Source: Halogeometricum limi (GTDB taxonomy: Archaea > Halobacteriota > Halobacteria > Halobacteriales > Haloferacaceae). From it: a stretch of 64,000 nucleotides of DNA. The translations under genes and the position numbers were made by a program. The notes under the pieces were generated by a model. The model had not been told where the DNA came from and did no database searches. It saw only the letters and a list, made by a program, of their open reading frames with translations. Shown one piece after another: positions 1 through 64,000 of this stretch (positions within the stretch are counted from its first letter, which is position 1; every line of letters begins with the position of its first letter). The DNA is taken from the NCBI RefSeq assembly GCF_900115785.1, contig NZ_FOYS01000005.1, forward strand, positions 186,001-250,000, written 5' to 3'.

Positions 1-290
1 AACCGTGCCACACAGCCAGACGGACCCCGTTCCGTGCACGCCTTCGGACTATCGACACGTCGGTCGAACGACCGCTCCGACCGGTGCTATCACCCGAGTG
101 CCGTTCGGTTCGCGCTGACCGGTGTGGTCTTCGGGTCCGTGCCGACCCGCCGGTGGTCCGACTCCTCTCGAACGTCCAGACTCGTGCCTCGCACGCGAAC
201 TGCGGGGACACGACTGATCCCTTCTACTTCCCGCTTCGGTCCGAACGGAGAACCACTGAAACGGCTCGAGAAGGACAACTGCGGTTCGGG
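1..290. other. No gene recognised at left edge
   Basis: This stretch lies downstream of the minus-strand XdhC-like gene. The open frames here show no recognisable motif and are low-complexity readings of GC-rich DNA. It may hold the end of a transcript or regulatory DNA for a gene outside the window. I see no RNA gene or repeat. Confidence 0.5.
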
Positions 291-1412
291 TCAGAGTTCG
301 ACTCGGTCGTGGATCGGTTCGGCGCGTTCCGCGAGGTGGCCGGGTTCTCTTCCGTTCCGAACCGCGAGCACTTCCGAGACGATACTCAGCGCTATCTGGT
401 ACGGAGAGCCACCGCCGAGGTTCAGTCCGACGGGCGTGTACAGACGCTCTCTCTCGGACGGCTCTAAGCGAACACCTTCGTCTTCGAGTGCGTCGAGCAT
501 CTGCTCGTACCGCTTCTTCGGCCCCATCACGCCGACGTACGGGACGGGAGTTCCGACGAGCGTCTCGACGGTCAGTCGGTCGTCGACGAAGTTGTGTGAG
601 GCGACGACCACGTACGTCTCGCGGTCGAAGTCCACCGCCTCTCGGACCGCTCCCGGTGACGTCGTGTGGACTGTCACGCTCTCGGGGAGCCGGTCGGTTA
701 TCGACGATGCGCCCCGGTATGCGACGACGCTGACGCGAAATCCCGCTTTCGCTCCGAGTTCGACGACGGGGTCTACGTCGTGTCCCGACCCGACGACGAC
801 GAGGTTCGGCGGAGCGCTAACGCCGTCGACGAACACCGTCGCTTCCCCGAGTTCGAACGTCTCCGACTGGCCGTGTCTCGTCGACTCGACGACGGCGTCG
901 CGAAGCGGACGGAGCGTCTCGGACGGGTAGGAATCGTCTGTTTCGAACTCCTCGCGTTCCGGGTGGTAGTACGCTCTGGCCCCGACCGCCGACTCGTCCG
1001 CCGCGTCGAGGACGGTGACGACGCCGACGTCGTCGCCGGACTCGTACGCGTCCACCAACGGTCTGTGCGACTCGTCGACGAACTCGAAGAGCAAGTCGAC
1101 GACGCCGTTGCATCCGATACCTAACCCCCACACGTCGTCGCCGTCGGCCGAGAGGTCGTAGCGCTCGACTCGCGGTTTCCCGGACGTTCGGACCTCGCTC
1201 GCGACTCGCTCGAACTCCGACTCCAGACAACCCGCGGTCACGTGCCCGACGCTCTCGTCGCCGGTGAAGAGCATCTTGGCCCCCGGGCGACGGTACGCGC
1301 TCCCTTCGACGCGAACGACCGTCACGAGGACGCTCTCGGACGCTCCATCTATCGCCTCTCGGACGCCGTCCAGCACCTCCGTCTCGGGGACGGCCCAGTC
1401 TTTCGATGTCAT
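291..1412 (-). CDS. XdhC/CoxI family molybdoenzyme maturation factor
   Basis: XdhC/CoxI proteins act in the cytoplasm in insertion or sulfuration of the molybdenum cofactor of xanthine-dehydrogenase/CO-dehydrogenase-type enzymes. The N-terminal part (about residues 10-80) has the family pattern with SVLVTVVRVEGSAYRRPGAK and GHVTAGCLE. It is followed by a G-I-G-C-N-G-V-V-D-L segment near residue 110. The C-terminal third is a Rossmann-like XdhC_C domain (LVVVGSGHDVDPV, then YVGVMGPKKR and G-L-N-L-G-G). The ATG at 1412 is preferred to the GTG at 1436, because an AT-rich TATA-like stretch sits about 40 bases upstream of the ATG. No molybdoenzyme structural gene is visible, so its client is unknown. 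The family call is seen in sequence; the cofactor role is family knowledge. Confidence 0.88.
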   Translation of the reverse strand: MTSKDWAVPETEVLDGVREAIDGASESVLVTVVRVEGSAYRRPGAKMLFTGDESVGHVTAGCLESEFERVASEVRTSGKPRVERYDLSADGDDVWGLGIGCNGVVDLLFEFVDESHRPLVDAYESGDDVGVVTVLDAADESAVGARAYYHPEREEFETDDSYPSETLRPLRDAVVESTRHGQSETFELGEATVFVDGVSAPPNLVVVGSGHDVDPVVELGAKAGFRVSVVAYRGASSITDRLPESVTVHTTSPGAVREAVDFDRETYVVVASHNFVDDRLTVETLVGTPVPYVGVMGPKKRYEQMLDALEDEGVRLEPSERERLYTPVGLNLGGGSPYQIALSIVSEVLAVRNGREPGHLAERAEPIHDRVEL

Positions 1413-1445
1413 GGCTGCGACTCTATCACGTCTCACACGCGCCAG

Positions 1446-1456
1446 CTATACTTATG
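1446..1456 (-). promoter_or_regulatory. TATA-like element before the XdhC-like gene
   Basis: Read on the minus strand the bases are CATAAGTATAG. A start site about 25 bases downstream would give a leader of roughly ten bases before the ATG at 1412, typical of haloarchaeal short-leader transcripts. Position and composition only; not tested. Confidence 0.35.
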
Positions 1457-1587
1457 TTTCGATGGTGTAGATTCGACGTCCCATACGACGTTGTCCCGGT
1501 CACGGACCCGAGCCGACGGACGCGGGGGAACGCGTTCTCACACGGATTCACACCGGTTTCGGTCGGTACCTACGGAACCTTCTCGGC

Positions 1588-2922
1588 TCACGCGTTCCGG
1601 TCTGTGCGGCGGGTCGTCGCACCGTCGTCGACCGTCTCGACCTGCGGGCGAGGAGTCGTCTCCGGATGCGCCCGGTACCGGATGGGGAACGAGCGGACAC
1701 CGTAGATGAACGCGCTCCGAACGGGGTCTAACTCCGTCGACGCGCGTTCGACGTCGGTCACTCTCGCGAAGAGTTGCTCCAGTGCGATACGCGCCTCTAA
1801 CCGGGCCAACGGCGCACCCAGACAGTAGTGCGTCCCGCGGCCGAACCCGAGATGTGAGTTCGGCGTCCGGTCGATACGAAACTCGTCGGGTGCGTCGAAC
1901 ACTGCGGGGTCGCGGTTCGCAGACCCGAGCCACGGCACGACGGCGTCACCCGTATGCACGTCCGCCCCAGCGAGTTCGACGTCGCGCGTCGCGACGCGGA
2001 CGAGTGCTTGGACCGGAGACCGGTAGCGAAGCACTTCCTCTACGGCCGTCGTCGTCAGCGTCGGGTCCGCGGCCAATCGCGCCATCGCGTCGGGGTGCGC
2101 GGTCAGACAGCGCACCGCGTTTCCGAGGAGGTTCGTCGTCGTGACGTTCCCCGCGACGAGAAGCAGGATACAGAATCCAACCGCCTCCTCGTGACTCAGC
2201 GTCTCGCCGTCGCTCTCGGCGTGGACGATGTCGGAAACCAAATCGTCTCGCGGGTCCGTCCGTCGGTCGTCGAGAATCGCCTCGAAGTACGCTCTCAGTT
2301 CGTCGTCGACGCGTCTGCGCTCGCGAGCGAACGCTTCCAGTCCCGCTTCGCTCGTATCGGCCGGCGTCTCGACGAGCGTGTCCGACCATCGCTTGAACGT
2401 CGGTCGGTCCTCGGTCGGAACTCCCAGTAGTTCAGCGATGACGACCACGGGAAGCGGGTACGCGAAGTCCGCTATCAGGTCCATCTCCCCCCGGTCTACG
2501 ACGTCGTCCAGTAGGTCGTCCGCGACGTCTCTGATGTGTGGCGCGCGCGGGACGAGCGAACGCGGGCGGAACGACTCTTCGACGACGCCGCGCAGTCTGT
2601 CGTGCCGCGAGCCGTCACTCGTCAGCATCGTCTCGAAGAGCGGACCGCGGGCTTCCGGTTCCGGAAGGTCCAGTTCCGTCGCCCGCGTGGGGTCGGAGGA
2701 GAACGTCATCGGGTCCGAGAGGATTCTCGCGGCGTCGGCGTACCGAAAGACGTCCCAGACGCGTCGCCGTTCGTCGTATCTGACGGGGTGGTTCTCGCGC
2801 ATCTCCGCGTACCAGTCGAACGGGTCCAGCCACGACTCCGTCGTCGAGAGTTCGAGGGGAACTCGTTCGAGCGTCTGCTGACCGCCGCCACGTTCGGCCT
2901 CGCGGTGGGGAGCGGAACTCAT
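1588..2922 (-). CDS. Cytochrome P450
   Basis: A 444-aa soluble P450 monooxygenase, normal length for the bacterial/archaeal class. The heme-ligand loop FGRGTHYCLG lies near residues 360-369, with the axial Cys about 367. The K-helix ExxR motif is EEVLR. The I-helix reads AGNVTTTN where most P450s have AGxD/ETT, so the acidic residue that helps proton delivery appears replaced. The protein could therefore use a peroxide shunt, a substrate carboxylate, or a different proton path. It needs ferredoxin/reductase partners, none of which are encoded nearby. It starts at an ATG at 2922 and is followed by the XdhC-like gene on the same strand after a gap of about 175 bases. The substrate cannot be inferred. 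Confidence 0.95.
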   Translation of the reverse strand: MSSAPHREAERGGGQQTLERVPLELSTTESWLDPFDWYAEMRENHPVRYDERRRVWDVFRYADAARILSDPMTFSSDPTRATELDLPEPEARGPLFETMLTSDGSRHDRLRGVVEESFRPRSLVPRAPHIRDVADDLLDDVVDRGEMDLIADFAYPLPVVVIAELLGVPTEDRPTFKRWSDTLVETPADTSEAGLEAFARERRRVDDELRAYFEAILDDRRTDPRDDLVSDIVHAESDGETLSHEEAVGFCILLLVAGNVTTTNLLGNAVRCLTAHPDAMARLAADPTLTTTAVEEVLRYRSPVQALVRVATRDVELAGADVHTGDAVVPWLGSANRDPAVFDAPDEFRIDRTPNSHLGFGRGTHYCLGAPLARLEARIALEQLFARVTDVERASTELDPVRSAFIYGVRSFPIRYRAHPETTPRPQVETVDDGATTRRTDRNA

Positions 2923-3003
2923 GAGAGACGTTCGCGCGGCCGACGTATGAGTGTCGTGTACGGTGAGGGAGATATTCCCGAAGGACGCGTAACGGAGCCG
3001 TGA

Positions 3004-4104
3004 CTACCGTTCGCGTCTCTGCTCGTCCGAACGCGAGCGACTACCGCGGCCCGAACCGGTGTCGTTGGCTTGCCACTCGAACTGCACGGTCCACGTCTCC
3101 CCGTCCGCCGTCGGAGCAGTTATCTCCGTCACCTCGATTTTCCCGTCGGGCGCTGGGTACCGGTCCCCTCGCTCGCCTCCGAGGGTCGAATACGGTCTCT
3201 CGTGCCGTCCTGCGACCTGCTCTCGAACCTGTTGTAGGTACTGTCCGAACTCGTCTCGCGACATCGACTCCTCTCGTTCGGTCTCGGTACTGGTCGCCCC
3301 TCGGCCGACGCCACCGGCGGCGCCAGTCGCGTAGTTCCCCAACACGGCGTTGATTACGGCACCGAGAAGCAGGACGATTCCCGAGAAGTACAGCCACGTG
3401 ACGACGAGGATGACGCCGCCGAAGAAACTCCCTGACCCGCCGCCTTTGAAGGTGAGGTACACCTGAAACAGCCCTTGGAGTCCGGCCCACCCGACGGCAG
3501 CGAAGACGACGCCGGGCACCACGTGTCGCCAGTCGACGTCCGTATCGGGGAACTTGTAGTACATCGGGAGGAACGCGAGGACGAGGCCGACGACGAGGAC
3601 TCCGGGCGTGACGTAGTCGAGGAACGGTATCGCATCGGAGCGTGCGGCGAAGACGGAACTGACTCCGACGGTGGCGACGACGGCGGCGACGAGTGCTACC
3701 AGCACGACGATGCCGTCTTCGAGTTGGTCGACGAACGAGTTCTGCTCTTCCGTCTCGTAAATCTCGGAGAACGCCGTGTCGAGTCCGCGGAATATCTTGA
3801 GCGTTCCCCAAATCAGCGCGACGAGACCGACGAACGATGCACCGGCGGCGGTCGAACTCCCTCGGAAGACGTCTTCGACGGTGCCGGCGATAGGTCCCGG
3901 AAGCGAGTCTTGCGCGAGCGTGACGACGCGCTCTTCGAGCCCACCACCGACTGCGGAGACGACGAAGAGGAGGAGCAACAGCATCGGAGCGAGCGAGACG
4001 AACGCGTTGTAGGCTATCCCCGCAGCCATGAACGTCACGTTCTTCTCGGAGACTTCCGAGAGGACTCGCCGTCCCGTGTTCGTCACCCGTGAGAGACCGA
4101 CCAT
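3004..4104 (-). CDS. YihY/BrkB-family membrane protein
   Basis: About 366 aa with six hydrophobic segments. The family signature AAGIAYNAFVSLAPMLLL is near the N terminus, and ALIWGTLKIFRGLDTAFSEIY marks the second conserved region. The segment DVDWRHVVPGVVFAAVGW precedes the last membrane helices. The C-terminal 100 residues are hydrophilic, charged and probably cytoplasmic. YihY/BrkB proteins were once called ribonuclease BN by mistake; their transport or envelope function is still uncertain. I choose the ATG at 4104 over the GTG at 4140 because homology-like sequence (MVGLSRVTNTGRRVL) begins there. It is monocistronic and divergent from the recombinase gene. Confidence 0.85.
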   Translation of the reverse strand: MVGLSRVTNTGRRVLSEVSEKNVTFMAAGIAYNAFVSLAPMLLLLLFVVSAVGGGLEERVVTLAQDSLPGPIAGTVEDVFRGSSTAAGASFVGLVALIWGTLKIFRGLDTAFSEIYETEEQNSFVDQLEDGIVVLVALVAAVVATVGVSSVFAARSDAIPFLDYVTPGVLVVGLVLAFLPMYYKFPDTDVDWRHVVPGVVFAAVGWAGLQGLFQVYLTFKGGGSGSFFGGVILVVTWLYFSGIVLLLGAVINAVLGNYATGAAGGVGRGATSTETEREESMSRDEFGQYLQQVREQVAGRHERPYSTLGGERGDRYPAPDGKIEVTEITAPTADGETWTVQFEWQANDTGSGRGSRSRSDEQRRER

Positions 4105-4448
4105 AGCTTCGGCATCGGAGACCGGCGAGGAAAAAGACACGGCCGTCGTGCGGTCTGTTGTCGTGCTACGACTGCTTGTACAGTCTCAGCGTCCCAGGGA
4201 CTGTACGGTGCTTTCTCTCCCGTGCGCCGCGGTGCTACTCGCTTCAAATTTAATATAGCGTTATACAATTTACGTGTTCTCGCGAACGCTGAACGGCTCT
4301 CGTCGGTGTTCACACAGACTGAAAGAGTCTGTTAGTACCCAAAATTTATAATATATCTGATTTATAGTGCAGCTACGTCGAATATGCCAGACTCAGAAAC
4401 GACCCCCCGGACCGCGAGTGGCCTCCTCCGACGGCGAGAGGGTGAAAA
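4105..4448. promoter_or_regulatory. Divergent intergenic region, AT-rich
   Basis: It separates the BrkB-like gene (minus) from the recombinase gene (plus). Two AT-rich blocks stand out, about 4246-4270 and 4340-4372 (including AATTTATAATATAT). The first reads as TATTAAATT on the minus strand and could serve the BrkB gene, with a leader of about 120 bases. The second could serve the recombinase gene. No RNA gene is seen. Confidence 0.4.
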
Positions 4449-5738
4449 ATGACCGAGACGACCGGTACGAGTGAGTTCGCGGGGCGAACCCCTGACGATA
4501 TCTCGTGGACGCTCCTCGCTGTCGAGGAGTGCGTCGAGGCGTACTGGCACGTCCTCGCTCCCGCCTTCGAGGCGGACGGATACGACCCGCACGTCGAACG
4601 GCCGACACACGAGTGGTTACGAACGAACGGGTTTCGACCGCTCCTGTACGCCCTTCGCGAGTACCACGACCGGACGTTCGAGGAGTTCTGGACCGACGAC
4701 GTCGGCCTCGCGGTCGAAGACGACCGGACGACGTGGGCGACGGACGACGAACAGACGGCCGAGGCGTTAACGTCGTTTCTCACGTCGCGACGAAAGCGAA
4801 AGGGTCTCGCCGAGTCGTCGCTCGATACCCTCAGATACCGGCTGAACCGGTACGTAGGGGCCTACCGTGCGGAAAACGAGACCGACGACCTCCTCGCGCC
4901 CGTCGCACGCGGCGGTGACGTCCCCGCCCACGAGGCAGTCGACGCCTGTTGGGCCGCGTTCGACAGACTCCACCGCGAGTTAGACGGCGGGCAGACGAAG
5001 CGTCGTATCCACCTCGCCGTGTCGAACTGGTACGCGCACCTCGTTCGCCGGAAGTGGGCGACGGTGAACCCCGCGGACGGACTGGACGACGAGTTCGACT
5101 GGTCGAATGGGTCGGACGCCGAACGGACGGGCGATACCCCCTGTCTGACGGCCGACCACGTTCGCTCGCTCTACACGGCCGCCGAGGACGCCGAAGAACG
5201 ACTGCTGGTCCTCGCTCTCTGTGCGTGGGGGCTCCGGCCGAACGAAGTCGCCCGCCTCGACATCACGCAGTTCGTCCTCGACACCGACGACGTCCCGTAC
5301 ATCGAGTTCGACGAACGAAAGAACGGCCCCGGACAGGTCTCGTTACTGTACGGGCGCGAAGAACTCGAAGCCTACGTCGACTCCCGGGCGAGCGACGACG
5401 ACTGGCAGGGCTATCTGTTCTCGTCGCCACACGCCTCCCGAGACCACGTCTCCCGGTGGACCGTCTGGAAACGATTCGAACGATTGAGCGAACGCGCGGG
5501 CGTCCCGGAGCGTATCGACGGCGTGTCGACGTCCCCGAAACTGGGACGTCGGTTCTGGTACGACGCGTACTCGTCGTCTCTCGACGTCGTCTTGGGGAGT
5601 CTGGACGAAATCGCGGCCGAACAGGGGAGTTCCAGCGCCGACGTCGTCCTCCACAACTACCTCTCCGAGTCTCGCGCGCGCGAACTGCGGCGCACGCACA
5701 TGCGAGACCGTCTCGAAGCGGCGTTCGAGGCTGGATGA
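4449..5738 (+). CDS. Divergent tyrosine recombinase/integrase-like protein
   Basis: A 429-aa protein with a core-binding-like helical region (about residues 100-210, SSLDTLRYRLNRYVGAYR) and a C-terminal phage-integrase-like catalytic fold. The Arg-I box is clear (LCAWGLRPNEVARLDI), as is the beta-hairpin Lys (DERKNGPGQ). The usual box II HxLR is not: the equivalent segment reads SPKLGRRFWYDAY. The final LGH...Y block is replaced by DVVLHNYLSESRARELRR, so the spacing of His and Tyr is abnormal. It may be an unusual but active archaeal XerC/D relative or a DNA-binding protein that has lost recombination. I see no att repeats or tRNA next to it. The ATG at 4449 overlaps no other gene. Confidence 0.75.
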   Translation: MTETTGTSEFAGRTPDDISWTLLAVEECVEAYWHVLAPAFEADGYDPHVERPTHEWLRTNGFRPLLYALREYHDRTFEEFWTDDVGLAVEDDRTTWATDDEQTAEALTSFLTSRRKRKGLAESSLDTLRYRLNRYVGAYRAENETDDLLAPVARGGDVPAHEAVDACWAAFDRLHRELDGGQTKRRIHLAVSNWYAHLVRRKWATVNPADGLDDEFDWSNGSDAERTGDTPCLTADHVRSLYTAAEDAEERLLVLALCAWGLRPNEVARLDITQFVLDTDDVPYIEFDERKNGPGQVSLLYGREELEAYVDSRASDDDWQGYLFSSPHASRDHVSRWTVWKRFERLSERAGVPERIDGVSTSPKLGRRFWYDAYSSSLDVVLGSLDEIAAEQGSSSADVVLHNYLSESRARELRRTHMRDRLEAAFEAG

Positions 5739-5924
5739 CTGATTAATATATTATATCTCGCTATACAAAGAGAGGGAGCCGGCCGAGAGAGACGAAATGG
5801 AGGCGACTCCTGCTCCCCGTGCCGGAACCGCCACCGGCGGGTTAACGTTTCGCCCGACGAGAGAACCACTTATCCACTCGGATGACCGTCTCAGTAGTTC
5901 GACCACCGACTTGACGCGGTTCAC
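5739..5924. other. Convergent intergenic region
   Basis: It lies between two convergent genes, so no promoter is required. An AT-rich block (5741-5768) directly follows the recombinase stop codon and may act in termination. No gene is seen. Confidence 0.4.
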
Positions 5925-6428
5925 CTACTCCGACCGACGCTCCACCACCGCGAACGCGCCGCCGAGGACGAGTCCGTAGGTAACGTGCCAGAGGAGCATT
6001 GGGACGGTCACGTTCGGAATCGACAGCGGTGTCGCACCGCCGACGACGTCCAACCAGATGGGCATGAGTATCCCCGCACCGACGACGGCGAGGACGAGTC
6101 CGTAGACGACGCCCGCGAGGATGGTCTTCCAGTACCAGTCGGTCAGTCGGTAGAGTCCGGGGTCAGAGAGGAGGAGTGCGAACAGCATTCCGAACAGCGT
6201 CCCGTGGACGAGATGGGCGACCCATCCGGCGACGAGGCTCCCGGACTGCCCGTACAACCCCGCGATGGCGACTTGGAGCGTCGACAACTGCATCGCGCTG
6301 ATGACGATACCCGTCACGACAGTCGCGAGGAGTCCGGCGACGGCACCGCCTCGCCACGGCCACGTCGTCTCGAACGGACTCGTCCCGTCGTCCCGTACCC
6401 GCTCTTTGGCTTGATTTCGTACGCTCAT
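5925..6428 (-). CDS. Four-helix membrane protein, haloarchaeal, function unknown
   Basis: A 167-aa protein with four strongly hydrophobic segments: GGAVAGLLATVVTGIVISAM, AHLVHGTLFGMLFALLL, TILAGVVYGLVLAVVGAGIL and MLLWHVTYGLVLGGAFAVV. A short charged N terminus is probably cytoplasmic. The repeated pattern HxxHG(T/L)xFGxxF / HxxYGxxxG suggests two related two-helix halves. Such proteins are common in haloarchaea and have no assigned activity. Start at the ATG at 6428. It is separated from the acidic protein upstream by about 140 bases, so joint transcription is possible. Confidence 0.6.
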   Translation of the reverse strand: MSVRNQAKERVRDDGTSPFETTWPWRGGAVAGLLATVVTGIVISAMQLSTLQVAIAGLYGQSGSLVAGWVAHLVHGTLFGMLFALLLSDPGLYRLTDWYWKTILAGVVYGLVLAVVGAGILMPIWLDVVGGATPLSIPNVTVPMLLWHVTYGLVLGGAFAVVERRSE

Positions 6429-6571
6429 GAGCAGTCACCGCGTCGCGTCCGACGCGGGAGCGCCGAACGAACCGGCGTGTACACCGATATCTAGTACGCG
6501 TGGGGAACGAATCACCCTATGGCAACCGAGAGCACGGTTCGTTACCGGTCGGTATCTGCTCGCCGCCCCGT

Positions 6572-7286
6572 TCAGACGCTCCGGAGTGCGTCGCGCGCAA
6601 CTTCGGCCGCTTCGAGAGCGTCGCGGAGGTGGTCCTCGGCGTCGGCCGGTTCGTCGCGTCCGAGGTCACGTTCGGCCAGCCGAATCAGCCGTGCCGCGTC
6701 GTCGTTCGCGCGGTCCACGTCGTCGACGGCGTCGTCTTCGTCGTCGTCCAAGTCCGCGCGGCGGGCCACGGACACCGCGTCGTCGACGGCGTCGCTCGCC
6801 TCGTCGGCGTCTTCGAGTCGCGCTTCGGCAGTCTCCACGTCGACGCTCCCTTCGACGCTCGACCCGAGCGTCTCGACTGCGCGTTCGAGCAGTCTCCGCG
6901 CGCGAAGCAACTCTTCGATGGCGGCGTCTCTGTCGTCGTCGACGTTCTCGATTCGGCCTCGACGCCGCGCCCGTTCGAGGTCCGAGACGAAGTCGGCCGC
7001 CTCGTCGAGATGGTCCTCGGCGCGTTCGATGAACTCGTCCGCGTCCTCGACGTCGTCTAAGTCGAACGAGGTCCGTTCGACGATTCGCTCGACCGCACGG
7101 AGGGCGTCGCGCAGTTCGCGCCAGAGGTCGCTGACCGCTCTACCGAGGTCGCTCAGTACTCGCGCCGGCCGTTCCCGCCCAGACGGGGAGCGCAAACGGA
7201 ACGCCCGCGACTCCGAGGAGGCGGAGCGTCCGTCTCCGCGCGCCGTTCACCGACTCTCTCTGCGCTCGCTCGGCTTCCGCGCTCAT
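6572..7286 (-). pseudogene. Acidic coiled-coil exported protein, signal peptide and body in different frames
   Basis: The body (7195 to 6572) is an acidic, Ala/Asp/Glu/Arg-rich helical protein of about 200 residues, with heptad-like repeats (ERAEDHLDEAADFVSDLER, LLRARRLLERAVETL). No ATG opens that frame; the first possible start is a TTG at 7195. In the neighbouring frame an ATG at 7286 opens 48 codons that look like a twin-arginine/Sec signal (NGARRRTLRLLGVAGV, then a hydrophobic stretch ending AGTAGA) and stop at 7142. Removing one base between about 7249 and 7142 would fuse signal and body. This suggests a frameshifted gene or a base-call error. A shorter TTG-initiated cytoplasmic protein is the alternative. 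The function of the body is unknown. Confidence 0.55.
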
Positions 7287-7438
7287 GAGTCCACTACGTC
7301 ACGCACGAAAATCAACTGTGCATACGACTCGTCTGCCGAAGATGCAGTCGGACGGAGACGTTCGCCGGAGTGAGAGCGGGGAACCGCCGACGTCGGCGAC
7401 CGCAACACTCCTGCACGCGGCGGCCGAACAGTCGCCCG

Positions 7439-7909
7439 ATGCCCGACTTAGCGGGACTCGACCACGAAGCGCACGTCGAACGCGCGATAGCGCTCGCCCG
7501 AGAGGCGGGGGAGCGAGGCGACGGGCCGTACGGGTCGCTCCTCGTCGTCGACGGCGACGTGGTGATGGAGGAGACGAACCGCGAATGGACGGACGACGAC
7601 ATCGCTCTCCATCCTGAACTCACCCTCGCACGCCGCGCGGCGCGCGAACTCACCGCCGAGGAACGCGACCGCGCGGTGATGTACACGAGCACCGAACCCT
7701 GCCCGATGTGTTCCGGAGGAATCACCATCTCGAACCTCGGTGCCGTCGTCTACAGCGTCTCCGGCGAGCGGGCCGCGGCGGAGTTCGGCGGGAACGAGGG
7801 CGTCCCCTGCGGGGAGGTGTTCGAGCGTCGCGGCCGGGACATCGAGGTGGTCGGCGGCGTTCTGGAGTCCGAGGGACTGGACGTCCACCGCGAGTTCCGC
7901 GACGCGTGA
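7439..7909 (+). CDS. Cytidine/guanine deaminase-fold nucleoside deaminase
   Basis: A 156-aa CDA-fold enzyme of the guanine deaminase/tRNA-adenosine-deaminase-like branch. The zinc site is complete: H-P-E in ALHPELTLARRAA (catalytic Glu) and the P-C-P-M-C loop in TSTEPCPMC. The N terminus holds AIALAREAGERGDGPYGSLLV, typical of the family. The ATG at 7439 (MPDLAGLDHE) is chosen; the reading frame continues upstream to 7370, but that part is Arg-rich and unlike the family. It likely deaminates a free purine or pyrimidine base in salvage; the substrate cannot be told. It is convergent with the small gene that follows. Confidence 0.88.
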   Translation: MPDLAGLDHEAHVERAIALAREAGERGDGPYGSLLVVDGDVVMEETNREWTDDDIALHPELTLARRAARELTAEERDRAVMYTSTEPCPMCSGGITISNLGAVVYSVSGERAAAEFGGNEGVPCGEVFERRGRDIEVVGGVLESEGLDVHREFRDA

Positions 7910-7933
7910 GTTAGTTGCGGACGGTCCGTCACC

Positions 7934-8197
7934 TCAGAGTTCGTCGTCGGGGTCGTGTTCGCTCGCGACGCGCTTCGCCTCCTGTGCGTAGCGTTCGCGC
8001 GTCTCGACGTCGTCGACGGTCTCTAAGTTGTCGGGGTCGACGTCCTCGGCGGCGGTGACCGTCTTCGAGTCGATGACCTGCGCGGCGAGTTCCTTCGTGA
8101 AGATACGGTCGCCTTCGGGCGTCGCGTACGTGAGGATGATGAGGTCGCGGTCGTTGTAGCCGCGTTCGACGAACCAACAGCGGATGGTGTCTGCCAT
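7934..8197 (-). CDS. Small conserved-type haloarchaeal protein
   Basis: An 87-aa acidic protein starting MADTIRCWFVERGYNDRDL. It contains a beta-alpha-like pattern (LIILTYATPEGDRIFTKELA) and a charged C terminus ending HDPDDEL. No membrane segment or metal motif is present apart from one Cys. The ATG at 8197 is the only start that avoids a long unlikely N-terminal extension. Base composition and codon use fit a real gene. I do not recognise the function. It is divergent from the oxidoreductase remnant at 8293. Confidence 0.6.
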   Translation of the reverse strand: MADTIRCWFVERGYNDRDLIILTYATPEGDRIFTKELAAQVIDSKTVTAAEDVDPDNLETVDDVETRERYAQEAKRVASEHDPDDEL

Positions 8198-8292
8198 ACT
8201 CGTCGTTCGTCGGGACGGCCCTTCTACGCTGTGGCGGTCCGGGGGTCGTTCGGCGAGTGGGATTTTGCGTCTCGTGTTCGAATTCGAGAGAC

Positions 8293-8654
8293 ATGACCGA
8301 ATTCGACCTCGTCGTCCTCGGCGGCGGCACGGGCAACATCGTCGCGTCGGCCGCCGCGGACGACGGGATGGACGTCGCACTCGTCGAACGAGACCGACTC
8401 GGTGGCACCTGCCTCAACCGCGGCTGTAACCCTCGAAGAGGCTCATCCACCGGGCGAGCGTCGTCGAGACGGTACGGAACGCCGAGTCGATGCGGGTCAA
8501 CGAGGTGAGTACGGCCGTCGCCGCGGGTGCCGACGCCGAGACAATCGCCGAAACCGTTCGCGTTCACCCCGCACTCTCGGAAGTCGTGCAGGGGGCGTTC
8601 CGGCAGGTCAGAACGTCGCACCGTCGGGAATATAGCGGGCGCAGGCTCTTTTGA
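8293..8654 (+). pseudogene. Pyridine nucleotide-disulfide oxidoreductase, internally deleted remnant
   Basis: The first 46 codons encode a normal FAD-binding N terminus (FDLVVLGGGTGNIVASAA), then the redox-disulfide motif GGTCLNRGCNP of mercuric-reductase/dihydrolipoamide-dehydrogenase-like enzymes. At about 8431 one base is missing. The sense frame resumes one frame over (KRLIHRASVVETVRNAESM) and then runs directly into the far C terminus (NEVSTAVAAGADAETIAET, VHPALSEVVQGAF), ending at a TGA at 8652-8654. Intact members have roughly 450-480 residues, so some 330 central residues are deleted in addition to the frameshift. It cannot make an active enzyme. Confidence 0.85.
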
Positions 8655-8808
8655 AACGCTCGATTAGACGTTTTCTTTACGAGAGTGTCCTGACAAAATA
8701 TCGGTTTTTAACCACTACAGTAGAGCCAGATTTCCGACTATCGGTCGAAGTTCGCCGCAAGAAAGTGATGTGAGAGAGCCGGCGTGAGCCGGTGGTTCAG
8801 ACGTAGCG
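8655..8808. other. Spacer between oxidoreductase remnant and S-layer stop
   Basis: A spacer without coding signal. It probably contains the transcription end of the highly expressed S-layer gene, but no clear stem-loop was found. Confidence 0.35.
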
Positions 8809-11145
8809 TTAGTCGCGGCGGACTGCGAGGAGCGCGGCGGCCAGGAGCGCCGTCACAGCGACGACTGCACCGAAGCCGGGCGTACTCGTCTCAGTCTCGG
8901 TCTCGGCGGGCGCTTCCGTCGCCGTTGCCGTCTCCTCAGGCTCTTCCGTAGCCATTTCGGTGTCGGTCGGCTCTTCCGTAGCCATTTCGGTGTCGGTCGG
9001 CGCTTCCGTAGCCGTGACCGTCTCGCTCACTTCCGTGCTGGTCTCGCTGTCGTTGTCCGCAGCGGAGACCGTACCGTCTGCGGTGATGGAGTCAGCGACG
9101 CCACCACGGACCGTCACGGTGAACGTGTCGTTCGCCGACTGCTCGCTGAAGTCGAACATCGCCTCGTACGTCCCGTTCTCGGTGACGTACGCGGTCGCCG
9201 TCTTCAGGAAGCTCGGCTGCGTGTCGCCGTCCGAGCGAACGCGGAGGTTGATTTCGGTGCCGGGTGCGACCGTCGTCTCGCCCGCTATCGACTGGTTCGA
9301 GGAGGCGGCGACCGTCACGTCGTCGAGCGTGTGCTCGGCTTCGACGAGTTCGAAGGAGTTCTCGACGGACTGCTCTTCGTCTGTGAGGTTACCCTCGTCC
9401 TTCGCGACCGTGAAGTTGGCCGTGAGGCCGTCACCGGCTTCGAGGTCACGGTCCGAGGTGTTGACCTCGTCCGTGTCGAAGACGATGAAGTAGGTGTCGT
9501 TCTCAGCGTCTGCGATGACCGTCGTGTTGTCCTCACCGAGGGCGAGCATGAACGGTTCGCGGTTTGCACCGGCTTCCGTCTGCTCGACCGTCAGCGAGTA
9601 CGCGCTGCCGTTCAGCGCGAAGAACGCCGCAGTCGTGTCGTCGTCAGTCGCTTCGAGCGCACCGGCGAGGCCGGACGCTTCGAGCTGGTGGACGGAGAGG
9701 TCGCCAAAGGCGACTTCGTCGTCCTGCGTGATGTTGCTGTTGTTGATCGCCGCGTAGACGTCGTCCGAGTCTTCGATTTCGGAGCCGTCTGCTGCCGTCC
9801 AGCTGTTGAGGCTCGTGGTTTCGCGCTCTTCGAGGACGAGCGTGCCGACGTCCTGCGTGTCGTCACCGCTTGCGACGCGCACTTCGAGGTCGTATTCGCC
9901 TGCGTCGAGGAGCGTCGAGACGTCCTCGGAGACGTCGCTGGACTCAACGCTGTCGTCGTCGTCAGCGACTTCGTAGAGCGAGTCAGCGTTGCCGCTGACA
10001 CCGGTTGCGGCGTAGGTGTTGAACAGGACCGAGACCTGCCCGTCACCGGAGCCGTCTTCGACCGTCACGTTGCTGACGAAACCGGAATCCTCGGAACCGA
10101 TCATCAGCGTTGCCTCGTCTGCGTTCTCGAGGTTGACCGTGATGTTCGCGATGTCACCGCGCTGTTCGCTGATGACTTTGCCGTCGTTCGGGAAGCTGGC
10201 TTTACCCTCGCCAGCCTTCGAGACGACGACAGACGAGGACTCGGCGGCGACGCCGGAGTCCAGGTCAGTTGCTTCGACCGTGTAGTTACCCGCGTCCGAG
10301 ACGCTGAAGCTGAAGTCAGCCTCTGCCTGGCCGCTGAGTTCGACGGTCTCGTTCTCGACTTCGTCACCGTCGGAGTCGAGGAGTTTCACGTTGACCGTGC
10401 GGTCGCCTGCGTTCGCAGTGACCGTCCCTTCGACGTCCGAGTCGGTGTCGATGGTCGTGTCGTCGACGTCAACGGAGAGGCCGAGGTCGCGAACCGTGAT
10501 GGACGCGTTGCGGCTCTGGTTGTTGTCGAGGACGACGTTGTACTGACCGAGGTCACGGCTTGCCGTGTCGAAGACGTAGACCGTACTGTTCGCGCCCGTG
10601 GAACCGGAGCGGAAGAACGAGTTGTCGTCAGCGTCGCCTTCGATCTCGACGTCCGTCGAGGTGTTCTCGGTGACGATGGCGACCTTGCTGCCCTGGTAGG
10701 CGTCGAGGTCGTCACCAGCTTCGACCGTCACGGGTGCGAACGCGACGGACTTCTCGCCCGCGTTCGAGATGTTCGCGCCCGTGGAGTTCTGGACGTCGCT
10801 CGAGATGTCGAGCGTGAGGTCGTTGGACTTGATGACGTCGGTCGTCTGGATGACGAGCGTGCCGTCGGTGGTCGAGAAGCCAGTGATCTCGTCAGAGACG
10901 TTCTCGCCATCGTCCATCAGGGTGAAGTTAGCAACCGTCTGGCTGCTGGAGTTCACTTCGGTGTTGAACGGTACTTCGATAACGGAGTTGCCACTCGTAT
11001 CGACGTAGTGGACAGCTCCACCTTCGTACATGAAGGTGTGGTCGTCGGCGGCAGCCGAACCCGTGAACGCGACGGAACCTGCGAAAACGGACAGGACCAT
11101 CAGCGCCGCGAGGAAGACTGCGCGGAATTGCGACGTTTGTGTCAT
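8809..11145 (-). CDS. csg: S-layer (cell surface) glycoprotein with PGF-CTERM anchor
   Basis: A 778-aa exported protein from the ATG at 11145. The Sec signal peptide MTQTSQFRAVFLAALMVLSV is followed by A-A-A-D-D and mature sequence starting HTFMYEGGAVHYV. The bulk is acidic, Thr/Ser/Asp-rich and beta-rich, with many N-x-S/T sequons (NSS, NVS, NQS, NDT) for N-glycosylation. A Thr/Glu-rich stalk near the C terminus (EPTDTEMATEEPTDTE) is suited to O-glycosylation. The end is a PGF-CTERM signal: PGFGAVVAVTALLAAALLAV then R-R-D, processed by archaeosortase A with lipid attachment. Use of T-rich and C-ending codons and lower GC than its neighbours fits strong expression. It forms the cell wall lattice outside the membrane. 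The neighbours are unrelated. Confidence 0.9.
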   Translation of the reverse strand: MTQTSQFRAVFLAALMVLSVFAGSVAFTGSAAADDHTFMYEGGAVHYVDTSGNSVIEVPFNTEVNSSSQTVANFTLMDDGENVSDEITGFSTTDGTLVIQTTDVIKSNDLTLDISSDVQNSTGANISNAGEKSVAFAPVTVEAGDDLDAYQGSKVAIVTENTSTDVEIEGDADDNSFFRSGSTGANSTVYVFDTASRDLGQYNVVLDNNQSRNASITVRDLGLSVDVDDTTIDTDSDVEGTVTANAGDRTVNVKLLDSDGDEVENETVELSGQAEADFSFSVSDAGNYTVEATDLDSGVAAESSSVVVSKAGEGKASFPNDGKVISEQRGDIANITVNLENADEATLMIGSEDSGFVSNVTVEDGSGDGQVSVLFNTYAATGVSGNADSLYEVADDDDSVESSDVSEDVSTLLDAGEYDLEVRVASGDDTQDVGTLVLEERETTSLNSWTAADGSEIEDSDDVYAAINNSNITQDDEVAFGDLSVHQLEASGLAGALEATDDDTTAAFFALNGSAYSLTVEQTEAGANREPFMLALGEDNTTVIADAENDTYFIVFDTDEVNTSDRDLEAGDGLTANFTVAKDEGNLTDEEQSVENSFELVEAEHTLDDVTVAASSNQSIAGETTVAPGTEINLRVRSDGDTQPSFLKTATAYVTENGTYEAMFDFSEQSANDTFTVTVRGGVADSITADGTVSAADNDSETSTEVSETVTATEAPTDTEMATEEPTDTEMATEEPEETATATEAPAETETETSTPGFGAVVAVTALLAAALLAVRRD
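8941..9000 (-). repeat. Perfect 30-bp tandem repeat in S-layer Thr/Glu stalk
   Basis: Bases 8941-8970 and 8971-9000 are identical, encoding two copies of a ten-residue unit read as MATEEPTDTE. A third partial copy follows at 9002-9013. This is in-frame expansion of the stalk before the PGF-CTERM anchor, likely by slippage. Confidence 0.9.
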
Positions 11146-11272
11146 TGTTTGTGTGGATTGTGGGAACACAAGCTTTGGCCGGTGAGAGTCCACAGTTTGG
11201 TTTCCTGTGTGGACGTGGGCTACTCACGTTGCGAACCTTGGGCAGGGGTACGGTTGCTAAGCTTGACTGTTC

Positions 11273-11280
11273 GTATAAAT
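11273..11280 (-). promoter_or_regulatory. TATA box of the S-layer gene
   Basis: ATTTATAC on the minus strand lies about 130 bases upstream of the ATG. A start site about 25 bases downstream gives a 5' leader of roughly 100 bases, much longer than the mostly leaderless genes elsewhere here. A second AT-rich block (11309-11322) may be another promoter. Confidence 0.5.
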
Positions 11281-11613
11281 GCTTTGTGTACGGAGCTGAT
11301 AAGTGATAGAATTTTAATTGTTCTCGTGATACATATCAACTCCCCGCTCGTCGATTCACCCTTCGTAACAGTGTTTTTCGCGTGACTCGCACGCGCGTTG
11401 TATTGCAACACGACCGCAGATATCTGTCCCGAGTCTGTTGCTATAGCCCACGACGCAGGCTCTTCGAGGCGTCGTACGACTCGTCCGGTTTAGGCGGTCG
11501 ATACGGACGTATACATCCATCACCGCGTGTTGTAGAAGCGAAAAGTCCCTCTATGTCTGCGTTTCGGTCGACAATAGATATACTTACGGGTGTGCGACGA
11601 AAAGTAGTCACTA
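11281..11613. other. Intergenic region, no gene recognised
   Basis: It lies between the S-layer promoter (minus) and a small plus-strand gene. It includes AT-rich DNA near 11309-11345 and 11568-11590, the latter (AGATATACTTACGG) being a likely promoter for the gene at 11614. No RNA gene is seen. Confidence 0.4.
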
Positions 11614-11943
11614 ATGACAGACGAAACCGGCGAAACGAAAGACAGCGTTTCGGTGACGATGGAGCTCTCGGGTCCGTACGACGAGGTGCTCTCGAAACTC
11701 GCGAGCGACGACGAAGGGGGGAGTCCCGCGGCGGACTTCCTCCACGACGTCGAACTTCTCTTGGACACCCTCGACCGGATGGGCGAGGGGACGCGAAGTT
11801 CCGTCGCGGAACGACTTCCGGAGGAGATGACAGTCGAGTACGACGCGGAGGCGGTCGTCGGACTACTGCAGGTGCTCAAGCGGTACGACTTGGTCGTCCT
11901 CGAAGGCAACACCTGGAAACCGGGGCCGAAAATCGAGCGATAG
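11614..11943 (+). CDS. Small acidic protein with winged-helix-like C terminus
   Basis: A 109-aa acidic protein. Residues 35-105 look helical with a possible winged-helix pattern (DFLHDVELLLDTLDRM, SSVAERLPEEMT, VVGLLQVLKRYDLVVLEGN, TWKPGPKI). That would suit a small DNA-binding or adaptor protein, but no family could be named. No membrane segment. The ATG at 11614 has an AT-rich promoter-like stretch 25-45 bases upstream. It is convergent with the alcohol dehydrogenase module. Confidence 0.6.
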   Translation: MTDETGETKDSVSVTMELSGPYDEVLSKLASDDEGGSPAADFLHDVELLLDTLDRMGEGTRSSVAERLPEEMTVEYDAEAVVGLLQVLKRYDLVVLEGNTWKPGPKIER

Positions 11944-11996
11944 CCGCATCCCCGCGTCGTCCTCGAAAGAAGCGTCGGACCGCGCGAGCGGCATCT

Positions 11997-13037
11997 TCAG
12001 GGAACGATGACCGCTCGGCCCTCTATCTCGCCGTGTTCGAGTCGTTCGGCCACGGTGTTGATGTCTTCGAGGTCGTAGCGACTCGTTCGGAGTTCCACGT
12101 CGCCGCGGTCGACCAGCGCGACGAGTTCCTGCAACTCCGTGTACCGGCCCACCAGGGTCCCGCGGTAGGCGAACTCGCCGTCGACGAGCGTCTGCGACGG
12201 TTCGTGGACGTGGCCGCCGTAGCCGACGACGTGGTGGTCCGCGCCCGCCGCGGCGATGTCGGGACCGAGTCCCGTCGTCTGGTCGGCACCGACGAAGTCG
12301 AGTATCTGCTGGGCACCCGTTCCGCCCGTGAGCGACTCTATCTCCGCCGCCGCGTCCTCCGACGCGGGGTCGATAGCGTGCGCCGCACCGAGTTCCGAGG
12401 CGAGTTCGCGGGCCGCCTCTTTCACGTCTAGGGCGACGATATCCGCCGCACTCATCGCGTCGAGACACTGTAGTCCGATGTGACCGAGGCCGCCGACGCC
12501 GATAACGACGGCGGTGTCGCCGGGGTTGAGTTCGTCGACCGCCTTCTTGACGGCGTGGTAAGCGGTGATACCGGCGTCGGCGTGCGGAGCGATGTCGGCC
12601 GGGTCAACTTCGCCGGGCAGTTCGATGACGGCGCGTTCGTTCGTCTTCAGATACTCGGCGAATCCGCCGTCCGTGGTGAGACCGGGGAACGACACGTCGT
12701 CACAGTACATGTCGTTCCCGAGACGACAGGACCGGCACGTCCCGCAGGTCATCACCGGATGGCAGATGACGCGGTCACCGACGTCGACGGTCGAGACTTC
12801 TTCGCCGACTTCGACGACGGTCCCCGCGTTCTCGTGGCCGAGTGTCATCGGGAGCGTCTGCTCGACGTAGTCGGTCCACATTCCCTCGATGATGTGGTTG
12901 TCGGTCTGGCACCACCCCGCCCCCTCGACTTCGACGACGACGCCGTTCGAGGCGTCGACTTCGGGCCTCTCTACGTTGTCTATCGAGAGCGCCTCGCTCA
13001 TGTCTTCCGTGTACTCGTGCAAGCGTGCTGCTAGCAT
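11997..13037 (-). CDS. Zinc-dependent medium-chain alcohol dehydrogenase
   Basis: A 346-aa MDR-family NAD(P)-dependent dehydrogenase. The N-terminal GroES-like domain carries the catalytic Zn ligands (GWCQTDNH and the GHENAG motif) and the structural Zn loop CGTCRSCRLGNDMYC. The Rossmann domain has GVGGLGHIGLQ near residue 175. It probably oxidises a primary or secondary alcohol. It is the last gene of a minus-strand group with the MIP18/DUF59 protein and the amidohydrolase. A good TATA box about 30 bases upstream points to its own leaderless transcript. In actinobacterial propane-oxidation clusters an ADH of this type accompanies the same two partner families, which is the reason for considering an alkane/ketone or phenolic route. 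Confidence 0.93.
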   Translation of the reverse strand: MLAARLHEYTEDMSEALSIDNVERPEVDASNGVVVEVEGAGWCQTDNHIIEGMWTDYVEQTLPMTLGHENAGTVVEVGEEVSTVDVGDRVICHPVMTCGTCRSCRLGNDMYCDDVSFPGLTTDGGFAEYLKTNERAVIELPGEVDPADIAPHADAGITAYHAVKKAVDELNPGDTAVVIGVGGLGHIGLQCLDAMSAADIVALDVKEAARELASELGAAHAIDPASEDAAAEIESLTGGTGAQQILDFVGADQTTGLGPDIAAAGADHHVVGYGGHVHEPSQTLVDGEFAYRGTLVGRYTELQELVALVDRGDVELRTSRYDLEDINTVAERLEHGEIEGRAVIVP

Positions 13038-13065
13038 ACTACAGTAAATTAATTCAAATCTATCG

Positions 13066-13074
13066 TTATAAATA
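13066..13074 (-). promoter_or_regulatory. TATA box of the alcohol dehydrogenase gene
   Basis: TATTTATAA on the minus strand is centred about 33 bases before the ATG at 13037, implying a leaderless or near-leaderless transcript. It overlaps a 17-bp motif (13052-13068) also found at three fructan-locus promoters. Confidence 0.6.
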
Positions 13075-13135
13075 TGCGGGTCGGACTACTCCGTTCGCGG
13101 TTTTCTCGTCCGAAAGCGGTGGTTCCAGTGCGGAG

Positions 13136-13906
13136 TCACGTCTCGCTCAGTGGCGGTCGACCCTCGGCGAAGCGCGCCTCGTTGAGGGCGTCACAGATGT
13201 TCCCCTGACCGGTCATGTTGACGTTGGCGAGTCGAGAACGTTTGTGGACGAGGTCGAACTGTTCGGGGGCTATCGGATCTCCTTCGGGCGTTCGGAAGAC
13301 GTGGTCGGTGTCGGCGTCGACCAGACCGGTCGCCTCGGCTTTCTCCAGATAGTCCGCCAGGGGTTCCGGGTCGAACGTGACGCCCACGTTACCGTCGCGA
13401 ACGAAGACGACGCCTCCGTCTTCGAGCGACAGGTCTCGCCGGGTCAGTTTCGAGATCTGCGCTCCGGTGAGTCCGGCGTCGAGGAGTTCGTTCATCGCGT
13501 CGAACTGCCGTCCGACGCGGGCCTTCTCGTCCAGTGACGCGCGGATGCTCTCCACGCCGCCGTCCGCGTCGGGGAACACCGACTCGAACGGTTCGCGGGC
13601 GTTCACACCCTCGGTTATCTCCGCCTCGTGCATGTGTTCGCGGAGGGTGATGGTCGCCGTCTCGACGGTGACGAGCGATTCGACTTCGTCGCGCGCGTCG
13701 GTGGCCATCATCCACGCGAACGCCGGCGAACACCACGCCGTCGGGAGCGTGAACGTCACGTCCACCGACGACCCGCGGACGAGAACGTCGTCGACGTAGC
13801 CGAGTTCGACGATGGATTCGTCGAGTTCCGGGTCGGTGACGCGGTCCAATCGCTCGCGCACCTCGCGAACAGACGCCTCGGCGTCTTCGTGTGTTCTACT
13901 CGACAT
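13136..13906 (-). CDS. MIP18/DUF59-domain protein with C-terminal extension
   Basis: A 256-aa protein. Residues 10-95 form a MIP18/DUF59 metal-sulfur cluster assembly domain: VRERLDRVTDPELDESIVEL, then VDVTFTLPTAWCSPAFAWMM with the characteristic Cys after a beta strand. The remaining 160 residues (FDAMNELLDAGLTGAQISKL, HVFRTPEGDPIAPEQFDLVH) are not a domain I recognise, so this is longer than simple SufT/MIP18 proteins. The ATG overlaps the TGA of the amidohydrolase gene (ATGA at 13903-13906 on the minus strand), indicating translational coupling. Such proteins are found beside amidohydrolases in binuclear-iron monooxygenase operons, where they are suspected of metal-centre maturation. Confidence 0.8.
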   Translation of the reverse strand: MSSRTHEDAEASVREVRERLDRVTDPELDESIVELGYVDDVLVRGSSVDVTFTLPTAWCSPAFAWMMATDARDEVESLVTVETATITLREHMHEAEITEGVNAREPFESVFPDADGGVESIRASLDEKARVGRQFDAMNELLDAGLTGAQISKLTRRDLSLEDGGVVFVRDGNVGVTFDPEPLADYLEKAEATGLVDADTDHVFRTPEGDPIAPEQFDLVHKRSRLANVNMTGQGNICDALNEARFAEGRPPLSET

Positions 13907-14964
13907 CAGTCTGCGGTGGCGTCTTGGGTACCGTAGTGGTCGCCGAGGCCGAACTCCTCGGTGACGGAGTCGGACCGGAACTGTTCTTTCTTCGCCTCGA
14001 TGTCGATGTCGTACAGTTCGGCGACGTTCTCGCCCATGATCTTCTTCATCACGTCGGTCGTGAGTTCGATGCCGTACTCGTCCTTCTGCGCGTCGGTGAG
14101 TTCGGCGTTCATCACCGTTTCGACCAACCAGTCGGGGTTCCAGAGGGCGTAGTCAGAGCCGAAGATGATGCGGTCTTCGCCCAACCAGTAGAGCAGTTCG
14201 CCCATTATCTCGCCGAACTTCCGCGGACGGTTCTGCGCCATCGGCGCCGCGACGGCGAGGCCGCCGTAGACGTTCGGTTCCTGCGCGGCGATCCAACAGA
14301 AGTCGTCGAGACGGGGGAGTCCCACGTGTTCGACCACGAAGTCGATGTCGGGGAACGAACTGGCCGCGTCGTCCACGTCGGCCACGTCGAACGCGTCGCG
14401 GTTGAGTGGACGGATGGTCGGACCCTTGTGAGCGTGCACCTTGTCGATGCCCAGTTCCGCGCACTTCTCTAAGAACTCGAACGACTCGTCGCTGTCGAGA
14501 CGCCATCCCTTCGACTCGCCGCGCCACTCGGCCGTGTAGACTTTCACCCCCTCGATGTCGTACTTCTCTTTCTGCTCTTCGAGGTACCGCAGTCCCTCCT
14601 CGCCGTCCCTGGGGTCGAACGTTCCGTTGAGGACGAACCGCTCGGGATACTCTTCGGCCAACTCCGCGTTCTGCTCTATCGTGTTGAACCCCTCGTCGTA
14701 GAAGTCGGTGAGGTAGGTCGGTTGAAAGATGGCCATGTCGGCCGCGGCGTTGCCGAAGAGGTCCTCGGCCATCCGGTCTTTCCCGTAGTGTCGATACTCG
14801 TCCAGGTCCCACTCTCGCTCTTCGGGCGTGAAGCCGGTGTGGTAGTCGTAGAAACACTGGATGAACTGTTCGCCGCCCTCGTGTGTGATGTTCTCCTCGC
14901 GGGCGTCCCACAGGTGGACGTGACCGTCGATGACGAAGATGTCCTCGCCGTCTTGCTGATACAT
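13906..14964 (-). CDS. Amidohydrolase-2 family protein (ACMSD-like TIM barrel)
   Basis: A 352-aa metal-dependent TIM-barrel protein. The first metal pair is HVHLWD near residue 13. Later conserved elements are GVKVYTAEW, KVHAHKGP, DFVVEHVGLPRLDDF and IIFGSDYALWNPD (the conserved Asp after beta-8). This family hydrolyses or decarboxylates ring and carbonyl compounds. In propane/phenol monooxygenase operons a member of uncertain role is conserved next to the MIP18-type gene. The ATG at 14964 begins the recognisable protein; the open frame upstream to 15363 is non-family sequence. It is the promoter-proximal gene of the minus-strand module and is divergent from the IclR gene. Confidence 0.88.
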   Translation of the reverse strand: MYQQDGEDIFVIDGHVHLWDAREENITHEGGEQFIQCFYDYHTGFTPEEREWDLDEYRHYGKDRMAEDLFGNAAADMAIFQPTYLTDFYDEGFNTIEQNAELAEEYPERFVLNGTFDPRDGEEGLRYLEEQKEKYDIEGVKVYTAEWRGESKGWRLDSDESFEFLEKCAELGIDKVHAHKGPTIRPLNRDAFDVADVDDAASSFPDIDFVVEHVGLPRLDDFCWIAAQEPNVYGGLAVAAPMAQNRPRKFGEIMGELLYWLGEDRIIFGSDYALWNPDWLVETVMNAELTDAQKDEYGIELTTDVMKKIMGENVAELYDIDIEAKKEQFRSDSVTEEFGLGDHYGTQDATAD

Positions 14965-15414
14965 CTCGTCTGTTACACAGGAACAGTCTGTAATAATTGT
15001 TTTGGATGGACTGGGGAGAGACGCCGCGGAGTTCGTCCACGACCTGTGGGGCCGTACGCGGGACGTGTCGGCGGCGCGCAGATTCAGAGAGGACGGTACG
15101 CGGATTCGACGGACCGGGTCCCGACCACTCGTTCGACAGCGTCGAATCCGATGCACGATACCGCCCGCGAAGCTATTCCCGGGGGGAACCGCGAACTGCG
15201 AACGCTCGACTCGCGTCTCCGTTTTCCACTCGTCTCTCATCGCTTCGGACGGTGTCGTCCGGCCGAAAGTGTGTTCGACACTATCGAACTGACGTCCGCC
15301 AACTGTTACAGCTCTATGCGCGTAACGATACTCCGTAAACGGCAGGCTGTGACGTGCAACCACACCTCACGCTACGTTCTACCATGGTGAACGTTCATTA
15401 GGGACCGGTCCGAA
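14965..15414. promoter_or_regulatory. Divergent control region between amidohydrolase and IclR genes
   Basis: 450 bases without a gene. Immediately upstream of the amidohydrolase ATG is an imperfect dyad (TTACACAG...CTGTAATAA, about 14973-14996), a candidate IclR operator. A weak relative of the 17-bp fructan-locus motif begins at 15323 (TAACGATA). The rest is GC-rich without structure I could support. Confidence 0.4.
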
Positions 15415-16200
15415 ATGAGGTTAATGACGAAGGCGACAGACGGAAAACGAATCGGGGCGTCGGAGCGGACACTCGATATTCTCACCTTCCTCGGAGAGGC
15501 GGGTCACGCGACGGTGACGGAGGTAGCCGACCGCCTCGATGCGGCGAAGAGCACGACCCACTACCACCTGAAGACGCTGGAAGACGCCGAATTCGTCGTC
15601 AGAACGGACGGCGGCTACCGAGTCAGCCTGAACTTTCTGACGATGGGACACGAGTTGGTCTCGCGGATGGGCGTCTACCAGGTCGGCAAACCCAAAGTCG
15701 ACCGCGTCGCGAGAGAGACGGGTGAACTCTGCATCCTCATGGTCGAGGAACACGGCTACGGTTACTACGTCTACGACAACCGAGGCGAGGGTGCTGTCAA
15801 CTTCGATACGACCGGAAACCGAAAGCGCCTCCACGACAACGCCCTCGGGAAAGCCGTCCTCGCCAATCTCTCGACCGAACGCGTCGACGAAATCGTCGAG
15901 CGACACGGCCTTCCGGCGACGACGGCGCAGACGATAACCGACCGCACCGCGTTGGACGCGGAACTGGAGACGGCGCGGGACGAAGGCGTCGCGTTCGACA
16001 GAGAAGAACAACTCGACGGTCTCTGTTGCGTCGCGGCCCCGATTCGAAGTACACACGCGTCCGGCTCTGACCCCGTCGAAGCGGCGCTCAGCGTCGCTGT
16101 CCCGGCGAGTCGGGCACGGGACGACTACTTCAACGAGGAACTTCCGCACGTCGTCTCCGACGCGGCGAACCTCGTCGAACTCGAGTTGCAGGAGTACTGA
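15415..16200 (+). CDS. IclR-family transcriptional regulator
   Basis: A 261-aa one-component regulator. The N-terminal winged helix (residues 12-75) reads ASERTLDILTFLGEAG, VTEVADRLDAAKSTTHYHLK. The C-terminal IclR effector domain is marked by DNALGKAVLANL, DREEQLDGLCCVAAPI and AALSVAVPAS. IclR proteins bind small carboxylic or aromatic metabolites. It is divergent from the amidohydrolase-MIP18-ADH module, which it probably controls. The start at 15415 is used; MTKATDG at 15424 is a close alternative. Confidence 0.93.
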   Translation: MRLMTKATDGKRIGASERTLDILTFLGEAGHATVTEVADRLDAAKSTTHYHLKTLEDAEFVVRTDGGYRVSLNFLTMGHELVSRMGVYQVGKPKVDRVARETGELCILMVEEHGYGYYVYDNRGEGAVNFDTTGNRKRLHDNALGKAVLANLSTERVDEIVERHGLPATTAQTITDRTALDAELETARDEGVAFDREEQLDGLCCVAAPIRSTHASGSDPVEAALSVAVPASRARDDYFNEELPHVVSDAANLVELELQEY

Positions 16201-16453
16201 CCTCGGTTCTAGATGCGTATCTTCGATTCTGTATCTATTTTCCACAAATATACACATATAAAATTCGTATTCAGTTGCCAGATAGCGTGTCGAGCTATCG
16301 ATAGTTCGTGTCTGCGGCTCTCAAGTCGAATCGAGTGGTACTAGAGCGTTCGACGGGTCGAAATCCGGTTAGTGACTCCGAACGCGGTACCGTCCCGAGA
16401 CGATTCCCGCGAGAGAAGCGGCGAGACGGGACGACGTGTGACCGAGGCGTCGG

Positions 16454-18673
16454 CTACGACTCGGTGAAGTACGTACTGTACTCGGCGACGAACGACCGTA
16501 TCTCTTCGGAGGTGGGCGGTCGTTCGTGTTGCATGAAGAAGCTCGCGACGGCGTTCGCGAGGACGAGGGCCGGTCCGGACGTGAGCCCCTCCGCGAGTGC
16601 GAGCGACATCCCGCTGAGGAAGTGTTCGTCGACGTTCCGAAACTGATGCGGGTTCACGACCTGAGGCGCCCTCGCAGAGAGTACCTCGTCTCTCGTCGCC
16701 ATCGTCGCACCGCGCTGTGAGTGCATCACGTATCGGGACACGCCGAACCGGTCGCGGATGCGTTCGACAGTCGGTGTCGTCTCGGTTCCGTCCTCGTCGA
16801 GCAAGACGTCTCGGAATCGGCGCGTCTGGCTGCGGTTGGCCGTGAGCGTCACCGGGACGGCGTCGTCGAGGGCGGCCACCGACTCGCAGCCGGCTTCGAG
16901 TTCTGCCGGGGACAGTTGCGTGACTTCGCCGGGAACGAAGTGGACGTGACGGGGCGGCGACGAGAGCGCGGGCCACACGTTCGTCCTGAGCGCGTCGATA
17001 ATCTCGACCAGTTCGGGTGTCGAGTACCACGACCCGATAGTCATGACCGCGGTGCCGTCGACGTGGTCTGCGAACGCCTCGGTCCCGACTCGGTCGGCGA
17101 TACGGTCCCAATCGAGCGGTTCGAAGTTCGGTTCGGTGAGGAGGAACTTGCGGTCCTCGAACCAGACGTAGTCCGTACTGGACGTCTCTCCGAGCGTCAC
17201 CATCGTCTGGTCGGCGAAGCGCTCCGTGAACTCGGGACGAACCGGGTCGCCCATGCGACCGACGAGGGTGACGTCGTATCCGAGTTCGTCGAAGACGCCG
17301 CCGGCGTGGGCGACGAGTCCGCCGGGTTCCGTCCGGGTCTGGCGCCACTCCACGCGCGGCGGTGCGTCGCTCGCCTCGTACCGCACGAGCGACTCGCGGA
17401 ACGAGTCGAACTTCCGAATCTGTTCGTAGTCGCCCCCTTCCTCGCGGTGGATGAACTCCCGCATCCGGTCGACGAACGCGTCGAAGCAGAGGACCACGGA
17501 GCCGTCTCCGAACCGGTCGGGCAACTCGGTCCGACACGCGTCGAGGTACCGTCGGGTCTCGTCGTCCAGTCGGGTCGTGTGCGTCGTTCCGTTCTGTCGG
17601 AGTTCGATTCTGGTCGCGGCGTAGTCGACGTTTCTCGTCCCGGCGTCGCCGACGGTCACCGCGGGCGAGTCGATGCTCTCGGTGGCCGTCTGGACGTCGA
17701 CGGTAAGCGAGGCTCGGATGTCGTACTCGGTGTAGTAGTAACTCGTCAGCGTTCCCTGTTTCGTCACTTTCTCGCCCGTCTCCGTGTCGTACCCCTCGAA
17801 CCACACCTCGAAGGCGTCCACGGGATGGGCGTCGGTCAGCCTCGACACGTCGGCCAAGCAGTCTCGGATGCGGATGTACTCTTTCGGGAGCGCCGGGCGT
17901 TCGGTCTCTCCGGCGAGCGGTTTCGCCAGCGGCCAGATGGACTCCGAGAGGAACCGGTCCAGAACCAGCGCGAGGCTGGGGTTGGTCACGTAGTATCCTT
18001 GCCCGTCGTCGTCGGCGTGTTCGTGCCCCTCCTGAACCCAGTACAGTCCCCGGCGGCGGTCGGTCGTGAGCGCGAAGTCCTCTCGGGTGGAGACGAACCG
18101 CACCTCGTCGACGGCGTCAGGGAGCGACGAGAGTCCGTCCTCGAACTCGTCGCTCTCGGGCGAGACGTTCGAGACGACGACGCGTATCTGTTGGTCGGTA
18201 CAGCGTTCGAGTTCGTCGACGACTACGCCGAGTCGCTCGACCGGCGTGAGAAGCAGGATGTCTCGCTCGGCCGTCTGCAAGAGGTTGCTGATGTAGCGTT
18301 TGACCGTGCTCTCGCTTTTGAACAGGGCAACGCCGCTCTCGACGGTTTCGACGGTATCGTGCAGTTCCTCCAGATACTCTTCCGCCTGTGAAAGCTGAGT
18401 TCGAATCGACGAGAACGCCTCCGCGGGGTCGACCGCGTAGGCTTTCTGCGGGTAGTCGTCGATGACCTCGGCGAACCCCCGTTCACGGAGTCTGTCGACG
18501 ATGTCGTACACTCGCTGTTTGGGGACCTCACTCGTCTCTGCGATGTCCGTCATCGTCTGGGCTCCCCCTCGGACGAGTGCGAGGTAGACCTCGGTTTCGT
18601 ACGTCGTGAAGTCGACGTTGTCTTGGAGAGTCTCGCGGAGAAGCGCGAGTTTCGCGTCGTCCTCTGCGGTCAT
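16454..18673 (-). CDS. TrmB sugar-sensing regulator fused to PfkB-like kinase domain
   Basis: 739 aa from the ATG at 18673. Residues 20-85 are a TrmB winged helix (YETEVYLALVRGGAQTMTDI, VPKQRVYDIVDRL). Residues 115-365 are the TrmB sugar-binding domain, including WFEGYDTETGEKV and GTLTSYYYTEYDIRASLTV. Ordinary haloarchaeal TrmB proteins end near here. Residues 392-739 instead form a ribokinase/PfkB-type fold: CFDAFVDRMREF, then the GG...G block at 451-475 (AHAGGVFDELGYDVTLVGRM) and a final helix FLSGMSLALAEG. The usual GAGD catalytic loop is replaced by RNVDEH (679-684); by eye the catalytic Asp position is Glu and the anion-hole glycines are gone. This suggests a second sugar or sugar-phosphate sensor rather than an active kinase. 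It is divergent from the GH32 gene it likely regulates. Confidence 0.8.
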   Translation of the reverse strand: MTAEDDAKLALLRETLQDNVDFTTYETEVYLALVRGGAQTMTDIAETSEVPKQRVYDIVDRLRERGFAEVIDDYPQKAYAVDPAEAFSSIRTQLSQAEEYLEELHDTVETVESGVALFKSESTVKRYISNLLQTAERDILLLTPVERLGVVVDELERCTDQQIRVVVSNVSPESDEFEDGLSSLPDAVDEVRFVSTREDFALTTDRRRGLYWVQEGHEHADDDGQGYYVTNPSLALVLDRFLSESIWPLAKPLAGETERPALPKEYIRIRDCLADVSRLTDAHPVDAFEVWFEGYDTETGEKVTKQGTLTSYYYTEYDIRASLTVDVQTATESIDSPAVTVGDAGTRNVDYAATRIELRQNGTTHTTRLDDETRRYLDACRTELPDRFGDGSVVLCFDAFVDRMREFIHREEGGDYEQIRKFDSFRESLVRYEASDAPPRVEWRQTRTEPGGLVAHAGGVFDELGYDVTLVGRMGDPVRPEFTERFADQTMVTLGETSSTDYVWFEDRKFLLTEPNFEPLDWDRIADRVGTEAFADHVDGTAVMTIGSWYSTPELVEIIDALRTNVWPALSSPPRHVHFVPGEVTQLSPAELEAGCESVAALDDAVPVTLTANRSQTRRFRDVLLDEDGTETTPTVERIRDRFGVSRYVMHSQRGATMATRDEVLSARAPQVVNPHQFRNVDEHFLSGMSLALAEGLTSGPALVLANAVASFFMQHERPPTSEEIRSFVAEYSTYFTES

Positions 18674-18797
18674 TGTTCGCACCTCGTCGCCCTAGAATAA
18701 GCAACTTGCTGAACGGGACCGAAAGCGCGCGCCATGTGTACAGTAGACACGACCGACACACATAAGTTTGTAGACTTTCCTCACGATAGTTGTGAAT
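18674..18797. promoter_or_regulatory. Divergent promoters of TrmB-kinase and GH32 genes
   Basis: The plus side has a TATA-like CATAAGTTTG (18761-18770) about 30 bases before the GH32 ATG. The 17-bp motif TCACGATAGTTGTGAAT (18781-18797) abuts that ATG, and its TCAC/GTGA ends form a dyad. The minus side has CTTATTCTAGG as TATA-like DNA and an 11-bp palindrome AGCAACTTGCT (18700-18710) upstream of the regulator, a possible autoregulatory site. Confidence 0.5.
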
Positions 18798-20906
18798 ATG
18801 ATTTCCTGCGGTGGTCTCGCGGTGGAGACGCCGCATCACGTCGCGCACGTGAGTAGCACCGAGAGAGACCGCGACTCCGACAGCGACGAACTGGCTCTCT
18901 CCGACGTAGACGCGGAGACCCTCAGAGACTACGACGTCGTCTGGTGGCACCGAACGGCCGCGTTGGACGGTACCGCCAGAACCGACCTCGACGACGCGCG
19001 TGCGTCGCTCCGAGCGTTCGTCGAGGACGGAGGTGGGTTGTTGCTGACGCACGGCGCGGTCGAGGCGGCGGCCGAACTGGGCATCGAAGCGTGCCGTCCG
19101 GACGTGGTCGAGACGCCGACGGCGGAGACGACGGGGTTTCTCGTCCGTCGGCAGTACGAAGACCACCCGATATTCGACGGTATCGACGCGCTCCGACCGG
19201 AGGGAGCACCGACCGACGACGCTGTCTCGGTTCTCTACGACTCCGTCCATCCCCGCGACGCGGACGCACTCGCGTCTCGCCGCGTCGACGGCCGCGACCG
19301 GCCGAGCGAAGCATCGGTCTGCTCATGGTCAGTCGGCGACGGTCGTGTCGTCGGAGTCGGAAGTGGACTCGCCGCCTTGGAGACGGACGTTCAGAAACGA
19401 CTCGCGAACAACTGCGCCTCGTACGCCGCGGGCGAGGGAGAGACTCCCGCCGTCGCGGGGCGTCCGAAAGGCCGCGCGGAGTTCGAGGAACTTCGCGAGA
19501 CGGTCGCTGACCCGAACCACCGACCCGCGTACCACTTCACGCCGCCGGCGAACTGGCTGAACGACCCGAACGGACTCGTCCAGTGGGACGGCCGGTACCA
19601 CTTGTTCTACCAGTACAACCCGGCCGGGCCGTTCCACGATACCATCCACTGGGGACACGCCGTCTCGGACGACCTAGTGTCGTGGACGGACGAACCCATC
19701 GCGCTCTTTCCCGACCAGGAAGGCCCCGACGAGACGGGCGTCTGGTCGGGGTGTTTCGTCGACGACGACGGGACGCCGACGGTCATGTACACCGGCGGGG
19801 CGGGCAAAGACCAGTTGCCGTGTCTCGCGCGGGCGGACGACGACTCGCTCCGAGAGTGGACGAAGGCGCCCGAGAACCCCCTCGTACAGAGTATCCCGGA
19901 CGACGTCGGTATCCTGCAGACCGCCGATTGGGACCGGGAGTTCAGAGACCACTGCGTCTGGCGAGAAGACGGGACGTGGTACCAGATAATCGGGTCCGGT
20001 ATCGACGGCGAGGGTGGGGCGGCCCTGCTCTTCGAGTCGGAGGACCTCCTGGAGTGGGAGTACCGCCACCCGCTTCTCACCGGCGACTGGCGAGCGACCG
20101 GTCCGATGTGGGAGTGTCCCGAACTGCTTCGCTTCGAGGACGGCGCGATACTCCACGTCTCCGACTACTCGAAGGTCGCCTACTTCGCCGGTGAGTACGA
20201 CGAGTCGACTCACCGGTTCGAACCGGAGACGGAGGGACTCCTCGACCACGGCGTCTTCTACGCGCCGCAGTCGTTCGTCGACGACGACGGTCGGACGCTG
20301 ATGTTCGGGTGGCTCAAAGAGGACCGAGACGGGGCGAGTCAGTGGGACGCCGGGTGGTCCGGTGCGATGTCGCTTCCGCGGGTCGTCTCGCTCACCGAAG
20401 ACGGGACGCTGCAGTACGCGCTCCCAGACGAACTGCAGACGCTCCGGACGGACCACCACTCGTTCGCGGGGCTTTCGGTCTCGCCCGGCGACTCGACGAC
20501 GCTCTCGGACGTCGAGGGAGACGCGTTGGAAGTGAAACTGACGGTCGACGCCGCGAACACCGGCGAGTTCGGTGTCGTCCTCCGCGAGACGCCCGACGGC
20601 GAAGAACGAACGGTCGTTCGGTGCAACGTCCGGCGGCGGAGCGTCGTCGTCGACCGGTCGCAGTCCTCGAAGAGCGACGCCGTGAACGACGGCGCACAGT
20701 CGATGCCGATAACGCTCGACGAGGACGGCACGCTCTCGCTTCACCTGTATCTCGACCGCTCGGTGTTGGAGGTGTTCGCGAACGACGCCCAGGCGCTCGC
20801 GACGCGAATCTACCCCACTCGAGCGGACAGCACGGGCGTCTCGGTGTACGCCACCGACACCGACGTGTCCTTCGAGACGCTCGATATCTGGCACCTCGAT
20901 AGCTGA
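18798..20906 (+). CDS. GH32 beta-fructosidase with N-terminal amidotransferase-like domain
   Basis: 702 aa, no signal peptide, so it acts on imported sugar in the cytoplasm. Residues 1-225 form an alpha/beta domain resembling ThuA/class-I glutamine-amidotransferase-like folds (LRAFVEDGGGLLLTHGA, SVGDGRVVGVGSG), unusual for a fructosidase. The GH32 five-blade propeller starts near 245: WLNDPNG holds the nucleophile Asp256, FRDHCVW carries the transition-state Asp384 (RDP in most members, RDH here), and WECPELL has the acid/base Glu439. The C-terminal beta-sandwich ends with LYLDRSVLEVFANDA. Likely substrates are sucrose, fructo-oligosaccharides or levan/inulin fragments. It is followed after about 60 bases by its ABC importer. 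The ATG at 18798 is chosen over the GTG at 18792. Confidence 0.92.
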   Translation: MISCGGLAVETPHHVAHVSSTERDRDSDSDELALSDVDAETLRDYDVVWWHRTAALDGTARTDLDDARASLRAFVEDGGGLLLTHGAVEAAAELGIEACRPDVVETPTAETTGFLVRRQYEDHPIFDGIDALRPEGAPTDDAVSVLYDSVHPRDADALASRRVDGRDRPSEASVCSWSVGDGRVVGVGSGLAALETDVQKRLANNCASYAAGEGETPAVAGRPKGRAEFEELRETVADPNHRPAYHFTPPANWLNDPNGLVQWDGRYHLFYQYNPAGPFHDTIHWGHAVSDDLVSWTDEPIALFPDQEGPDETGVWSGCFVDDDGTPTVMYTGGAGKDQLPCLARADDDSLREWTKAPENPLVQSIPDDVGILQTADWDREFRDHCVWREDGTWYQIIGSGIDGEGGAALLFESEDLLEWEYRHPLLTGDWRATGPMWECPELLRFEDGAILHVSDYSKVAYFAGEYDESTHRFEPETEGLLDHGVFYAPQSFVDDDGRTLMFGWLKEDRDGASQWDAGWSGAMSLPRVVSLTEDGTLQYALPDELQTLRTDHHSFAGLSVSPGDSTTLSDVEGDALEVKLTVDAANTGEFGVVLRETPDGEERTVVRCNVRRRSVVVDRSQSSKSDAVNDGAQSMPITLDEDGTLSLHLYLDRSVLEVFANDAQALATRIYPTRADSTGVSVYATDTDVSFETLDIWHLDS

Positions 20907-20937
20907 ATCAGGATTCACCACTTTCGTTGGGAAAAGC

Positions 20938-20945
20938 TAAAATAC
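20938..20945 (+). promoter_or_regulatory. TATA-like box of the ABC ATPase gene
   Basis: TAAAATAC lies 23 bases before the ATG at 20968, suggesting a leaderless transcript separate from the fructosidase gene. A reverse copy of the 17-bp locus motif lies just upstream at 20913-20929. Confidence 0.45.
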
Positions 20946-20967
20946 CTGTGTGAGAGTGGTTGTGATG

Positions 20968-22119
20968 ATGAGTGGTATCACGATAGACAATGTACGAAAG
21001 GAGTACGACTCCGACGCCGGGACGATACGCGCCGTCGACGACGTGAGTCTCGATGTCGCAGACGGTGAGTTTCTCACCATCGTCGGACCCTCAGGGTCGG
21101 GTAAGTCGACGCTCCTCCGGATGATAGCGGGTCTCGAAGACATCACGGACGGGGAGATACGAATCGGCGAGACGGTCGTGAACGACATCGCCCCGCAGAA
21201 CCGCGGGGTCGCGATGGTGTTCCAGAACTACGCGCTGTATCCGCACATGAGCGTCCGGCAGAACATGTCATACGGGCTCAAGTTGACGACCGACCTCGGG
21301 TCCGACGAGATACGGCGTCGCGTCGAGAGCACCGCGGAGATGATGGGTATCGGTGACCTCCTCGACAAGAAGCCGAACAATCTCTCGGGCGGACAGCAAC
21401 AGCGTGTCGCGACGGGACGGGCCATCGTCCGTCAACCGGACGTGTTCCTGTTCGACGAACCGCTGTCGAATCTCGACGCGAAACTCCGCCTCCACATGCG
21501 GACCGAACTCCAGCGGATACAGGACGAGTTGGACACGACGTCGGTGTACGTCACCCACGATCAGAGCGAGGCGATGACGATGTCCGACCGAATCGTCATC
21601 CTCTCTGAGGGGACGATTCAGCAGGTCGGAACGCCGGCCGAAGTGTACGCCGAACCGGTCAACCGGTTCGTCGCCGACTTCATCGGGTCGCCGTCGATGA
21701 ACTTCTTCGACGTCCGCCTGGAGAACGGCGTACTGCAGGGTGCGGACTTCGACTACGAGATTCCGTCCGGACTGGCCAGCACCGTCGAAGCGAACCGCAC
21801 CGCCGAAAACCTCGTCCTCGGAATCCGTCCCGAACACGTCAGCGTCGACACCGAAGGCGAAGAAACCGTCACGGCGACGCTCGACGTCCTCGAACACGAG
21901 GGCAGCGACAACTACCTGTACCTCTCGAACGGCGACACCGAGTGGACGGTCCGCGTCGACGGGAGCACGCGTTTCGAGTGGGGCGAATCCGTGGAGTTCA
22001 CGCTCCCGGCCGAACACCTCCACGTCTTCGACGGCGAGACGGGCGAGAACCTCGTCGCAGACGAAGGAGCGACGGCGACGACGGACGGGTCGTCGGTGAC
22101 CGCGTCCGTTCGAGAGTAA
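20968..22119 (+). CDS. CUT1 ABC importer ATPase (MalK/UgpC-like)
   Basis: A 383-aa ATPase subunit. Walker A is GPSGSGKST (residues 40-48), the Q-loop is MVFQNYALYPHMSV, the signature is LSGGQQQR, Walker B is FLFDEPLSNLDAKLR, and the switch His is in YVTHDQSEAMTM. The C-terminal third is a TOBE/MalK regulatory domain (LVLGIRPEHVSV), which in MalK-type proteins can contact regulators. It energises the fructo-oligosaccharide/sucrose-type importer formed with the next three genes. The ATG at 20968 (MSGITIDNV) is chosen because it follows the TATA-like box by the usual distance; the frame is open to 20950. Confidence 0.95.
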   Translation: MSGITIDNVRKEYDSDAGTIRAVDDVSLDVADGEFLTIVGPSGSGKSTLLRMIAGLEDITDGEIRIGETVVNDIAPQNRGVAMVFQNYALYPHMSVRQNMSYGLKLTTDLGSDEIRRRVESTAEMMGIGDLLDKKPNNLSGGQQQRVATGRAIVRQPDVFLFDEPLSNLDAKLRLHMRTELQRIQDELDTTSVYVTHDQSEAMTMSDRIVILSEGTIQQVGTPAEVYAEPVNRFVADFIGSPSMNFFDVRLENGVLQGADFDYEIPSGLASTVEANRTAENLVLGIRPEHVSVDTEGEETVTATLDVLEHEGSDNYLYLSNGDTEWTVRVDGSTRFEWGESVEFTLPAEHLHVFDGETGENLVADEGATATTDGSSVTASVRE

Positions 22120-22120
22120 G

Positions 22121-22142
22121 TTTAATAACGATAGTGATTAAT
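22121..22142 (+). promoter_or_regulatory. Internal promoter and motif before binding-protein gene
   Basis: TTTAATAA (22121-22128) is about 25-30 bases before the ATG at 22152. It overlaps TAACGATAGTGATTAAT (22126-22142), the third copy of the locus motif. It fits extra, separately controlled expression of the binding protein, as is common for ABC importers. Confidence 0.5.
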
Positions 22143-22151
22143 CTACAATCC

Positions 22152-23531
22152 ATGTCACAGACTGACAACACAGCGGAGAGAGCGAATCGCGTCGTCGACC
22201 GTCGCCGCGTCCTGAGCGCGACCGGAACAGCACTCGCGGCGGGACTGGCCGGATGTTCCGGACTCACCGGCGGCGGTGGCGGCCAAAGCACCGACAGCGG
22301 CACCGACGGCGGCGGGTCGAGCGGCGACGTCGAGATAGACTACTGGATGTACTTCGGGGCGCAGGAGAACAAGGAGATGACCCAGTTGGTCGAGGAGTTC
22401 AACTCTCAGGACAACGGCATCCACGTGAACAAACAGAGCGTGCCGTTCCCCGAGTTCCTCAACAAACTGTTCACGGCGGTCAACTCCGGCAACGCGCCGC
22501 ACGTCGCCAGTTACTACGGTTCCTACGGCCGCCACCTCGAACCCATCACGCACCCCATCGATGACTACCTGTCCGACGGGGCGAAAAACGAGTACTTCGA
22601 TATCGCCTGGAACAACTTGCAGGTCGACGGGTCGACGTACGCGCTCCCCATCGACATCCACGGGAAGGCGCTGTACACCAACGACGACGTCTTGGAGTCG
22701 GCCGGTGTCGACCCCAACTTCGACGACTGGGACGCGTTCTCAAGCGCCTGCGACACCATCGTGAGCGACACGGAGTCGCGGGCGTTCTCGTTCATCAACT
22801 GGAAGGTGGGACAGGCCGCGTTCCGCGCGTACATCATCGCGCTCGAACAGGCCGGCGGTCAGGTCGTCACCGGCGAACCGGGGAGCTACGAGGTAGCCTA
22901 CGACGACGACGTCGGGATGCAGACGGCCGAGATGATGGCCAAGATAACGGGCGAGTACGGGTGGGATACGTCGCAGTTCCAGAGCGACGCCGCGCGGGTC
23001 CAAGACTTCATCAGCGGCGACCTCGGGATGTTCATCGCGGGCACGTGGTCGGTCAACAACTTCGAGAACGAGGACGGGAACCTCCCCGAAGACCTCTCGT
23101 TCAGCTTCGAGAAGCCGTTCATGTTCCCCGGCGACGGCGAAGACGTCGCGTGGTGTGAGTCGAACTCGCTGTACTTCCCGAAGAACGCCAACCACACGGA
23201 CGCGGAGAAGCAGGCGGCCGTCGAGTTCGCCGAGTACGTCACGCAGAACAACACGCTGTGGGCCTCCGCGGGTGGCCACCTCCCGGCCGCGAAGTCCGTC
23301 GCCACGTCGAGCGAGGTGAAGAACACCGACCTCTGGCAGAAGTACGGCACGATACAGACGATGTACGAGATGGTGACGAACAAGCAGGTCCGCTACCAGC
23401 CGCAGACGTCGGTCCACATCAACAGCGACCGGTTCTGGGGGCCGTTCCTCGACATGTACCTCCAGAACACCGACGTCCAGTCCGGCGTGACCGCCAGCGC
23501 CGATGCCCTCTCGCAGGCGCTGAACCAGTAG
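22152..23531 (+). CDS. CUT1 sugar-binding lipoprotein
   Basis: A 459-aa extracellular solute-binding protein family 1 member. The N terminus has a Tat-type lipoprotein signal (DRRRVLSATGTALAAGLAGC) followed by a Gly/Ser linker, as usual in haloarchaea. The body (VEIDYWMYFGAQENKEMTQL, FINWKVGQAAFRAYIIALEQ, MFIAGTWSVNNFEN) follows the MalE/UgpB pattern. The ATG at 22152 is fixed by the signal sequence and the preceding promoter. It delivers a fructoside or related oligosaccharide to the permeases; substrate identity is inferred from the GH32 neighbour. Confidence 0.93.
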   Translation: MSQTDNTAERANRVVDRRRVLSATGTALAAGLAGCSGLTGGGGGQSTDSGTDGGGSSGDVEIDYWMYFGAQENKEMTQLVEEFNSQDNGIHVNKQSVPFPEFLNKLFTAVNSGNAPHVASYYGSYGRHLEPITHPIDDYLSDGAKNEYFDIAWNNLQVDGSTYALPIDIHGKALYTNDDVLESAGVDPNFDDWDAFSSACDTIVSDTESRAFSFINWKVGQAAFRAYIIALEQAGGQVVTGEPGSYEVAYDDDVGMQTAEMMAKITGEYGWDTSQFQSDAARVQDFISGDLGMFIAGTWSVNNFENEDGNLPEDLSFSFEKPFMFPGDGEDVAWCESNSLYFPKNANHTDAEKQAAVEFAEYVTQNNTLWASAGGHLPAAKSVATSSEVKNTDLWQKYGTIQTMYEMVTNKQVRYQPQTSVHINSDRFWGPFLDMYLQNTDVQSGVTASADALSQALNQ

Positions 23532-23541
23532 GTGAGACGAA

Positions 23542-24462
23542 ATGAGTAACGTCGAAACGACGGGCACTCGTTCGCCGAGTCGCTGGGAGCGGTTGTTCGA
23601 CCGGTCGACGCGAGAACTGCTCGTGGGGATGCTGTTCGCCGCCCCGTACCTCGTGCTGTTCTCCGTGTTCCTGCTGTACCCGCTGTTGAAGGGGCTGTAC
23701 ATGAGCCTCCACGAGTGGAACTTCCTCGAACCGTCGAAGTCGACGTTCGTCGGCTTGGAGAACTACACGAGACTACTGGAGGACCCGGCGTTCTGGAACG
23801 CGCTCTGGAACACGCTGGAGTTCGTGGGGCTGACCGTCCCGCTCATCGTCGGTATCAGCCTCGTCCTCGCGCTCGGACTGAACAAGGAACTGGTCGGGAG
23901 TCGCGTCCTCCAGTTCGTCTACTTCAGTCCGTACGTGCTGACCGTCTCCGTCGTGGGCATCGTCTGGGCACAGATGTTCGCACAGGGCGGGGTCGGCACG
24001 CAGTACCTCGGGTGGTTGTTCGAGGGGTCGCCGTTGAACTCGAAGTTCTGGGCGATGCCCGCCATCGTCGTCACGACGGTGTGGTGGCAGGCGGGGTTCT
24101 ACTTCGCCGTCCTGCTCGCAGCCCGCCAGAACGTCCCGGCGCGACTGTACGAAGCCGCCCGACTCGACGGCGCGGGCCCGTGGCGGATGTTCCGCGACGT
24201 CACGCTTCCGCACATGAAGAACGCGCTGTTGTTCGTCGTCATCGCGTCGACTATCTTCCAGTTCCAAGTGTTCGGACAGCCGTACCTGATGACGAAGGGC
24301 GGACCGGTCGGGAGTACGGAGACGCTCGTGTACTACCTCTACGAACTCGGATTCCAGACGCGTGAACTCGGATTCGGCGCCGCGGTCGGATACACGCTCT
24401 TATTGATACTGGTTGGCGTGTCGATGCTGAACTACGTGCTCGTGGGGACCAACGATGAGTAA
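23542..24462 (+). CDS. CUT1 ABC permease (MalF-like)
   Basis: 306 aa with six membrane helices (first: LVGMLFAAPYLVLFSVFLLY). The EAA loop that docks on the ATPase reads YEAARLDGAGPWRMFRDVTL followed by P. It forms the translocation channel with the next gene. It starts 10 bases after the binding-protein stop, and its last codons overlap the next start (ATGA at 24455), so the two permeases are translationally coupled. Confidence 0.95.
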   Translation: MSNVETTGTRSPSRWERLFDRSTRELLVGMLFAAPYLVLFSVFLLYPLLKGLYMSLHEWNFLEPSKSTFVGLENYTRLLEDPAFWNALWNTLEFVGLTVPLIVGISLVLALGLNKELVGSRVLQFVYFSPYVLTVSVVGIVWAQMFAQGGVGTQYLGWLFEGSPLNSKFWAMPAIVVTTVWWQAGFYFAVLLAARQNVPARLYEAARLDGAGPWRMFRDVTLPHMKNALLFVVIASTIFQFQVFGQPYLMTKGGPVGSTETLVYYLYELGFQTRELGFGAAVGYTLLLILVGVSMLNYVLVGTNDE

Positions 24463-25324
24463 CGCAGACTCCACCCAGTCGGTGCTGAATCGCGTGACGG
24501 ACAGAGACGTTCTCCGGCGTATCGGACTCTACGCCGTGATGTACGGGCTGGCTATCGTGTTCTTCGTCCCGTACTGGCGGATGTTCCAGCTGTCGGTCAC
24601 TCCGATGAGCGTGCTCTCGCAGGGTGGGTTCCACTGGATTCCGCCGGAGTTGACGTTCGCAGTGTGGCAGCGGTACCTGCTGCAAGAGCCCATCATCTAC
24701 CAGTGGGCGTTCAACACGTTCCTCGTCGCCAGCATCACCACCGCCATCGTCCTCGTGGTCGACTCGATGATCGCGTTCTCCATCACGCGACTCGACTGGC
24801 CCGGACAGGGAATCATCTTGGCCGTCATCATGGCGAGCTTCATGATTCCCGGCTACGTCAACATCATCCCGCTGTACACGCTCATCAACGACCTGGGTCT
24901 GATGAACTCCTACTGGGCCATCATCCTCCCGTTCGCCGCGGGACCGCTGGGCGTGTTCTTGCTCGTCCAGTTCTTCCGCGACATCCCGGAGGAGCTAGAG
25001 GAGGCCGCGCGACTCGACGGCTTCTCGTCGCTCCGAATCTACGCGCGCATCATCCTCCCGCTATCGACCCCTATCCTGACCGCGCTCGGTCTGTTCGTGT
25101 TCATCTGGAGCTGGAACCAGTTCCTGTGGCCGCTCATCGTCTTGAACGACGACGCGCTGTACACGCTTCCAATCGGCGTCGTGACGCTTCGCGACGTCAA
25201 CGCGCTCGCCCCGAACGTCATCATGACGTCGCTGGCGCTCGCGTCGCTCCCGCTGTTCATCGTCTTCCTGCTGTTCCAAGACAAGCTCATCTCCAGCGTA
25301 CAGATGCAAGCGGGGACGGGGTGA
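24455..25324 (+). CDS. CUT1 ABC permease (MalG-like)
   Basis: 289 aa with six membrane helices. The EAA motif is LEEAARLDGFSSLRIYARII. The N terminus (LYAVMYGLAIVFFVPYWRMF) and the late segment TALGLFVFIWSWNQFLWPL are typical of MalG/UgpE proteins. It overlaps the upstream permease by eight bases and is followed within a few bases by the YesL-like gene, so one operon is likely. Confidence 0.95.
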   Translation: MSNADSTQSVLNRVTDRDVLRRIGLYAVMYGLAIVFFVPYWRMFQLSVTPMSVLSQGGFHWIPPELTFAVWQRYLLQEPIIYQWAFNTFLVASITTAIVLVVDSMIAFSITRLDWPGQGIILAVIMASFMIPGYVNIIPLYTLINDLGLMNSYWAIILPFAAGPLGVFLLVQFFRDIPEELEEAARLDGFSSLRIYARIILPLSTPILTALGLFVFIWSWNQFLWPLIVLNDDALYTLPIGVVTLRDVNALAPNVIMTSLALASLPLFIVFLLFQDKLISSVQMQAGTG

Positions 25325-25329
25325 GCCGG

Positions 25330-25977
25330 ATGGTCGGCACAGCGGACCAACGGGCGTTCCGCCGGGCGCTGTCGACCGTGCCGGGATTCGTCTACCGAAA
25401 CGGGCTCCGGCTAACGCTCGTGAGCGTCCTCTGGGCGCTCGCGTCGCTCCCGCTCGTGACCATCGGCCCCGCGACGCTCGGGGCCTACGTCGCGATACGG
25501 GACCTGCGGAGCGACCGAAACCGTCTCGACGCGGACCACGTCCGTCGGGTACTACGCCGGAACGGCGCCGCGAGCGCGCTGTTCAGCGGCGTTCCCGTCG
25601 TCTTCGGAGCTATCGCCGTCGCGTACGGTCTCACCGCGCTCGAACGGGGCTCCGTCGCCGGTGAAGTCGTCGCACTCGTCGCCGGCTACGTCGCGCTGTA
25701 CGTCGCGCTCGCGTTGATTCCGACGTACGTCGCACTGGCGGACGGGGACGACCCCGTCGACGCGTTCGGGTACGGCGTCCGATGGCTCGTCCGCCATCCG
25801 ACCGCCGCGCTGGCGATGGGACTCCTCACCGTCGCCATCCTGGCGGTGACCGTGCTCTTGACCGTCGCCTTCGCCCTGACGTTCGCGGGGGTCGCGTTCT
25901 CCCTTCAAATCAGCGTCGTCGAAGCGGTGAACGGACGGGAGCGAGGCACCGCCGCGCCGTCGGTCGTCGCACACTGA
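25330..25977 (+). CDS. YesL/DUF624-family membrane protein
   Basis: 215 aa with about five membrane helices. The family start VYRNGLRLTLVSVLWALASL is followed by PLVTIGPATLGAYVAIRDL. DUF624/YesL proteins are frequently encoded beside carbohydrate ABC importers; their role is unknown but may be in importer assembly or regulation. The ATG at 25330 is chosen, though a GTG at 25321 that overlaps the previous stop is possible. It is the last gene of the fructan operon. Confidence 0.8.
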   Translation: MVGTADQRAFRRALSTVPGFVYRNGLRLTLVSVLWALASLPLVTIGPATLGAYVAIRDLRSDRNRLDADHVRRVLRRNGAASALFSGVPVVFGAIAVAYGLTALERGSVAGEVVALVAGYVALYVALALIPTYVALADGDDPVDAFGYGVRWLVRHPTAALAMGLLTVAILAVTVLLTVAFALTFAGVAFSLQISVVEAVNGRERGTAAPSVVAH

Positions 25978-26106
25978 GTCGCGCCGGGACGACGACGCCG
26001 ACTCTCGGTCGGTCCCAACTCCCCACCCACCGTACTGACGCCGTCGACAGGTGGTAACACTCGTGTCATCGTGAACTCAAGTGACTCCGGTTCGTAGGGG
26101 AGTCCG

Positions 26107-27102
26107 ATGACCGATCCGACTCCCACGCCGGGAATCCACCACGTGACCTGCGTCGCGGGCGACCCACAGCGAAATCTCGACTTCTGGGTCGAGACGCTCG
26201 GACTTCGCCTCGTCAAGCGCTCTATCAACCAAGACGACCCGAGCGCCTACCACTTCTTCTTCGCGGACGCGGAGGGGACGCCCGGAACGAGTATGACGTT
26301 CTTCCCGTGGGAGAACCTCTCGCAGGGGAAAGTCGGTTCCGGACAGGTGTCGCGGACGGCGTTCCGCGTCCCGGAGGGGAGCCTCGACTACTGGGAGGAC
26401 CGCTTCGACGAGTTCGGCGTCGACTACGACGACCGAATCGAGCGGTTCGGCGAGACGGTGCTCCCGTTCTCGGACCCCGACGGTCTCCCCGTCGAGTTAG
26501 TCGAAGTCGAGATTCCCGAGGACGACCCCACGGTTCCGTGGACCGAGTTCGTCCCCGAGGAGGCGGCGATTCGCGGCTTCCATTCTGTGACCTTGTGGCT
26601 CGCGGACCCGACGCCGACGCAAGACCTCCTCCGAACGATGGGCCTCGAAGAAGTCGGCACCGAACAGGCGCAGGGCGACACGCCCGGTGACGAGCGGACG
26701 CGGTTCGCCGCCAGCGGTCCCGTGGGTAAGTACGTCGACGTGCTTCCGACCGTAGAGGGCGGGCGACAGGGTCACGGTACGGTCCACCACGTCGCGTTCA
26801 AGACGCCGACCGACGAGGACCAAGAAGCGATGCGAACGGCCGTCCGGAAGGCCGGGTTGAGCCCGACCCAACAGATAGACCGCCACTGGTTCCGGTCCGT
26901 CTACTTCCGCGAGTTCGGAGGCGTCCTCTTCGAACTCGCCACGAGCGACCCCGGGTACACGAGCGACGAACCGCTCGACGAACTCGGCGAGCGACTCGTC
27001 CTCCCCGGGGAGTTCGAAGCGCGGAGAGAGCAGATAGAAGCGGGACTCACGGACGTGACGGTTCCGCGAGCGGAGACGGCCGACGCCGACGCGGACGACT
27101 GA
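26107..27102 (+). CDS. VOC ring-cleaving dioxygenase (MhqO/MhqA type)
   Basis: 331 aa with two vicinal-oxygen-chelate modules, residues 8-140 and 155-290. Metal ligands fit the type I extradiol pattern: H in TPGIHHVTCVAGD, H in GTVHHVAFKT and E in GGVLFELATSDPG. The hinge RLVKRSINQDDPSAYHFFF is typical of MhqO-type proteins. These probably open hydroquinone or catechol-like rings using Fe(II). It stands alone, convergent with the alpha-glucosidase, and is paralogous to the protein at 40132. Confidence 0.9.
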   Translation: MTDPTPTPGIHHVTCVAGDPQRNLDFWVETLGLRLVKRSINQDDPSAYHFFFADAEGTPGTSMTFFPWENLSQGKVGSGQVSRTAFRVPEGSLDYWEDRFDEFGVDYDDRIERFGETVLPFSDPDGLPVELVEVEIPEDDPTVPWTEFVPEEAAIRGFHSVTLWLADPTPTQDLLRTMGLEEVGTEQAQGDTPGDERTRFAASGPVGKYVDVLPTVEGGRQGHGTVHHVAFKTPTDEDQEAMRTAVRKAGLSPTQQIDRHWFRSVYFREFGGVLFELATSDPGYTSDEPLDELGERLVLPGEFEARREQIEAGLTDVTVPRAETADADADD

Positions 27103-27141
27103 GACGAGACGGTTCCGAAGCACTGCGAGGGCCGTCTCCGC

Positions 27142-28869
27142 TCAGAGTCGGTAGACGACCGCTTCGTACGGCCGGAACTCGGCACCCGCGGGGTCTTCGG
27201 GTGCGTCGTCGTAGTTACCGAGAAGCATCGTCGCGTCGGCGGTGTCTACGACCGTTCCCTGGGCGTCGAACGTCGTTTCGTCGGCGGACCAGTTGAGGAC
27301 GACCAGTATCGTCTCGTCGCCGAGCGTCCGCGTGTAGGCGTACACCCGTTCGTCCTCGGGAAGGAGGAGTTCGTAGTCGCCATACACGAGCGTCTCTTCA
27401 TCGTGACGGAGTTCGACGAGGCGTCTGTAGTGGTGCCAGACCGAGTCCTCGCCCGCGCGCGCCGCCGCGACGTTGATGTCGGCGGCGTTCGCGTTCGTCC
27501 GGAACCACGGGTCGCCGTCGGTGAATCCCGCGTTCTCGCCGTCGGTCCACTGCATCGGCGTCCGCGCGTGGTCGCGACTGCGGTAGTTGACCGCGTCGGC
27601 CACGTCGTCGAACGAATCTATCTCGCCGCTCGCGAGGGCGTCTTCGACGTGTCCGATAGTCATCGGGTCGTCCAGTTCGTCGAGGCCGGTGAACACGTCG
27701 TTCGTCATGCCAATCTCCTCGCCTTGGTAGATGTACGGCGTCCCGCGGAGCGTCAGGAGGAACGTCGCGATGAGTTTCGCGCTCTCCTCGCGGTAGTCCT
27801 CGTCGTCACCGAACCGCGAGACGATACGCGGGTTGTCGTGATTCCCGAGGAACACCGCGTCCCAGTGAGGTTCGGCCAGCTCTTTTTGACACCGCGTCAT
27901 CACGTCCTTCAGGTCGGTGAGACTCCACTCACCCCACCCCTCACCGGTCCACGACCCGCCTTCGCCCGCGTCGATGTCCATGTGGTTGAACTGGAACACC
28001 ATGTCGAGCCCGCCCCCGCCGTCTTCGAGGTACGACGCGGCCTGTTCGACGGTGGTCAGTCCCATCTCGCCCGCCGTCATCGCGTCGTAGTCGGCGAGGA
28101 CGTCGTCGTGCAGTTCCTGCAGGTACTCGTGGATACGCGGGCCGTGACTGTAGTGTTCCGCTCCGGTCAGGAACGCTTCCGGGTCGCCGTCGGGCAATCC
28201 CTCCGTCTTCGAGAGGAAGTTGATGGCGTCCATGCGGAAGCCGTCGATGCCCTTCTCCAACCACCAGCGAACCATCTCTTTGACGTCCTCGCGCACGGCG
28301 GGGGTGCGCCAGTTCAGGTCGGGTTGCGTCTCGTGGAACAGGTGGAGATACCACTGTTCTCGCTCGTCGTCGTACGTCCACGCCGGGCCGCCGAAGATGG
28401 AGTCCCAGTTGTTCGGCGGTTCGTCCGGACTGCCGTCGCGCCAGTAGTAGTAATCTTCGTAGCCCTCCTCGCGTCGGCGCGAACGCCGGAACCACTCGTG
28501 TTCCGCGGAGGTGTGATTCACCACGAGGTCCATGATGAGTCTGATATCTCTGTCGTGGAGGGTAGAGAGGAGGGCTTCCCAGTCGGCCATCGTCCCGAAC
28601 TCGTCCAGAATCGAGCGGTAGTCGCGGATGTCGTATCCGTTGTCGTCGTTCGGCGAGTCGTAGACGGGGCAGAGCCACACCACGTCGACGCCCAACGCGT
28701 CGAGGTAGTCCGCCTTCTCTGTGACCCCGCGGATGTCGCCTATCCCGTCTCCGTTCGAGTCGTTGAAGCTCCGGGGGTAGACCTGGTAGACGACCGCCTC
28801 CTTCCACCACCGGCGGTCGATTGCTGTACTCGCACACTGCGCCGTCACATCGGAATCTCGTCGGGCCAT
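27142..28869 (-). CDS. GH13 alpha-glucosidase (oligo-1,6-glucosidase type)
   Basis: 575 aa, cytoplasmic. Conserved regions: DIRLIMDLVVNHTS (region I), GFRMDAINF with nucleophile Asp214, TAGEMG with acid/base Glu268, and FLGNHDNPR with Asp345. The order and length match GH13 subfamily 31 enzymes that hydrolyse maltose, isomaltose or sucrose-type alpha-glucosides. The opening VVYQVYPRSFNDSNGDGIGD is diagnostic of the group. It is monocistronic, convergent with the VOC gene, and 84 bases downstream of the PKD protein. Together with the GH32 enzyme it broadens sugar use; the true substrate is not shown by sequence. Confidence 0.95.
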   Translation of the reverse strand: MARRDSDVTAQCASTAIDRRWWKEAVVYQVYPRSFNDSNGDGIGDIRGVTEKADYLDALGVDVVWLCPVYDSPNDDNGYDIRDYRSILDEFGTMADWEALLSTLHDRDIRLIMDLVVNHTSAEHEWFRRSRRREEGYEDYYYWRDGSPDEPPNNWDSIFGGPAWTYDDEREQWYLHLFHETQPDLNWRTPAVREDVKEMVRWWLEKGIDGFRMDAINFLSKTEGLPDGDPEAFLTGAEHYSHGPRIHEYLQELHDDVLADYDAMTAGEMGLTTVEQAASYLEDGGGGLDMVFQFNHMDIDAGEGGSWTGEGWGEWSLTDLKDVMTRCQKELAEPHWDAVFLGNHDNPRIVSRFGDDEDYREESAKLIATFLLTLRGTPYIYQGEEIGMTNDVFTGLDELDDPMTIGHVEDALASGEIDSFDDVADAVNYRSRDHARTPMQWTDGENAGFTDGDPWFRTNANAADINVAAARAGEDSVWHHYRRLVELRHDEETLVYGDYELLLPEDERVYAYTRTLGDETILVVLNWSADETTFDAQGTVVDTADATMLLGNYDDAPEDPAGAEFRPYEAVVYRL

Positions 28870-28952
28870 CGGCTGTCGTCTGTGTTCGACACGCAGGAGC
28901 GAGGTAAACGTTGCACATCGACACCCAAAGCGAGTTCCGGCGGAGTGGGCGT

Positions 28953-31682
28953 CTACCGCCTCCCGAAGAGGTGGCGCGTCCGACCCGCCGACCCGAGATA
29001 CGTGCGGTGGGCGAGAAGTTCGTCTCCTCGACGGGTCGTGACGCGACTCAGTCCGGTGTCCAACGCCGATGCGAGGCGTCCCCCGTACCGGACACTGCCG
29101 TCTTCGGCGTCGGTCCCGGGCCCGGTGTAGAGCGTGAGTCGTTCCCCGGGTTCGATGCGTTCGTCGTCACCGAACTCGTAGACGACGTCCGCACCCTCGA
29201 CGACGACGCCGTCCAACGAGACGGCTGTCCGACCCGGGTTGTGGAGTTCGACGAGTTCGCCCGCGACGTCGCCGCCCGACGGGACGATACGGGCGATTCG
29301 GAGCGTTGGCGACGCCCGTCTGCGACCGTCGTCGTCCGCCTCGTGACGGCCCTCGGGGACGCGGCGGCCGCGTCCGACGCCGAGCGACGAGAGCGACCCC
29401 GGCGGGGAGAAGAACCCCCCGGCGACGCCGCCGTACGCGAGAACCGCCGCCGTCCCGACGAACGCGAGTCCGAGTAGTTCCGGCGGGACCGGCGGAAGCG
29501 TCTCCGGCGTCGAGACGAGGGTGTACGTCTTCGTCACGGAGTTCGTCAGTCCGACGTCGTCGGTGACGGTCAGCGTCACGGTGGCCTCGCTCCCCTCCTC
29601 GAACGTCCGCGAGACGGTCTGACCGCTTTCCGTCCGGTCGTCCGAACCGAACGTCCAGACGTAGGACACCACGTCTCCGTCCGCGTCGCGGGACGCACCG
29701 CCGTCGAACGTCACCGACCGACCGAGCGGAACCGACTCGTCCGCGGAGGGGTCGAACGCGGCGACGGGCGGTTCGCCGAACGTCGGTCTGACGACGAGCG
29801 ACGCGGTGCTGGACTCCTCACCGTCGAGTGTCACCTCGAGCGTCACCGTCTGGGGGTCGTCGGTGGAGAACGTCCGTTCGACCGCCTCTCCGCTCGCCGT
29901 CCGCCCGTCCTCGAACGTCCATCGGTACGTCGGCGTCCGACCCGGCGGTATCGTGGACGCGGACGCGTCGAACTGGACGAGGCGCGACACGACCGGAGTC
30001 GTCGGTTCCCAGCGGAAGTCGGCCTCGAACCGCTCGGTCTCCGAAGGCTGAGACGGCGTCGGCGTCGTCGGTTCGGAGTCCTCCGGTTCCGGCGGTTCCT
30101 CGGATTCTTGCCGTCCCTCCGATTCGTCCGGTTCCTCGGGGGCTGAGCGTTCCTCCGACGTCTCTCGTCCGCCGGTGGGTGGGGCGGCGTTCTCGTCCGA
30201 CGGGTCGACCGCCGACGTCGGAGCGGTCTGGTCTCCTCGGACCGTCGGAGATTCCGCGACGTCGAACGCGAGTCGTGCGTCGTTACGGGCGCCGTCGGCG
30301 TCGAAAACTGTGAGGACGACGACGTATCGGCCCGGGTCGTCGAAGGTGTAGGTCGTCTGCGGACCGGCCGCAGTCTCGGCACTCGACTCGCCCCGAATCG
30401 TCCACAGATAGCGAACGATACCCCGGTCGTCCGTCGACTCGCGGCCGTCGAACGCGACGGTATCGCCGGCGGTTACTACCGTTCGATTCGCGTCGACGAA
30501 CGCGTCCGGCACGCCGTTGACGGACACGTCGGCCACCGCCTCGTCGAACTGCCCGCTCCCGTCGACGACTCGAAGCGCGACCCGGTGCGGACCGGGGTCG
30601 TCGAAGACGTGGGAGACGACGCTCGAACCCGCGACGAACGAACCATCGTTCTCGAAGTCCCACAGGTACTGCGAGACGGCCACGTCGTCGGTCGACGCTC
30701 TCGCGTCGAACGTGACCGGGGCACCCTCCGTGACTCGAATCGGGTCGGCGGTGACGGCCGCGACGGGCGGCGAGTCCGCGCCGAACCGGAGGTCGTCGAC
30801 GAGGAACGGGACGTACGCACCCTCCTCGACGACGGCGATTTCGACGCGCGTGATGGCGTTCTCCGGCGCGGTGAGACTCGCGTCGGTCCACACCGTCTGG
30901 TACGTGACCTCGACCTGTTCCGGGAGTACCTCGAACCGCGGGGTGACCGCGTCGTCGGCGAGGGGTGGGAGGGGACCAACCGCGCCCGAGACGTTCACGG
31001 CCGGTCTCTCGGACGGGGAGAAGACGACCGGAACGGTGGTCGGGTCTCGGAGACGAACGTCGTCAGCGCCGAACTGCGGTACCGCGGAGTCGCCCGTCGA
31101 CGTCGCCGTTCGGCCGTCCGAGTCTTCGGTGGTCGTCGACGCGGCGTCACCGGACGGAGCGACGCGAGTGACGGTCCGAGTGGGTGGAGATACCCTCACG
31201 ACGTCCCGGTCGACCAGAGCGCCCTTCGCGTCGTACCCGAGGAGTTCGACGCCTCTCGGCGTCGTCTCTTCCGGCGGCAACCCGACGAACAGACCGACCT
31301 CCTCCTGTGGTTCCGCGAACTCGAAGACGACTCGCGCAGTGCCGTCCAGGTCCTCGTCGAGGGGGCGCACGACGCGCGTTCCCGACCGTGCAGTCGCACA
31401 CGCCTCGGAGGGGCACGGCGTGACTCCGACTCGGGGGGCGGTGAACCGGTCGCGGTAGACGACGCTGTCGCCGAACCGAACGCCGACCCGTTCGTACTGC
31501 GTGTTCAACACGGCGGCCGGTCCCTCCCCCGCCACCTCGAAATCTATCTCGGTCCGCGCGTCGGCGCCGACGGGCACCGAGAGCGTCGAGACCACCAGTA
31601 GCAGAACCACTGTCGTCACGGCGACGGCGTCGAACCGAACCCGTCGCCCCCCTTCTGTCGGTGTCCCCTCGCTCTCTTGCAT
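28953..31682 (-). CDS. PKD-repeat surface protein with TM and C-terminal lamin-tail domain
   Basis: 909 aa. The N terminus has a signal helix (AVAVTTVVLLLVVSTLSVPV). Residues 45-315 are an unassigned beta-rich domain. Four PKD domains follow: about 318-405, 408-490, 575-655 and 660-745, recognised by repeats such as ASTDDVAVSQYLWDFENDGS and DADGDVVSYVWTFGSDDRT. A Pro/Ser/Glu-rich linker separates the second and third. A membrane helix (about 755-780) is followed by a basic loop and a lamin-tail/LTD-like beta domain (LVELHNPGRTAVSLDGVVV), here predicted on the cytoplasmic side. PKD regions usually mediate adhesion or protein contact. No enzymatic motif is seen. It is monocistronic. Confidence 0.8.
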   Translation of the reverse strand: MQESEGTPTEGGRRVRFDAVAVTTVVLLLVVSTLSVPVGADARTEIDFEVAGEGPAAVLNTQYERVGVRFGDSVVYRDRFTAPRVGVTPCPSEACATARSGTRVVRPLDEDLDGTARVVFEFAEPQEEVGLFVGLPPEETTPRGVELLGYDAKGALVDRDVVRVSPPTRTVTRVAPSGDAASTTTEDSDGRTATSTGDSAVPQFGADDVRLRDPTTVPVVFSPSERPAVNVSGAVGPLPPLADDAVTPRFEVLPEQVEVTYQTVWTDASLTAPENAITRVEIAVVEEGAYVPFLVDDLRFGADSPPVAAVTADPIRVTEGAPVTFDARASTDDVAVSQYLWDFENDGSFVAGSSVVSHVFDDPGPHRVALRVVDGSGQFDEAVADVSVNGVPDAFVDANRTVVTAGDTVAFDGRESTDDRGIVRYLWTIRGESSAETAAGPQTTYTFDDPGRYVVVLTVFDADGARNDARLAFDVAESPTVRGDQTAPTSAVDPSDENAAPPTGGRETSEERSAPEEPDESEGRQESEEPPEPEDSEPTTPTPSQPSETERFEADFRWEPTTPVVSRLVQFDASASTIPPGRTPTYRWTFEDGRTASGEAVERTFSTDDPQTVTLEVTLDGEESSTASLVVRPTFGEPPVAAFDPSADESVPLGRSVTFDGGASRDADGDVVSYVWTFGSDDRTESGQTVSRTFEEGSEATVTLTVTDDVGLTNSVTKTYTLVSTPETLPPVPPELLGLAFVGTAAVLAYGGVAGGFFSPPGSLSSLGVGRGRRVPEGRHEADDDGRRRASPTLRIARIVPSGGDVAGELVELHNPGRTAVSLDGVVVEGADVVYEFGDDERIEPGERLTLYTGPGTDAEDGSVRYGGRLASALDTGLSRVTTRRGDELLAHRTYLGSAGRTRHLFGRR

Positions 31683-32017
31683 ACGTCCCTCTTCGTCACA
31701 GAATGCTTCGGACGGATTCGGTTCGCCACCGGTCCGAAGACACGCGGCACTCTCCCCGTCTCCCGATAGGTCGGCCGGGAGAATAAATATAACTTATTTG
31801 GTACAATTGGCGGTACGTCAGGAGAGTTTTCGAATCCCGCCCTCCGAACTGAGCGCTGTGGGCGCGTTCGTGGCCGAATCGTACCAAACAGTCACGAGGT
31901 TAGACGTATGTCATATATTATTTCTGTTCGCGTCGTAGTATGTGACGGTGACCGTGTCGTGTCGCATCGTTCGGGGTCTGTGGGTAGGCGGCGACAGTCG
32001 TCCGGAGGGGGAAGCTG
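31683..32017. promoter_or_regulatory. Divergent intergenic region with TATA-like blocks
   Basis: It lies between the PKD protein (minus) and the membrane pair (plus). AT-rich TAAATATAACTTATTT (31784-31799) could serve the PKD gene with a leader of about 80-100 bases. ATATATTATTT (31913-31923) could serve the plus-strand pair. No gene is seen. Confidence 0.4.
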
Positions 32018-32524
32018 ATGGCGACGGAGGCGTCGCCGTGGTACAGTGAGCGCCGCGGACTCGGAGTCGTAACGCTGTATCTCGTCGGCGCACTCGTCGG
32101 CGCACTCGTCGCGTCCGGGCTGTTGATTCCGTCGTTCGTCACGGAGGGATGGGACGTGGCGTACTACGAGGCGCATCCGCTGGTCGTGCCCGCACAGTTG
32201 TACCTGTTCGCCTACCTCGGAGCGTTGGTACACGTGTTCGTGGCGTTGCTTCGACGGACGGACGTAGACGTCGAGACAGTAGTCAGACTCGGCCTCCGCG
32301 TCCCGACGGCGTTGTTACTCGTCACCGGCGTCTATCTCGCCGCGTCGATACTCGGACTCCAACCGGTTCCCGACTCGCCCGCGAGCGTGCGGACGCTCGT
32401 CGGCGTCGCCTTCTTCGTCGGCCTGTTCGTCGAACACGCCCTCGCCGCACTGAGCATCGTCTCGGCCAGACTGTACCCGGGTGACCCGTCGCAACTGTAC
32501 GACGACGGCATCCGCGGAGGCTGA
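32018..32524 (+). CDS. Membrane protein, first of a paralogous pair
   Basis: 168 aa with four predicted helices (LGVVTLYLVGALVGALVAS, VPAQLYLFAYLGALVHVFVA, LRVPTALLLVTGVYLAASIL, TLVGVAFFVGLFVEHALAAL). The last helix FFVGLFVEHA and the GALVHVFVALLRR segment recur in the next gene, showing duplication. No known family. The helix His and Glu residues could bind a ligand or cofactor. The downstream gene starts one base after the stop codon. Confidence 0.6.
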   Translation: MATEASPWYSERRGLGVVTLYLVGALVGALVASGLLIPSFVTEGWDVAYYEAHPLVVPAQLYLFAYLGALVHVFVALLRRTDVDVETVVRLGLRVPTALLLVTGVYLAASILGLQPVPDSPASVRTLVGVAFFVGLFVEHALAALSIVSARLYPGDPSQLYDDGIRGG

Positions 32525-32525
32525 T

Positions 32526-33116
32526 ATGCCGACGGAGGTACGTCGAACCGAGCCACCGTCCGACGACGAGCGAGTCGCGACTCCCGCGGTGGACTCCACG
32601 GCGAGCGAGCGAGTCTCGCCGCTCGCCGGTCTCGAACGCGTTCGCGCGGTTCGGGTGGGTTTCTACGCGCTCTACACGGCGTCCGCAGTGTTCACGCTGC
32701 TGTTCGTGACCGATGTGCTACCGGTCGGAAGCGGCGTCGCGTCGGTGACGGCGGTGGGGCCGGGGCTTCCGTGGCCGGTGTACGCGTTCACGCTCGTCGG
32801 CACGCTCACCCACGTCTTCGTCACCCTGACCGGACGGCCCGAACTGCGCACCGCGGCGCTTGCGAGACTCGCTCTCAGAGTCCCACTGGCGCTCGCGTTG
32901 ACGTGGGCACTCTACTCGTTGCTGACGACGGCCACCTTCTTCTCGGTCCGACCGGACGCACTCGGCGTCCGCGGCGTCGCGGTGTTCGCCTTCCTCGTCG
33001 GCCTGTTCGTCGAACACGCCGTCGGCGCGGCGAAGACAGTCCTCACGTCCGTCGTCTTCCGGACGCTCGGCCCGACGGTGAGAGACGTGCTTCGTCGACT
33101 GGGATATCGGACGTGA
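32526..33116 (+). CDS. Membrane protein, second of a paralogous pair
   Basis: 196 aa. After about 45 hydrophilic residues come four helices (VGFYALYTASAVFTLLFV, WPVYAFTLVGTLTHVFVTL, LRVPLALALTWALYSLLT, GVAVFAFLVGLFVEHAVGAA). The TLTHVFVTL, LRVPLALAL and FLVGLFVEHA parts align with the preceding protein. The ATG at 32526 follows the previous stop immediately, so co-translation and a heteromeric membrane complex are plausible. Function unknown. Confidence 0.6.
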   Translation: MPTEVRRTEPPSDDERVATPAVDSTASERVSPLAGLERVRAVRVGFYALYTASAVFTLLFVTDVLPVGSGVASVTAVGPGLPWPVYAFTLVGTLTHVFVTLTGRPELRTAALARLALRVPLALALTWALYSLLTTATFFSVRPDALGVRGVAVFAFLVGLFVEHAVGAAKTVLTSVVFRTLGPTVRDVLRRLGYRT

Positions 33117-33284
33117 CGACGGGCGTTCGCCCGTTATTCCGTCTCTCCGACGCGTTCGTTACGCGGCTAACGCTGTAACAGCGGGCCGGACGGACGGGAA
33201 TCCGTGTCGCGAAGTCGGCAGACGCCTCCGTCGTCGACGGCGTTCGCTCGGTACTTTTTTCGACAGCCCACGAGACGCAACGGT

Positions 33285-34487
33285 ATGACACACGAGACGC
33301 CGTTCAGGTCACCCGGGTGGCTTCGACAGGACGCCCTCGGTGCGCTCTCCTTCCATCGGGCACAGTCGATAGACACGCACTTCGGCGGTTACATCGCGCA
33401 GGTAAGCGACCGAGACGGTGCCGTGTACGACTCGCGGACGAAGCATCTCGTCCCGACGGCCAGGTTCGTCTTCGCGTTCAGTCTCGGGTCGCTGATGGAC
33501 GGTCCCGTGTGGTGCGAACCCGCCGCCGAACACGGCCTCTCGTACCTTCGCAACGTCGCCTACGACGAGGAACGCGACGGCTACGCGTGGACGTTCGCAG
33601 GACGGGACGTGACCGACGACACGCGGTCGACGTACGGTCACGCGTTCGTCCTCCTCGCGTACGCGACGGCGACGCGCGCGGGAATCGGCGACGTCGAACA
33701 CCGAATCGAGGAGACGTTCGACATCTTGGACGAACGCTTTTGGGAGGACGAGTACGGCGCGTTCGCGAGCAACCGGACCGCCGAGTGGGACCCCGCCGAA
33801 CCGGAGTACCGCGGGCAGAACGCGAACATGCACTCGACGGAGGCGTTACTCGCCGCCTACGAGGCAACCGGCGAGGAGCGGTATCTCGACCGAGCGGTAA
33901 CGGTCGCGGAGACCATCGCCCGCGACAAACCCGACGAGGCGGACGGCTTGCTCTGCGAGCACTTCACCGCCGACTGGGAGGTGGACTGGGAGTACAACCG
34001 CGACCGGAAAGCCGACCTGTTCCGTCCGTGGGGCTACCAGCCGGGACACATGCTGGAGTGGGCGAAACTGCTCGTCCGCCTGCACCACCACGACGGCGCG
34101 GACTGGTATCTGGACCGCGCGGAACGGTTCTTCGAGGCGTCCGTCACCGACGGTTGGGACGACGAACGCGGCGGGTTCTACTACACCATCGACCGGGACG
34201 GGTCGCCCATCGTCGACGCGAAGTACACGTGGACGCTCGAAGAGGGTCTCGGCGCGGCGGCGCGACTCGCGACGACGACGGGCGACGACCGGTACTGGGA
34301 GTGGTACGACACCATCTACGGCTACCTGCAAGCGCACGCGACGAACCACTCGCTGGGGATTCGCTACGAACGACTCACGCCGGACGGCGAGGTTCATCCG
34401 ACCATCGACGAGACGCCGAAAGTCAAGAGCGGCTACCACCACGTCAACGCCTGCTACGAGGTGTTAGAGTCGCTCGACGCGCTGTAG
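33285..34487 (+). CDS. AGE-family sugar epimerase/isomerase
   Basis: 400-aa (alpha/alpha)6-barrel protein of the N-acylglucosamine 2-epimerase superfamily, which includes mannose isomerase and sulfoquinovose isomerase YihS. Conserved features: TKHLVPTARFVFAFSLG, YGHAFVLLAYA, QNANMHSTEALLAAYEATG, RPWGYQPGHMLEWAKLLV, and the late KSGYHHVNACYE, with catalytic-type His residues in H-x-x-E contexts. Substrate specificity cannot be told. A TIM-barrel isomerase follows after 60 bases, so both may interconvert aldoses and ketoses. The ATG at 33285 is chosen; the upstream open frame is not family-like. Confidence 0.9.
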   Translation: MTHETPFRSPGWLRQDALGALSFHRAQSIDTHFGGYIAQVSDRDGAVYDSRTKHLVPTARFVFAFSLGSLMDGPVWCEPAAEHGLSYLRNVAYDEERDGYAWTFAGRDVTDDTRSTYGHAFVLLAYATATRAGIGDVEHRIEETFDILDERFWEDEYGAFASNRTAEWDPAEPEYRGQNANMHSTEALLAAYEATGEERYLDRAVTVAETIARDKPDEADGLLCEHFTADWEVDWEYNRDRKADLFRPWGYQPGHMLEWAKLLVRLHHHDGADWYLDRAERFFEASVTDGWDDERGGFYYTIDRDGSPIVDAKYTWTLEEGLGAAARLATTTGDDRYWEWYDTIYGYLQAHATNHSLGIRYERLTPDGEVHPTIDETPKVKSGYHHVNACYEVLESLDAL

Positions 34488-34547
34488 AGAAGGGGCAACT
34501 GTTAGTCGTTCACCGACACTTATGCCGGTGAGTTCCGACCCGGACGT

Positions 34548-35279
34548 ATGACATCGTTTGGGTTCCAACTGTACAGTCTCCACGGCGTCGACGACCCGCT
34601 TCCGACCGTCGTCGAACGAGTCGGAGAGACCGACTTCGAGGGCGTCGAACTGGCGGGTCTGGGCGAAGTCGAACCGGACACGGTCGCCGACGCGACGAAC
34701 GCGGCGGGTCTCGAAATCGCCGGCGCGCACGTCCCGTTGGAGGCGTTGGAAGAGGAGTTCGAGACGACCGTGGAGGCGTACCGCCGACTCGGTTGTGAGG
34801 ACGTCGTCGTCCCGTGGATGGACCCCGAGCACTTCGAATCGGTGGAATCGGTCGAGGCGGCCGCCGCGCGACTGGACGCCGTCGCGGACGACCTCTCGGA
34901 GCACGACATCTCGCTTCACTACCACAACCACGACCAGGAGTTCGTCGAACTCAACGACGGGCCGGCGCTGACGACGCTCTTGGCCGAGACGGAGAACGTC
35001 GGCTTGGAACTCGACCTCGGATGGGCCGGCGCCGCGGGCTACGACCCGTTGTCGTACCTGCACGACCACGCGGACCGCGTTCGACTCGTCCACCTCAAAG
35101 ACTACGACGCCGAGTCGGGAGACGTGGTCGAAGTCGGCGACGGCGACTTAGACATCGAGGCGGCGGTCGACGCCGTCCGCGACCACGGGTTCGACTGGCT
35201 CATCTACGAGGCGGAAGAACGGCCCGACTCGTACGGGACGCTCGACCACGCCGCGTCGGTGCTCGACGCGTACTGGTGA
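34548..35279 (+). CDS. Sugar phosphate isomerase/epimerase family TIM barrel
   Basis: 243-aa xylose-isomerase-like TIM barrel. Metal-site elements typical of the family are visible: EIAGAHVPLEAL, VVPWMDPEHF, ISLHYHNHDQEFVEL (His/Asn/Glu) and VGLELDLGWAGAAGYDPL, then RVRLVHLKDYD. It has the length of a single-domain member. Together with the AGE-family gene upstream it suggests a sugar isomerisation step, but the substrate is unknown. The ATG at 34548 comes after a 60-base spacer. Confidence 0.88.
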   Translation: MTSFGFQLYSLHGVDDPLPTVVERVGETDFEGVELAGLGEVEPDTVADATNAAGLEIAGAHVPLEALEEEFETTVEAYRRLGCEDVVVPWMDPEHFESVESVEAAAARLDAVADDLSEHDISLHYHNHDQEFVELNDGPALTTLLAETENVGLELDLGWAGAAGYDPLSYLHDHADRVRLVHLKDYDAESGDVVEVGDGDLDIEAAVDAVRDHGFDWLIYEAEERPDSYGTLDHAASVLDAYW

Positions 35280-35347
35280 GTCGTCGGGGGCGAACGACTC
35301 ACGGGGCGGTCGAAACGACCCGAGCGAGACGGAACGGACGGCCGCGG

Positions 35348-35893
35348 TTATGCGGTGGCCGTCGACGAGCGCCGTCCGTCCGCCAGATACCACGCGATGA
35401 GGTTGGCGGCGACGCCGAGGATGAAGAGCGCCGTCGTCGCCCAGAACGACTTGTACCAGAGCACGTCCATCATGACGATGGGACCGTCGACGAGGGGCCA
35501 AAGCGGTTCGATTCGGGTGGAAACGTCCGGTGCGGAGAGCATGTCCGCGAACAGGTGGGCGATGCCGGCGACCCAGACCACGATGAGTCCGATCTTCGCA
35601 CCCAGCTTACTGTCGCGGACGAACCACTCCGAGTCTCCAAGGAGTTTTGTCAGGAGCCATCCGACGATGGGTCCGATGACGAGTGCGAGGAGGGTGACGA
35701 AGAGGACGGTGTGGAACACGCCGTGGTGGTGGATTCCCGGCAGTCGTTGCAGCACGAGGTCCACGTCGGGGAGCATCCCGAACCAGAACCCGGTTCCAAT
35801 CGCGGTGGCGGCGACCTTCTTCGAATCGACGAAGAACCACGCCGGAGCGAGCCATACGAGCGCCATACCGAGGTGTCCGAGTACGTCTACCAT
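35348..35893 (-). CDS. YdjM/DUF457-type membrane metal-dependent hydrolase
   Basis: 181 aa with four membrane helices. The family signature is GMLPDVDLVLQRL followed by HHHGVFHTVLFV and later IAHLFADML: an Asp-x-Asp and several His residues that could bind metal at the membrane. The start at the ATG 35893 (MVDVLGHLGMALVWLAPAW) is supported by the usual N-terminal H-x-G pattern. These proteins have no settled physiological role. It is convergent with the isomerase gene. Confidence 0.82.
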   Translation of the reverse strand: MVDVLGHLGMALVWLAPAWFFVDSKKVAATAIGTGFWFGMLPDVDLVLQRLPGIHHHGVFHTVLFVTLLALVIGPIVGWLLTKLLGDSEWFVRDSKLGAKIGLIVVWVAGIAHLFADMLSAPDVSTRIEPLWPLVDGPIVMMDVLWYKSFWATTALFILGVAANLIAWYLADGRRSSTATA

Positions 35894-36127
35894 CTGTGTC
35901 AGTGGCCACAGGCGGCGGCGGTATGTAGCTGATGGCAGCGACGACGAGACGACACTGAATCGTGCGAGAGAGAGGCACACCGGCCGAGAGACGGACGTCT
36001 CGAATGCGAGAGGAACGCCGCGCGGAACGGACGCGAGACGTCCCTCGCGGGACACGGAACCGTCTCCGGCGGGACGCCTCGTTGCCGAAGCACGTAGTAT
36101 GAAATGCGGCGCGAGACGAGGGACGGT

Positions 36128-37036
36128 ATGAACGTCGTCTCGAACCTCGTCTACCTTCTCGCCGTGTTGGGCGTCGGGTTCGGTGCGCGCCGCGTCGGCG
36201 TCCTGAACGACGCTCGCGCGAACTATCTGACGCAGTTCGCGTTCTACGTCGCCCTCCCAGCACTCGTGTTCGGGTCTACCTCCACGCAGTCGCTCGAAGA
36301 GGTGCTCGAACCGCGTCTGGTCGTCGGATTCTGGGTCGTGCTGCTGGTCGTCGCCGCACTCGGGTGGGCGGTCCACCGAAACGAGTCGTCGCCGGCGGTT
36401 CGGAGCGTCGCCGTCGTGCAGTCGTACCACTGCAACCTCGGCTTCCTCGGCCTCCCCATCACGGCCGCGGTGTTCGGCGGCGTCGTCACCGCGAAGGCCA
36501 GTCTCGTCCTCGGCGTCGGCGCACTCACGCAGATACCGTTGACCGTCGGGATACTCGCACTCGTCAACGACGCCGACGCGGACCTCAGGAGAGAACTCCG
36601 CGGCTTTCTCACCAACCCCGTCATGGCCGCACTCGTCCTCGGCTTCTGCGTCTCCGCGCTCGGACTCACCGTCCCGGCGAGCGTCTCTGCGGGACTCGAC
36701 GCGGTGGCGCAACTCGCGCTTCCGGTCGCGCTCCTCGCCGTCGGCGCGTCACTCTCGTTCGGCGGCCCGTCCGTCGACGTCTCCACCGTCGGGTCCGTCG
36801 TCGTCCTCAAGATGCTCGTGATGCCCGCCGTCGCACTGGTGACGTTCTCGGCGCTCTCGGCGGACCTCTCGACGACACGCGCGGGCGTCCTGATGCTGGC
36901 GATGCCGACGGCCGTCTCGACGTTCATCTACGCGACCGAACTGGGCGGCGACGGGAATCTCGCGTCGGTCAACGTGTTCGCGACGACGGCCGCATCCGTC
37001 GGGACGATACTCGTCGTCCTCCAGTTCGTCGGTTGA
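36128..37036 (+). CDS. AEC-family transporter
   Basis: 302 aa with about ten membrane helices in two five-helix halves, as in the auxin-efflux-carrier family. Typical elements: GFGARRVGVLNDARANYLTQ, FYVALPALVFGS, NLGFLGLPITAAVFG and TNPVMAALVLGFCVSALGL. AEC members export or import small organic acids; malonate, malate and auxin are known examples. The adjacent BKACE gene (convergent) handles beta-keto acids, which makes an organic acid substrate plausible. Start at the ATG 36128. Confidence 0.9.
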   Translation: MNVVSNLVYLLAVLGVGFGARRVGVLNDARANYLTQFAFYVALPALVFGSTSTQSLEEVLEPRLVVGFWVVLLVVAALGWAVHRNESSPAVRSVAVVQSYHCNLGFLGLPITAAVFGGVVTAKASLVLGVGALTQIPLTVGILALVNDADADLRRELRGFLTNPVMAALVLGFCVSALGLTVPASVSAGLDAVAQLALPVALLAVGASLSFGGPSVDVSTVGSVVVLKMLVMPAVALVTFSALSADLSTTRAGVLMLAMPTAVSTFIYATELGGDGNLASVNVFATTAASVGTILVVLQFVG

Positions 37037-37090
37037 AATCGAATCGAACCGAACTAGTTGGACAGCACGTCGGAGCGCTCCCCTCGGAAC

Positions 37091-37939
37091 TCAGGCGTCG
37101 AGGCCGAGCATGTCCCGGGCCTGGGACGGACTCGCGACCTCTCTGCCGAGTTTCCTCGCCACGGCGACGACTCGCTCGACCAACTGCGCGTTCGACTCGG
37201 CCAGTTGTCCGCGCCGGTAGTAGACGTTGTCTTCGAGTCCGACGCGGACGTGTCCGCCGAACAGTATCCCCATCGTCGCGAACGGCAGTTGGTGGCGACC
37301 GAAGCCCAGCGTGTTGAACGCCGCGTCCTCCGGCAGGTCGTCGACGAGGGTCAGAAAGTTCTGCGGCGTCGGGCGGGTGAGCGTTCCGGGACCGAAGATG
37401 AGCGTAGTGTAGACCGGCGAGTCGAGTTCCCGCCGTTCGAGGAGGCCGTACACCTCGTTGAGGTGGCCGTTGTTGAACACCTCCAACTCGGGTTTGATTC
37501 CGCGTTCGACCATCTCATCGTACAGGTCGTCCACGAGGCCCCGGGTGTTCTCGCTCGTCAGGCGGTCGTACCGGTTCAGCGGACCCATATCGAGCGACGC
37601 CATCTCCGGCGCGGGGTCGGTCCGAAGCGGTTGCGCGCGGAGTTCGTCCGGGGCGGCCGTTCCTCCCGTGGAGTGTTGGAGTATCACGTCGTCGGTTCGC
37701 GCGCGGACTGCGTCGGCTATCTCCTGAAACCGCGCCGTCGAGAACGAGCGCTCGCCGTTCGGTTCGCGGGCGTGGAGGTGGACAACGGACGCTCCCGCCG
37801 CTTCCGCTTCTGCGGCCGCGTTCGCTATCTCGTCCGGCGTCTCGGGAACGTTCGGGTTCGCCTCCTTGCCGTGGACGCCGCCGGTCAGTGCCGCCGTGAC
37901 TATCACCGGCCGGTCGGCGAGGAAGTCCTCGTAGCTCAT
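37091..37939 (-). CDS. BKACE (beta-keto acid cleavage enzyme, DUF849)
   Basis: 282-aa zinc TIM-barrel enzyme. Family landmarks: PVIVTAALTGGVHGKEANPN, GASVVHLHARE (Zn His pair), DVILQHSTGG, KPELEVFNNGHLNEVYGL, and TLGFGRHQLPFATMGILFGG then HVRVGLEDNVYY. These enzymes condense a beta-keto acid with acetyl-CoA and split it to acetoacetate plus an acyl-CoA. Specificity among 3-keto-adipate-, carnitine- or amino-acid-derived acids is unknown. Its ATG overlaps the TGA of the 62-aa gene upstream (ATGA), so translation is coupled. Confidence 0.93.
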   Translation of the reverse strand: MSYEDFLADRPVIVTAALTGGVHGKEANPNVPETPDEIANAAAEAEAAGASVVHLHAREPNGERSFSTARFQEIADAVRARTDDVILQHSTGGTAAPDELRAQPLRTDPAPEMASLDMGPLNRYDRLTSENTRGLVDDLYDEMVERGIKPELEVFNNGHLNEVYGLLERRELDSPVYTTLIFGPGTLTRPTPQNFLTLVDDLPEDAAFNTLGFGRHQLPFATMGILFGGHVRVGLEDNVYYRRGQLAESNAQLVERVVAVARKLGREVASPSQARDMLGLDA

Positions 37940-38124
37940 TCGTCCGCCTCGTCGGCGTGTGCGCGGTATATCTCGCAGTCCCGGCCGTGTTCGAGCGCGT
38001 AGCGGTCGTTGCAGATGTCGGCGCGCATCGCCTGGACGAACTCTTCGGCCGCGGTGCAGTACGCGCGGGGTTCGGCAGCATCGACGTTCGGGAGTTCCCG
38101 GTACACCAGTAGCGGACAGGTCAT
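37936..38124 (-). CDS. 62-aa Cys-containing protein coupled to BKACE
   Basis: A small acidic protein with four cysteines (MTCPLLVYREL, RAYCTAAEEF, RADICNDRYALEHGRDCEIY), suggesting a metal site. The ATG at 38124 gives the compact protein, and its TGA overlaps the BKACE ATG. I do not recognise a named family. The genetic coupling hints at a link with the BKACE enzyme or shared expression only. Confidence 0.6.
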   Translation of the reverse strand: MTCPLLVYRELPNVDAAEPRAYCTAAEEFVQAMRADICNDRYALEHGRDCEIYRAHADEADE

Positions 38125-38260
38125 AGGTGACGCTTCGCACACGACGGCCTTAACCGCTTTCTCATCGGTACAGTGCCACGATACCGCCGTACTCGAAGCG
38201 TGGACAGTCCGCCCGACGCCCCAAAGACACACCATCGCTCCCCCGGTAGTACAGAGCCAC

Positions 38261-38779
38261 ATGTCCGACACCGAGGGCGCCGCCCCACGACTCACCGTCG
38301 TCTGCACCGACGGCACCGAAATCGGCTGTACGAACTTCAAAGCCATCGATAGCGGACTCTTACTCACCGACGACCTGACGAAGAACCGCGTGTTCGGCTT
38401 CGTCGCGCAGGACGAGGTGCGGTTCGTCCTCCCCACCGAGACGGCCGAGCGAGTCGTCGCCGAGGCGGCGAGCGACGAGGAGGGCGACGACGAGGAGAAC
38501 GACGAGTTCGAGGACCCGCTGATGCGACTCCCCGGTCTGGGGACGACGTACGCCAAGCGACTTCGCTCCAGCGGGTACACGTCCGTGGCGGAGTTGGCCG
38601 ATGCGGACGCGGAGACGCTGGCGGAGGAAACCGGTGCAAACGAGTCGCAGGCGACAGAGTGGGTCGAACGGGCCCGTGAACAAGTCGACGGAAAGGCCGA
38701 CGGGAGCGGAGAAGATAGCGACGAAGACGACGGAGAGAACGAAGGTGAGAGCGAAGAGCGGACAGCGAAGGAGGACTGA
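38261..38779 (+). CDS. Acidic protein with helix-hairpin-helix domain
   Basis: 172 aa. The N-terminal 75 residues are a small beta-rich domain (LTVVCTDGTEIGCTNFKAID, GLLLTDDLTKNRVFGFVAQD). Residues 90-140 are a helix-hairpin-helix pair (LPGLGTTYAKRLRSSGYTSV, ELADADAETLAEETGA), as in DNA polymerase-lambda/radA-like HhH folds that bind DNA nonspecifically. The tail is highly acidic and low-complexity (EDSDEDDGENEGESEE). Proteins of this architecture are common in haloarchaea and are not functionally assigned. Start at the ATG 38261, divergent from the 62-aa gene. Confidence 0.75.
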   Translation: MSDTEGAAPRLTVVCTDGTEIGCTNFKAIDSGLLLTDDLTKNRVFGFVAQDEVRFVLPTETAERVVAEAASDEEGDDEENDEFEDPLMRLPGLGTTYAKRLRSSGYTSVAELADADAETLAEETGANESQATEWVERAREQVDGKADGSGEDSDEDDGENEGESEERTAKED

Positions 38780-39041
38780 GTTCGGCCCGCCCGTCTTCGA
38801 CAGTCGACTCGTTTGCTTGCCGTCATCCGAGCGGACAGGGGTGCCGCGTTCGAACCGTTCAGACCCTCAGACGCGGTGGAGACTGTCTGTTTTTCGTACC
38901 AATTCAGAGACATATATACCGGTTTGCGACGGCATCGATACCCGATAGATACCTCCTAAACGGCGGTATTCTGAGCGTTGAACAGATATTTCAGGCAGTA
39001 GAGCCGCCAGAGCTAAGTAGAAATCAGACGTGAAACAAACC

Positions 39042-39872
39042 ATGCACAACCCAGCGGAACTGCTGTCAGACGAGATAGGGGAAATCTTCCAGTGGGTCTT
39101 CGAAGAGGCAGGAAGTGAACTCTACCTCGTCAATCCCACTGCCGACGCTCTCGAGCAGGCAGTGGAGTCTCTCAGTACGTTCTCGGGTGAGAAGCCGGAA
39201 CTTCGGGTACTCGGGACGAAAGGCGTGCTCCGCGAAGTGATGGAGGACTTCCTCATCGCGAGCCGGACCGCCGACCTGTTAGAGGAGGGGGCACTGTCGC
39301 TGCGCGTCCTCGGCGACGCGAGCGGACACAAGCCGAACCTGATGGTCTCCGAATCGTCCGTCACGACAGTCGTCGGCGCAGACGGACTCCTCGCGGGCCT
39401 CCGAACGAACGACGACGAGTTCACGGCGGACGTCCGTTCGACGTACGAGACCCGTTTCGAGGAGTGCGACTCGTACAAACTTCACACGCCCGCGTTCAGC
39501 CACATCGAGGCGAGTATCGAGGACCGACTGGGGCCGGACTGCCGAACCGACTTCGTCGACTTCGTGGCGAACCTTCAGACCGCACGCGGCGACAGCGACG
39601 GCCCGGACGAGGTGACCATCAGTCTCCTCGTCGCCGCGCGGAACCGAGAACTGTTCTACGACGTCTCCCGATGGGCCGAAGACATCGGCCTCGCCTCGAA
39701 AGCGACGTTCTCGCGGAAGAAGACCGAACTCGAAGAGCGGGGCCTCATCGGGACGGAGAAAGTCCCCATCGACGTGGGGCGCCCGCGTCTCCGCCTGGTC
39801 ATCGGCGACGAACGACTCCGGGACGCCAGCGTCGAGCAACTCGCCGGTGTCGCACAGAGTACGAGTAGCTAA
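39042..39872 (+). CDS. tbsP: TbsP-like transcriptional regulator
   Basis: 276 aa. Residues 1-160 form an alpha/beta sensor-like domain (ELYLVNPTADALEQAVESL, LRVLGTKGVLREVMEDFLI). The last 90 residues hold a winged helix: TISLLVAARNRELFYDVSRW, IGLASKATFSRKKTELEERG, VPIDVGRPRLRLVIGDERL. This layout matches the haloarchaeal TbsP family, which acts alongside TrmB in controlling glycolytic/gluconeogenic genes in Haloferax. The ATG at 39042 is preferred to the GTG at 39030. It stands alone between unrelated genes, so targets are probably in trans. The family assignment rests on memory of the conserved C-terminal segment. Confidence 0.8.
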   Translation: MHNPAELLSDEIGEIFQWVFEEAGSELYLVNPTADALEQAVESLSTFSGEKPELRVLGTKGVLREVMEDFLIASRTADLLEEGALSLRVLGDASGHKPNLMVSESSVTTVVGADGLLAGLRTNDDEFTADVRSTYETRFEECDSYKLHTPAFSHIEASIEDRLGPDCRTDFVDFVANLQTARGDSDGPDEVTISLLVAARNRELFYDVSRWAEDIGLASKATFSRKKTELEERGLIGTEKVPIDVGRPRLRLVIGDERLRDASVEQLAGVAQSTSS

Positions 39873-40019
39873 CACCGGTCTCGGACTCGTTCCGTTCCGT
39901 TCGTTCTGTTTTCCTGGCCGACGGTGGTTCGAGTGTTCGGTGAGGTGCACGACGTCTCGCTCGCCTCGCGACTGTCACGACGCCTACCGACGAGTGAGGT
40001 GCCTCTGTTCACGAGCTAG

Positions 40020-40042
40020 CAAAACTGTCTTTTTCAGTTTTG
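40020..40042. promoter_or_regulatory. Perfect 8-bp inverted repeat upstream of VOC/hydrolase operon
   Basis: CAAAACTG (40020-40027) and CAGTTTTG (40035-40042) are exact reverse complements around a TCTTTTT loop, 90 bases before the dioxygenase start and about 150 after the tbsP stop. It could be a repressor operator of the operon or a T-rich terminator of the upstream gene. Confidence 0.5.
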
Positions 40043-40131
40043 ATTCCAGAAGTGGACCTCGTACAGATACCGGCACAGTGCACCTGCACCAGGGGGTTTG
40101 AGGCAGTTCGGAGTCGAACGTAGGGAGTACG

Positions 40132-41070
40132 ATGCTCACGGATACGCCGGGAATCCACCACGTCACCTCGATGGTCGGTGACCCGCAAGAGAACCTCGAC
40201 TTCTACGTCGGCGTCCTCGGGTTGAAACTGGTGAAGCGGACCGTCAACCACGAGGACGTGCTCCGATATCACTTCTACTACGGCAACAGAGACGGTGACC
40301 TCGGCACCGTCTACACCTGCTTTCCGTATCCGAACGAACCACCCGGGCGTCGGGGGCGGCCGCAACTGACGAGTGCGGCGTTCGCCGTCCCCGAAGGCAG
40401 CCTCGACTTCTGGGAACGTCGGCTCACGGACCGCGGCGTCGACGTCGAACGCCGCGGACGGTTCGGCGAACGTCTCCTCCGGTTCGAGGACTCCTCGGGG
40501 ACGAGGCTCGAACTCGTCGCCGCGTCGACACCGGTCGAACCGTGGCAGGAGGGACCGGTGCCGACGGAGTTCGCGATACGCGGCGTTCACGGCGTCACCG
40601 CGCTCTCGGCGGACGCGTTCCAGACGGCGAGCGTGCTGGAGACGTTGGGTCTCGAACTTGTCGACGAAGAGGGTGACCGCGTGAGATACCGTGCGCCGGG
40701 CGACCACGCCGCCGTCTTCGACCTGTTGGACCGACGCGAGGGGTTCGGTCGCGAAGGCGTCGGGTCGATTCATCACGTCGCTCTCCGCGTCGCGAGCGAG
40801 GAGGAACTACGCGAGTGGCACGACCTGTTCCGCGAACGCGACGTGACGGTCTCTCGCATCCGTGACCGCCACTACTACCGCGCCATCTACGTCCGCGAAC
40901 CCGGCGGTATCCTCATCGAACTCTCGACGGAGCGTCCCGGACTCGCCGTCGACGAGGACGCCGACAGCCTCGGGACGTCGCTCGTCCTCCCGCCGTGGGC
41001 CGAGGAGGACCGCGAGATGATAACCGACCAACTGCCACCGGTCGAGGTTCCGAGCGGTCGGAGCGAGTGA
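40132..41070 (+). CDS. VOC ring-cleaving dioxygenase, second paralog
   Basis: 312 aa with two VOC modules. Metal ligand positions: H in TPGIHHVTSMVGD, H in GSIHHVALRV and E in GGILIELSTERPG. The hinge LKLVKRTVNHEDVLRYHFYY parallels the paralog at 26107. Ends at a TGA that overlaps the ATG of the hydrolase gene, so the two are co-translated. In Bacillus, MhqO-type dioxygenases and MhqD-type hydrolases are likewise encoded together and protect against quinones; the same pairing here suggests quinone or hydroquinone detoxification. Confidence 0.9.
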   Translation: MLTDTPGIHHVTSMVGDPQENLDFYVGVLGLKLVKRTVNHEDVLRYHFYYGNRDGDLGTVYTCFPYPNEPPGRRGRPQLTSAAFAVPEGSLDFWERRLTDRGVDVERRGRFGERLLRFEDSSGTRLELVAASTPVEPWQEGPVPTEFAIRGVHGVTALSADAFQTASVLETLGLELVDEEGDRVRYRAPGDHAAVFDLLDRREGFGREGVGSIHHVALRVASEEELREWHDLFRERDVTVSRIRDRHYYRAIYVREPGGILIELSTERPGLAVDEDADSLGTSLVLPPWAEEDREMITDQLPPVEVPSGRSE

Positions 41071-41741
41071 TGGTCGCGGGCGACTCGCCGACTGCGACGG
41101 CCTCCGGCCCGCACGCCGGGAGACCGGTGGTCACGAGCGGTGCGCCTCGCGGCGCGACGGCGGCAGTCGTCGTCTGTCTCCACGGACGCGGCGCGACGGC
41201 ACAGGGCGTCGTCAATCTCTTCGACCCGGTGTACCGACACGGCGTCACCTTCGTCGCGCCACAGGCCGACCGGAGTCGGTGGTACCCGTACGCCGCGACG
41301 GAACCGGTCGGCCGAAACGAACCGCACCGCTCTTCGGCCGTCGAGGTCCTCGACAGTCTGGTCAGACACGTCGTCTCGACGTTCGGCGTCGGTCGAAGTC
41401 ACGTCGTCCTCGCCGGGTTCTCGCAGGGAGCCTCCGTCGTCGCCGAGTACGCCGCACACACCGGTTCTGCGAGCCCCGTCGTCGTCCTGAGCGGAACGCT
41501 ACTCGGCCCAACGATAGACACCGAGCGGTATTCGGGGCGCCTCGACGGAACGCCGGTGTTCGTCGGCGGTGGCGCGGACGACGAGCGAGTCCCCCCGGCG
41601 CGCCTCAGAGCGACCGCGGACGTGCTTCGCTCGCTCGGTGGCGACGTGACCGAACGAGTCTCCGACGGCGCCGGTCACGAAGTCACGGACGATGAGTTCG
41701 AGTACGTCCGCTCACTTCTCGCATCGCTCGTCGGTGGGTAA
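41070..41741 (+). CDS. Alpha/beta hydrolase, phospholipase/carboxylesterase family (MhqD-like)
   Basis: 223 aa. The oxyanion strand VVVCLHGRGATAQGV, nucleophile elbow LAGFSQGASVV (Ser of G-F-S-Q-G), then the Asp region GGGADDERVPP and the His in GAGHEVTDDE complete the triad. Length and motifs fit the MhqD/YodD branch of the carboxylesterase family. The ATG overlaps the TGA of the dioxygenase gene by one base, which supports joint function in processing ring-cleavage products. Cytoplasmic, no signal peptide. Confidence 0.9.
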   Translation: MVAGDSPTATASGPHAGRPVVTSGAPRGATAAVVVCLHGRGATAQGVVNLFDPVYRHGVTFVAPQADRSRWYPYAATEPVGRNEPHRSSAVEVLDSLVRHVVSTFGVGRSHVVLAGFSQGASVVAEYAAHTGSASPVVVLSGTLLGPTIDTERYSGRLDGTPVFVGGGADDERVPPARLRATADVLRSLGGDVTERVSDGAGHEVTDDEFEYVRSLLASLVGG

Positions 41742-41802
41742 AACCGAGAAATAACAAATAACGGAAGCGGTCGTTCGCCGTGGCCGCGCGGGCGTTCGCT
41801 CC

Positions 41803-42156
41803 TCAGGCGGCCATGCTGCGGCACGTCTCGGCGCACTCGCGGAGCGTCTCGGCGCAGACCTGACAGTGGTCGGCGTCGTGCGACTCGCACTCGTCGGCGC
41901 ACGCCTCGCACGCGTCCGCGCACGTCTCGGCGAGGTCGGAACTGTAGTCGGAGCCGCGAGCCATCAGTCGAGCGTGCAGCGACGCGATGTCGGCGACGTC
42001 CCGGCAGAGGCGAGCGCACGCTTCCATCTCCTCGTCACCGAGACACTCGTCCGCGCACCACTCGCAGACTTCGGCTGCCTCCGTGCAGTTCTCGATGCAG
42101 TCGCGCTGTTCCTCGATCAGGTGATCCATCTTCGAGAGCGTATCCGTGATAGACAT
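41803..42156 (-). CDS. Cys-rich four-helix-bundle copper-binding protein
   Basis: 117 aa with 15 cysteines in C-x2-C and C-x3-C spacings along amphipathic helices (CIENCTEAAEVCEWCADEC, CADACEACADECESHDADHC). This is the pattern of Csp copper-storage proteins and the DUF326 family. No signal peptide, so it would hold Cu(I) in the cytoplasm. The ATG at 42156 begins MSITDTLSKMDHL. It is in tail-to-tail arrangement with the hydrolase gene and has its own transcription unit. Confidence 0.88.
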   Translation of the reverse strand: MSITDTLSKMDHLIEEQRDCIENCTEAAEVCEWCADECLGDEEMEACARLCRDVADIASLHARLMARGSDYSSDLAETCADACEACADECESHDADHCQVCAETLRECAETCRSMAA

Positions 42157-42236
42157 GGCGACTAGTGGCGACGCGAGCCGCAGCCACCATCTTTCTGGCT
42201 GAGTATACAAGTCGGTTTGTGCGGGCCGCCGAGGAC

Positions 42237-43073
42237 TCACTCGACGGTAAACCGAATCGTGATTCCGTCCGGGTCGACGACCGCGAATCCTGTCTCACGG
42301 TCGGCCGTCGAGACACCGTCGTCCGCGAGTCGCCGCCGGACCGTAGAGAGCGTCTCCGCGTCTGCGACGACCACCTCGAACCACGCCAGACCGCGACCGC
42401 CCACCGGCGTCGACCGGCCGTTCCACGTGTTCAGACCGAGGTGGTGGTGGTAGTCGCCCGCGGCGACGAACAGCGCGTTCGAGAGTTCCGTCTGGAGGCG
42501 GAGTCCGAGCGTATCGACGTAGAACGTCCGCGCCGCCGCGAGCGACGACACTTCGAGGTGGACGTGTCCCGTCGTCGTTTCGGGCGGGACTTCCTCTGAG
42601 CCGTCCGACCGGGACGCGAGAGTCGAGAGGTCCAGCGGAATCGTCCCGATTCGCACTCGTCCGTCCGCAGTCCGCGGCCACTCCTCGCGCGACCGGTCGG
42701 CGTATATCTCGACGCCGTTGCCCTCGGGGTCCGAGAGGTAGAGCGCTTCGCTCACGTAGTGGTCCGACGCCCCGTCTAACTCCCAGCGGTCGCGAATCCG
42801 TTCGAGCGCGGCGCCCAACGCCGCCCGCGAGGGAACGAGGAAGGCGTTGTGAAACAGTCCCGTCTGGTCCGACGTTCTCGGCGGTGCGTCCTCGTCTCTC
42901 GTCAGGACGAGAAGCGGCATCTCGCCCGCGCCGAGCGTCGCTTCCGACTCCGTCCGCGATTGGACCGCAAGGCCGACGACGTCGCGGTAGAACGCGACCA
43001 CCTCGTCGAGGTCGGAGACGGTCAGCGACGTGCGGCCGATTCGCGCGTGGTCCGGGACGATGGACGGGGTCAT
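42237..43073 (-). CDS. VOC-family protein (CatE-like catechol 2,3-dioxygenase type)
   Basis: 278 aa with two VOC modules. The N-terminal module begins RIGRTSLTVSDLDEVVAFYR. The C-terminal one begins GHVHLEVSSLAAARTFYV and contains HHHLGLNTWNG. The final FAVVDPDGITIRF supplies the E/D region, although the usual metal Glu is not obvious. Likely acts on catechol-like rings or is a glyoxalase relative. Its first codons (about 43029-43061) are duplicated at 51668-51700, where a 5' stub of a related gene remains. Confidence 0.88.
   Translation of the reverse strand: MTPSIVPDHARIGRTSLTVSDLDEVVAFYRDVVGLAVQSRTESEATLGAGEMPLLVLTRDEDAPPRTSDQTGLFHNAFLVPSRAALGAALERIRDRWELDGASDHYVSEALYLSDPEGNGVEIYADRSREEWPRTADGRVRIGTIPLDLSTLASRSDGSEEVPPETTTGHVHLEVSSLAAARTFYVDTLGLRLQTELSNALFVAAGDYHHHLGLNTWNGRSTPVGGRGLAWFEVVVADAETLSTVRRRLADDGVSTADRETGFAVVDPDGITIRFTVE
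43029..43061 (-). repeat. 33-bp direct repeat, copy in the intact VOC gene
   Basis: 32 of 33 bases match 51668-51700 in the same orientation. Both encode VPDHARIGRT in the same frame near a start codon. The two copies bracket the ABC-importer island. Confidence 0.8.
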
Positions 43074-43575
43074 GTGCTATCGAATCTTTCGTGCCGAGGT
43101 AGTTGAGCTAGAGGGGTGCCGATAGTACGCCTACCTTCGAGAACGCAGTACATCTAAATACATATGTGTTACATCTGTGAAGAGCAGAATATAAAAGCAG
43201 AAGACAGAATAGATTGTACTCGTTCGATAGAAGAATATCCACTGTCGATGTAATCAGGAGGACGAAGACGTACGCACGATAGTAAGGGAACGTCACTACC
43301 GATTCATTCACAACTCCTTTTCGAACGTGTAAAAAACCCATACGATACAAAATAAAGCGTATTAGTTCGAATTTTGGGTATCTAATGAACTGGCCAGCCG
43401 AAGACTCCACGGATTCCCGGAGAGCGTCGGGATAGGATAATCAGACACGATGAAAACAATAAATTCTGTTTGCGAACTAGAAGAGACAGAGAGTCTATTC
43501 AGATTATTATCGGTTGGACCGAAGCGTCGTTGTGGTCAATTTTTAAATAGGACGGAGTGTGTACTAACAATCGCC
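43074..43575. other. AT-rich intergenic region with promoter, no gene recognised
   Basis: 500 bases of low GC. Open frames here (for example minus strand 43108-43410) have AT-driven composition unlike the acidic proteins of the host and no motif. A clear TATA box TTTTTAAATAG at 43540-43550 lies 26 bases before the ATG at 43576, indicating a leaderless isomerase transcript. Confidence 0.5.
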
Positions 43576-44400
43576 ATGGTTAGCATCGGCATCAACACTT
43601 GGTTGTACGCGAGTTTCCCGGTTTGGACACCGAGTTACACGCTCGAAGATACGATAGATCACGTTGCAGATGCGGGGTTCGACTCTATCGAGTTCGGCGC
43701 TGCATCCCCCCACGCGTGGCCACAGTACATGGACGAGGAACGCACCGCATCGATCAGCGAACGGTTAGAAGAGACGGGTCTGACCGTCTCGAGTATCTGT
43801 CCCGCACTCGGTGGCGGACCGGGCCCGAACCCGGCGAGTCCGTTAGAGGCAGAGCGTGAGGCGGCACGCGAGCACTACATGGGATGTCTCGACGTCGCCG
43901 AGACGTTCGACAGCGATATCGTCGTCTGGGTAGGTGGGTGGCGGCTCCAAGGACAACGGTACGAGGACGCGTGGGAGAATCAGCGTCTCCTCCTCGAAGA
44001 CGTCCTCGAGACCGCCGAACAGAAGGGTAAGACGATCGCGATCGAGGCGAACGCGGCAGACGTCAATCTCATCGAGACGACACAGGACCAACTCCGCTTG
44101 CTCGACGAAGTGGATTCGTCGAGTGCGGGAGTGATGATGGACACGGCGCACGCCGCCCATCGTGGCGAGGCTCCGTCGGCGTACGTCGAAGAACTCGCCG
44201 ACGATTTGGTCCACCTTCACTTAGCCGACACCGACCGACTCCCTCCGGGGGAGGGTTCGCTCTCGTTCGAGGTGATGTTCGACAAGTTGGACGACGTGGG
44301 GTACGACGGACACTACACCGCCGAGATATTCGGCAGTCACTTGAACCCCGACGAAGCCGCGGTGGCGACGCGACGAAACCTCGCTTCGATGCTGGACTGA
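43576..44400 (+). CDS. Sugar phosphate isomerase/epimerase family TIM barrel (island)
   Basis: 274 aa, opening IGINTWLYASFPVWTPSYTL as in ketose 3-epimerase/IolE-like proteins. Metal-site segments: GKTIAIEANAADVNLIETTQ (Glu), SAGVMMDTAHAAHRGE (Asp/His), LVHLHLADTDRLPPGEGSL (His, Asp) and YTAEIFG (Glu). GEGSLSFEVMFDKL fits sugar isomerases rather than nucleases. It probably converts the sugar imported by the ABC system that follows. The ATG at 43576 is set by the TATA box spacing. Confidence 0.9.
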   Translation: MVSIGINTWLYASFPVWTPSYTLEDTIDHVADAGFDSIEFGAASPHAWPQYMDEERTASISERLEETGLTVSSICPALGGGPGPNPASPLEAEREAAREHYMGCLDVAETFDSDIVVWVGGWRLQGQRYEDAWENQRLLLEDVLETAEQKGKTIAIEANAADVNLIETTQDQLRLLDEVDSSSAGVMMDTAHAAHRGEAPSAYVEELADDLVHLHLADTDRLPPGEGSLSFEVMFDKLDDVGYDGHYTAEIFGSHLNPDEAAVATRRNLASMLD

Positions 44401-44633
44401 CAGTCAGCGTGAGCGTTCGGGGAGTCGACAGACGAGGATACAGACGCCAACGGCGTCATCGGATACGAGCCGAGATTCGTTCGCTCTCACATCGGCGCTG
44501 GCGTCGTCCCCAAACGCTGTCGTCGCCTTTCTTCGCACTCGTTCAGGGAGTACGCGTCGAATCAGAAATTCCCGTGTACGGGTCGTGATACTGTCCAAAA
44601 ACACTATTACTGCCCGGAAGAAGAAAAGACGTA

Positions 44634-45650
44634 ATGGATACCATCTTGTCAGGGAATCCGCTCGGTCGTGGGCCCAGAGGTGCGGAGTCGGCACCGGTGG
44701 ACAGCGTCGACCTCTCCGTCGGAGACGTCGACCGACTCCGCGCGAACGACTACACCGTAGCGATCGTCTTTCACTACTTGAAGACCGACTACGTCCGACT
44801 TCAACGGAAAGGTCTGGAAGAACGGTTCAGTGATCTCGGAATCACAGTCGAAGGCGTCTACGGTTGTGAGTTCGACGCCAGCAAACAAGCAGAGATACTC
44901 CACGGTATCGCAGATCGAGACGTCGACGCACTCGTCTCGATCCCCATCGACGAACTCGCGACGGCAGACGCGTATCGGGCCGTCGCCGAGTCGGGGACGA
45001 ACATGGTGTTCATCGACAACGTCCCAAAGGGATTCGAGCATCCGGGTGACTACGCGGGAACCGTCTCGTCGGACAACCGCGGGCTGGGAATCTTCGCGGG
45101 ACGGACGCTCGGGAACCGCCTATCGACCGGACGAGTCGGTATCGTCGGGTTCGATGCGCCGTTCTACGTCACCTCGGAGAGAGAGCGCGGCGTTCGGGAC
45201 GTACTGACGACGATGGACGGCGTCGACGTGGTCGCAGAAGCAGGGTTCACCGACCCGGACGACGTTTACAGACGGACGCAGGAGATGCTCGTCGAACATC
45301 GAGACATCGAGGGTCTGTTCGTCAGTTGGGGCGACCCCCCGGGGACGCAGGCGGCCGCCGCCGCGCAAGATCTGGGGATGGACGACTTAGTCATCACGAC
45401 AACCGACCTCAGTGTCGAGACGGCGACGAACATCGCACGAGATGGACTCATCAAGGCGACTGGCGCGCAGTACCCGTACCAACAGGGGCGCATCGAAGCA
45501 AATATGATAGGCAGTTCGCTCCTCGCGAACGGCACGCCGCAGTTCGTCGCATCGGGCGTGCTTCCAGTACACCGTGACAACCTCCTCGACCTCTACTCGA
45601 CCTACTTCCAAGAGGAACCTCCGGCAGAGATCGTCTCACTGTACGATTGA
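44634..45650 (+). CDS. Periplasmic-binding-protein-like protein without signal peptide
   Basis: 338 aa of type I sugar-binding fold (RbsB/LacI class). It aligns along its length with the lipoprotein at 46216: both have VAIVFHYLKTDYVRLQR / VEIVFHYKGDTWVRLQR, FIDNVPKGFEHPGDYAG / FMDNVPEGFEHPGDYAG, and YPYQQG near the end. It lacks the Tat signal, lipobox and Gly/Ser linker; alignment begins right at the linker end (APVDSVDLSV / SPMDSVSLTD). No helix-turn-helix is present, so it is not a LacI regulator. It should be cytosolic, perhaps a sugar sensor, buffer or chaperone-like partner of the importer. No upstream ATG restores a signal. Confidence 0.85.
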   Translation: MDTILSGNPLGRGPRGAESAPVDSVDLSVGDVDRLRANDYTVAIVFHYLKTDYVRLQRKGLEERFSDLGITVEGVYGCEFDASKQAEILHGIADRDVDALVSIPIDELATADAYRAVAESGTNMVFIDNVPKGFEHPGDYAGTVSSDNRGLGIFAGRTLGNRLSTGRVGIVGFDAPFYVTSERERGVRDVLTTMDGVDVVAEAGFTDPDDVYRRTQEMLVEHRDIEGLFVSWGDPPGTQAAAAAQDLGMDDLVITTTDLSVETATNIARDGLIKATGAQYPYQQGRIEANMIGSSLLANGTPQFVASGVLPVHRDNLLDLYSTYFQEEPPAEIVSLYD

Positions 45651-46215
45651 GCGCGGTCTCAGACACGACATCCGGACGGTCGGCAGAATTCATTACGCTT
45701 CCAGAGGAGTCGCTACCTTCCCACTACGGACAATCCGTTACAGAGCTAATACTGTCACGGTACGGGGCAGTAGTGCGTTGGGTAGCCGAATTATCCCGGA
45801 GTACAGACGCGTGCATCTCGAAGGATGGGAACGAAAGCGCCCGCGAGACGTCTCGAATCATGTCGTGCGCGAAGACGAGAGAGGCGTTTGCTCCGAGCGA
45901 ACAGAGTCACGTAGAACGACCCGTTCTGGGAAGACGATAGCGTGGTCGAGACGACGAGTAGCCACGGCGGAACTCACCTCGGGTCAGAAACGGTCGCGCG
46001 TAGCCGTCATTCACGCCTCGAAAACGCAGATCGGTGGTCCGAGACTTCCCTCAGAGCGACCTTGAGGGTAAGTGTCGAGGTGAGATCCACTACACGAGTG
46101 TTCGCGGGCAGCGAACAGCGCTCCAAACGCAAAGAGAGCGGCCAGCGCAGGTGATCTCGACTGCCACCGTCGGTAATTATAAATAACTAAACTCTCAATG
46201 GGGTGACGTGGAAGT
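45651..46215. other. Long spacer inside the island; promoter, no recognisable gene
   Basis: 565 bases between the two binding-protein genes. No frame shows a known motif; it may be a decayed gene. A TATA box AATTATAAATAA (46175-46186) lies 30 bases before the lipoprotein ATG, so the importer operon starts here. Confidence 0.5.
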
Positions 46216-47388
46216 ATGAGAGATAGCCACAACCGTCGACGGTTCATGAAAGCTCTCGGTGCGACCAGTCTCGGCGTCGGACTCGCCGGTTGTACCGGTG
46301 GAGGTGGAGGTTCTGGTGGCACCGCCGGAGGGAGTAGCGGAACCGGAGACAGTACGACAGAGGTAGACTTCGATCTGGACGCGATCGAGCCCGATAGTCT
46401 GGTCGGGAAGGGACCGTCAGGTGAGGAACCGAGTCCGATGGATTCGGTGTCGCTCACGGACGAGCAGGTGTCGAAGGTCGAAGAGGGAGAGTTCAACGTC
46501 GAAATCGTGTTCCACTACAAAGGGGACACGTGGGTCCGGCTTCAACGTGAAGCCATCAAGAATCGGACCGAAGAGTTGGGTATGAACATTACGGGGATAC
46601 ACTACCCCGACTTCGACCCCGAGAAACAGAGCAACATTCTGCAAACCGTCGCGCAGAAGGACGACGTCGATGGCGTGTTCTCCATCCCCGTCGACACCGC
46701 GGCGACGGTAGACGCATACCGAGAAGTCGCCGAAGCCGGGAAACAACTCGTCTTCATGGACAACGTTCCTGAGGGGTTCGAACACCCAGGTGACTACGCG
46801 GGCCTCGTCGCCGCGGACAACCGGGCGATGGGGACCATCGGCGGTCGGATGATGGAGACGCTCGTCGACTCCGGGAAGATCATCGTCCTCGAGTTCGACG
46901 TGCCGTTCTACGTGGTCGACGAACGAGAGACGGGGTTCAAAAGTGTCCTCAAGGGCAACGACGACTACCAGTTGGAGACGTTCGGGTTCACGGAACCCGG
47001 AAACACCCTCCAGCTGGCACAGGACGCGCTCACAGCGAATCCGGACGCTGCCGGGTTGTGGGCTCCGTGGGTCGACCCCCCGGGAGCGCAGGCGATACAG
47101 GCGATTCGTGAACAAGGAATGGATATTCCCGTCACCTCCTGTGACCTCGGTGAACGGAGTGCGGTTCTCATGGCCGAACAGTCGCCGCTCCAAGGTGTCG
47201 GCTCACAGCAGCCATACCAACAGGGACTCACCGAAGTGGATATGATGGCACACGCGCTTCTCGGCAACGAGACACCGCCGTACATCGGAGTTCCGTCGCC
47301 CGCCATCTCCCGCGAAAACTTACTGGATATGTACGAGAAAATTCTCCAGAAACAGCCACCCGAAACAGTCACGGAGCACTTCGAATGA
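46216..47388 (+). CDS. ABC importer sugar-binding lipoprotein (RbsB type)
   Basis: 390 aa. The N terminus RRRFMKALGATSLGVGLAGC is a Tat lipoprotein signal, followed by a Gly/Ser linker and the type I periplasmic-binding fold. The closing part GVGSQQPYQQGLTEVDMMAH resembles ribose/rhamnose-class binding proteins. It captures the sugar outside the cell for the permease and ATPase encoded directly downstream (20 bases and then an overlap). The sugar is not identifiable; the pentose/deoxy-sugar or polyol class is likely from the transporter type. Confidence 0.93.
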   Translation: MRDSHNRRRFMKALGATSLGVGLAGCTGGGGGSGGTAGGSSGTGDSTTEVDFDLDAIEPDSLVGKGPSGEEPSPMDSVSLTDEQVSKVEEGEFNVEIVFHYKGDTWVRLQREAIKNRTEELGMNITGIHYPDFDPEKQSNILQTVAQKDDVDGVFSIPVDTAATVDAYREVAEAGKQLVFMDNVPEGFEHPGDYAGLVAADNRAMGTIGGRMMETLVDSGKIIVLEFDVPFYVVDERETGFKSVLKGNDDYQLETFGFTEPGNTLQLAQDALTANPDAAGLWAPWVDPPGAQAIQAIREQGMDIPVTSCDLGERSAVLMAEQSPLQGVGSQQPYQQGLTEVDMMAHALLGNETPPYIGVPSPAISRENLLDMYEKILQKQPPETVTEHFE

Positions 47389-47408
47389 GACGGAGTTTCC
47401 CCTAAGCA

Positions 47409-48386
47409 ATGTCGACGAAATCCACCTCCGACGTGCAGCGGCTCGTCAGCGACGCACTCGACGAGGCGGGTGAACTCGTATTACTGACGCTGGCGATCGT
47501 TCTCCTCGGCGCGTTTTTCAGCGTGTTGAGTCCGGTGTTCTTCTCTGTGGGGAACTTCGTCAACATCGTGCGTCAGACGGCTCTCGTCATCGTCCTCGGA
47601 CTCGGGATGACGTACGTCATCATCAGCGCGGAGATAGACGTGTCAATCGGTGGTGTCATGGCACTGAGCGCCGTTCCCGCCGCGATAGCAATTAACGCGT
47701 ACGGTCCGCTCGTCGGCGTGCTCGTGGGGCTAGCGGTCGGAGTCGTGTTCGGGTTCTTCAACGGTCTGATAACCGTGCGGTTCGGGATCCCTTCGTTCAT
47801 CGTTACCATCGGGACGCTTGGAATCGCTCGCGGAGGGGCGTTCATCGTCTCACAGCAGGAACCGGTTATCGTCCGAAACGACGTGTTCTCGGCGGTGTTC
47901 GGCGGAACGGTCGGCCCCGTTCCGACGATCATCGTCTGGGCACTCGGCCTGTCTGTCCTGGCCGGTATCGCCCTCTGGAAGACCCGGTTCGGGCGACACG
48001 TCTACGCGACGGGTGACTCCGAACAGGCAGCCCGCTACTCCGGTATCGATACCGACCGTGTGAAGATACTGACGCTGACGCTGTCCGGGCTGGCCGCAGC
48101 GATGGCTGGACTCCTGTTCGTCGGTCGTCTCGGCGTCGCCAGACCGGGGATGGGCTCCGGTATCGAACTCGCCGTCATCGCCGCCGTCATCATCGGTGGC
48201 ACGTCGTTGTTCGGCGGTCGAGGGACTATCGTCGGGACGATCCTCGGTGCGTTGCTCATCAGCGTCATCGACAACGGCCTCACACTGCTCGGTTACGGGT
48301 CGAGTTGGCAGCAACTCATCCGTGGTATCGTCATCATCGTCGCCGTCGCACTCCGTGCACGGGACGAGGACGGTGAGTGGCTATGA
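47409..48386 (+). CDS. ABC importer permease (RbsC/FrcC family)
   Basis: 325 aa with about nine membrane helices. Diagnostic elements: VLGLGMTYVIISAEIDVSIG, GVMALSAVPAAIAINAYGP, FGIPSFIVTIGTLGIARGGA, YATGDSEQAARYSGI, and the cytoplasmic turn GTSLFGGRGTIVGTILGALL. It probably dimerises to form the channel of a CUT2-class importer. Its stop codon overlaps the start of the ATPase gene (ATGA at 48383), showing translational coupling. Confidence 0.95.
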   Translation: MSTKSTSDVQRLVSDALDEAGELVLLTLAIVLLGAFFSVLSPVFFSVGNFVNIVRQTALVIVLGLGMTYVIISAEIDVSIGGVMALSAVPAAIAINAYGPLVGVLVGLAVGVVFGFFNGLITVRFGIPSFIVTIGTLGIARGGAFIVSQQEPVIVRNDVFSAVFGGTVGPVPTIIVWALGLSVLAGIALWKTRFGRHVYATGDSEQAARYSGIDTDRVKILTLTLSGLAAAMAGLLFVGRLGVARPGMGSGIELAVIAAVIIGGTSLFGGRGTIVGTILGALLISVIDNGLTLLGYGSSWQQLIRGIVIIVAVALRARDEDGEWL

Positions 48387-49141
48387 GCGACGTTATCCGA
48401 CTCGAGAACATCTCGAAGCAGTTCGGCCAGATACAAGCGTTGGAAGACGTCTCGTTCGCTATCGAGGAGAACGAGGTACTGGCTCTGGTCGGCGACAACG
48501 GTGCGGGGAAATCCACGCTTATCAAGATAATCAGTGGGGTACTCCAGCAGACGAGCGGCACGGTGTACGTTCGCGGAGAGCCAGTCGAACTGAGCGACTA
48601 CAACGACGCGGAGGAGCGCGGCATCGAGACGGTCTATCAGGACCTCGCCATCGCACCGCACCGAACCGTCGCGGAGAACATCTTCCTCGGGAACGAACTG
48701 CTGAGTTCCGGCCCGCTAGGAAAGTTCTTCAACTTCGTCGACGACGACCGTATGGAGAGCGAGGCGCGAGAGCTTCTCGCTCGCTTGGAGTTGGACTTAG
48801 ACCCCCGAAGTGAGGTGCGGAACTTCTCGGGCGGTGAACAGCAGAGCGTCGCCATCGCTCGCGCACTCCAGTCCGACCCCAACATCGTCATCCTCGACGA
48901 ACCGACGAGCGCGCTCTCCCTGGACGCGACGCAACGCGTCCTCGACCTCATCAAACGCCTCAACGACCAAGATGTGACCATCGTCCTCATCAGCCACAAC
49001 TTAGAGGCGGTGTTCGACGTCGCCGACAGAGCCGCGATTCTCTCGTCGGGACGGCTCGTCGGCGTCGAGGACCTCACGGACGTCACCGAGGACGAACTCG
49101 TCGGAATGATGATGGGGCGCGCGAGGACGGCTGCAGACTGA
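48383..49141 (+). CDS. CUT2 ABC importer ATPase, single-domain
   Basis: 252 aa with one nucleotide-binding domain: Walker A GDNGAGKST, Q-loop VYQDLAIAPHRTV, signature FSGGEQQSVAIARAL, Walker B IVILDEPTSALSL, switch VLISHNLEAVFDV. RbsA-type proteins have two such domains (about 500 aa); this FrcA-like half-size form must act as a homodimer. The overlap with the permease and the next gene 40 bases downstream indicate one operon. Confidence 0.95.
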   Translation: MSDVIRLENISKQFGQIQALEDVSFAIEENEVLALVGDNGAGKSTLIKIISGVLQQTSGTVYVRGEPVELSDYNDAEERGIETVYQDLAIAPHRTVAENIFLGNELLSSGPLGKFFNFVDDDRMESEARELLARLELDLDPRSEVRNFSGGEQQSVAIARALQSDPNIVILDEPTSALSLDATQRVLDLIKRLNDQDVTIVLISHNLEAVFDVADRAAILSSGRLVGVEDLTDVTEDELVGMMMGRARTAAD

Positions 49142-49181
49142 CCGTGTACAGATTGGTAGACAACCGACAGACAACGATACA

Positions 49182-50243
49182 ATGCAAGAAAACGAAGTTC
49201 GAGATCAGATGAGAGGCGTCGTACTGCCCGGAGACAAAGAAGCACACGTGACAGAGTGGGAGCGGTCGTCACTCGGAACTGACGAGGTCCGCGTCGAAAT
49301 CGGCGCAGCGGCACTCTGTCGGAGCGATATGAGCCTCTACAACGGTGACCCGCTCGTCGGGAGTAAGCCTGCGGGCGAAGTCGTCCCGGGACACGAACCG
49401 GCAGGTACCATCGTGGAAGTCGGCGACAACGTCGACCACCTCTCGACCGGCGACCGAGTCGCTATCAACTGCTTCGCGGGATGTGAGCACTGTGAGTACT
49501 GCCAACGCGGCGAACCGAACCTCTGTCCCGACGTCGAGATTCTCGGCTTCGACCGTCACGGCGGCGACGCGGAAGAACTCGTCACTCCAGCGTCGACCTG
49601 TCACCTCATGCCCGACGAGATGAGTATGGGCGTCGGTGCGATATCGACGGACGCCCTCGGAAATCTCTACAGTACCCTCAACGAGTGTCACGTCAGCGGG
49701 ACGGACACCGTCGGTATCATCGGTCTCGGACCGATGGGTCTGGCCGGCGTCCTCAACGCGGACGCGATGGGAGCAGAAGTCGTCGCGTTCGAACTCGTCG
49801 ACCACCGCCGAGAGAAGGGACTAGAACTGGGTGCGAACCACGCCGTCGATCCAAGTTCGGACGATCCCGGCGAACGAGTCGACGCCATAACCAACGGCCG
49901 CGGTCTCGACGTCGTCGTCGACTGTTCAGCGGCCCAACCCGGTATCGAGATGGGATTCGATTTGGTGAAAAAAAACGGTACCTTCGCCCAGATTGGGGAA
50001 ACCGACGAGGTAACGATCAACCCGAGCGACCACCTCATTCACAAGAAGGTCAACTACATGGGCTCGTGGTACTTCCGCACCTGGGAATGGCCGGAGATAG
50101 CGGAGTTCATCGTCGAAGACATCGGTAACGACCGCGCCGAACAGATAATCTCTCACGAGTATCCCCTGGAAGAGGAGAGTGTCCGAGAGGCGTTCACGAA
50201 ATTCGACAATCACGAGACACAGAAGGTGATCTTCAAGCCGTAA
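49182..50243 (+). CDS. Zinc-dependent MDR dehydrogenase (polyol/sugar type)
   Basis: 353 aa. Catalytic Zn region ALCRSDMSLYN and GHEPAGTIV; structural Zn loop CEHCEYCQRGEPNLC; Rossmann glycine motif GLGPMGLAG. The sequence resembles sorbitol/threonine-dehydrogenase-like enzymes and has an acidic residue (VVAFELVDHRREKG) after the second strand, suggesting NAD(+) preference. It probably oxidises the imported polyol or sugar. An A-run (49970-49977) within the gene is not frameshifted. Last gene of the island operon, convergent with the IclR gene. Confidence 0.92.
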   Translation: MQENEVRDQMRGVVLPGDKEAHVTEWERSSLGTDEVRVEIGAAALCRSDMSLYNGDPLVGSKPAGEVVPGHEPAGTIVEVGDNVDHLSTGDRVAINCFAGCEHCEYCQRGEPNLCPDVEILGFDRHGGDAEELVTPASTCHLMPDEMSMGVGAISTDALGNLYSTLNECHVSGTDTVGIIGLGPMGLAGVLNADAMGAEVVAFELVDHRREKGLELGANHAVDPSSDDPGERVDAITNGRGLDVVVDCSAAQPGIEMGFDLVKKNGTFAQIGETDEVTINPSDHLIHKKVNYMGSWYFRTWEWPEIAEFIVEDIGNDRAEQIISHEYPLEEESVREAFTKFDNHETQKVIFKP

Positions 50244-50264
50244 CGGTAGATTCGATGTGAGGAG

Positions 50265-51083
50265 TTAGTAGAAGTCGCGCGGGATGTGTGATCCTTCGGC
50301 GAACGGATCCCGTGATTCGAGAGAGAACTTTACTTCGATGAAGTTCCTCGTCTGGGAGACCAGAGAAGGTAGTTCTTCGCGGAAGTGTTCGTCGCTCAGG
50401 AGCGATAGTGGCCCGGAAATACCGACAGCTCCGAGGACACGATCTCCTTCGGGTCGAATCGGAGCGCCGACACCCCGCATCCCGGGGACGTTCTCCTCAT
50501 CCTCGAAAGCGACTCCGTCTTCGCGTATCGACGCCAACTCGGCAGCTAACTCCTCTGGGTCGCTCACGGTGTTCGGCGTCGGCGACGAGATCGGACTGTT
50601 CAACACTCTTGAACGTCGTTCTTCGGGGAGTTCTGCGAGTATCGCTTTTCCAGCAGCGGTGCTGTGAAGTGAGATCTGTTTCCCGACACTTAGGTTCGGG
50701 ACGACCGCTTCCTTACCCTCCGCGGCGTGGAGACAGTACGCGTGGTCCTGTCCCATCGCGGCTAGATAGACGAAGTAGTTACTCTTCTCCGCCAGTTTGT
50801 CGACTTCGGCGGCGCCGATCTGGTACAACGGACTGTTGGTCTTGACGTACTCGCCCATCTGGACGAAGCGGTAGCAGAGGCGGTACTCGTCTGCATGCTT
50901 CGCGACGAATTCCGTCTTGACGAGCGTCGACAGTTGCTTGTGTGCTCCGCTCTTGGACATGCCGAGGTAGTCCGCGAGTTCCGTGACACCAGCCCCGTCG
51001 AGGTCTTTGAGCGCGTTGATGACGGAGACTGCCCGCTCCACTGCCTCGACCGTATTTGCGGGTCCTCGGTCGTCGTCCACCAT
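50265..51083 (-). CDS. IclR-family regulator of the island
   Basis: 272 aa. The winged helix (residues 12-75) reads AVERAVSVINALKDLDGAGV, TELADYLGMSKSGAHKQL. The effector domain has HSTAAGKAILAELPEE, EDEENVPGMRGVGAPI and GAVGISGPLSLL. Convergent with the dehydrogenase gene and therefore probable local regulator of the island genes. Start at the ATG 51083. A 13-bp palindrome about 50 bases upstream may be an autoregulatory operator. Confidence 0.93.
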   Translation of the reverse strand: MVDDDRGPANTVEAVERAVSVINALKDLDGAGVTELADYLGMSKSGAHKQLSTLVKTEFVAKHADEYRLCYRFVQMGEYVKTNSPLYQIGAAEVDKLAEKSNYFVYLAAMGQDHAYCLHAAEGKEAVVPNLSVGKQISLHSTAAGKAILAELPEERRSRVLNSPISSPTPNTVSDPEELAAELASIREDGVAFEDEENVPGMRGVGAPIRPEGDRVLGAVGISGPLSLLSDEHFREELPSLVSQTRNFIEVKFSLESRDPFAEGSHIPRDFY

Positions 51084-51643
51084 ATTCCTCAGTCCATTGG
51101 AGTCTACTTAGACATTCGGACTCATGTTTCATGATCCGGGATCACCGCTCGAAGACTCCTCGGTTACCACCGTCTGGAGAGAGCTGAGAACAAATCAATC
51201 AAACATAAAGAATTGGATTCGGTCGCGGCCAAAACAGCTAGTGTGGGAGATAATTTCTCACCGTTATTTTTAGAATAATGCCATATATCCCCACTAAATG
51301 GCATAGTATGAAAATAAATTCGTGTTTTAGCGACGAAAAATAGATTTTCAGATGCACAAAGTACTGGGCCATAATACTGGATTGGCACAACTACATATAT
51401 TTATTTGATAGCAAAGACACAAAAACTAGTTTGTTCATCTTGTATGAGAACATACTTCGAGCGTTCGAGAACACGAGTCACTGCGGACTGTGAGATACGA
51501 GGTCGTAACCGACGACGGAACGGATACTGCCACTCAGAAGTAGGATCGTAGTCGACGTGACGCTGCAGTTGGAGTTCTCTAACAGAGATGGGACGGCGAC
51601 GCGGAGTCTCTACTAACTCACTCGGTAGTCAGTCGACCCACAC
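51084..51643. promoter_or_regulatory. AT-rich intergenic region with inverted repeats, no gene
   Basis: It contains TGATCCGGGATCA (51132-51144), a perfect palindrome upstream of the IclR gene. An inverted repeat with arms ATGCCAT (51278-51284) and ATGGCAT (51298-51304) follows. Open frames in the AT-rich 51180-51480 part have host-atypical composition and are not called. Confidence 0.45.
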
Positions 51644-51715
51644 TCAGTTGGTTGCGCTTATCGCGGTCGTGCGTCCGATTCGCGCGTGGTCCGGGACGAT
51701 TGGTTCGGTTGTCAT
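51644..51715 (-). pseudogene. 5' stub of a VOC dioxygenase-like gene
   Basis: From an ATG at 51715 it encodes MTTEPIVPDHARIGRTT and then stops after six unrelated residues. VPDHARIGRT and 32 of 33 underlying bases match the start of the VOC gene at 43073, in the same frame and orientation. The rest of the gene is absent, so this is the truncated end left by a recombination event at the island's right border. Confidence 0.75.
51668..51700 (-). repeat. 33-bp direct repeat, copy in the VOC stub
   Basis: Matches 43029-43061 with one mismatch (position 51674). Direct orientation with 8.6 kb between the copies. Confidence 0.8.
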
Positions 51716-51827
51716 CTGTGTTCGACTACGGAGACGGAGGCGTCGCGAACGGTTGAGTCCCTCGGGAGCCGGTGGTTCTCGCTGCCGTCTACGACGCGCG
51801 TATCGAGTGCGGAAGCGGACAGCGACG

Positions 51828-52622
51828 CTACTGACGGGTCGTCTCGACCACGTCCACGACGTCGGCGACGGCGTCCGCGGGGTCGCCAACCGGGAAGAAC
51901 TCACAGCCGACGTAGCCGTCGTAGCCAGCCTCGGCGAGTGCGGCGAGGACGTTCCGGTAGTTGAGTTCGCCGGTCCCGGGTTCGTGTCGACCCGGGACGT
52001 CCGCGATGTGGACGTGGCCGATGGCGTCGAGGTTGTCCGTCATCGTCTCGATGATGTTCCCCTCCGTTATCTGCTGGTGGTAGACGTCGTAGAGGAGTTT
52101 CACACTCGAACTGTCGACGGATTCGACCAGGTCGACGCCGTCCGCCGTCGTCGTGAGGAAGTAGCCGGGGTGGTCGACGGCGACGTTCAGGAGTTCGACG
52201 ACGAGCGTCACGTCGGCCGCTTCGGCGGCCGGTGCGACGGCCGAGAGGACGCGCTCGATACTCGCTCGTTGCTCCGCGCGGGAGAGGTGGTCCTGTTCGG
52301 CACCGACGGTCACGATGAGCGTCGGCGCACCGAGGTCAGCGGCCGTCTCGATGGACCGTTCGATGTCGACGACGGCCTCGTCGGCGTACTCGGGGTCGGT
52401 CATCGCCGGTGCAGTCTCCTCGATACTCGACCCCGCGCCCGCGGCGAGTGTGCCGGCGACAGAGACGTCGTGTTCGTCGCAGGCCGCGGCGACGGCGTCC
52501 AGGTCGGCGTTCTCCCAGTCGAAGAACTCCACGCCGTCGGCACCCGCGTCGGCCGCGGACCCAACCGCCTGCGCCAGCGACTGTCCCTCGAAGACCGTCG
52601 GGAGCGTGACAGCGACGCGCAT
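51828..52622 (-). CDS. Hydroxypyruvate-isomerase-like TIM barrel
   Basis: 264 aa of the Hyi/xylose-isomerase-like superfamily. Landmarks: TLPTVFEGQSLAQAVGSAAD, GADGVEFFDWEN, VTLVVELLNVAVDHPGYFLT (Glu), VKLLYDVYHQQITEGNII (Asp), HVHIADVPGRHEPGTGELNY (His, Arg, Glu) and YVGCEFFP (Glu). These metal ligands and the PGRHEPGTGE loop match hydroxypyruvate isomerases and related ketose isomerases. Its ATG directly abuts the stop of the upstream dehydrogenase gene, so it is the last gene of the sugar operon. Confidence 0.92.
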   Translation of the reverse strand: MRVAVTLPTVFEGQSLAQAVGSAADAGADGVEFFDWENADLDAVAAACDEHDVSVAGTLAAGAGSSIEETAPAMTDPEYADEAVVDIERSIETAADLGAPTLIVTVGAEQDHLSRAEQRASIERVLSAVAPAAEAADVTLVVELLNVAVDHPGYFLTTTADGVDLVESVDSSSVKLLYDVYHQQITEGNIIETMTDNLDAIGHVHIADVPGRHEPGTGELNYRNVLAALAEAGYDGYVGCEFFPVGDPADAVADVVDVVETTRQ

Positions 52623-53615
52623 CTACTGTTTCACCGCCTCGGGAACCGCCGATTCGAGCGCGTCGTCCACGGAGAGCGTGAGTTCGAACGTGCCGCGGGC
52701 GTCGCGGTACGGCGACCGGAGGAGCGACGCGTCGTCGGTCTCGACGGCCTCGACGAACGCTTCGACCTCGCGTTTCCACGCGTCTTCGTCGTCTTCGAGT
52801 TCGATTCGTTCTCCGTCGACGGTGCCGGTGAGTCGACCAAGCGCGCGCGGCGGGTCCTCGCCCTCGAATCGGAACTCAAGGTGCAGTTTCACGCCGTCGC
52901 CGACGACGTGCAGGTCGATGAGTTCCTCGGGCGAGGCGGACGACGTCGAGACGTGACTGACCGCGCCGTTCTCGTGCGTCATCGTCGCCGACGCCGTGTC
53001 GTAGAAGTCTATCTCGTCGCCGACGACGTTCTTCCCACTCGCCGCGCAGACGTCATCGACCTCTCCGCCGAAGTACCGGACGAGGTCGAAGATGTGCGCC
53101 GTCTGTTCGACGAGCTGTCCGCCCGACTTCTCCTTGACGCCCCACCATCCCGACGGCGGGACGCCGCCGAGCCATCGGCCGTCGAGGAGGGCCACGTCGC
53201 GGCCGTCCAGAATCTCTTTCGCCCGTTCGACGACGCTGGCGTAGCGGTACATGTGTCCGACCTGCGAGTGGACGCCCGCGGCCGCAATCGCGTCGTCGAC
53301 CGTCTCCGCCGTCGACGCCGAGACGGCGATGGGTTTCTCGACGAAGAGGTCGATGTCGTGTTCGACGGCGAGCGTCTCTTGGTTCGTGTGTGCGAACGGC
53401 GGGACGGCCACGAAGAGTGCGTCGAGCGACTCCGCCTCCAGCATCTCCTCGTGGTCGGTGTACGCCGTCGCGTCGAAGCGGTCCGCAGCGGTCGTCGCGG
53501 CGTCCTCCGACACGTCGCAGATGGCGACGACGTTCGCCGCGTCGACGTCTTCGATGTTGTTCAGGTGAATCGATCCGATACCGCCCGCGCCGATGAATGC
53601 GATGTCTACGGTCAT
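52623..53615 (-). CDS. Gfo/Idh/MocA-family oxidoreductase (first in map order)
   Basis: 330 aa. The N-terminal Rossmann fold has IAFIGAGGIGSIHLNNIE; the EKP catalytic motif appears as LFVEKPIAVS, and the second conserved block SQVGHMYRYASVVERAKEIL follows. The C-terminal beta sheet domain has SGGQLVEQTAHIFDLVRYFG with the conserved D/H pair. It oxidises or reduces a sugar or inositol hydroxyl with NAD(P). It is transcribed in the operon with a second such enzyme; an empty 130-base gap (53616-53748) separates them. Confidence 0.93.
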   Translation of the reverse strand: MTVDIAFIGAGGIGSIHLNNIEDVDAANVVAICDVSEDAATTAADRFDATAYTDHEEMLEAESLDALFVAVPPFAHTNQETLAVEHDIDLFVEKPIAVSASTAETVDDAIAAAGVHSQVGHMYRYASVVERAKEILDGRDVALLDGRWLGGVPPSGWWGVKEKSGGQLVEQTAHIFDLVRYFGGEVDDVCAASGKNVVGDEIDFYDTASATMTHENGAVSHVSTSSASPEELIDLHVVGDGVKLHLEFRFEGEDPPRALGRLTGTVDGERIELEDDEDAWKREVEAFVEAVETDDASLLRSPYRDARGTFELTLSVDDALESAVPEAVKQ

Positions 53616-53748
53616 TGTATTTCAGTCTCTGTGTTCGTGTGCGCTCTGCGCGACCGGACGGCCGATGGCCGTCGGTCCCGCGTCCGCGTCCGCGTTCGCC
53701 GTCTCGACCCGGACCGAACGTCGTCGCTCGGTCGGGACGTGCGATACC

Positions 53749-54840
53749 TCAGACATCGACGGCCACCCCGTCGGCCGCCGAGTCGTAGATTGCCGCGAGC
53801 AGTCTCGTGTCGCGGAGTCCCTCGCGGACGCCCGGTTCCGGGTCGATGCCGCGAGAGACGGACCCCGCGAACGCCGCGAACTGCCGCGGGAGTTGCTCGA
53901 CCGGTCCGAGTTCGACCGTCGTCGTGCGACCGCCGCGTTCGAGGCGGACCGTCTGCGGTGCGCCCTCGAAGAACACCGGTTCGAGCGTCACCGCGCCCTC
54001 GGACCCGACCACGCGGAGGTGGTGGGACTCGTGCGCGTGTTGACTGGCCGTGCAGACGGCGTGCGCGCCCGACTCGAACCGCATCGTGAACGCGACGTGT
54101 TCGTCGACGGCGTCGAAGGCGGCGTGCGGGCTACTCGTTTCGCCGCGAACCCGAACCGGGTCGTCGTCGAGGACGAATCGCGTGGTGTTCAGCGGGTAGA
54201 GTCCGAGGTCGACGAGCGCCGACCCGCCCGCGAGGTCGGGGTCGAGTCGCCACGCGTCGTTCGGTGTCGCCGGGTCCGCGAGCATCCGCACCGAGAAGTC
54301 GGCGTGGACGTGCGCCGGTTCTCCGACGAACCCCGTCGCGACGAGGTGTCGCGCGTAGCACACGGCGGGGGCGAACTGCATCCGGTAGGCGACTGCGAAC
54401 GGGACACCTGCGGACTCGACGGCCTCGACGATGCGTTCGGCACCGTCGGTCGTCGCCGCCAGCGCCTTCTCGCAGAGGACGGCCTTCCCGTGTCTCGCCG
54501 CCGTCTCGACGTGTTCGGCGTGTCGGGCGTGCGGCGTCGCCACGTAGACGGCGTCGTAGTCAGCGGTCCCGACGCCGTCGGCGTACGCCTCGTACGTCAG
54601 GTGGCGGTCCATCCCGTGAGCGGCGACGACGTTCGCCGCCGTCTCCGGGGACCCACTCACCGCGACGGTCGCCTCGCATCCGTCTGCGGACTCGATTGCA
54701 GGGAGCGCGTACTCGCGCGCGAATCCGCCCAGTCCGACGACGGCGAAGCGAACCGGGTCGTCCGCCGAGGCGACCGGGTATCTGTCGCGCCACTCGTCGT
54801 ACCACGCGTCCATCGACGTCCACGTACTGTTTTCGAACAT
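53749..54840 (-). CDS. Gfo/Idh/MocA-family oxidoreductase, second copy
   Basis: 363 aa. The Rossmann motif is VVGLGGFAREYALPAIES, set about 30 residues in after a short extension (MDAWYDEWRDRYPVASADDP). The catalytic Lys motif reads VLCEKALAAT rather than EKP, a variation. C-terminal block LAGGSALVDLGLYPLNTTRF is typical. It is only partly related to the neighbouring copy, so the two probably act in sequence on different positions of one sugar. Six bases separate its ATG from the TrmB regulator stop. Confidence 0.92.
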   Translation of the reverse strand: MFENSTWTSMDAWYDEWRDRYPVASADDPVRFAVVGLGGFAREYALPAIESADGCEATVAVSGSPETAANVVAAHGMDRHLTYEAYADGVGTADYDAVYVATPHARHAEHVETAARHGKAVLCEKALAATTDGAERIVEAVESAGVPFAVAYRMQFAPAVCYARHLVATGFVGEPAHVHADFSVRMLADPATPNDAWRLDPDLAGGSALVDLGLYPLNTTRFVLDDDPVRVRGETSSPHAAFDAVDEHVAFTMRFESGAHAVCTASQHAHESHHLRVVGSEGAVTLEPVFFEGAPQTVRLERGGRTTTVELGPVEQLPRQFAAFAGSVSRGIDPEPGVREGLRDTRLLAAIYDSAADGVAVDV

Positions 54841-54846
54841 CGTCGG

Positions 54847-55956
54847 TCAGTCCCCGTGCGAGGTACCCGGCGCTCGCCGTCGTACCCCTCTCGTCGCGGC
54901 CGTCGTCTCCGGGTCGATTCGCTCTGCGCGGACGTCTTCGAGGACGGCGCTTCGGCCGCCGACGAGCAGTCGTTCCGCCGCCGTCTCGACGACGAGAGCG
55001 ACCTGTTCGTTGTACCGGGCGACGCCGTGACCGGTCGTGTCTCCGCTCACGACGGTGTCGACCACCTCGCCGGAGAACCGGACCGGAGTTCCGGTCTCTG
55101 TCTCCGTTCCGGTGACCGTCACCGGAATCCGTTCTCCCGGTCGCAACGGAGCCACCTCGTCGACGAAGTGCCGAACTTCGCGGTACGCCGACGGCCGTCC
55201 GGACTCCGCCTCGTGGACGCTCTCCCACCCGTCCCACAGGCACGTGAGGAAGTACCAGTAGCAGACGGCGGCGTGCGCCGAGTCGCGGACGGCGAGGCCG
55301 TACTCCCCCGGAGCGCGTCCACCGAGACAGACGGCCTCCGAGTCGGCGACGAGGAGGAACGGACCGGGCAACGTCCGTACCCGACCCTCGGTGCAGCGAC
55401 CCTCGAACCACGACTCGTCGAGTTCGTCGGACGCCTCCGCGTCCGTTCGGTGGACGCTCACCTCGACGTGGACGCCGTCCGAGACGGCCGCTTCGAGGGC
55501 GTCTCCGAGGGACTCAAGCGTCGCCGGACGGCCCGCGAGTTGGACGTGCGTCGTCGCTTCGCGAATCGCCCGTCGCGCCCGAGCCAACACCGACTCGTCG
55601 TCCGAGAGAACCGACGCCTCGTGACTGTCTCGCTCGCGGCCGCGGTGACCGGCGTACTGCCGTTCGACCGACCGGCAGGCCGATTCGAGTCGCCCGGCGC
55701 GTCGGCGGAGACGGTCCGCCAGCGACGGCGGGTCGCGGAGACGGACGTGTCGAACCGTCGCGTCGAACGTCTCGACGAGGCCCTCGCGTTCGAGGCCGTC
55801 GACGACGCCGTAGACTCGACCTTGGGGGACGCCGCTCGCCCGAGCGAGGTCCGAGACGGAGACGGCTCCGGTGTCGAGGAGGGAGACGACGACTGCCGAC
55901 TCGTACTGGCTCAGACCCGCGTGGCGAAGCGCCTCGTCGAGACAGTCGTCGGACAT
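54847..55956 (-). CDS. TrmB-family sugar-responsive regulator
   Basis: 369 aa. Winged helix at residues 10-75 (YESAVVVSLLDTGAVSVSDL, SGVPQGRVYGVVDGLERE), coiled linker, then a TrmB effector domain (residues 110-250, THVQLAGRPATLESL, GPFLLVADSEAVCLGG) and a C-terminal beta domain. Lies inside the operon between the permeases and dehydrogenases with spacings of 6 and 7 bases, so it is co-transcribed with the genes it probably senses for. Compared with classical TrmB the IEGYDTETG-like sugar loop is not evident. Confidence 0.85.
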   Translation of the reverse strand: MSDDCLDEALRHAGLSQYESAVVVSLLDTGAVSVSDLARASGVPQGRVYGVVDGLEREGLVETFDATVRHVRLRDPPSLADRLRRRAGRLESACRSVERQYAGHRGRERDSHEASVLSDDESVLARARRAIREATTHVQLAGRPATLESLGDALEAAVSDGVHVEVSVHRTDAEASDELDESWFEGRCTEGRVRTLPGPFLLVADSEAVCLGGRAPGEYGLAVRDSAHAAVCYWYFLTCLWDGWESVHEAESGRPSAYREVRHFVDEVAPLRPGERIPVTVTGTETETGTPVRFSGEVVDTVVSGDTTGHGVARYNEQVALVVETAAERLLVGGRSAVLEDVRAERIDPETTAATRGVRRRAPGTSHGD

Positions 55957-55963
55957 CGTCGCG

Positions 55964-56857
55964 TCAGGCCCCCTTCATACCGCCACTCGCCAGTCCCTCG
56001 ACGAGCCACTTCTGCACCAGCGCGAACAGGACGATGACCGGAATCATCGTGATGACCGCGGCGGTTAGCGTGAGTCCCCAGTTCACCTGGTTCGCCGACT
56101 GGAACAACTGGAGTCCGAACGGGAGCGTCCGGGTGCCTGCGGTCTGCGAGAGTATCGAGACCATCAGGAAGTCGTTCCACGAGATGATGAACGAGTAGAA
56201 CCCCGCGACGGCGAACCCCGGAAGCGACAGCGGTGCGATGATGCGCACGAGGATGTCGACTTGTGAACAGCCGTCCATCTTCGCCGCCTCGTCGAGCGAG
56301 CGCGGGATGTCGTCGAAGTAGCCCTTCAGGAGCCACGTCGTGAACGGCAGCGCCAGCACCGTGTGCGCGGCGACGAGTCCGAGGAGACTGTCGACCAACT
56401 CGAGGTCCAGCATCACGAGGAAGAACGGGATGAGGATGAGCACCCGCGGGAGCATCTGCGTCGAGAGGAACGACAGCAGCATCGGCTTGCGGCCCGGGAA
56501 CTCGAAGCGCGAGAGCGCGTACCCCGCGAGCGTCCCCGAGACGAGCGTCAGCGCCGTCGTTCCCACGGCGACGATGAGCGAGTTGACGAAGTAGCCCTGG
56601 AACTCGCCGAGTCCCAGCACGAACGCGTAGTTCGCCAGCGACAGTTCCGTCAGCGAGGGGACGAGCGTACTGGAGTACAGCGTGTCGCTCGACACCAGCG
56701 TCGAGAGGACCAACCACGCGACGGGGACGAGGAGGAACCCGAAGTAGAGCGCCAGCACCGCGTACGTGGCCAGCGCGCGCTTCGGCGTCGTCTCCTGTCC
56801 CAACCAGTCGTCGAACCGTTGGACGAGGTTCTTCTCTCGCGTCGTCTCAGTTGCCAT
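55964..56857 (-). CDS. CUT1 ABC permease (MalG-like), second importer
   Basis: 297 aa with six membrane helices. EAA loop: LDEAAKMDGCSQVDILVRII then APLSLPG. The N-terminal cytoplasmic arm (KNLVQRFDDWLGQ) is followed by YAVLALYFGFLLVPVAWLVL. It pairs with the permease at 56900. Transcribed just before the TrmB-like gene; the 42-base gap upstream carries no promoter of note. Confidence 0.95.
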   Translation of the reverse strand: MATETTREKNLVQRFDDWLGQETTPKRALATYAVLALYFGFLLVPVAWLVLSTLVSSDTLYSSTLVPSLTELSLANYAFVLGLGEFQGYFVNSLIVAVGTTALTLVSGTLAGYALSRFEFPGRKPMLLSFLSTQMLPRVLILIPFFLVMLDLELVDSLLGLVAAHTVLALPFTTWLLKGYFDDIPRSLDEAAKMDGCSQVDILVRIIAPLSLPGFAVAGFYSFIISWNDFLMVSILSQTAGTRTLPFGLQLFQSANQVNWGLTLTAAVITMIPVIVLFALVQKWLVEGLASGGMKGA

Positions 56858-56899
56858 CGCCGTTCTCCTCCATAGTATCTGGTGTGTCTGTCTCGAACA

Positions 56900-57811
56900 T
56901 CACTCGGTGTCCTCCAGTTTGACGTAGACGACGGTGAACGCCAGCAACAGGACGAGCATCACGACGCCGACGGACGCCGCGTAGCCCAGCGCGTAGGACT
57001 GGAACGCCTGCTTGTAGACGTACGTCGCCAGCACTTCGGTCGAGCCCAGCGGACCGCCGCCGGTCGACAGGAACACGATGTCGAAGTTGTTGAACGTGTA
57101 GATGACGTGCAGGACAATCATGATCATCGACACGTACGATATCTGCGGGAGCGTCACGTAGCGGAACTTCGCCAGCGAGCCTGCACCGTCCATCTCGGCG
57201 GCCTCGTACAGCGACTCCGGAATCGACTGCATGGCGGCCATGAGCGCGATGGCGAAGAACGGGACGTTCCGCCAGACGTGCATCGTGACGACGAGCGGAA
57301 ACGCCGTCGTCGGGTCGCCGAACCAGTAGCTCGTCGGCAGGTTGAACCACCCGAGCACGATGTTGAGGAAGCCGTAGCCCGGCTGGACCATGAACCGGAA
57401 GATGATGACCATCACGACGACGGGCAGCACCCACGTGATCATCGACGCGCTTCGGAACAGCGCGACGCCGGGCACTTTCTCCTTCAACGCGAGGGCCAGA
57501 CCGAGGCCGAGGAGGTACTGCAACGCGACCGCGACGCCGGTGAGCAAGATGCTGTTGCCGAAGGCGTTCCAGAACTTCGGATCGCTCGCCATCGCCGCGA
57601 AGTTCTGGAAGGCGACGAACGTCTCCTGCCCGGGCTGCAGCAGCGACATCTCGAAGAACGAGATGTGGACACCGCGGAGCGTCGGGTAGATGACGATGAG
57701 TCCCAGAAGGACCGACGCCGGGAGCATGAACGCGTACCCCAGCCACGTCTCCTTGACGAACGACTTGAACTCCGCCGCGTAGCGTGACCCGGTGCCTGAA
57801 CTCGTCGCCAT
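56900..57811 (-). CDS. CUT1 ABC permease (MalF-like), second importer
   Basis: 303 aa with six membrane helices. EAA loop YEAAEMDGAGSLAKFRYVTL. Opening segment LGYAFMLPASVLLGLIVIYP is typical. Its ATG lies three bases beyond the binding-protein stop, which supports tight operon organisation. Confidence 0.95.
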   Translation of the reverse strand: MATSSGTGSRYAAEFKSFVKETWLGYAFMLPASVLLGLIVIYPTLRGVHISFFEMSLLQPGQETFVAFQNFAAMASDPKFWNAFGNSILLTGVAVALQYLLGLGLALALKEKVPGVALFRSASMITWVLPVVVMVIIFRFMVQPGYGFLNIVLGWFNLPTSYWFGDPTTAFPLVVTMHVWRNVPFFAIALMAAMQSIPESLYEAAEMDGAGSLAKFRYVTLPQISYVSMIMIVLHVIYTFNNFDIVFLSTGGGPLGSTEVLATYVYKQAFQSYALGYAASVGVVMLVLLLAFTVVYVKLEDTE

Positions 57812-57814
57812 GGG

Positions 57815-59206
57815 TCAGACCTTGCTCTCGAGGTCTTTCAGTTCGCCGTGGAACTGCTCGCCGGCTTTGTACGGGTCGCTCTTCCCGTAGACGACGTTCT
57901 GCATGTGCGTGTAGAACGCCTCCCTGACGGGACCCCATCCGATCTTCGAGAGCGCTTTGCCCGTCTCGAACACCTCGGTGAACGGCGTCCAGTTCTCGTT
58001 GTCCAGCGACGTCTCCACGTCCTCGTGGACGGGCGTGATGTAGTCGCCCGCGGAGACCTTCTTCCCCTCTTCGAGTGACGCCGGACTCGTGAACAGGCTC
58101 AGCGCGTTCCAGCCCATCTCCTTCTGCTTGGAGTTGGCGTTGAGCATCACCGGCTTCACTTCGAGGTACGTCCCTTTGCTGCCGCCCTCGGCTCTCGGGA
58201 GGTGGGCGATGGCCGTCTTCTCGTCTAAGATGGTGGTCGTCTTCTCGGAGTCGTTGATGTCGGACCCGGACGTCCACCCGCGGAGCCACGGCCCGCACTC
58301 TATCATCGCGAACTGCCCGTTCAGGTAGCCGGGGTCGTTGACCTGCCAGCCGGTCCCGCGCTGTTCGGGGTTGCCGATGGGGTCGTCGCCGGCCCACACC
58401 TGGTAGTAGAAGTTGTCGAACACGAGGCCGAGCGTCTCGGCGTCGGGGACGAGCGTCCACGAGTCGCCGTCCGGTTCGTACAACCGGTCTTCGTGCTGGT
58501 AGACGTGCGAAATCCACTCTTGGAACGCGCGGACGCTCCCGTCTTTCGTGCAGTTGTGGAACGCCTCGACGTCGTCGCGTTCTTCGTTTATCGTCCGACC
58601 GGCTTCGAGGAACTGCTCGGCCGTCTCCGGCGGTTCCAACCCGAGTTCGTCGAAGATGTCTTTGCGGTAGACGAGTGCGCGGCCGTTCCCCGTGTACGGG
58701 AGGCCGTACAGTTCGCCTTTGTACGTCATCGCCTCGATAGTGCTGTCGACGTAGCCGTCGAAGTGGTCGAGTTGCTCCGCGCGGTCACCGACCGGTTCGA
58801 TGAGTCCGGCCTTCGCGTACTCCGAGAGGTGCGAGAGCACGCCCTCGATGACGTCCGGATTGCCTGTGCGGCCGCCGGTGAGGAACTTCTGTCGGGCGTC
58901 GGGGTACTCGAACGCCGACACCTGAATCGACCGGCCGTACTCGCCGGAGAACTGGTCGACGTACCAGTCCTTCCACGGTTTGTTCTCGTCACCCTGGAAC
59001 CCGGCGTTCCACATGATGAGTTTGTCACCGCTTCCACCACCGCCGTTTCCGCTCCCGCCGGAAGTGGACTCGTCACCCGCTCCTGTGCCCTGCTGGGCCG
59101 CGGACCCGCCGCCGCCACTGCACCCCGCCAGTCCCGTCGCCGTCGCGACGCCGAGTGCCTTCAGTACGGTCCGCCGCGTTCGCGTGTTCGGTATGTCGTC
59201 GGTCAT
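57815..59206 (-). CDS. CUT1 sugar-binding lipoprotein, second importer
   Basis: 463 aa with a Tat lipoprotein signal (TRRTVLKALGVATATGLAGC) and Gly/Ser linker. The fold pattern is MalE/UgpB-like: LIMWNAGFQGDENKPWKDWY, GELYGLPYTGNGRALVYRKD, EWISHVYQHEDRLYEPDGDS, INGDSEK-type loop and FTEVFETGKAL. The start at the ATG 59206 matches an AT-rich promoter (TAATTTTATTA, 59238-59248) about 35 bases upstream, so it has its own promoter downstream of the ATPase gene. Substrate unknown; neighbours suggest a sugar acid or sulfated/oxidised sugar. Confidence 0.93.
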   Translation of the reverse strand: MTDDIPNTRTRRTVLKALGVATATGLAGCSGGGGSAAQQGTGAGDESTSGGSGNGGGGSGDKLIMWNAGFQGDENKPWKDWYVDQFSGEYGRSIQVSAFEYPDARQKFLTGGRTGNPDVIEGVLSHLSEYAKAGLIEPVGDRAEQLDHFDGYVDSTIEAMTYKGELYGLPYTGNGRALVYRKDIFDELGLEPPETAEQFLEAGRTINEERDDVEAFHNCTKDGSVRAFQEWISHVYQHEDRLYEPDGDSWTLVPDAETLGLVFDNFYYQVWAGDDPIGNPEQRGTGWQVNDPGYLNGQFAMIECGPWLRGWTSGSDINDSEKTTTILDEKTAIAHLPRAEGGSKGTYLEVKPVMLNANSKQKEMGWNALSLFTSPASLEEGKKVSAGDYITPVHEDVETSLDNENWTPFTEVFETGKALSKIGWGPVREAFYTHMQNVVYGKSDPYKAGEQFHGELKDLESKV

Positions 59207-59320
59207 CTGCCTTCACCCGCCACTAATTTATGCTTTGTAATAAAATTACCTATTTAATTTTGTTTTCTAAAACTCTGTAGGCACTGAAAGAGTGTTTGTA
59301 AAATTCTGAGAGAGTGAGAA

Positions 59321-60466
59321 CTACAGACTCACGTCGACCAGTTCGTCGTCAGTCGGCATCTCGCGGTTCTTCAGCGCGCCGCCGGTCCGGCCGTCGAAGA
59401 GGTGGATGCGGTTCTGGGGGAACACGATGTCCAGCGTGCTCCCCTCGCTGAGGAGGATGTCGCCGTCGATGCTGGCGGTCACCTGCTGGCCACCTATCTC
59501 GAAGTAGACGAACGTGACGTCGCCCAGCGGTTCGGTGACGGTCACGTCGGCGCTGAAGGCGTTCGGTTCGTCCCCGTCGGCGAGTTCGATGTCTTCGGGT
59601 CGGATACCCAGCGTCACCGAGTCCGAGACGTCCGCCACCGCGTCGGTTCCCTCCTGGTCCAGCAGGTAGTCGAACACCTCGTGGTCCAATCGAGCGCCCG
59701 CGCCGGTTCTCGACAGCGACGTCTCGAAGAAGTTCATCGAGGGCGACCCGATGAACCCCGCGACGAACTGGTTCGCGGGTTCGTGATAGCACTCCAGCGG
59801 CGTCCCTATCTGCTGGAGTTCGCCGTCGTTCAGGACGGCGATGCGGTCGCCCATCGTCATCGCCTCCGTCTGGTCGTGCGTGACGTAGACGGTGGTGACG
59901 CCGAACTCGGACTGGAGGCTCTGGAGTTCGGTTCGCATCGTCGTCCGGAGTTTCGCATCGAGATTCGAGAGCGGTTCGTCCATCAGGAACACTTCCGGGT
60001 CCCGGACGATGGCGCGGCCGAGAGCCACGCGCTGTTGCTGACCGCCGGACATCTCTCCCGGTTTCTGGTCGAGGAGTCGTTCGATGCCCATCATCTCGGC
60101 CGCCTCGCTGACTCGGGTGTCTATCTCGCCCTTCGAGAGGTCCGTCGTCATCTTGAGTCCGAACGACATGTTCTCCCGCGCGGTCATGTGCGGGTAGAGC
60201 GCGTAGCTCTGGAACACCATCGCCATGTTGCGGTTCTTCGGTTGGCGGTCGGTGATGTCGACGCCGTCGAGACTGATCGTCCCCGACGACGGCGTCTCTA
60301 AGCCGGCGATGCAGCGGAGCGTCGTCGACTTCCCGCACCCCGACGGTCCGACGAGGACGAGAAATTCGCCGTCCTCGATGGTGATGTCGAGGTCGTCGAT
60401 GGCGACGATCTCCCCTTCCGCCCCGGGGAACACCTTCCGGAGCGTATCGATGTCTATCTCTCCCAT
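59321..60466 (-). CDS. CUT1 ABC importer ATPase (MalK-like), second importer
   Basis: 381 aa from the ATG at 60466 (MGEIDIDTLRK). Walker A GPSGCGKST, Q-loop MVFQSYALYPHMTA, signature MSGGQQQRVALGRAI, Walker B VFLMDEPLSNLDAKLR, switch VYVTHDQTEAMTMGD. A MalK-like TOBE domain closes the protein (LGIRPEDIELADGDEP). First gene of the minus-strand operon. TATA DNA at 60490-60502 lies about 30 bases upstream, so the transcript is nearly leaderless, and a perfect palindrome overlaps the start codon. Confidence 0.95.
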   Translation of the reverse strand: MGEIDIDTLRKVFPGAEGEIVAIDDLDITIEDGEFLVLVGPSGCGKSTTLRCIAGLETPSSGTISLDGVDITDRQPKNRNMAMVFQSYALYPHMTARENMSFGLKMTTDLSKGEIDTRVSEAAEMMGIERLLDQKPGEMSGGQQQRVALGRAIVRDPEVFLMDEPLSNLDAKLRTTMRTELQSLQSEFGVTTVYVTHDQTEAMTMGDRIAVLNDGELQQIGTPLECYHEPANQFVAGFIGSPSMNFFETSLSRTGAGARLDHEVFDYLLDQEGTDAVADVSDSVTLGIRPEDIELADGDEPNAFSADVTVTEPLGDVTFVYFEIGGQQVTASIDGDILLSEGSTLDIVFPQNRIHLFDGRTGGALKNREMPTDDELVDVSL

Positions 60467-60502
60467 GTGACCCACATGCGAATAGGGGTATTTATATATT
60501 AC
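60464..60502 (-). promoter_or_regulatory. Promoter of the second sugar operon with start-codon palindrome
   Basis: TAATATATAAATA (60490-60502 on the minus strand) is a strong TATA box. CATGTGACCCACATG (60464-60478) is a perfect dyad with six-base arms that includes the ATG. Binding there would block initiation, fitting a repressor (TrmB or IclR type). Confidence 0.55.
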
Positions 60503-60786
60503 TCAGCGGCCACCAAAAGTCCCCAAGATTGGCGATTCAGAGCCTATAGAGCGCTTTGAGTGCAGATAGCTGCCGACAAATTTTGTTCACACACCGTGAA
60601 TTAATTGGCTTCGAGAGCCGCTCCGAGGTCCACACGCGAGAAGGGAGAATCCGGCGTTTTAGACATTAACGATAGTGAACGTAGTCGAATCTCTCGAACG
60701 ACACCGCGAGGAGAACGCGGGCGGCGAGAGCCAACCGTTCACGATTCATGAACAAGCTTAGGAGGGTGGACGACGAACCGCCGTTC
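60503..60786. promoter_or_regulatory. Divergent control region before the IclR gene
   Basis: No gene. TAACGATAGTGA (60667-60678) repeats the first 12 bases of the motif at 22126 in the fructan locus. GC-poor around 60480-60600. An in-frame ATG at 60748 is possible for the IclR gene but the following residues are not family-like. Confidence 0.4.
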
Positions 60787-61551
60787 ATGACCGACTCGCG
60801 CGCGCCTCTCGCGCAGACGACGGTGACGAGTCTCCGCGTCGTGGAGGCACTCGACGAACACGGCCGACTCGGGGTGACCGCGTTGGCGGCGGAGTTAGAC
60901 CTCGCGAAGGGAACAGTCCACAAGCACGTGACCACGCTGGAACGCCTCGGATACGTGGTGAAAGAAGACCGAGAGTACCGACTCGGACTTGGCTTTCTCG
61001 GCGTCGGTGTCAACTCTCAACGCCGTCTGGACGTCTACCGGGTCGGGCGAGGACCGACCGACCGCCTCTCGAAGGCGACCGATACGGTGGCCAGTCTGAT
61101 GGTGGCAGAACACGGCCGGGGGCGGTACGCCTACCGCGTTCCGCACGGCGACGAGTACGAACTGGCTCACCACGAGGGCGACGTCCTTCCCCTCCACGCG
61201 ACCGCAGGGGGGAAGGCGATTCTCGCGTACACCCCCGCGGACCGGCGCGAGGAGATACTCGAATCGCACGGCTTGCCACCGATGACGGAACACACCATCA
61301 CGGACCGCGACGCGTTCCGGGAAGAACTCAGGAGCGTCCGCGACACGCGGACCGCGTACGACCGCGAGGAACTCCTCGACGGGTGGCACTGCGTCGCCGC
61401 ACCCATCACGAACGAGGAGGGCGACGCCGTCGCCGCCGTCTCCGTCTCCGCGGAGACCGAGTTCGGCGACGCCTCGAAGCGGACGCAGGACGTGCCCGGA
61501 CTCGTCATCAGCACCGCGACGGCGATAGAGAACAAACTCCGCTCGCCCTGA
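60787..61551 (+). CDS. IclR-family regulator divergent from the second sugar operon
   Basis: 254 aa from the ATG at 60787 (MTDSRAPLAQTTVTSLRVVE). Winged helix: LGVTALAAELDLAKGTVHKH. Effector domain: HATAGGKAILAYTPADRREE, DREELLDGWHCVAAPI, AVAAVSVSAET. Its position facing the operon suggests it controls that operon or the sulfatase directly downstream. The IclR and TrmB regulators may act together at one locus, which is unusual. Confidence 0.92.
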   Translation: MTDSRAPLAQTTVTSLRVVEALDEHGRLGVTALAAELDLAKGTVHKHVTTLERLGYVVKEDREYRLGLGFLGVGVNSQRRLDVYRVGRGPTDRLSKATDTVASLMVAEHGRGRYAYRVPHGDEYELAHHEGDVLPLHATAGGKAILAYTPADRREEILESHGLPPMTEHTITDRDAFREELRSVRDTRTAYDREELLDGWHCVAAPITNEEGDAVAAVSVSAETEFGDASKRTQDVPGLVISTATAIENKLRSP

Positions 61552-61614
61552 GCAGCGTGTGATGTCGTGTCATTTATCACGGTACTCCGCCTCGTTCCGG
61601 GGACGGAGGATCAC

Positions 61615-62949
61615 GTGACAGAGAAGCCGAACGTCCTGCTCGTACAGACGGACCAACAGCGGTGGGACACACTCTCAGCGTACGGAAACCCGATGGACCT
61701 CACGCCGACACTGGACGGGATGGCAGAGCGCGGCGTTCGGGTCGAACACGCGTTCTCACCCCAACCGCTCTGCGGACCCGCGCGGGCGGTGCTCCAGACG
61801 GGGCAGTACGCCTCCCGACTCGGCGTCGTCCGCGACTCCGTCCCCCTTCCACACGACGCCACGACGCTCGCCCACGCGTTCAAAGACGCAGGCTACGACA
61901 CCGGGTTCGTGGGCGACTGGCACCTCGCGGGGACGTTCGACGAGGCGGTACCCCCGAAGCGACGCCACGGCTACGAGGATTTCTGGGTCGCCGCCGACGT
62001 CCCGGAGTTCACGACGCGGCCGAACGAGGGGACGCTCTACGACGGGTACGGCGAGCCGAGAGCGTTCTCGACGTATCGGACGGACGCGTTCACGGAGTTC
62101 GCTATCGAGGCGATAACGGAGCTTTCGGAGCCGTTCGTGCTCGTCGTCTCGTACCTCGAACCCCACGACCAGAACGACGCCGGGCGGTTCGTCGGACCGA
62201 CGGGGGCCGCCGCGAGACACGAGACGAATCCGCACGTTCCCGACGACTTGGACGGCAGACCGGGCGACTGGTACGCCGAACTGCCGGATTACTACGCGAT
62301 GGTCGAGCGAATCGACGAGTGCGTCGGTCGCCTGTTCGAGGCGTTAGAGCGCGAGACGTACCGCGAGTCGGTTCGGTGTTTCACCGCCGACCACGGCTGT
62401 CACTTCGAGACGCGCCCCGGCGAGCATAAGCGAAGCTGTCACGAGTCGTCCATCCGCGTCCCGATGCTGTTCGAGGGGCCGGGGTTCGAACGACGCGGGC
62501 CGGTGGAGGAACTCGTCTCTCTGATAGACGTCGCGCCGACCCTCCTGGACGCGGCCGGCGTGGGAGTGCCCTCGGAGATGGACGGAAAGAGTCTCCGACC
62601 GCTCGTCGACGGAACGACCGAGACGTGGCGCGACGCCGTGTTCGTGCAGACGAGCGAGGCCGAAATCGGCCGGTCGATTCGAACCGAGCGCTGGAAACTC
62701 GGCGTCGCCGCGCCGACGATGGCCGGGTGGCGCGGGGGGATGGGCGACGAACGGAGCGACCTGTACGTCGACCGCTACCTCTACGACCTCAAGTCGGACC
62801 CCGAAGAACACGTCAACCTCGTCGGCCGCGCGGACTACCGCCCGAGAGCGGACGAACTCAGAGAGCGACTCGCGGCGTTCGTCGCCGACGTCGAGGACGA
62901 CGACCCCGAGTTTCGAGCGTTCGAGAACCCCGGCTACCGCGAACTGTAG
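61615..62949 (+). CDS. Type I sulfatase
   Basis: 444 aa from a GTG at 61615. The formylglycine site C-x-P-x-R is CGPAR (Cys53) within PQPLCGPARAVLQTGQY. Metal ligands: QTDQQRWDT near the start and TADHGCHFETRPGEHKRSCH further on. No signal peptide, so it acts on a sulfate ester inside the cell. It should need a formylglycine-generating partner; none is encoded here. Together with the Gfo and Hyi enzymes it suggests stepwise breakdown of a sulfated sugar. A longer start at 61567 is possible but lacks family similarity. Confidence 0.9.
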   Translation: MTEKPNVLLVQTDQQRWDTLSAYGNPMDLTPTLDGMAERGVRVEHAFSPQPLCGPARAVLQTGQYASRLGVVRDSVPLPHDATTLAHAFKDAGYDTGFVGDWHLAGTFDEAVPPKRRHGYEDFWVAADVPEFTTRPNEGTLYDGYGEPRAFSTYRTDAFTEFAIEAITELSEPFVLVVSYLEPHDQNDAGRFVGPTGAAARHETNPHVPDDLDGRPGDWYAELPDYYAMVERIDECVGRLFEALERETYRESVRCFTADHGCHFETRPGEHKRSCHESSIRVPMLFEGPGFERRGPVEELVSLIDVAPTLLDAAGVGVPSEMDGKSLRPLVDGTTETWRDAVFVQTSEAEIGRSIRTERWKLGVAAPTMAGWRGGMGDERSDLYVDRYLYDLKSDPEEHVNLVGRADYRPRADELRERLAAFVADVEDDDPEFRAFENPGYREL

Positions 62950-62994
62950 GGCGCACACGTCGACCGACGGAACGAGAGCCGGTTCGGTCGTCGG

Positions 62995-63369
62995 ATGCGA
63001 AACGCTATTCGGGACACGTCCTGTCCTCCGAGAGACGTGGGACGGAGTTTCGAGTTCTCGGGTGACTCGCTCAGTCGTCTCTTACGCCTGTCACAGATAG
63101 CCGTGCTCCTCGCCGTCCTCGTCGCCGTCGCCGTCACGACGGACGGCGTCGGCCGCACGGCGGTGGTCCTTCTCTTCGCCTCGCTCGTCGTCGCGACGGG
63201 AGTCGGATGGTGGCGGAAGCGAACCGGCCGCGACGGGTTCACGCATCTCGGGCGACTCGACGATATCACGTACGACCCGTTCGCGGACCCCGGGCAGGCC
63301 GCGAAACACCGCTGGAAGAGAGCGGTCTGTCGGCTTCCCGGGAGCGACGAAGACGACGACGGGGACTAA
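62995..63369 (+). CDS. Small membrane protein with two helices, function unknown
   Basis: 124 aa. Two hydrophobic helices lie at about residues 30-70 (LSQIAVLLAVLVAVAVTT, AVVLLFASLVVATGVGWWRK), then a basic/acidic C terminus with TYDPFADPGQAAKHRWKRAV. A known sort of haloarchaeal membrane protein without assigned function. Starts at the ATG 62995, 45 bases after the sulfatase stop; convergent with the MFS gene. Confidence 0.55.
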   Translation: MRNAIRDTSCPPRDVGRSFEFSGDSLSRLLRLSQIAVLLAVLVAVAVTTDGVGRTAVVLLFASLVVATGVGWWRKRTGRDGFTHLGRLDDITYDPFADPGQAAKHRWKRAVCRLPGSDEDDDGD

Positions 63370-63387
63370 TCGGACGAACTGCCGGAG

Positions 63388-64000
63388 TCACGAGGACGTC
63401 GCCGTTCCGAGGCGGACCCACGCGACGCCGGTGACGAGCAACAATCCGACCAACGGGACGAACAGCAGTCGCATCGCCGCGGCGACGCTCGCCCCCTCGA
63501 TGACGAACCCCATCACCGCGGGGACGCCGGCGATACCGCACGAAGAGACGACGAGGCCGAGCGCGTTGACGGGTGCGCTGTGTTCCGGAGCGCTCTCGGT
63601 CGCGTAGGCCAGAAGCGTCGGGTAGAGGCCGGACAGCGAGAGCCCGATACAGAACACGCCGACGAGGAGGCCGAGTCCCGACGCGACGAGGAAGGTGTAC
63701 GCCGCCGAGAGCAGGCAGAGCGAACCGAGACCGAACGCGAGGGGGACGTAGCCGAACCGTTCGGACAGCGACCCCGCGACGAACCGTCCGGGAACGTACG
63801 CGGCCAAGAGGACGCTCAACGACACCGTCACCAGCGACGGTGCGAGTCGCCCCTCCGCGTACGTGGTGAGCCACGTGAAGAGGCCGCCCTCGACGCCGGT
63901 CGAGAGGAGGATGCCGGCCGCCATCACCAACACGGCCGGACTGCGAACGACCCGAGACAGACCGTCTATCGTGAGCGGTTCGTCGCCGCCGTCGACGGAC
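63388..64000 (-). CDS. MFS transporter, partial at window end
   Basis: At least 203 codons, continuing beyond the right edge, so the N-terminal half is missing here. Six or more membrane helices in the visible C-terminal half (AGILLSTGVEGGLFTWLTTY, GVFCIGLSLSGLYPTLLAYA, LVVSSCGIAGVPAVMGFVIE). The cytoplasmic loop between halves contains DEPLTIDGLSRVVRS before the first visible helix. The FVAGSLSERFGYVPLAFG motif is the MFS loop 8-9 signature. Substrate unknown. Confidence 0.85.
   Translation of the reverse strand, partial: SVDGGDEPLTIDGLSRVVRSPAVLVMAAGILLSTGVEGGLFTWLTTYAEGRLAPSLVTVSLSVLLAAYVPGRFVAGSLSERFGYVPLAFGLGSLCLLSAAYTFLVASGLGLLVGVFCIGLSLSGLYPTLLAYATESAPEHSAPVNALGLVVSSCGIAGVPAVMGFVIEGASVAAAMRLLFVPLVGLLLVTGVAWVRLGTATSS

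Follow-up and report, generated by a model that had tools for sequence, protein, structure and literature searches.

The window, a 64,000-nucleotide stretch of the Halogeometricum limi genome, carries on its minus strand an open reading frame of 739 codons counted from its ATG; an alternative in-frame start, a GTG, lies nine bases before it, at 18682. The coordinates given for this gene in the initial annotation, 16454–18673, were recovered exactly. The gene faces a divergent cluster encoding a GH32 fructosidase and an ABC importer (ATPase, solute-binding protein and two permeases), as had been proposed from the first inspection. Features of the locus are:

16454–18673, minus strand: TrmB-ketohexokinase fusion protein, 739 aa (ORF, Pfam)
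18425–18628, minus strand: TrmB winged helix PF01978, residues 16–83 (Pfam, E 2.1e-17)
17597–18331, minus strand: TrmB effector domain PF11495 (Regulator_TrmB), residues 115–359 (Pfam, E 9e-23)
16478–17569, minus strand: ketohexokinase-family domain PF25270 (Khk), residues 369–732 (Pfam, E 1.8e-113)
16826–16837, minus strand: degenerate NXXE motif, N613-R-S-Q616, Glu lost (alignment)
16625–16630, minus strand: degenerate GAGD loop, D682-E683 in place of the catalytic Gly-Asp (alignment)
18753–18766, plus strand: promoter element of the GH32 gene, CCGA plus CACATAAG, BRE/TATA-like (conserved)
18778–18796, no strand assigned: candidate operator, TTCACAACTATCGTGAGGA on the minus strand, core TCAC-N7-GTGA at 18781–18795 (conserved)
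18798–20906, plus strand: GH32 fructosidase, ATG at 18798; a GTG at 18792 falls within the candidate operator
20950–22119, plus strand: MalK/UgpC-type ABC ATPase
22023–23531, plus strand: sugar-binding lipoprotein SBP_bac_1 (open frame scanned)
23542–24462, plus strand: ABC sugar permease 1
24455–25324, plus strand: ABC sugar permease 2
25324–25977, plus strand: conserved small membrane protein at the cluster end, without a Pfam match

Since the scanned frame of the lipoprotein overlaps the ATPase gene, its true start is expected further downstream than 22023. The GH32 protein has no signal peptide evident by eye, which would place the release of fructose in the cytoplasm. Its N terminus carries about 240 extra residues with a weak ThuA/DUF4960 match below the family cut-offs, and the same extension is present in two relatives (L041 and L109). 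The small membrane protein also closes the importer cluster in most other loci with a CUT1-type importer.

Pfam scores for the fusion protein exceeded the cut-offs for all three domains: 63.1 bits (cut-off 25.6) for PF01978, 81.2 bits (22.2) for PF11495 and 379.9 bits (35) for PF25270, the last match spanning positions 1–365 of a 365-position model. An AlphaFold2 model had a pLDDT of 79 for the whole protein, and of 88 with a pTM of 0.87 for the C-terminal domain. In Foldseek searches the N-terminal half matched TrmB (3qph, E 2e-19) and the C-terminal domain resembled E. coli Pfk-2, ribokinases and HldA, the Pfk-2 and ribokinase matches having a target-normalised TM of about 0.7. The predicted order of a TrmB winged helix, an effector domain and then a ribokinase fold is thus confirmed by Pfam and by the structural model, and we regard the fusion itself as virtually certain. 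The label of a PfkB-like kinase was right in fold and too general in family: the full-length Khk match, together with the absence of a PfkB match in the Pfam scan, eliminates a generic PfkB identity and places the domain, by homology, specifically in the prokaryotic ketohexokinase family. Neither the ROK domain PF00480 (Pfam scan) nor the NCBIfam sugar-kinase model PRK09954 was matched at E up to 1, and the score of 128.7 bits against NF047392, the haloarchaeal TrmB equivalog, lies below its curated cut-off of 500.

Searches of 170 genomes from the family of H. limi and 392 from its order, together with plasmid records and genome contigs, recovered 23 TrmB-Khk fusions in total, one of them truncated and all of them haloarchaeal. 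With 23 fusions in independent genomes, an isolated oddity or a mis-assembly could be discarded. The fusion is a recurrent haloarchaeal family, and it includes two full-length members with an intact kinase; both aspects were missing from the initial annotation. TrmB, Regulator_TrmB and Khk were all matched in each of the 22 full-length proteins, which NCBI labels as TrmB-domain proteins only. The full fusion is patchily distributed across the order (16 of 392 genomes in the order-wide sample, from eight families), and plasmid-borne copies occur in Halomarina, Haloarcula halophila, Natrinema, Haloterrigena turkmenica (pHTUR01) and Halomontanus. Beyond Halobacteriales, no fusion was detected at E≤1e-100 among 393 genomes of the phylum or in a pattern scan of genome contigs, neither search being exhaustive.

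Several loci are of unusual structure. A single Haloferax gibbonsii contig carries two divergent fusions separated by about 25 kb (L043 and L044), which lie near different GH32 genes and transporters. On a Haloarcula halophila plasmid (L104, 779–10327) there is a second, damaged copy of the whole GH32/importer/TrmB-Khk cluster, in which the fusion gene is broken into frames of 195 and 502 residues. The truncated member (G334; L113, 8491–10287) is an apparently intact-type gene that ends after about 590 residues at a junction with unrelated sequence, glycosyltransferase-like by eye and in another frame. The junction reflects either recombination or an assembly error, and this copy, joined as it is to another gene, was left out of the motif counts.

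The 22 full-length fusions were aligned with 18 unfused haloarchaeal ketohexokinases, giving a comparison of 20 unfused or intact-fusion sequences with 20 degenerate fusions. Two classes of fusion emerged, one of 20 pseudokinases and the other of three intact-type proteins, including the truncated one. The unfused kinases and the two full-length intact fusions (L111, and L112 from Halospeciosus flavus) carry the active-site motifs SANRxE, with small variations, and TTSAGDHF or TTSSGDHF. In the pseudokinases neither the Glu of NXXE nor the Gly of GAGD is kept in any sequence (0/20 each), the position of the catalytic base is occupied by Asp (nine), Glu (eight), Ala (two) or Asn (one), and the equivalents of R449, R585 and Y548 are likewise missing from all 20. 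The window protein reads NRSQ where the active family has NRxE, and FRNVDEHF where it has TTSAGDHF, which bears out the reported replacement of the GAGD loop by RNVDEH. A profile alignment with solved structures of 1-PFK, ribokinase and KDG kinase identified the lost motifs as NXXE and GAGD. The window protein retains D398, D402, H456 and the glycine pair of the substrate region, G451 and G452, already recognised in the first inspection. Across the class, D402 and GG451–452 are kept in 20/20 fusions and D398 and H456 in 19/20 each. From established knowledge of the ribokinase family, we expect these residues to face the sugar. Since NXXE and GAGD are lost while the sugar-side residues stay, the loss in the pseudokinase class is, on the alignment, selective for phosphoryl transfer.

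Two further positions, both invariant in the kinases, have changed: A502 is Tyr, Phe or Leu in 20/20 pseudokinase fusions and E504 is Gln, Trp, Arg or another residue in 19/20. These changes suggest that the pocket of the kinase-derived domain may have been remodelled and, if the two positions line the sugar pocket or its lid, the ligand may be other than fructose. The dN/dS of the Khk half is about 0.08–0.25, with similar values for the TrmB effector half; the Khk half is under purifying selection. A decaying or pseudogene domain was rejected on the basis of these ratios and of the conservation.

Characterised members of the Khk family convert fructose and ATP to fructose-1-phosphate (PMC11519228). 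The initial annotation had offered a dead kinase acting as a sensor and an active one as alternatives; the loss of NXXE together with GAGD in all 20 pseudokinases favours the former, and the kinase of this class is, to judge from its motifs, very likely dead. Because Asp is kept at the catalytic base in nine of the 20, and Glu in the window protein, residual activity may persist in the class.

The genomic neighbourhoods differ by class. A GH32 gene lies within about 10 kb of 19 of the 20 pseudokinase fusions, usually divergently oriented, and a sugar importer, CUT1-type or dipeptide-type, is mostly present beside the GH32-linked fusions; the association spans several families. In G417 (L110, 12224–13315), the lone pseudokinase fusion without GH32, a DUF2961 gene is found two genes upstream on the same strand; DUF2961 is presumably a fructoside-active family of the GH172 type. 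The intact-type fusions, including the truncated one, adjoin a solute-binding protein and permeases in mannitol/sorbitol-type operons, and the two full-length ones additionally adjoin an ATPase, an alcohol dehydrogenase and a class I aldolase. A Halomarina cluster of the same layout has an unfused Khk gene in the slot of the fusion. In content the intact-fusion loci resemble the Haloarcula hispanica genes for mannitol and sorbitol (PMC11519228).

These observations bear on whether the fusion is a bifunctional trigger enzyme, in which the fused domain is active, perhaps slowly, and couples fructose phosphorylation to regulation. In L111 and L112 both SANRxE and TTSAGDHF are present, and the genes occupy the position that an unfused ketohexokinase has in Halomarina; active fusions of this type thus very probably exist. 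For the window protein, the acidic E683 at the catalytic-base position and the absence from the H. limi genome of a second Khk above the family cut-off point the same way. However, no member of the pseudokinase class keeps the NXXE Glu, the anion-hole Gly, or the equivalents of R449, R585 or Y548, and H. limi has other routes for fructose, namely a fructose PTS/1-PFK/class II aldolase cluster (the aldolase assigned by eye) and a separate fructokinase-like gene, because of which the window protein may be dispensable as an enzyme. We consider a bifunctional window protein unlikely and favour a kinase-derived domain that senses and does not catalyse.

In the TrmB half, recognition-helix residue Y56 is invariant among the fusions and D57 nearly so; both are present in the window protein. 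The sugar contacts of P. furiosus TrmB are Asn305, Gly320, Met321, Val324, Ile325 and Glu326, of which the characterised sugar-binding TrmBs share G320 and E326 (PMC4158304). In an alignment that is free of gaps around the last five contact residues, the window protein has D343 and V349 in place of G320 and E326. Both equivalents are lost in the window protein and in that of Halogranum amylolyticum, and the E326 equivalent is missing from seven fusions, which group together as a single clade in the TrmB tree (support 97/89, and 96/90 in a second tree). The effector domain of the window lineage is unlikely to bind sugar as other TrmBs do, so that the kinase-derived domain becomes the likely sensor; in this lineage it may be the sole one. 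The description of the window protein as having two sugar-sensing modules is consequently not supported in that form. A two-input sensor, with the TrmB domain responding to glucose or sucrose and the pseudokinase to another sugar such as fructose, would fit many of the relatives, given that the E326 equivalent survives in 12 of the 20 pseudokinases and that sucrose and maltose are ligands of P. furiosus TrmB (PMC4158304); in view of D343 and V349, and of the loss of E326 throughout the seven-member clade, it is improbable for the window protein.

Across ten loci of matching gene order, the promoter of the GH32 gene is arranged as a BRE/TATA-like element followed by TCACGATAGTTGTGA (18781–18795 in the window) and the ATG (18798). 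The 19-bp block is the best-conserved part of the promoter region in these loci, with an information content greater than that of the TATA element, and the 16-base core pattern has one perfect copy in the H. limi genome. TCAC-N7-GTGA is expected by chance about twice per 64 kb; since the inverted-repeat core is not rare by chance, it is conservation that supports the candidate operator. The block shares its TCAC and GTGA half-sites with the TrmBL1 site TATCAC-N5-GTGATA, the gap being 7 bp here and 5 bp in TrmBL1 (PMC4158304). Binding at a site downstream of the TATA box leads to repression by TrmB-family regulators (PMC10817205), and the candidate operator is in such a repressor position, between the TATA box and the GH32 start. 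A subgroup of loci (L048, L106, L108 and L049, the last being pHTUR01 at about 9960–10000) lacks the TCAC-N7-GTGA block and has, just upstream of the fusion gene, another conserved stretch, ACTACTATACTCCTCTAGT or close to it. Repression of the facing GH32/importer operon by the window protein appears likely from this arrangement; autoregulation, or activation in place of repression, is possible.

The domain architecture, the loss of two catalytic motifs with the sugar side kept, purifying selection, synteny and the promoter block, all of them features of the sequence, are consistent with a TrmB-type repressor that controls a fructoside import and hydrolysis operon and senses the inducer through a catalytically dead ketohexokinase, a reading that we hold to be somewhat better supported than not. 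In the absence of inducer, a winged-helix dimer would bind TCAC-N7-GTGA between the TATA box and the GH32 start codon and block transcription of the GH32/ABC-importer operon. Fructosides that enter the cell would be cleaved by the cytoplasmic GH32 enzyme, and the fructose set free, or a close relative (sucrose, fructose-1-phosphate), would bind the kinase-derived domain without being phosphorylated; the resulting change in that domain would free the DNA. The pseudokinase would thereby have taken over sensing from the TrmB effector domain. That the pseudokinase responds to some fructose-related ligand seems probable. Haloarchaeal ketohexokinases are homodimers (PMC11519228) and a DNA-binding factor needs a dimer, so the domain might instead be a dimerisation scaffold or nucleotide sensor only, with no part in sugar sensing, the conservation of the Asp and Gly residues being structural. 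The residues kept are, however, those expected to face the sugar while those of phosphoryl transfer are lost, and the fusions are associated specifically with fructoside loci; we rate a scaffold or nucleotide sensor as the least likely of the alternatives and retain sugar sensing by the dead kinase. Extended to the family, the intact-Khk fusions would be enzyme-regulators of sugar-alcohol operons and the dead-kinase fusions pure fructose sensors, with sensing in the window lineage wholly in the pseudokinase, a tentative scheme to which we give slightly less than an even chance.

The history of the fusions is consistent with more than one path. In the Khk tree the pseudokinase fusions form one clade (100/99), whereas the intact ones fall among unfused kinases, and a single clade of all fused Khk domains was rejected (p-AU 0.0096), with long branches present in the tree. 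The TrmB halves, for their part, allow all the fusions to be placed in one clade (support 70/81). Since the Khk and TrmB trees disagree on a single origin, either two fusions or the replacement of a kinase domain would account for the family. Unfused TrmBs that are nearest to the fusions exist. On a Haloarcula marina plasmid (L051, 9980–12091), an unfused TrmB close to the fusions has a fructokinase-like PfkB gene about 40 bases downstream of it, and this pair adjoins an importer, an AGE epimerase and a sulfatase.

The initial annotation knew of no described example of this arrangement, and in the literature searched, which included few subscription papers, we likewise found no published description of a TrmB-ketohexokinase or TrmB-PfkB fusion, nor any kinase-derived transcriptional regulator described for archaea or among TrmB regulators. 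Elsewhere, kinase-derived sensors in transcription factors are known, from bacteria (ROK) and yeast (Gal3). HTH-PfkB proteins of the E. coli YeiI type, a possible parallel, combine a helix-turn-helix with a PfkB-type kinase; they differ in having a small HTH only and a kinase of another subfamily. Yeast Gal3 is a non-enzymatic sensor, a kinase relative acting in transcription. The plastid PfkB-type proteins FLN1 and FLN2 are likewise metabolic kinase relatives recruited to transcription (PMC3409070). Unlike the fusions, Gal3 and FLN1/FLN2 are separate proteins that work through partners and have no fused DNA-binding domain. The ROK family includes both kinases and transcriptional regulators (PMC4856308), and its repressors Mlc and NagC also join a helix-turn-helix to a sugar-kinase-type domain; that domain has another kinase fold (PF00480, not matched by the window protein), there is no TrmB effector domain, and the described regulators are bacterial.

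Closer to the window protein are the haloarchaeal TrmBs (Halobacterium VNG1451C and Haloarcula hispanica TrmB; NF047392), which share the winged helix and effector domain, the Tyr-Asp pair of the recognition helix, the control of sugar genes and repression from sites that lie downstream of the promoter (PMC4158304, PMC10817205). Compared to these, the window protein has an extra domain of 370 residues and has lost the G320 and E326 equivalents, and its candidate site is TCAC-N7-GTGA rather than TACT-N7/8-GAGTA. The haloarchaeal ketohexokinases (HVO_1812, HAH_1078 and rrnAC0343; PF25270) share the full-length family match, the fold and the sugar-side residues. Those characterised are unfused, ATP-dependent fructose 1-kinases (PMC11519228) encoded beside fruK and aldolase genes, whereas the window domain is fused to TrmB, lacks the NXXE Glu and the GAGD Gly and Asp, and lies beside GH32 and an importer.

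A search by the ketohexokinase family name will therefore also collect non-enzymes, and proteins publicly annotated just as TrmB family regulators gain a probable function and target. Fusions whose kinase is apparently intact, fusions whose kinase is apparently dead, and unfused forms of both the kinase and TrmB occur within one order, and because all of these forms coexist, the change from enzyme to sensor and the possible loss of the older sensor domain are directly testable. If our reading is correct, a metabolic enzyme would have been turned into a sensor of its own pathway in archaeal regulators.
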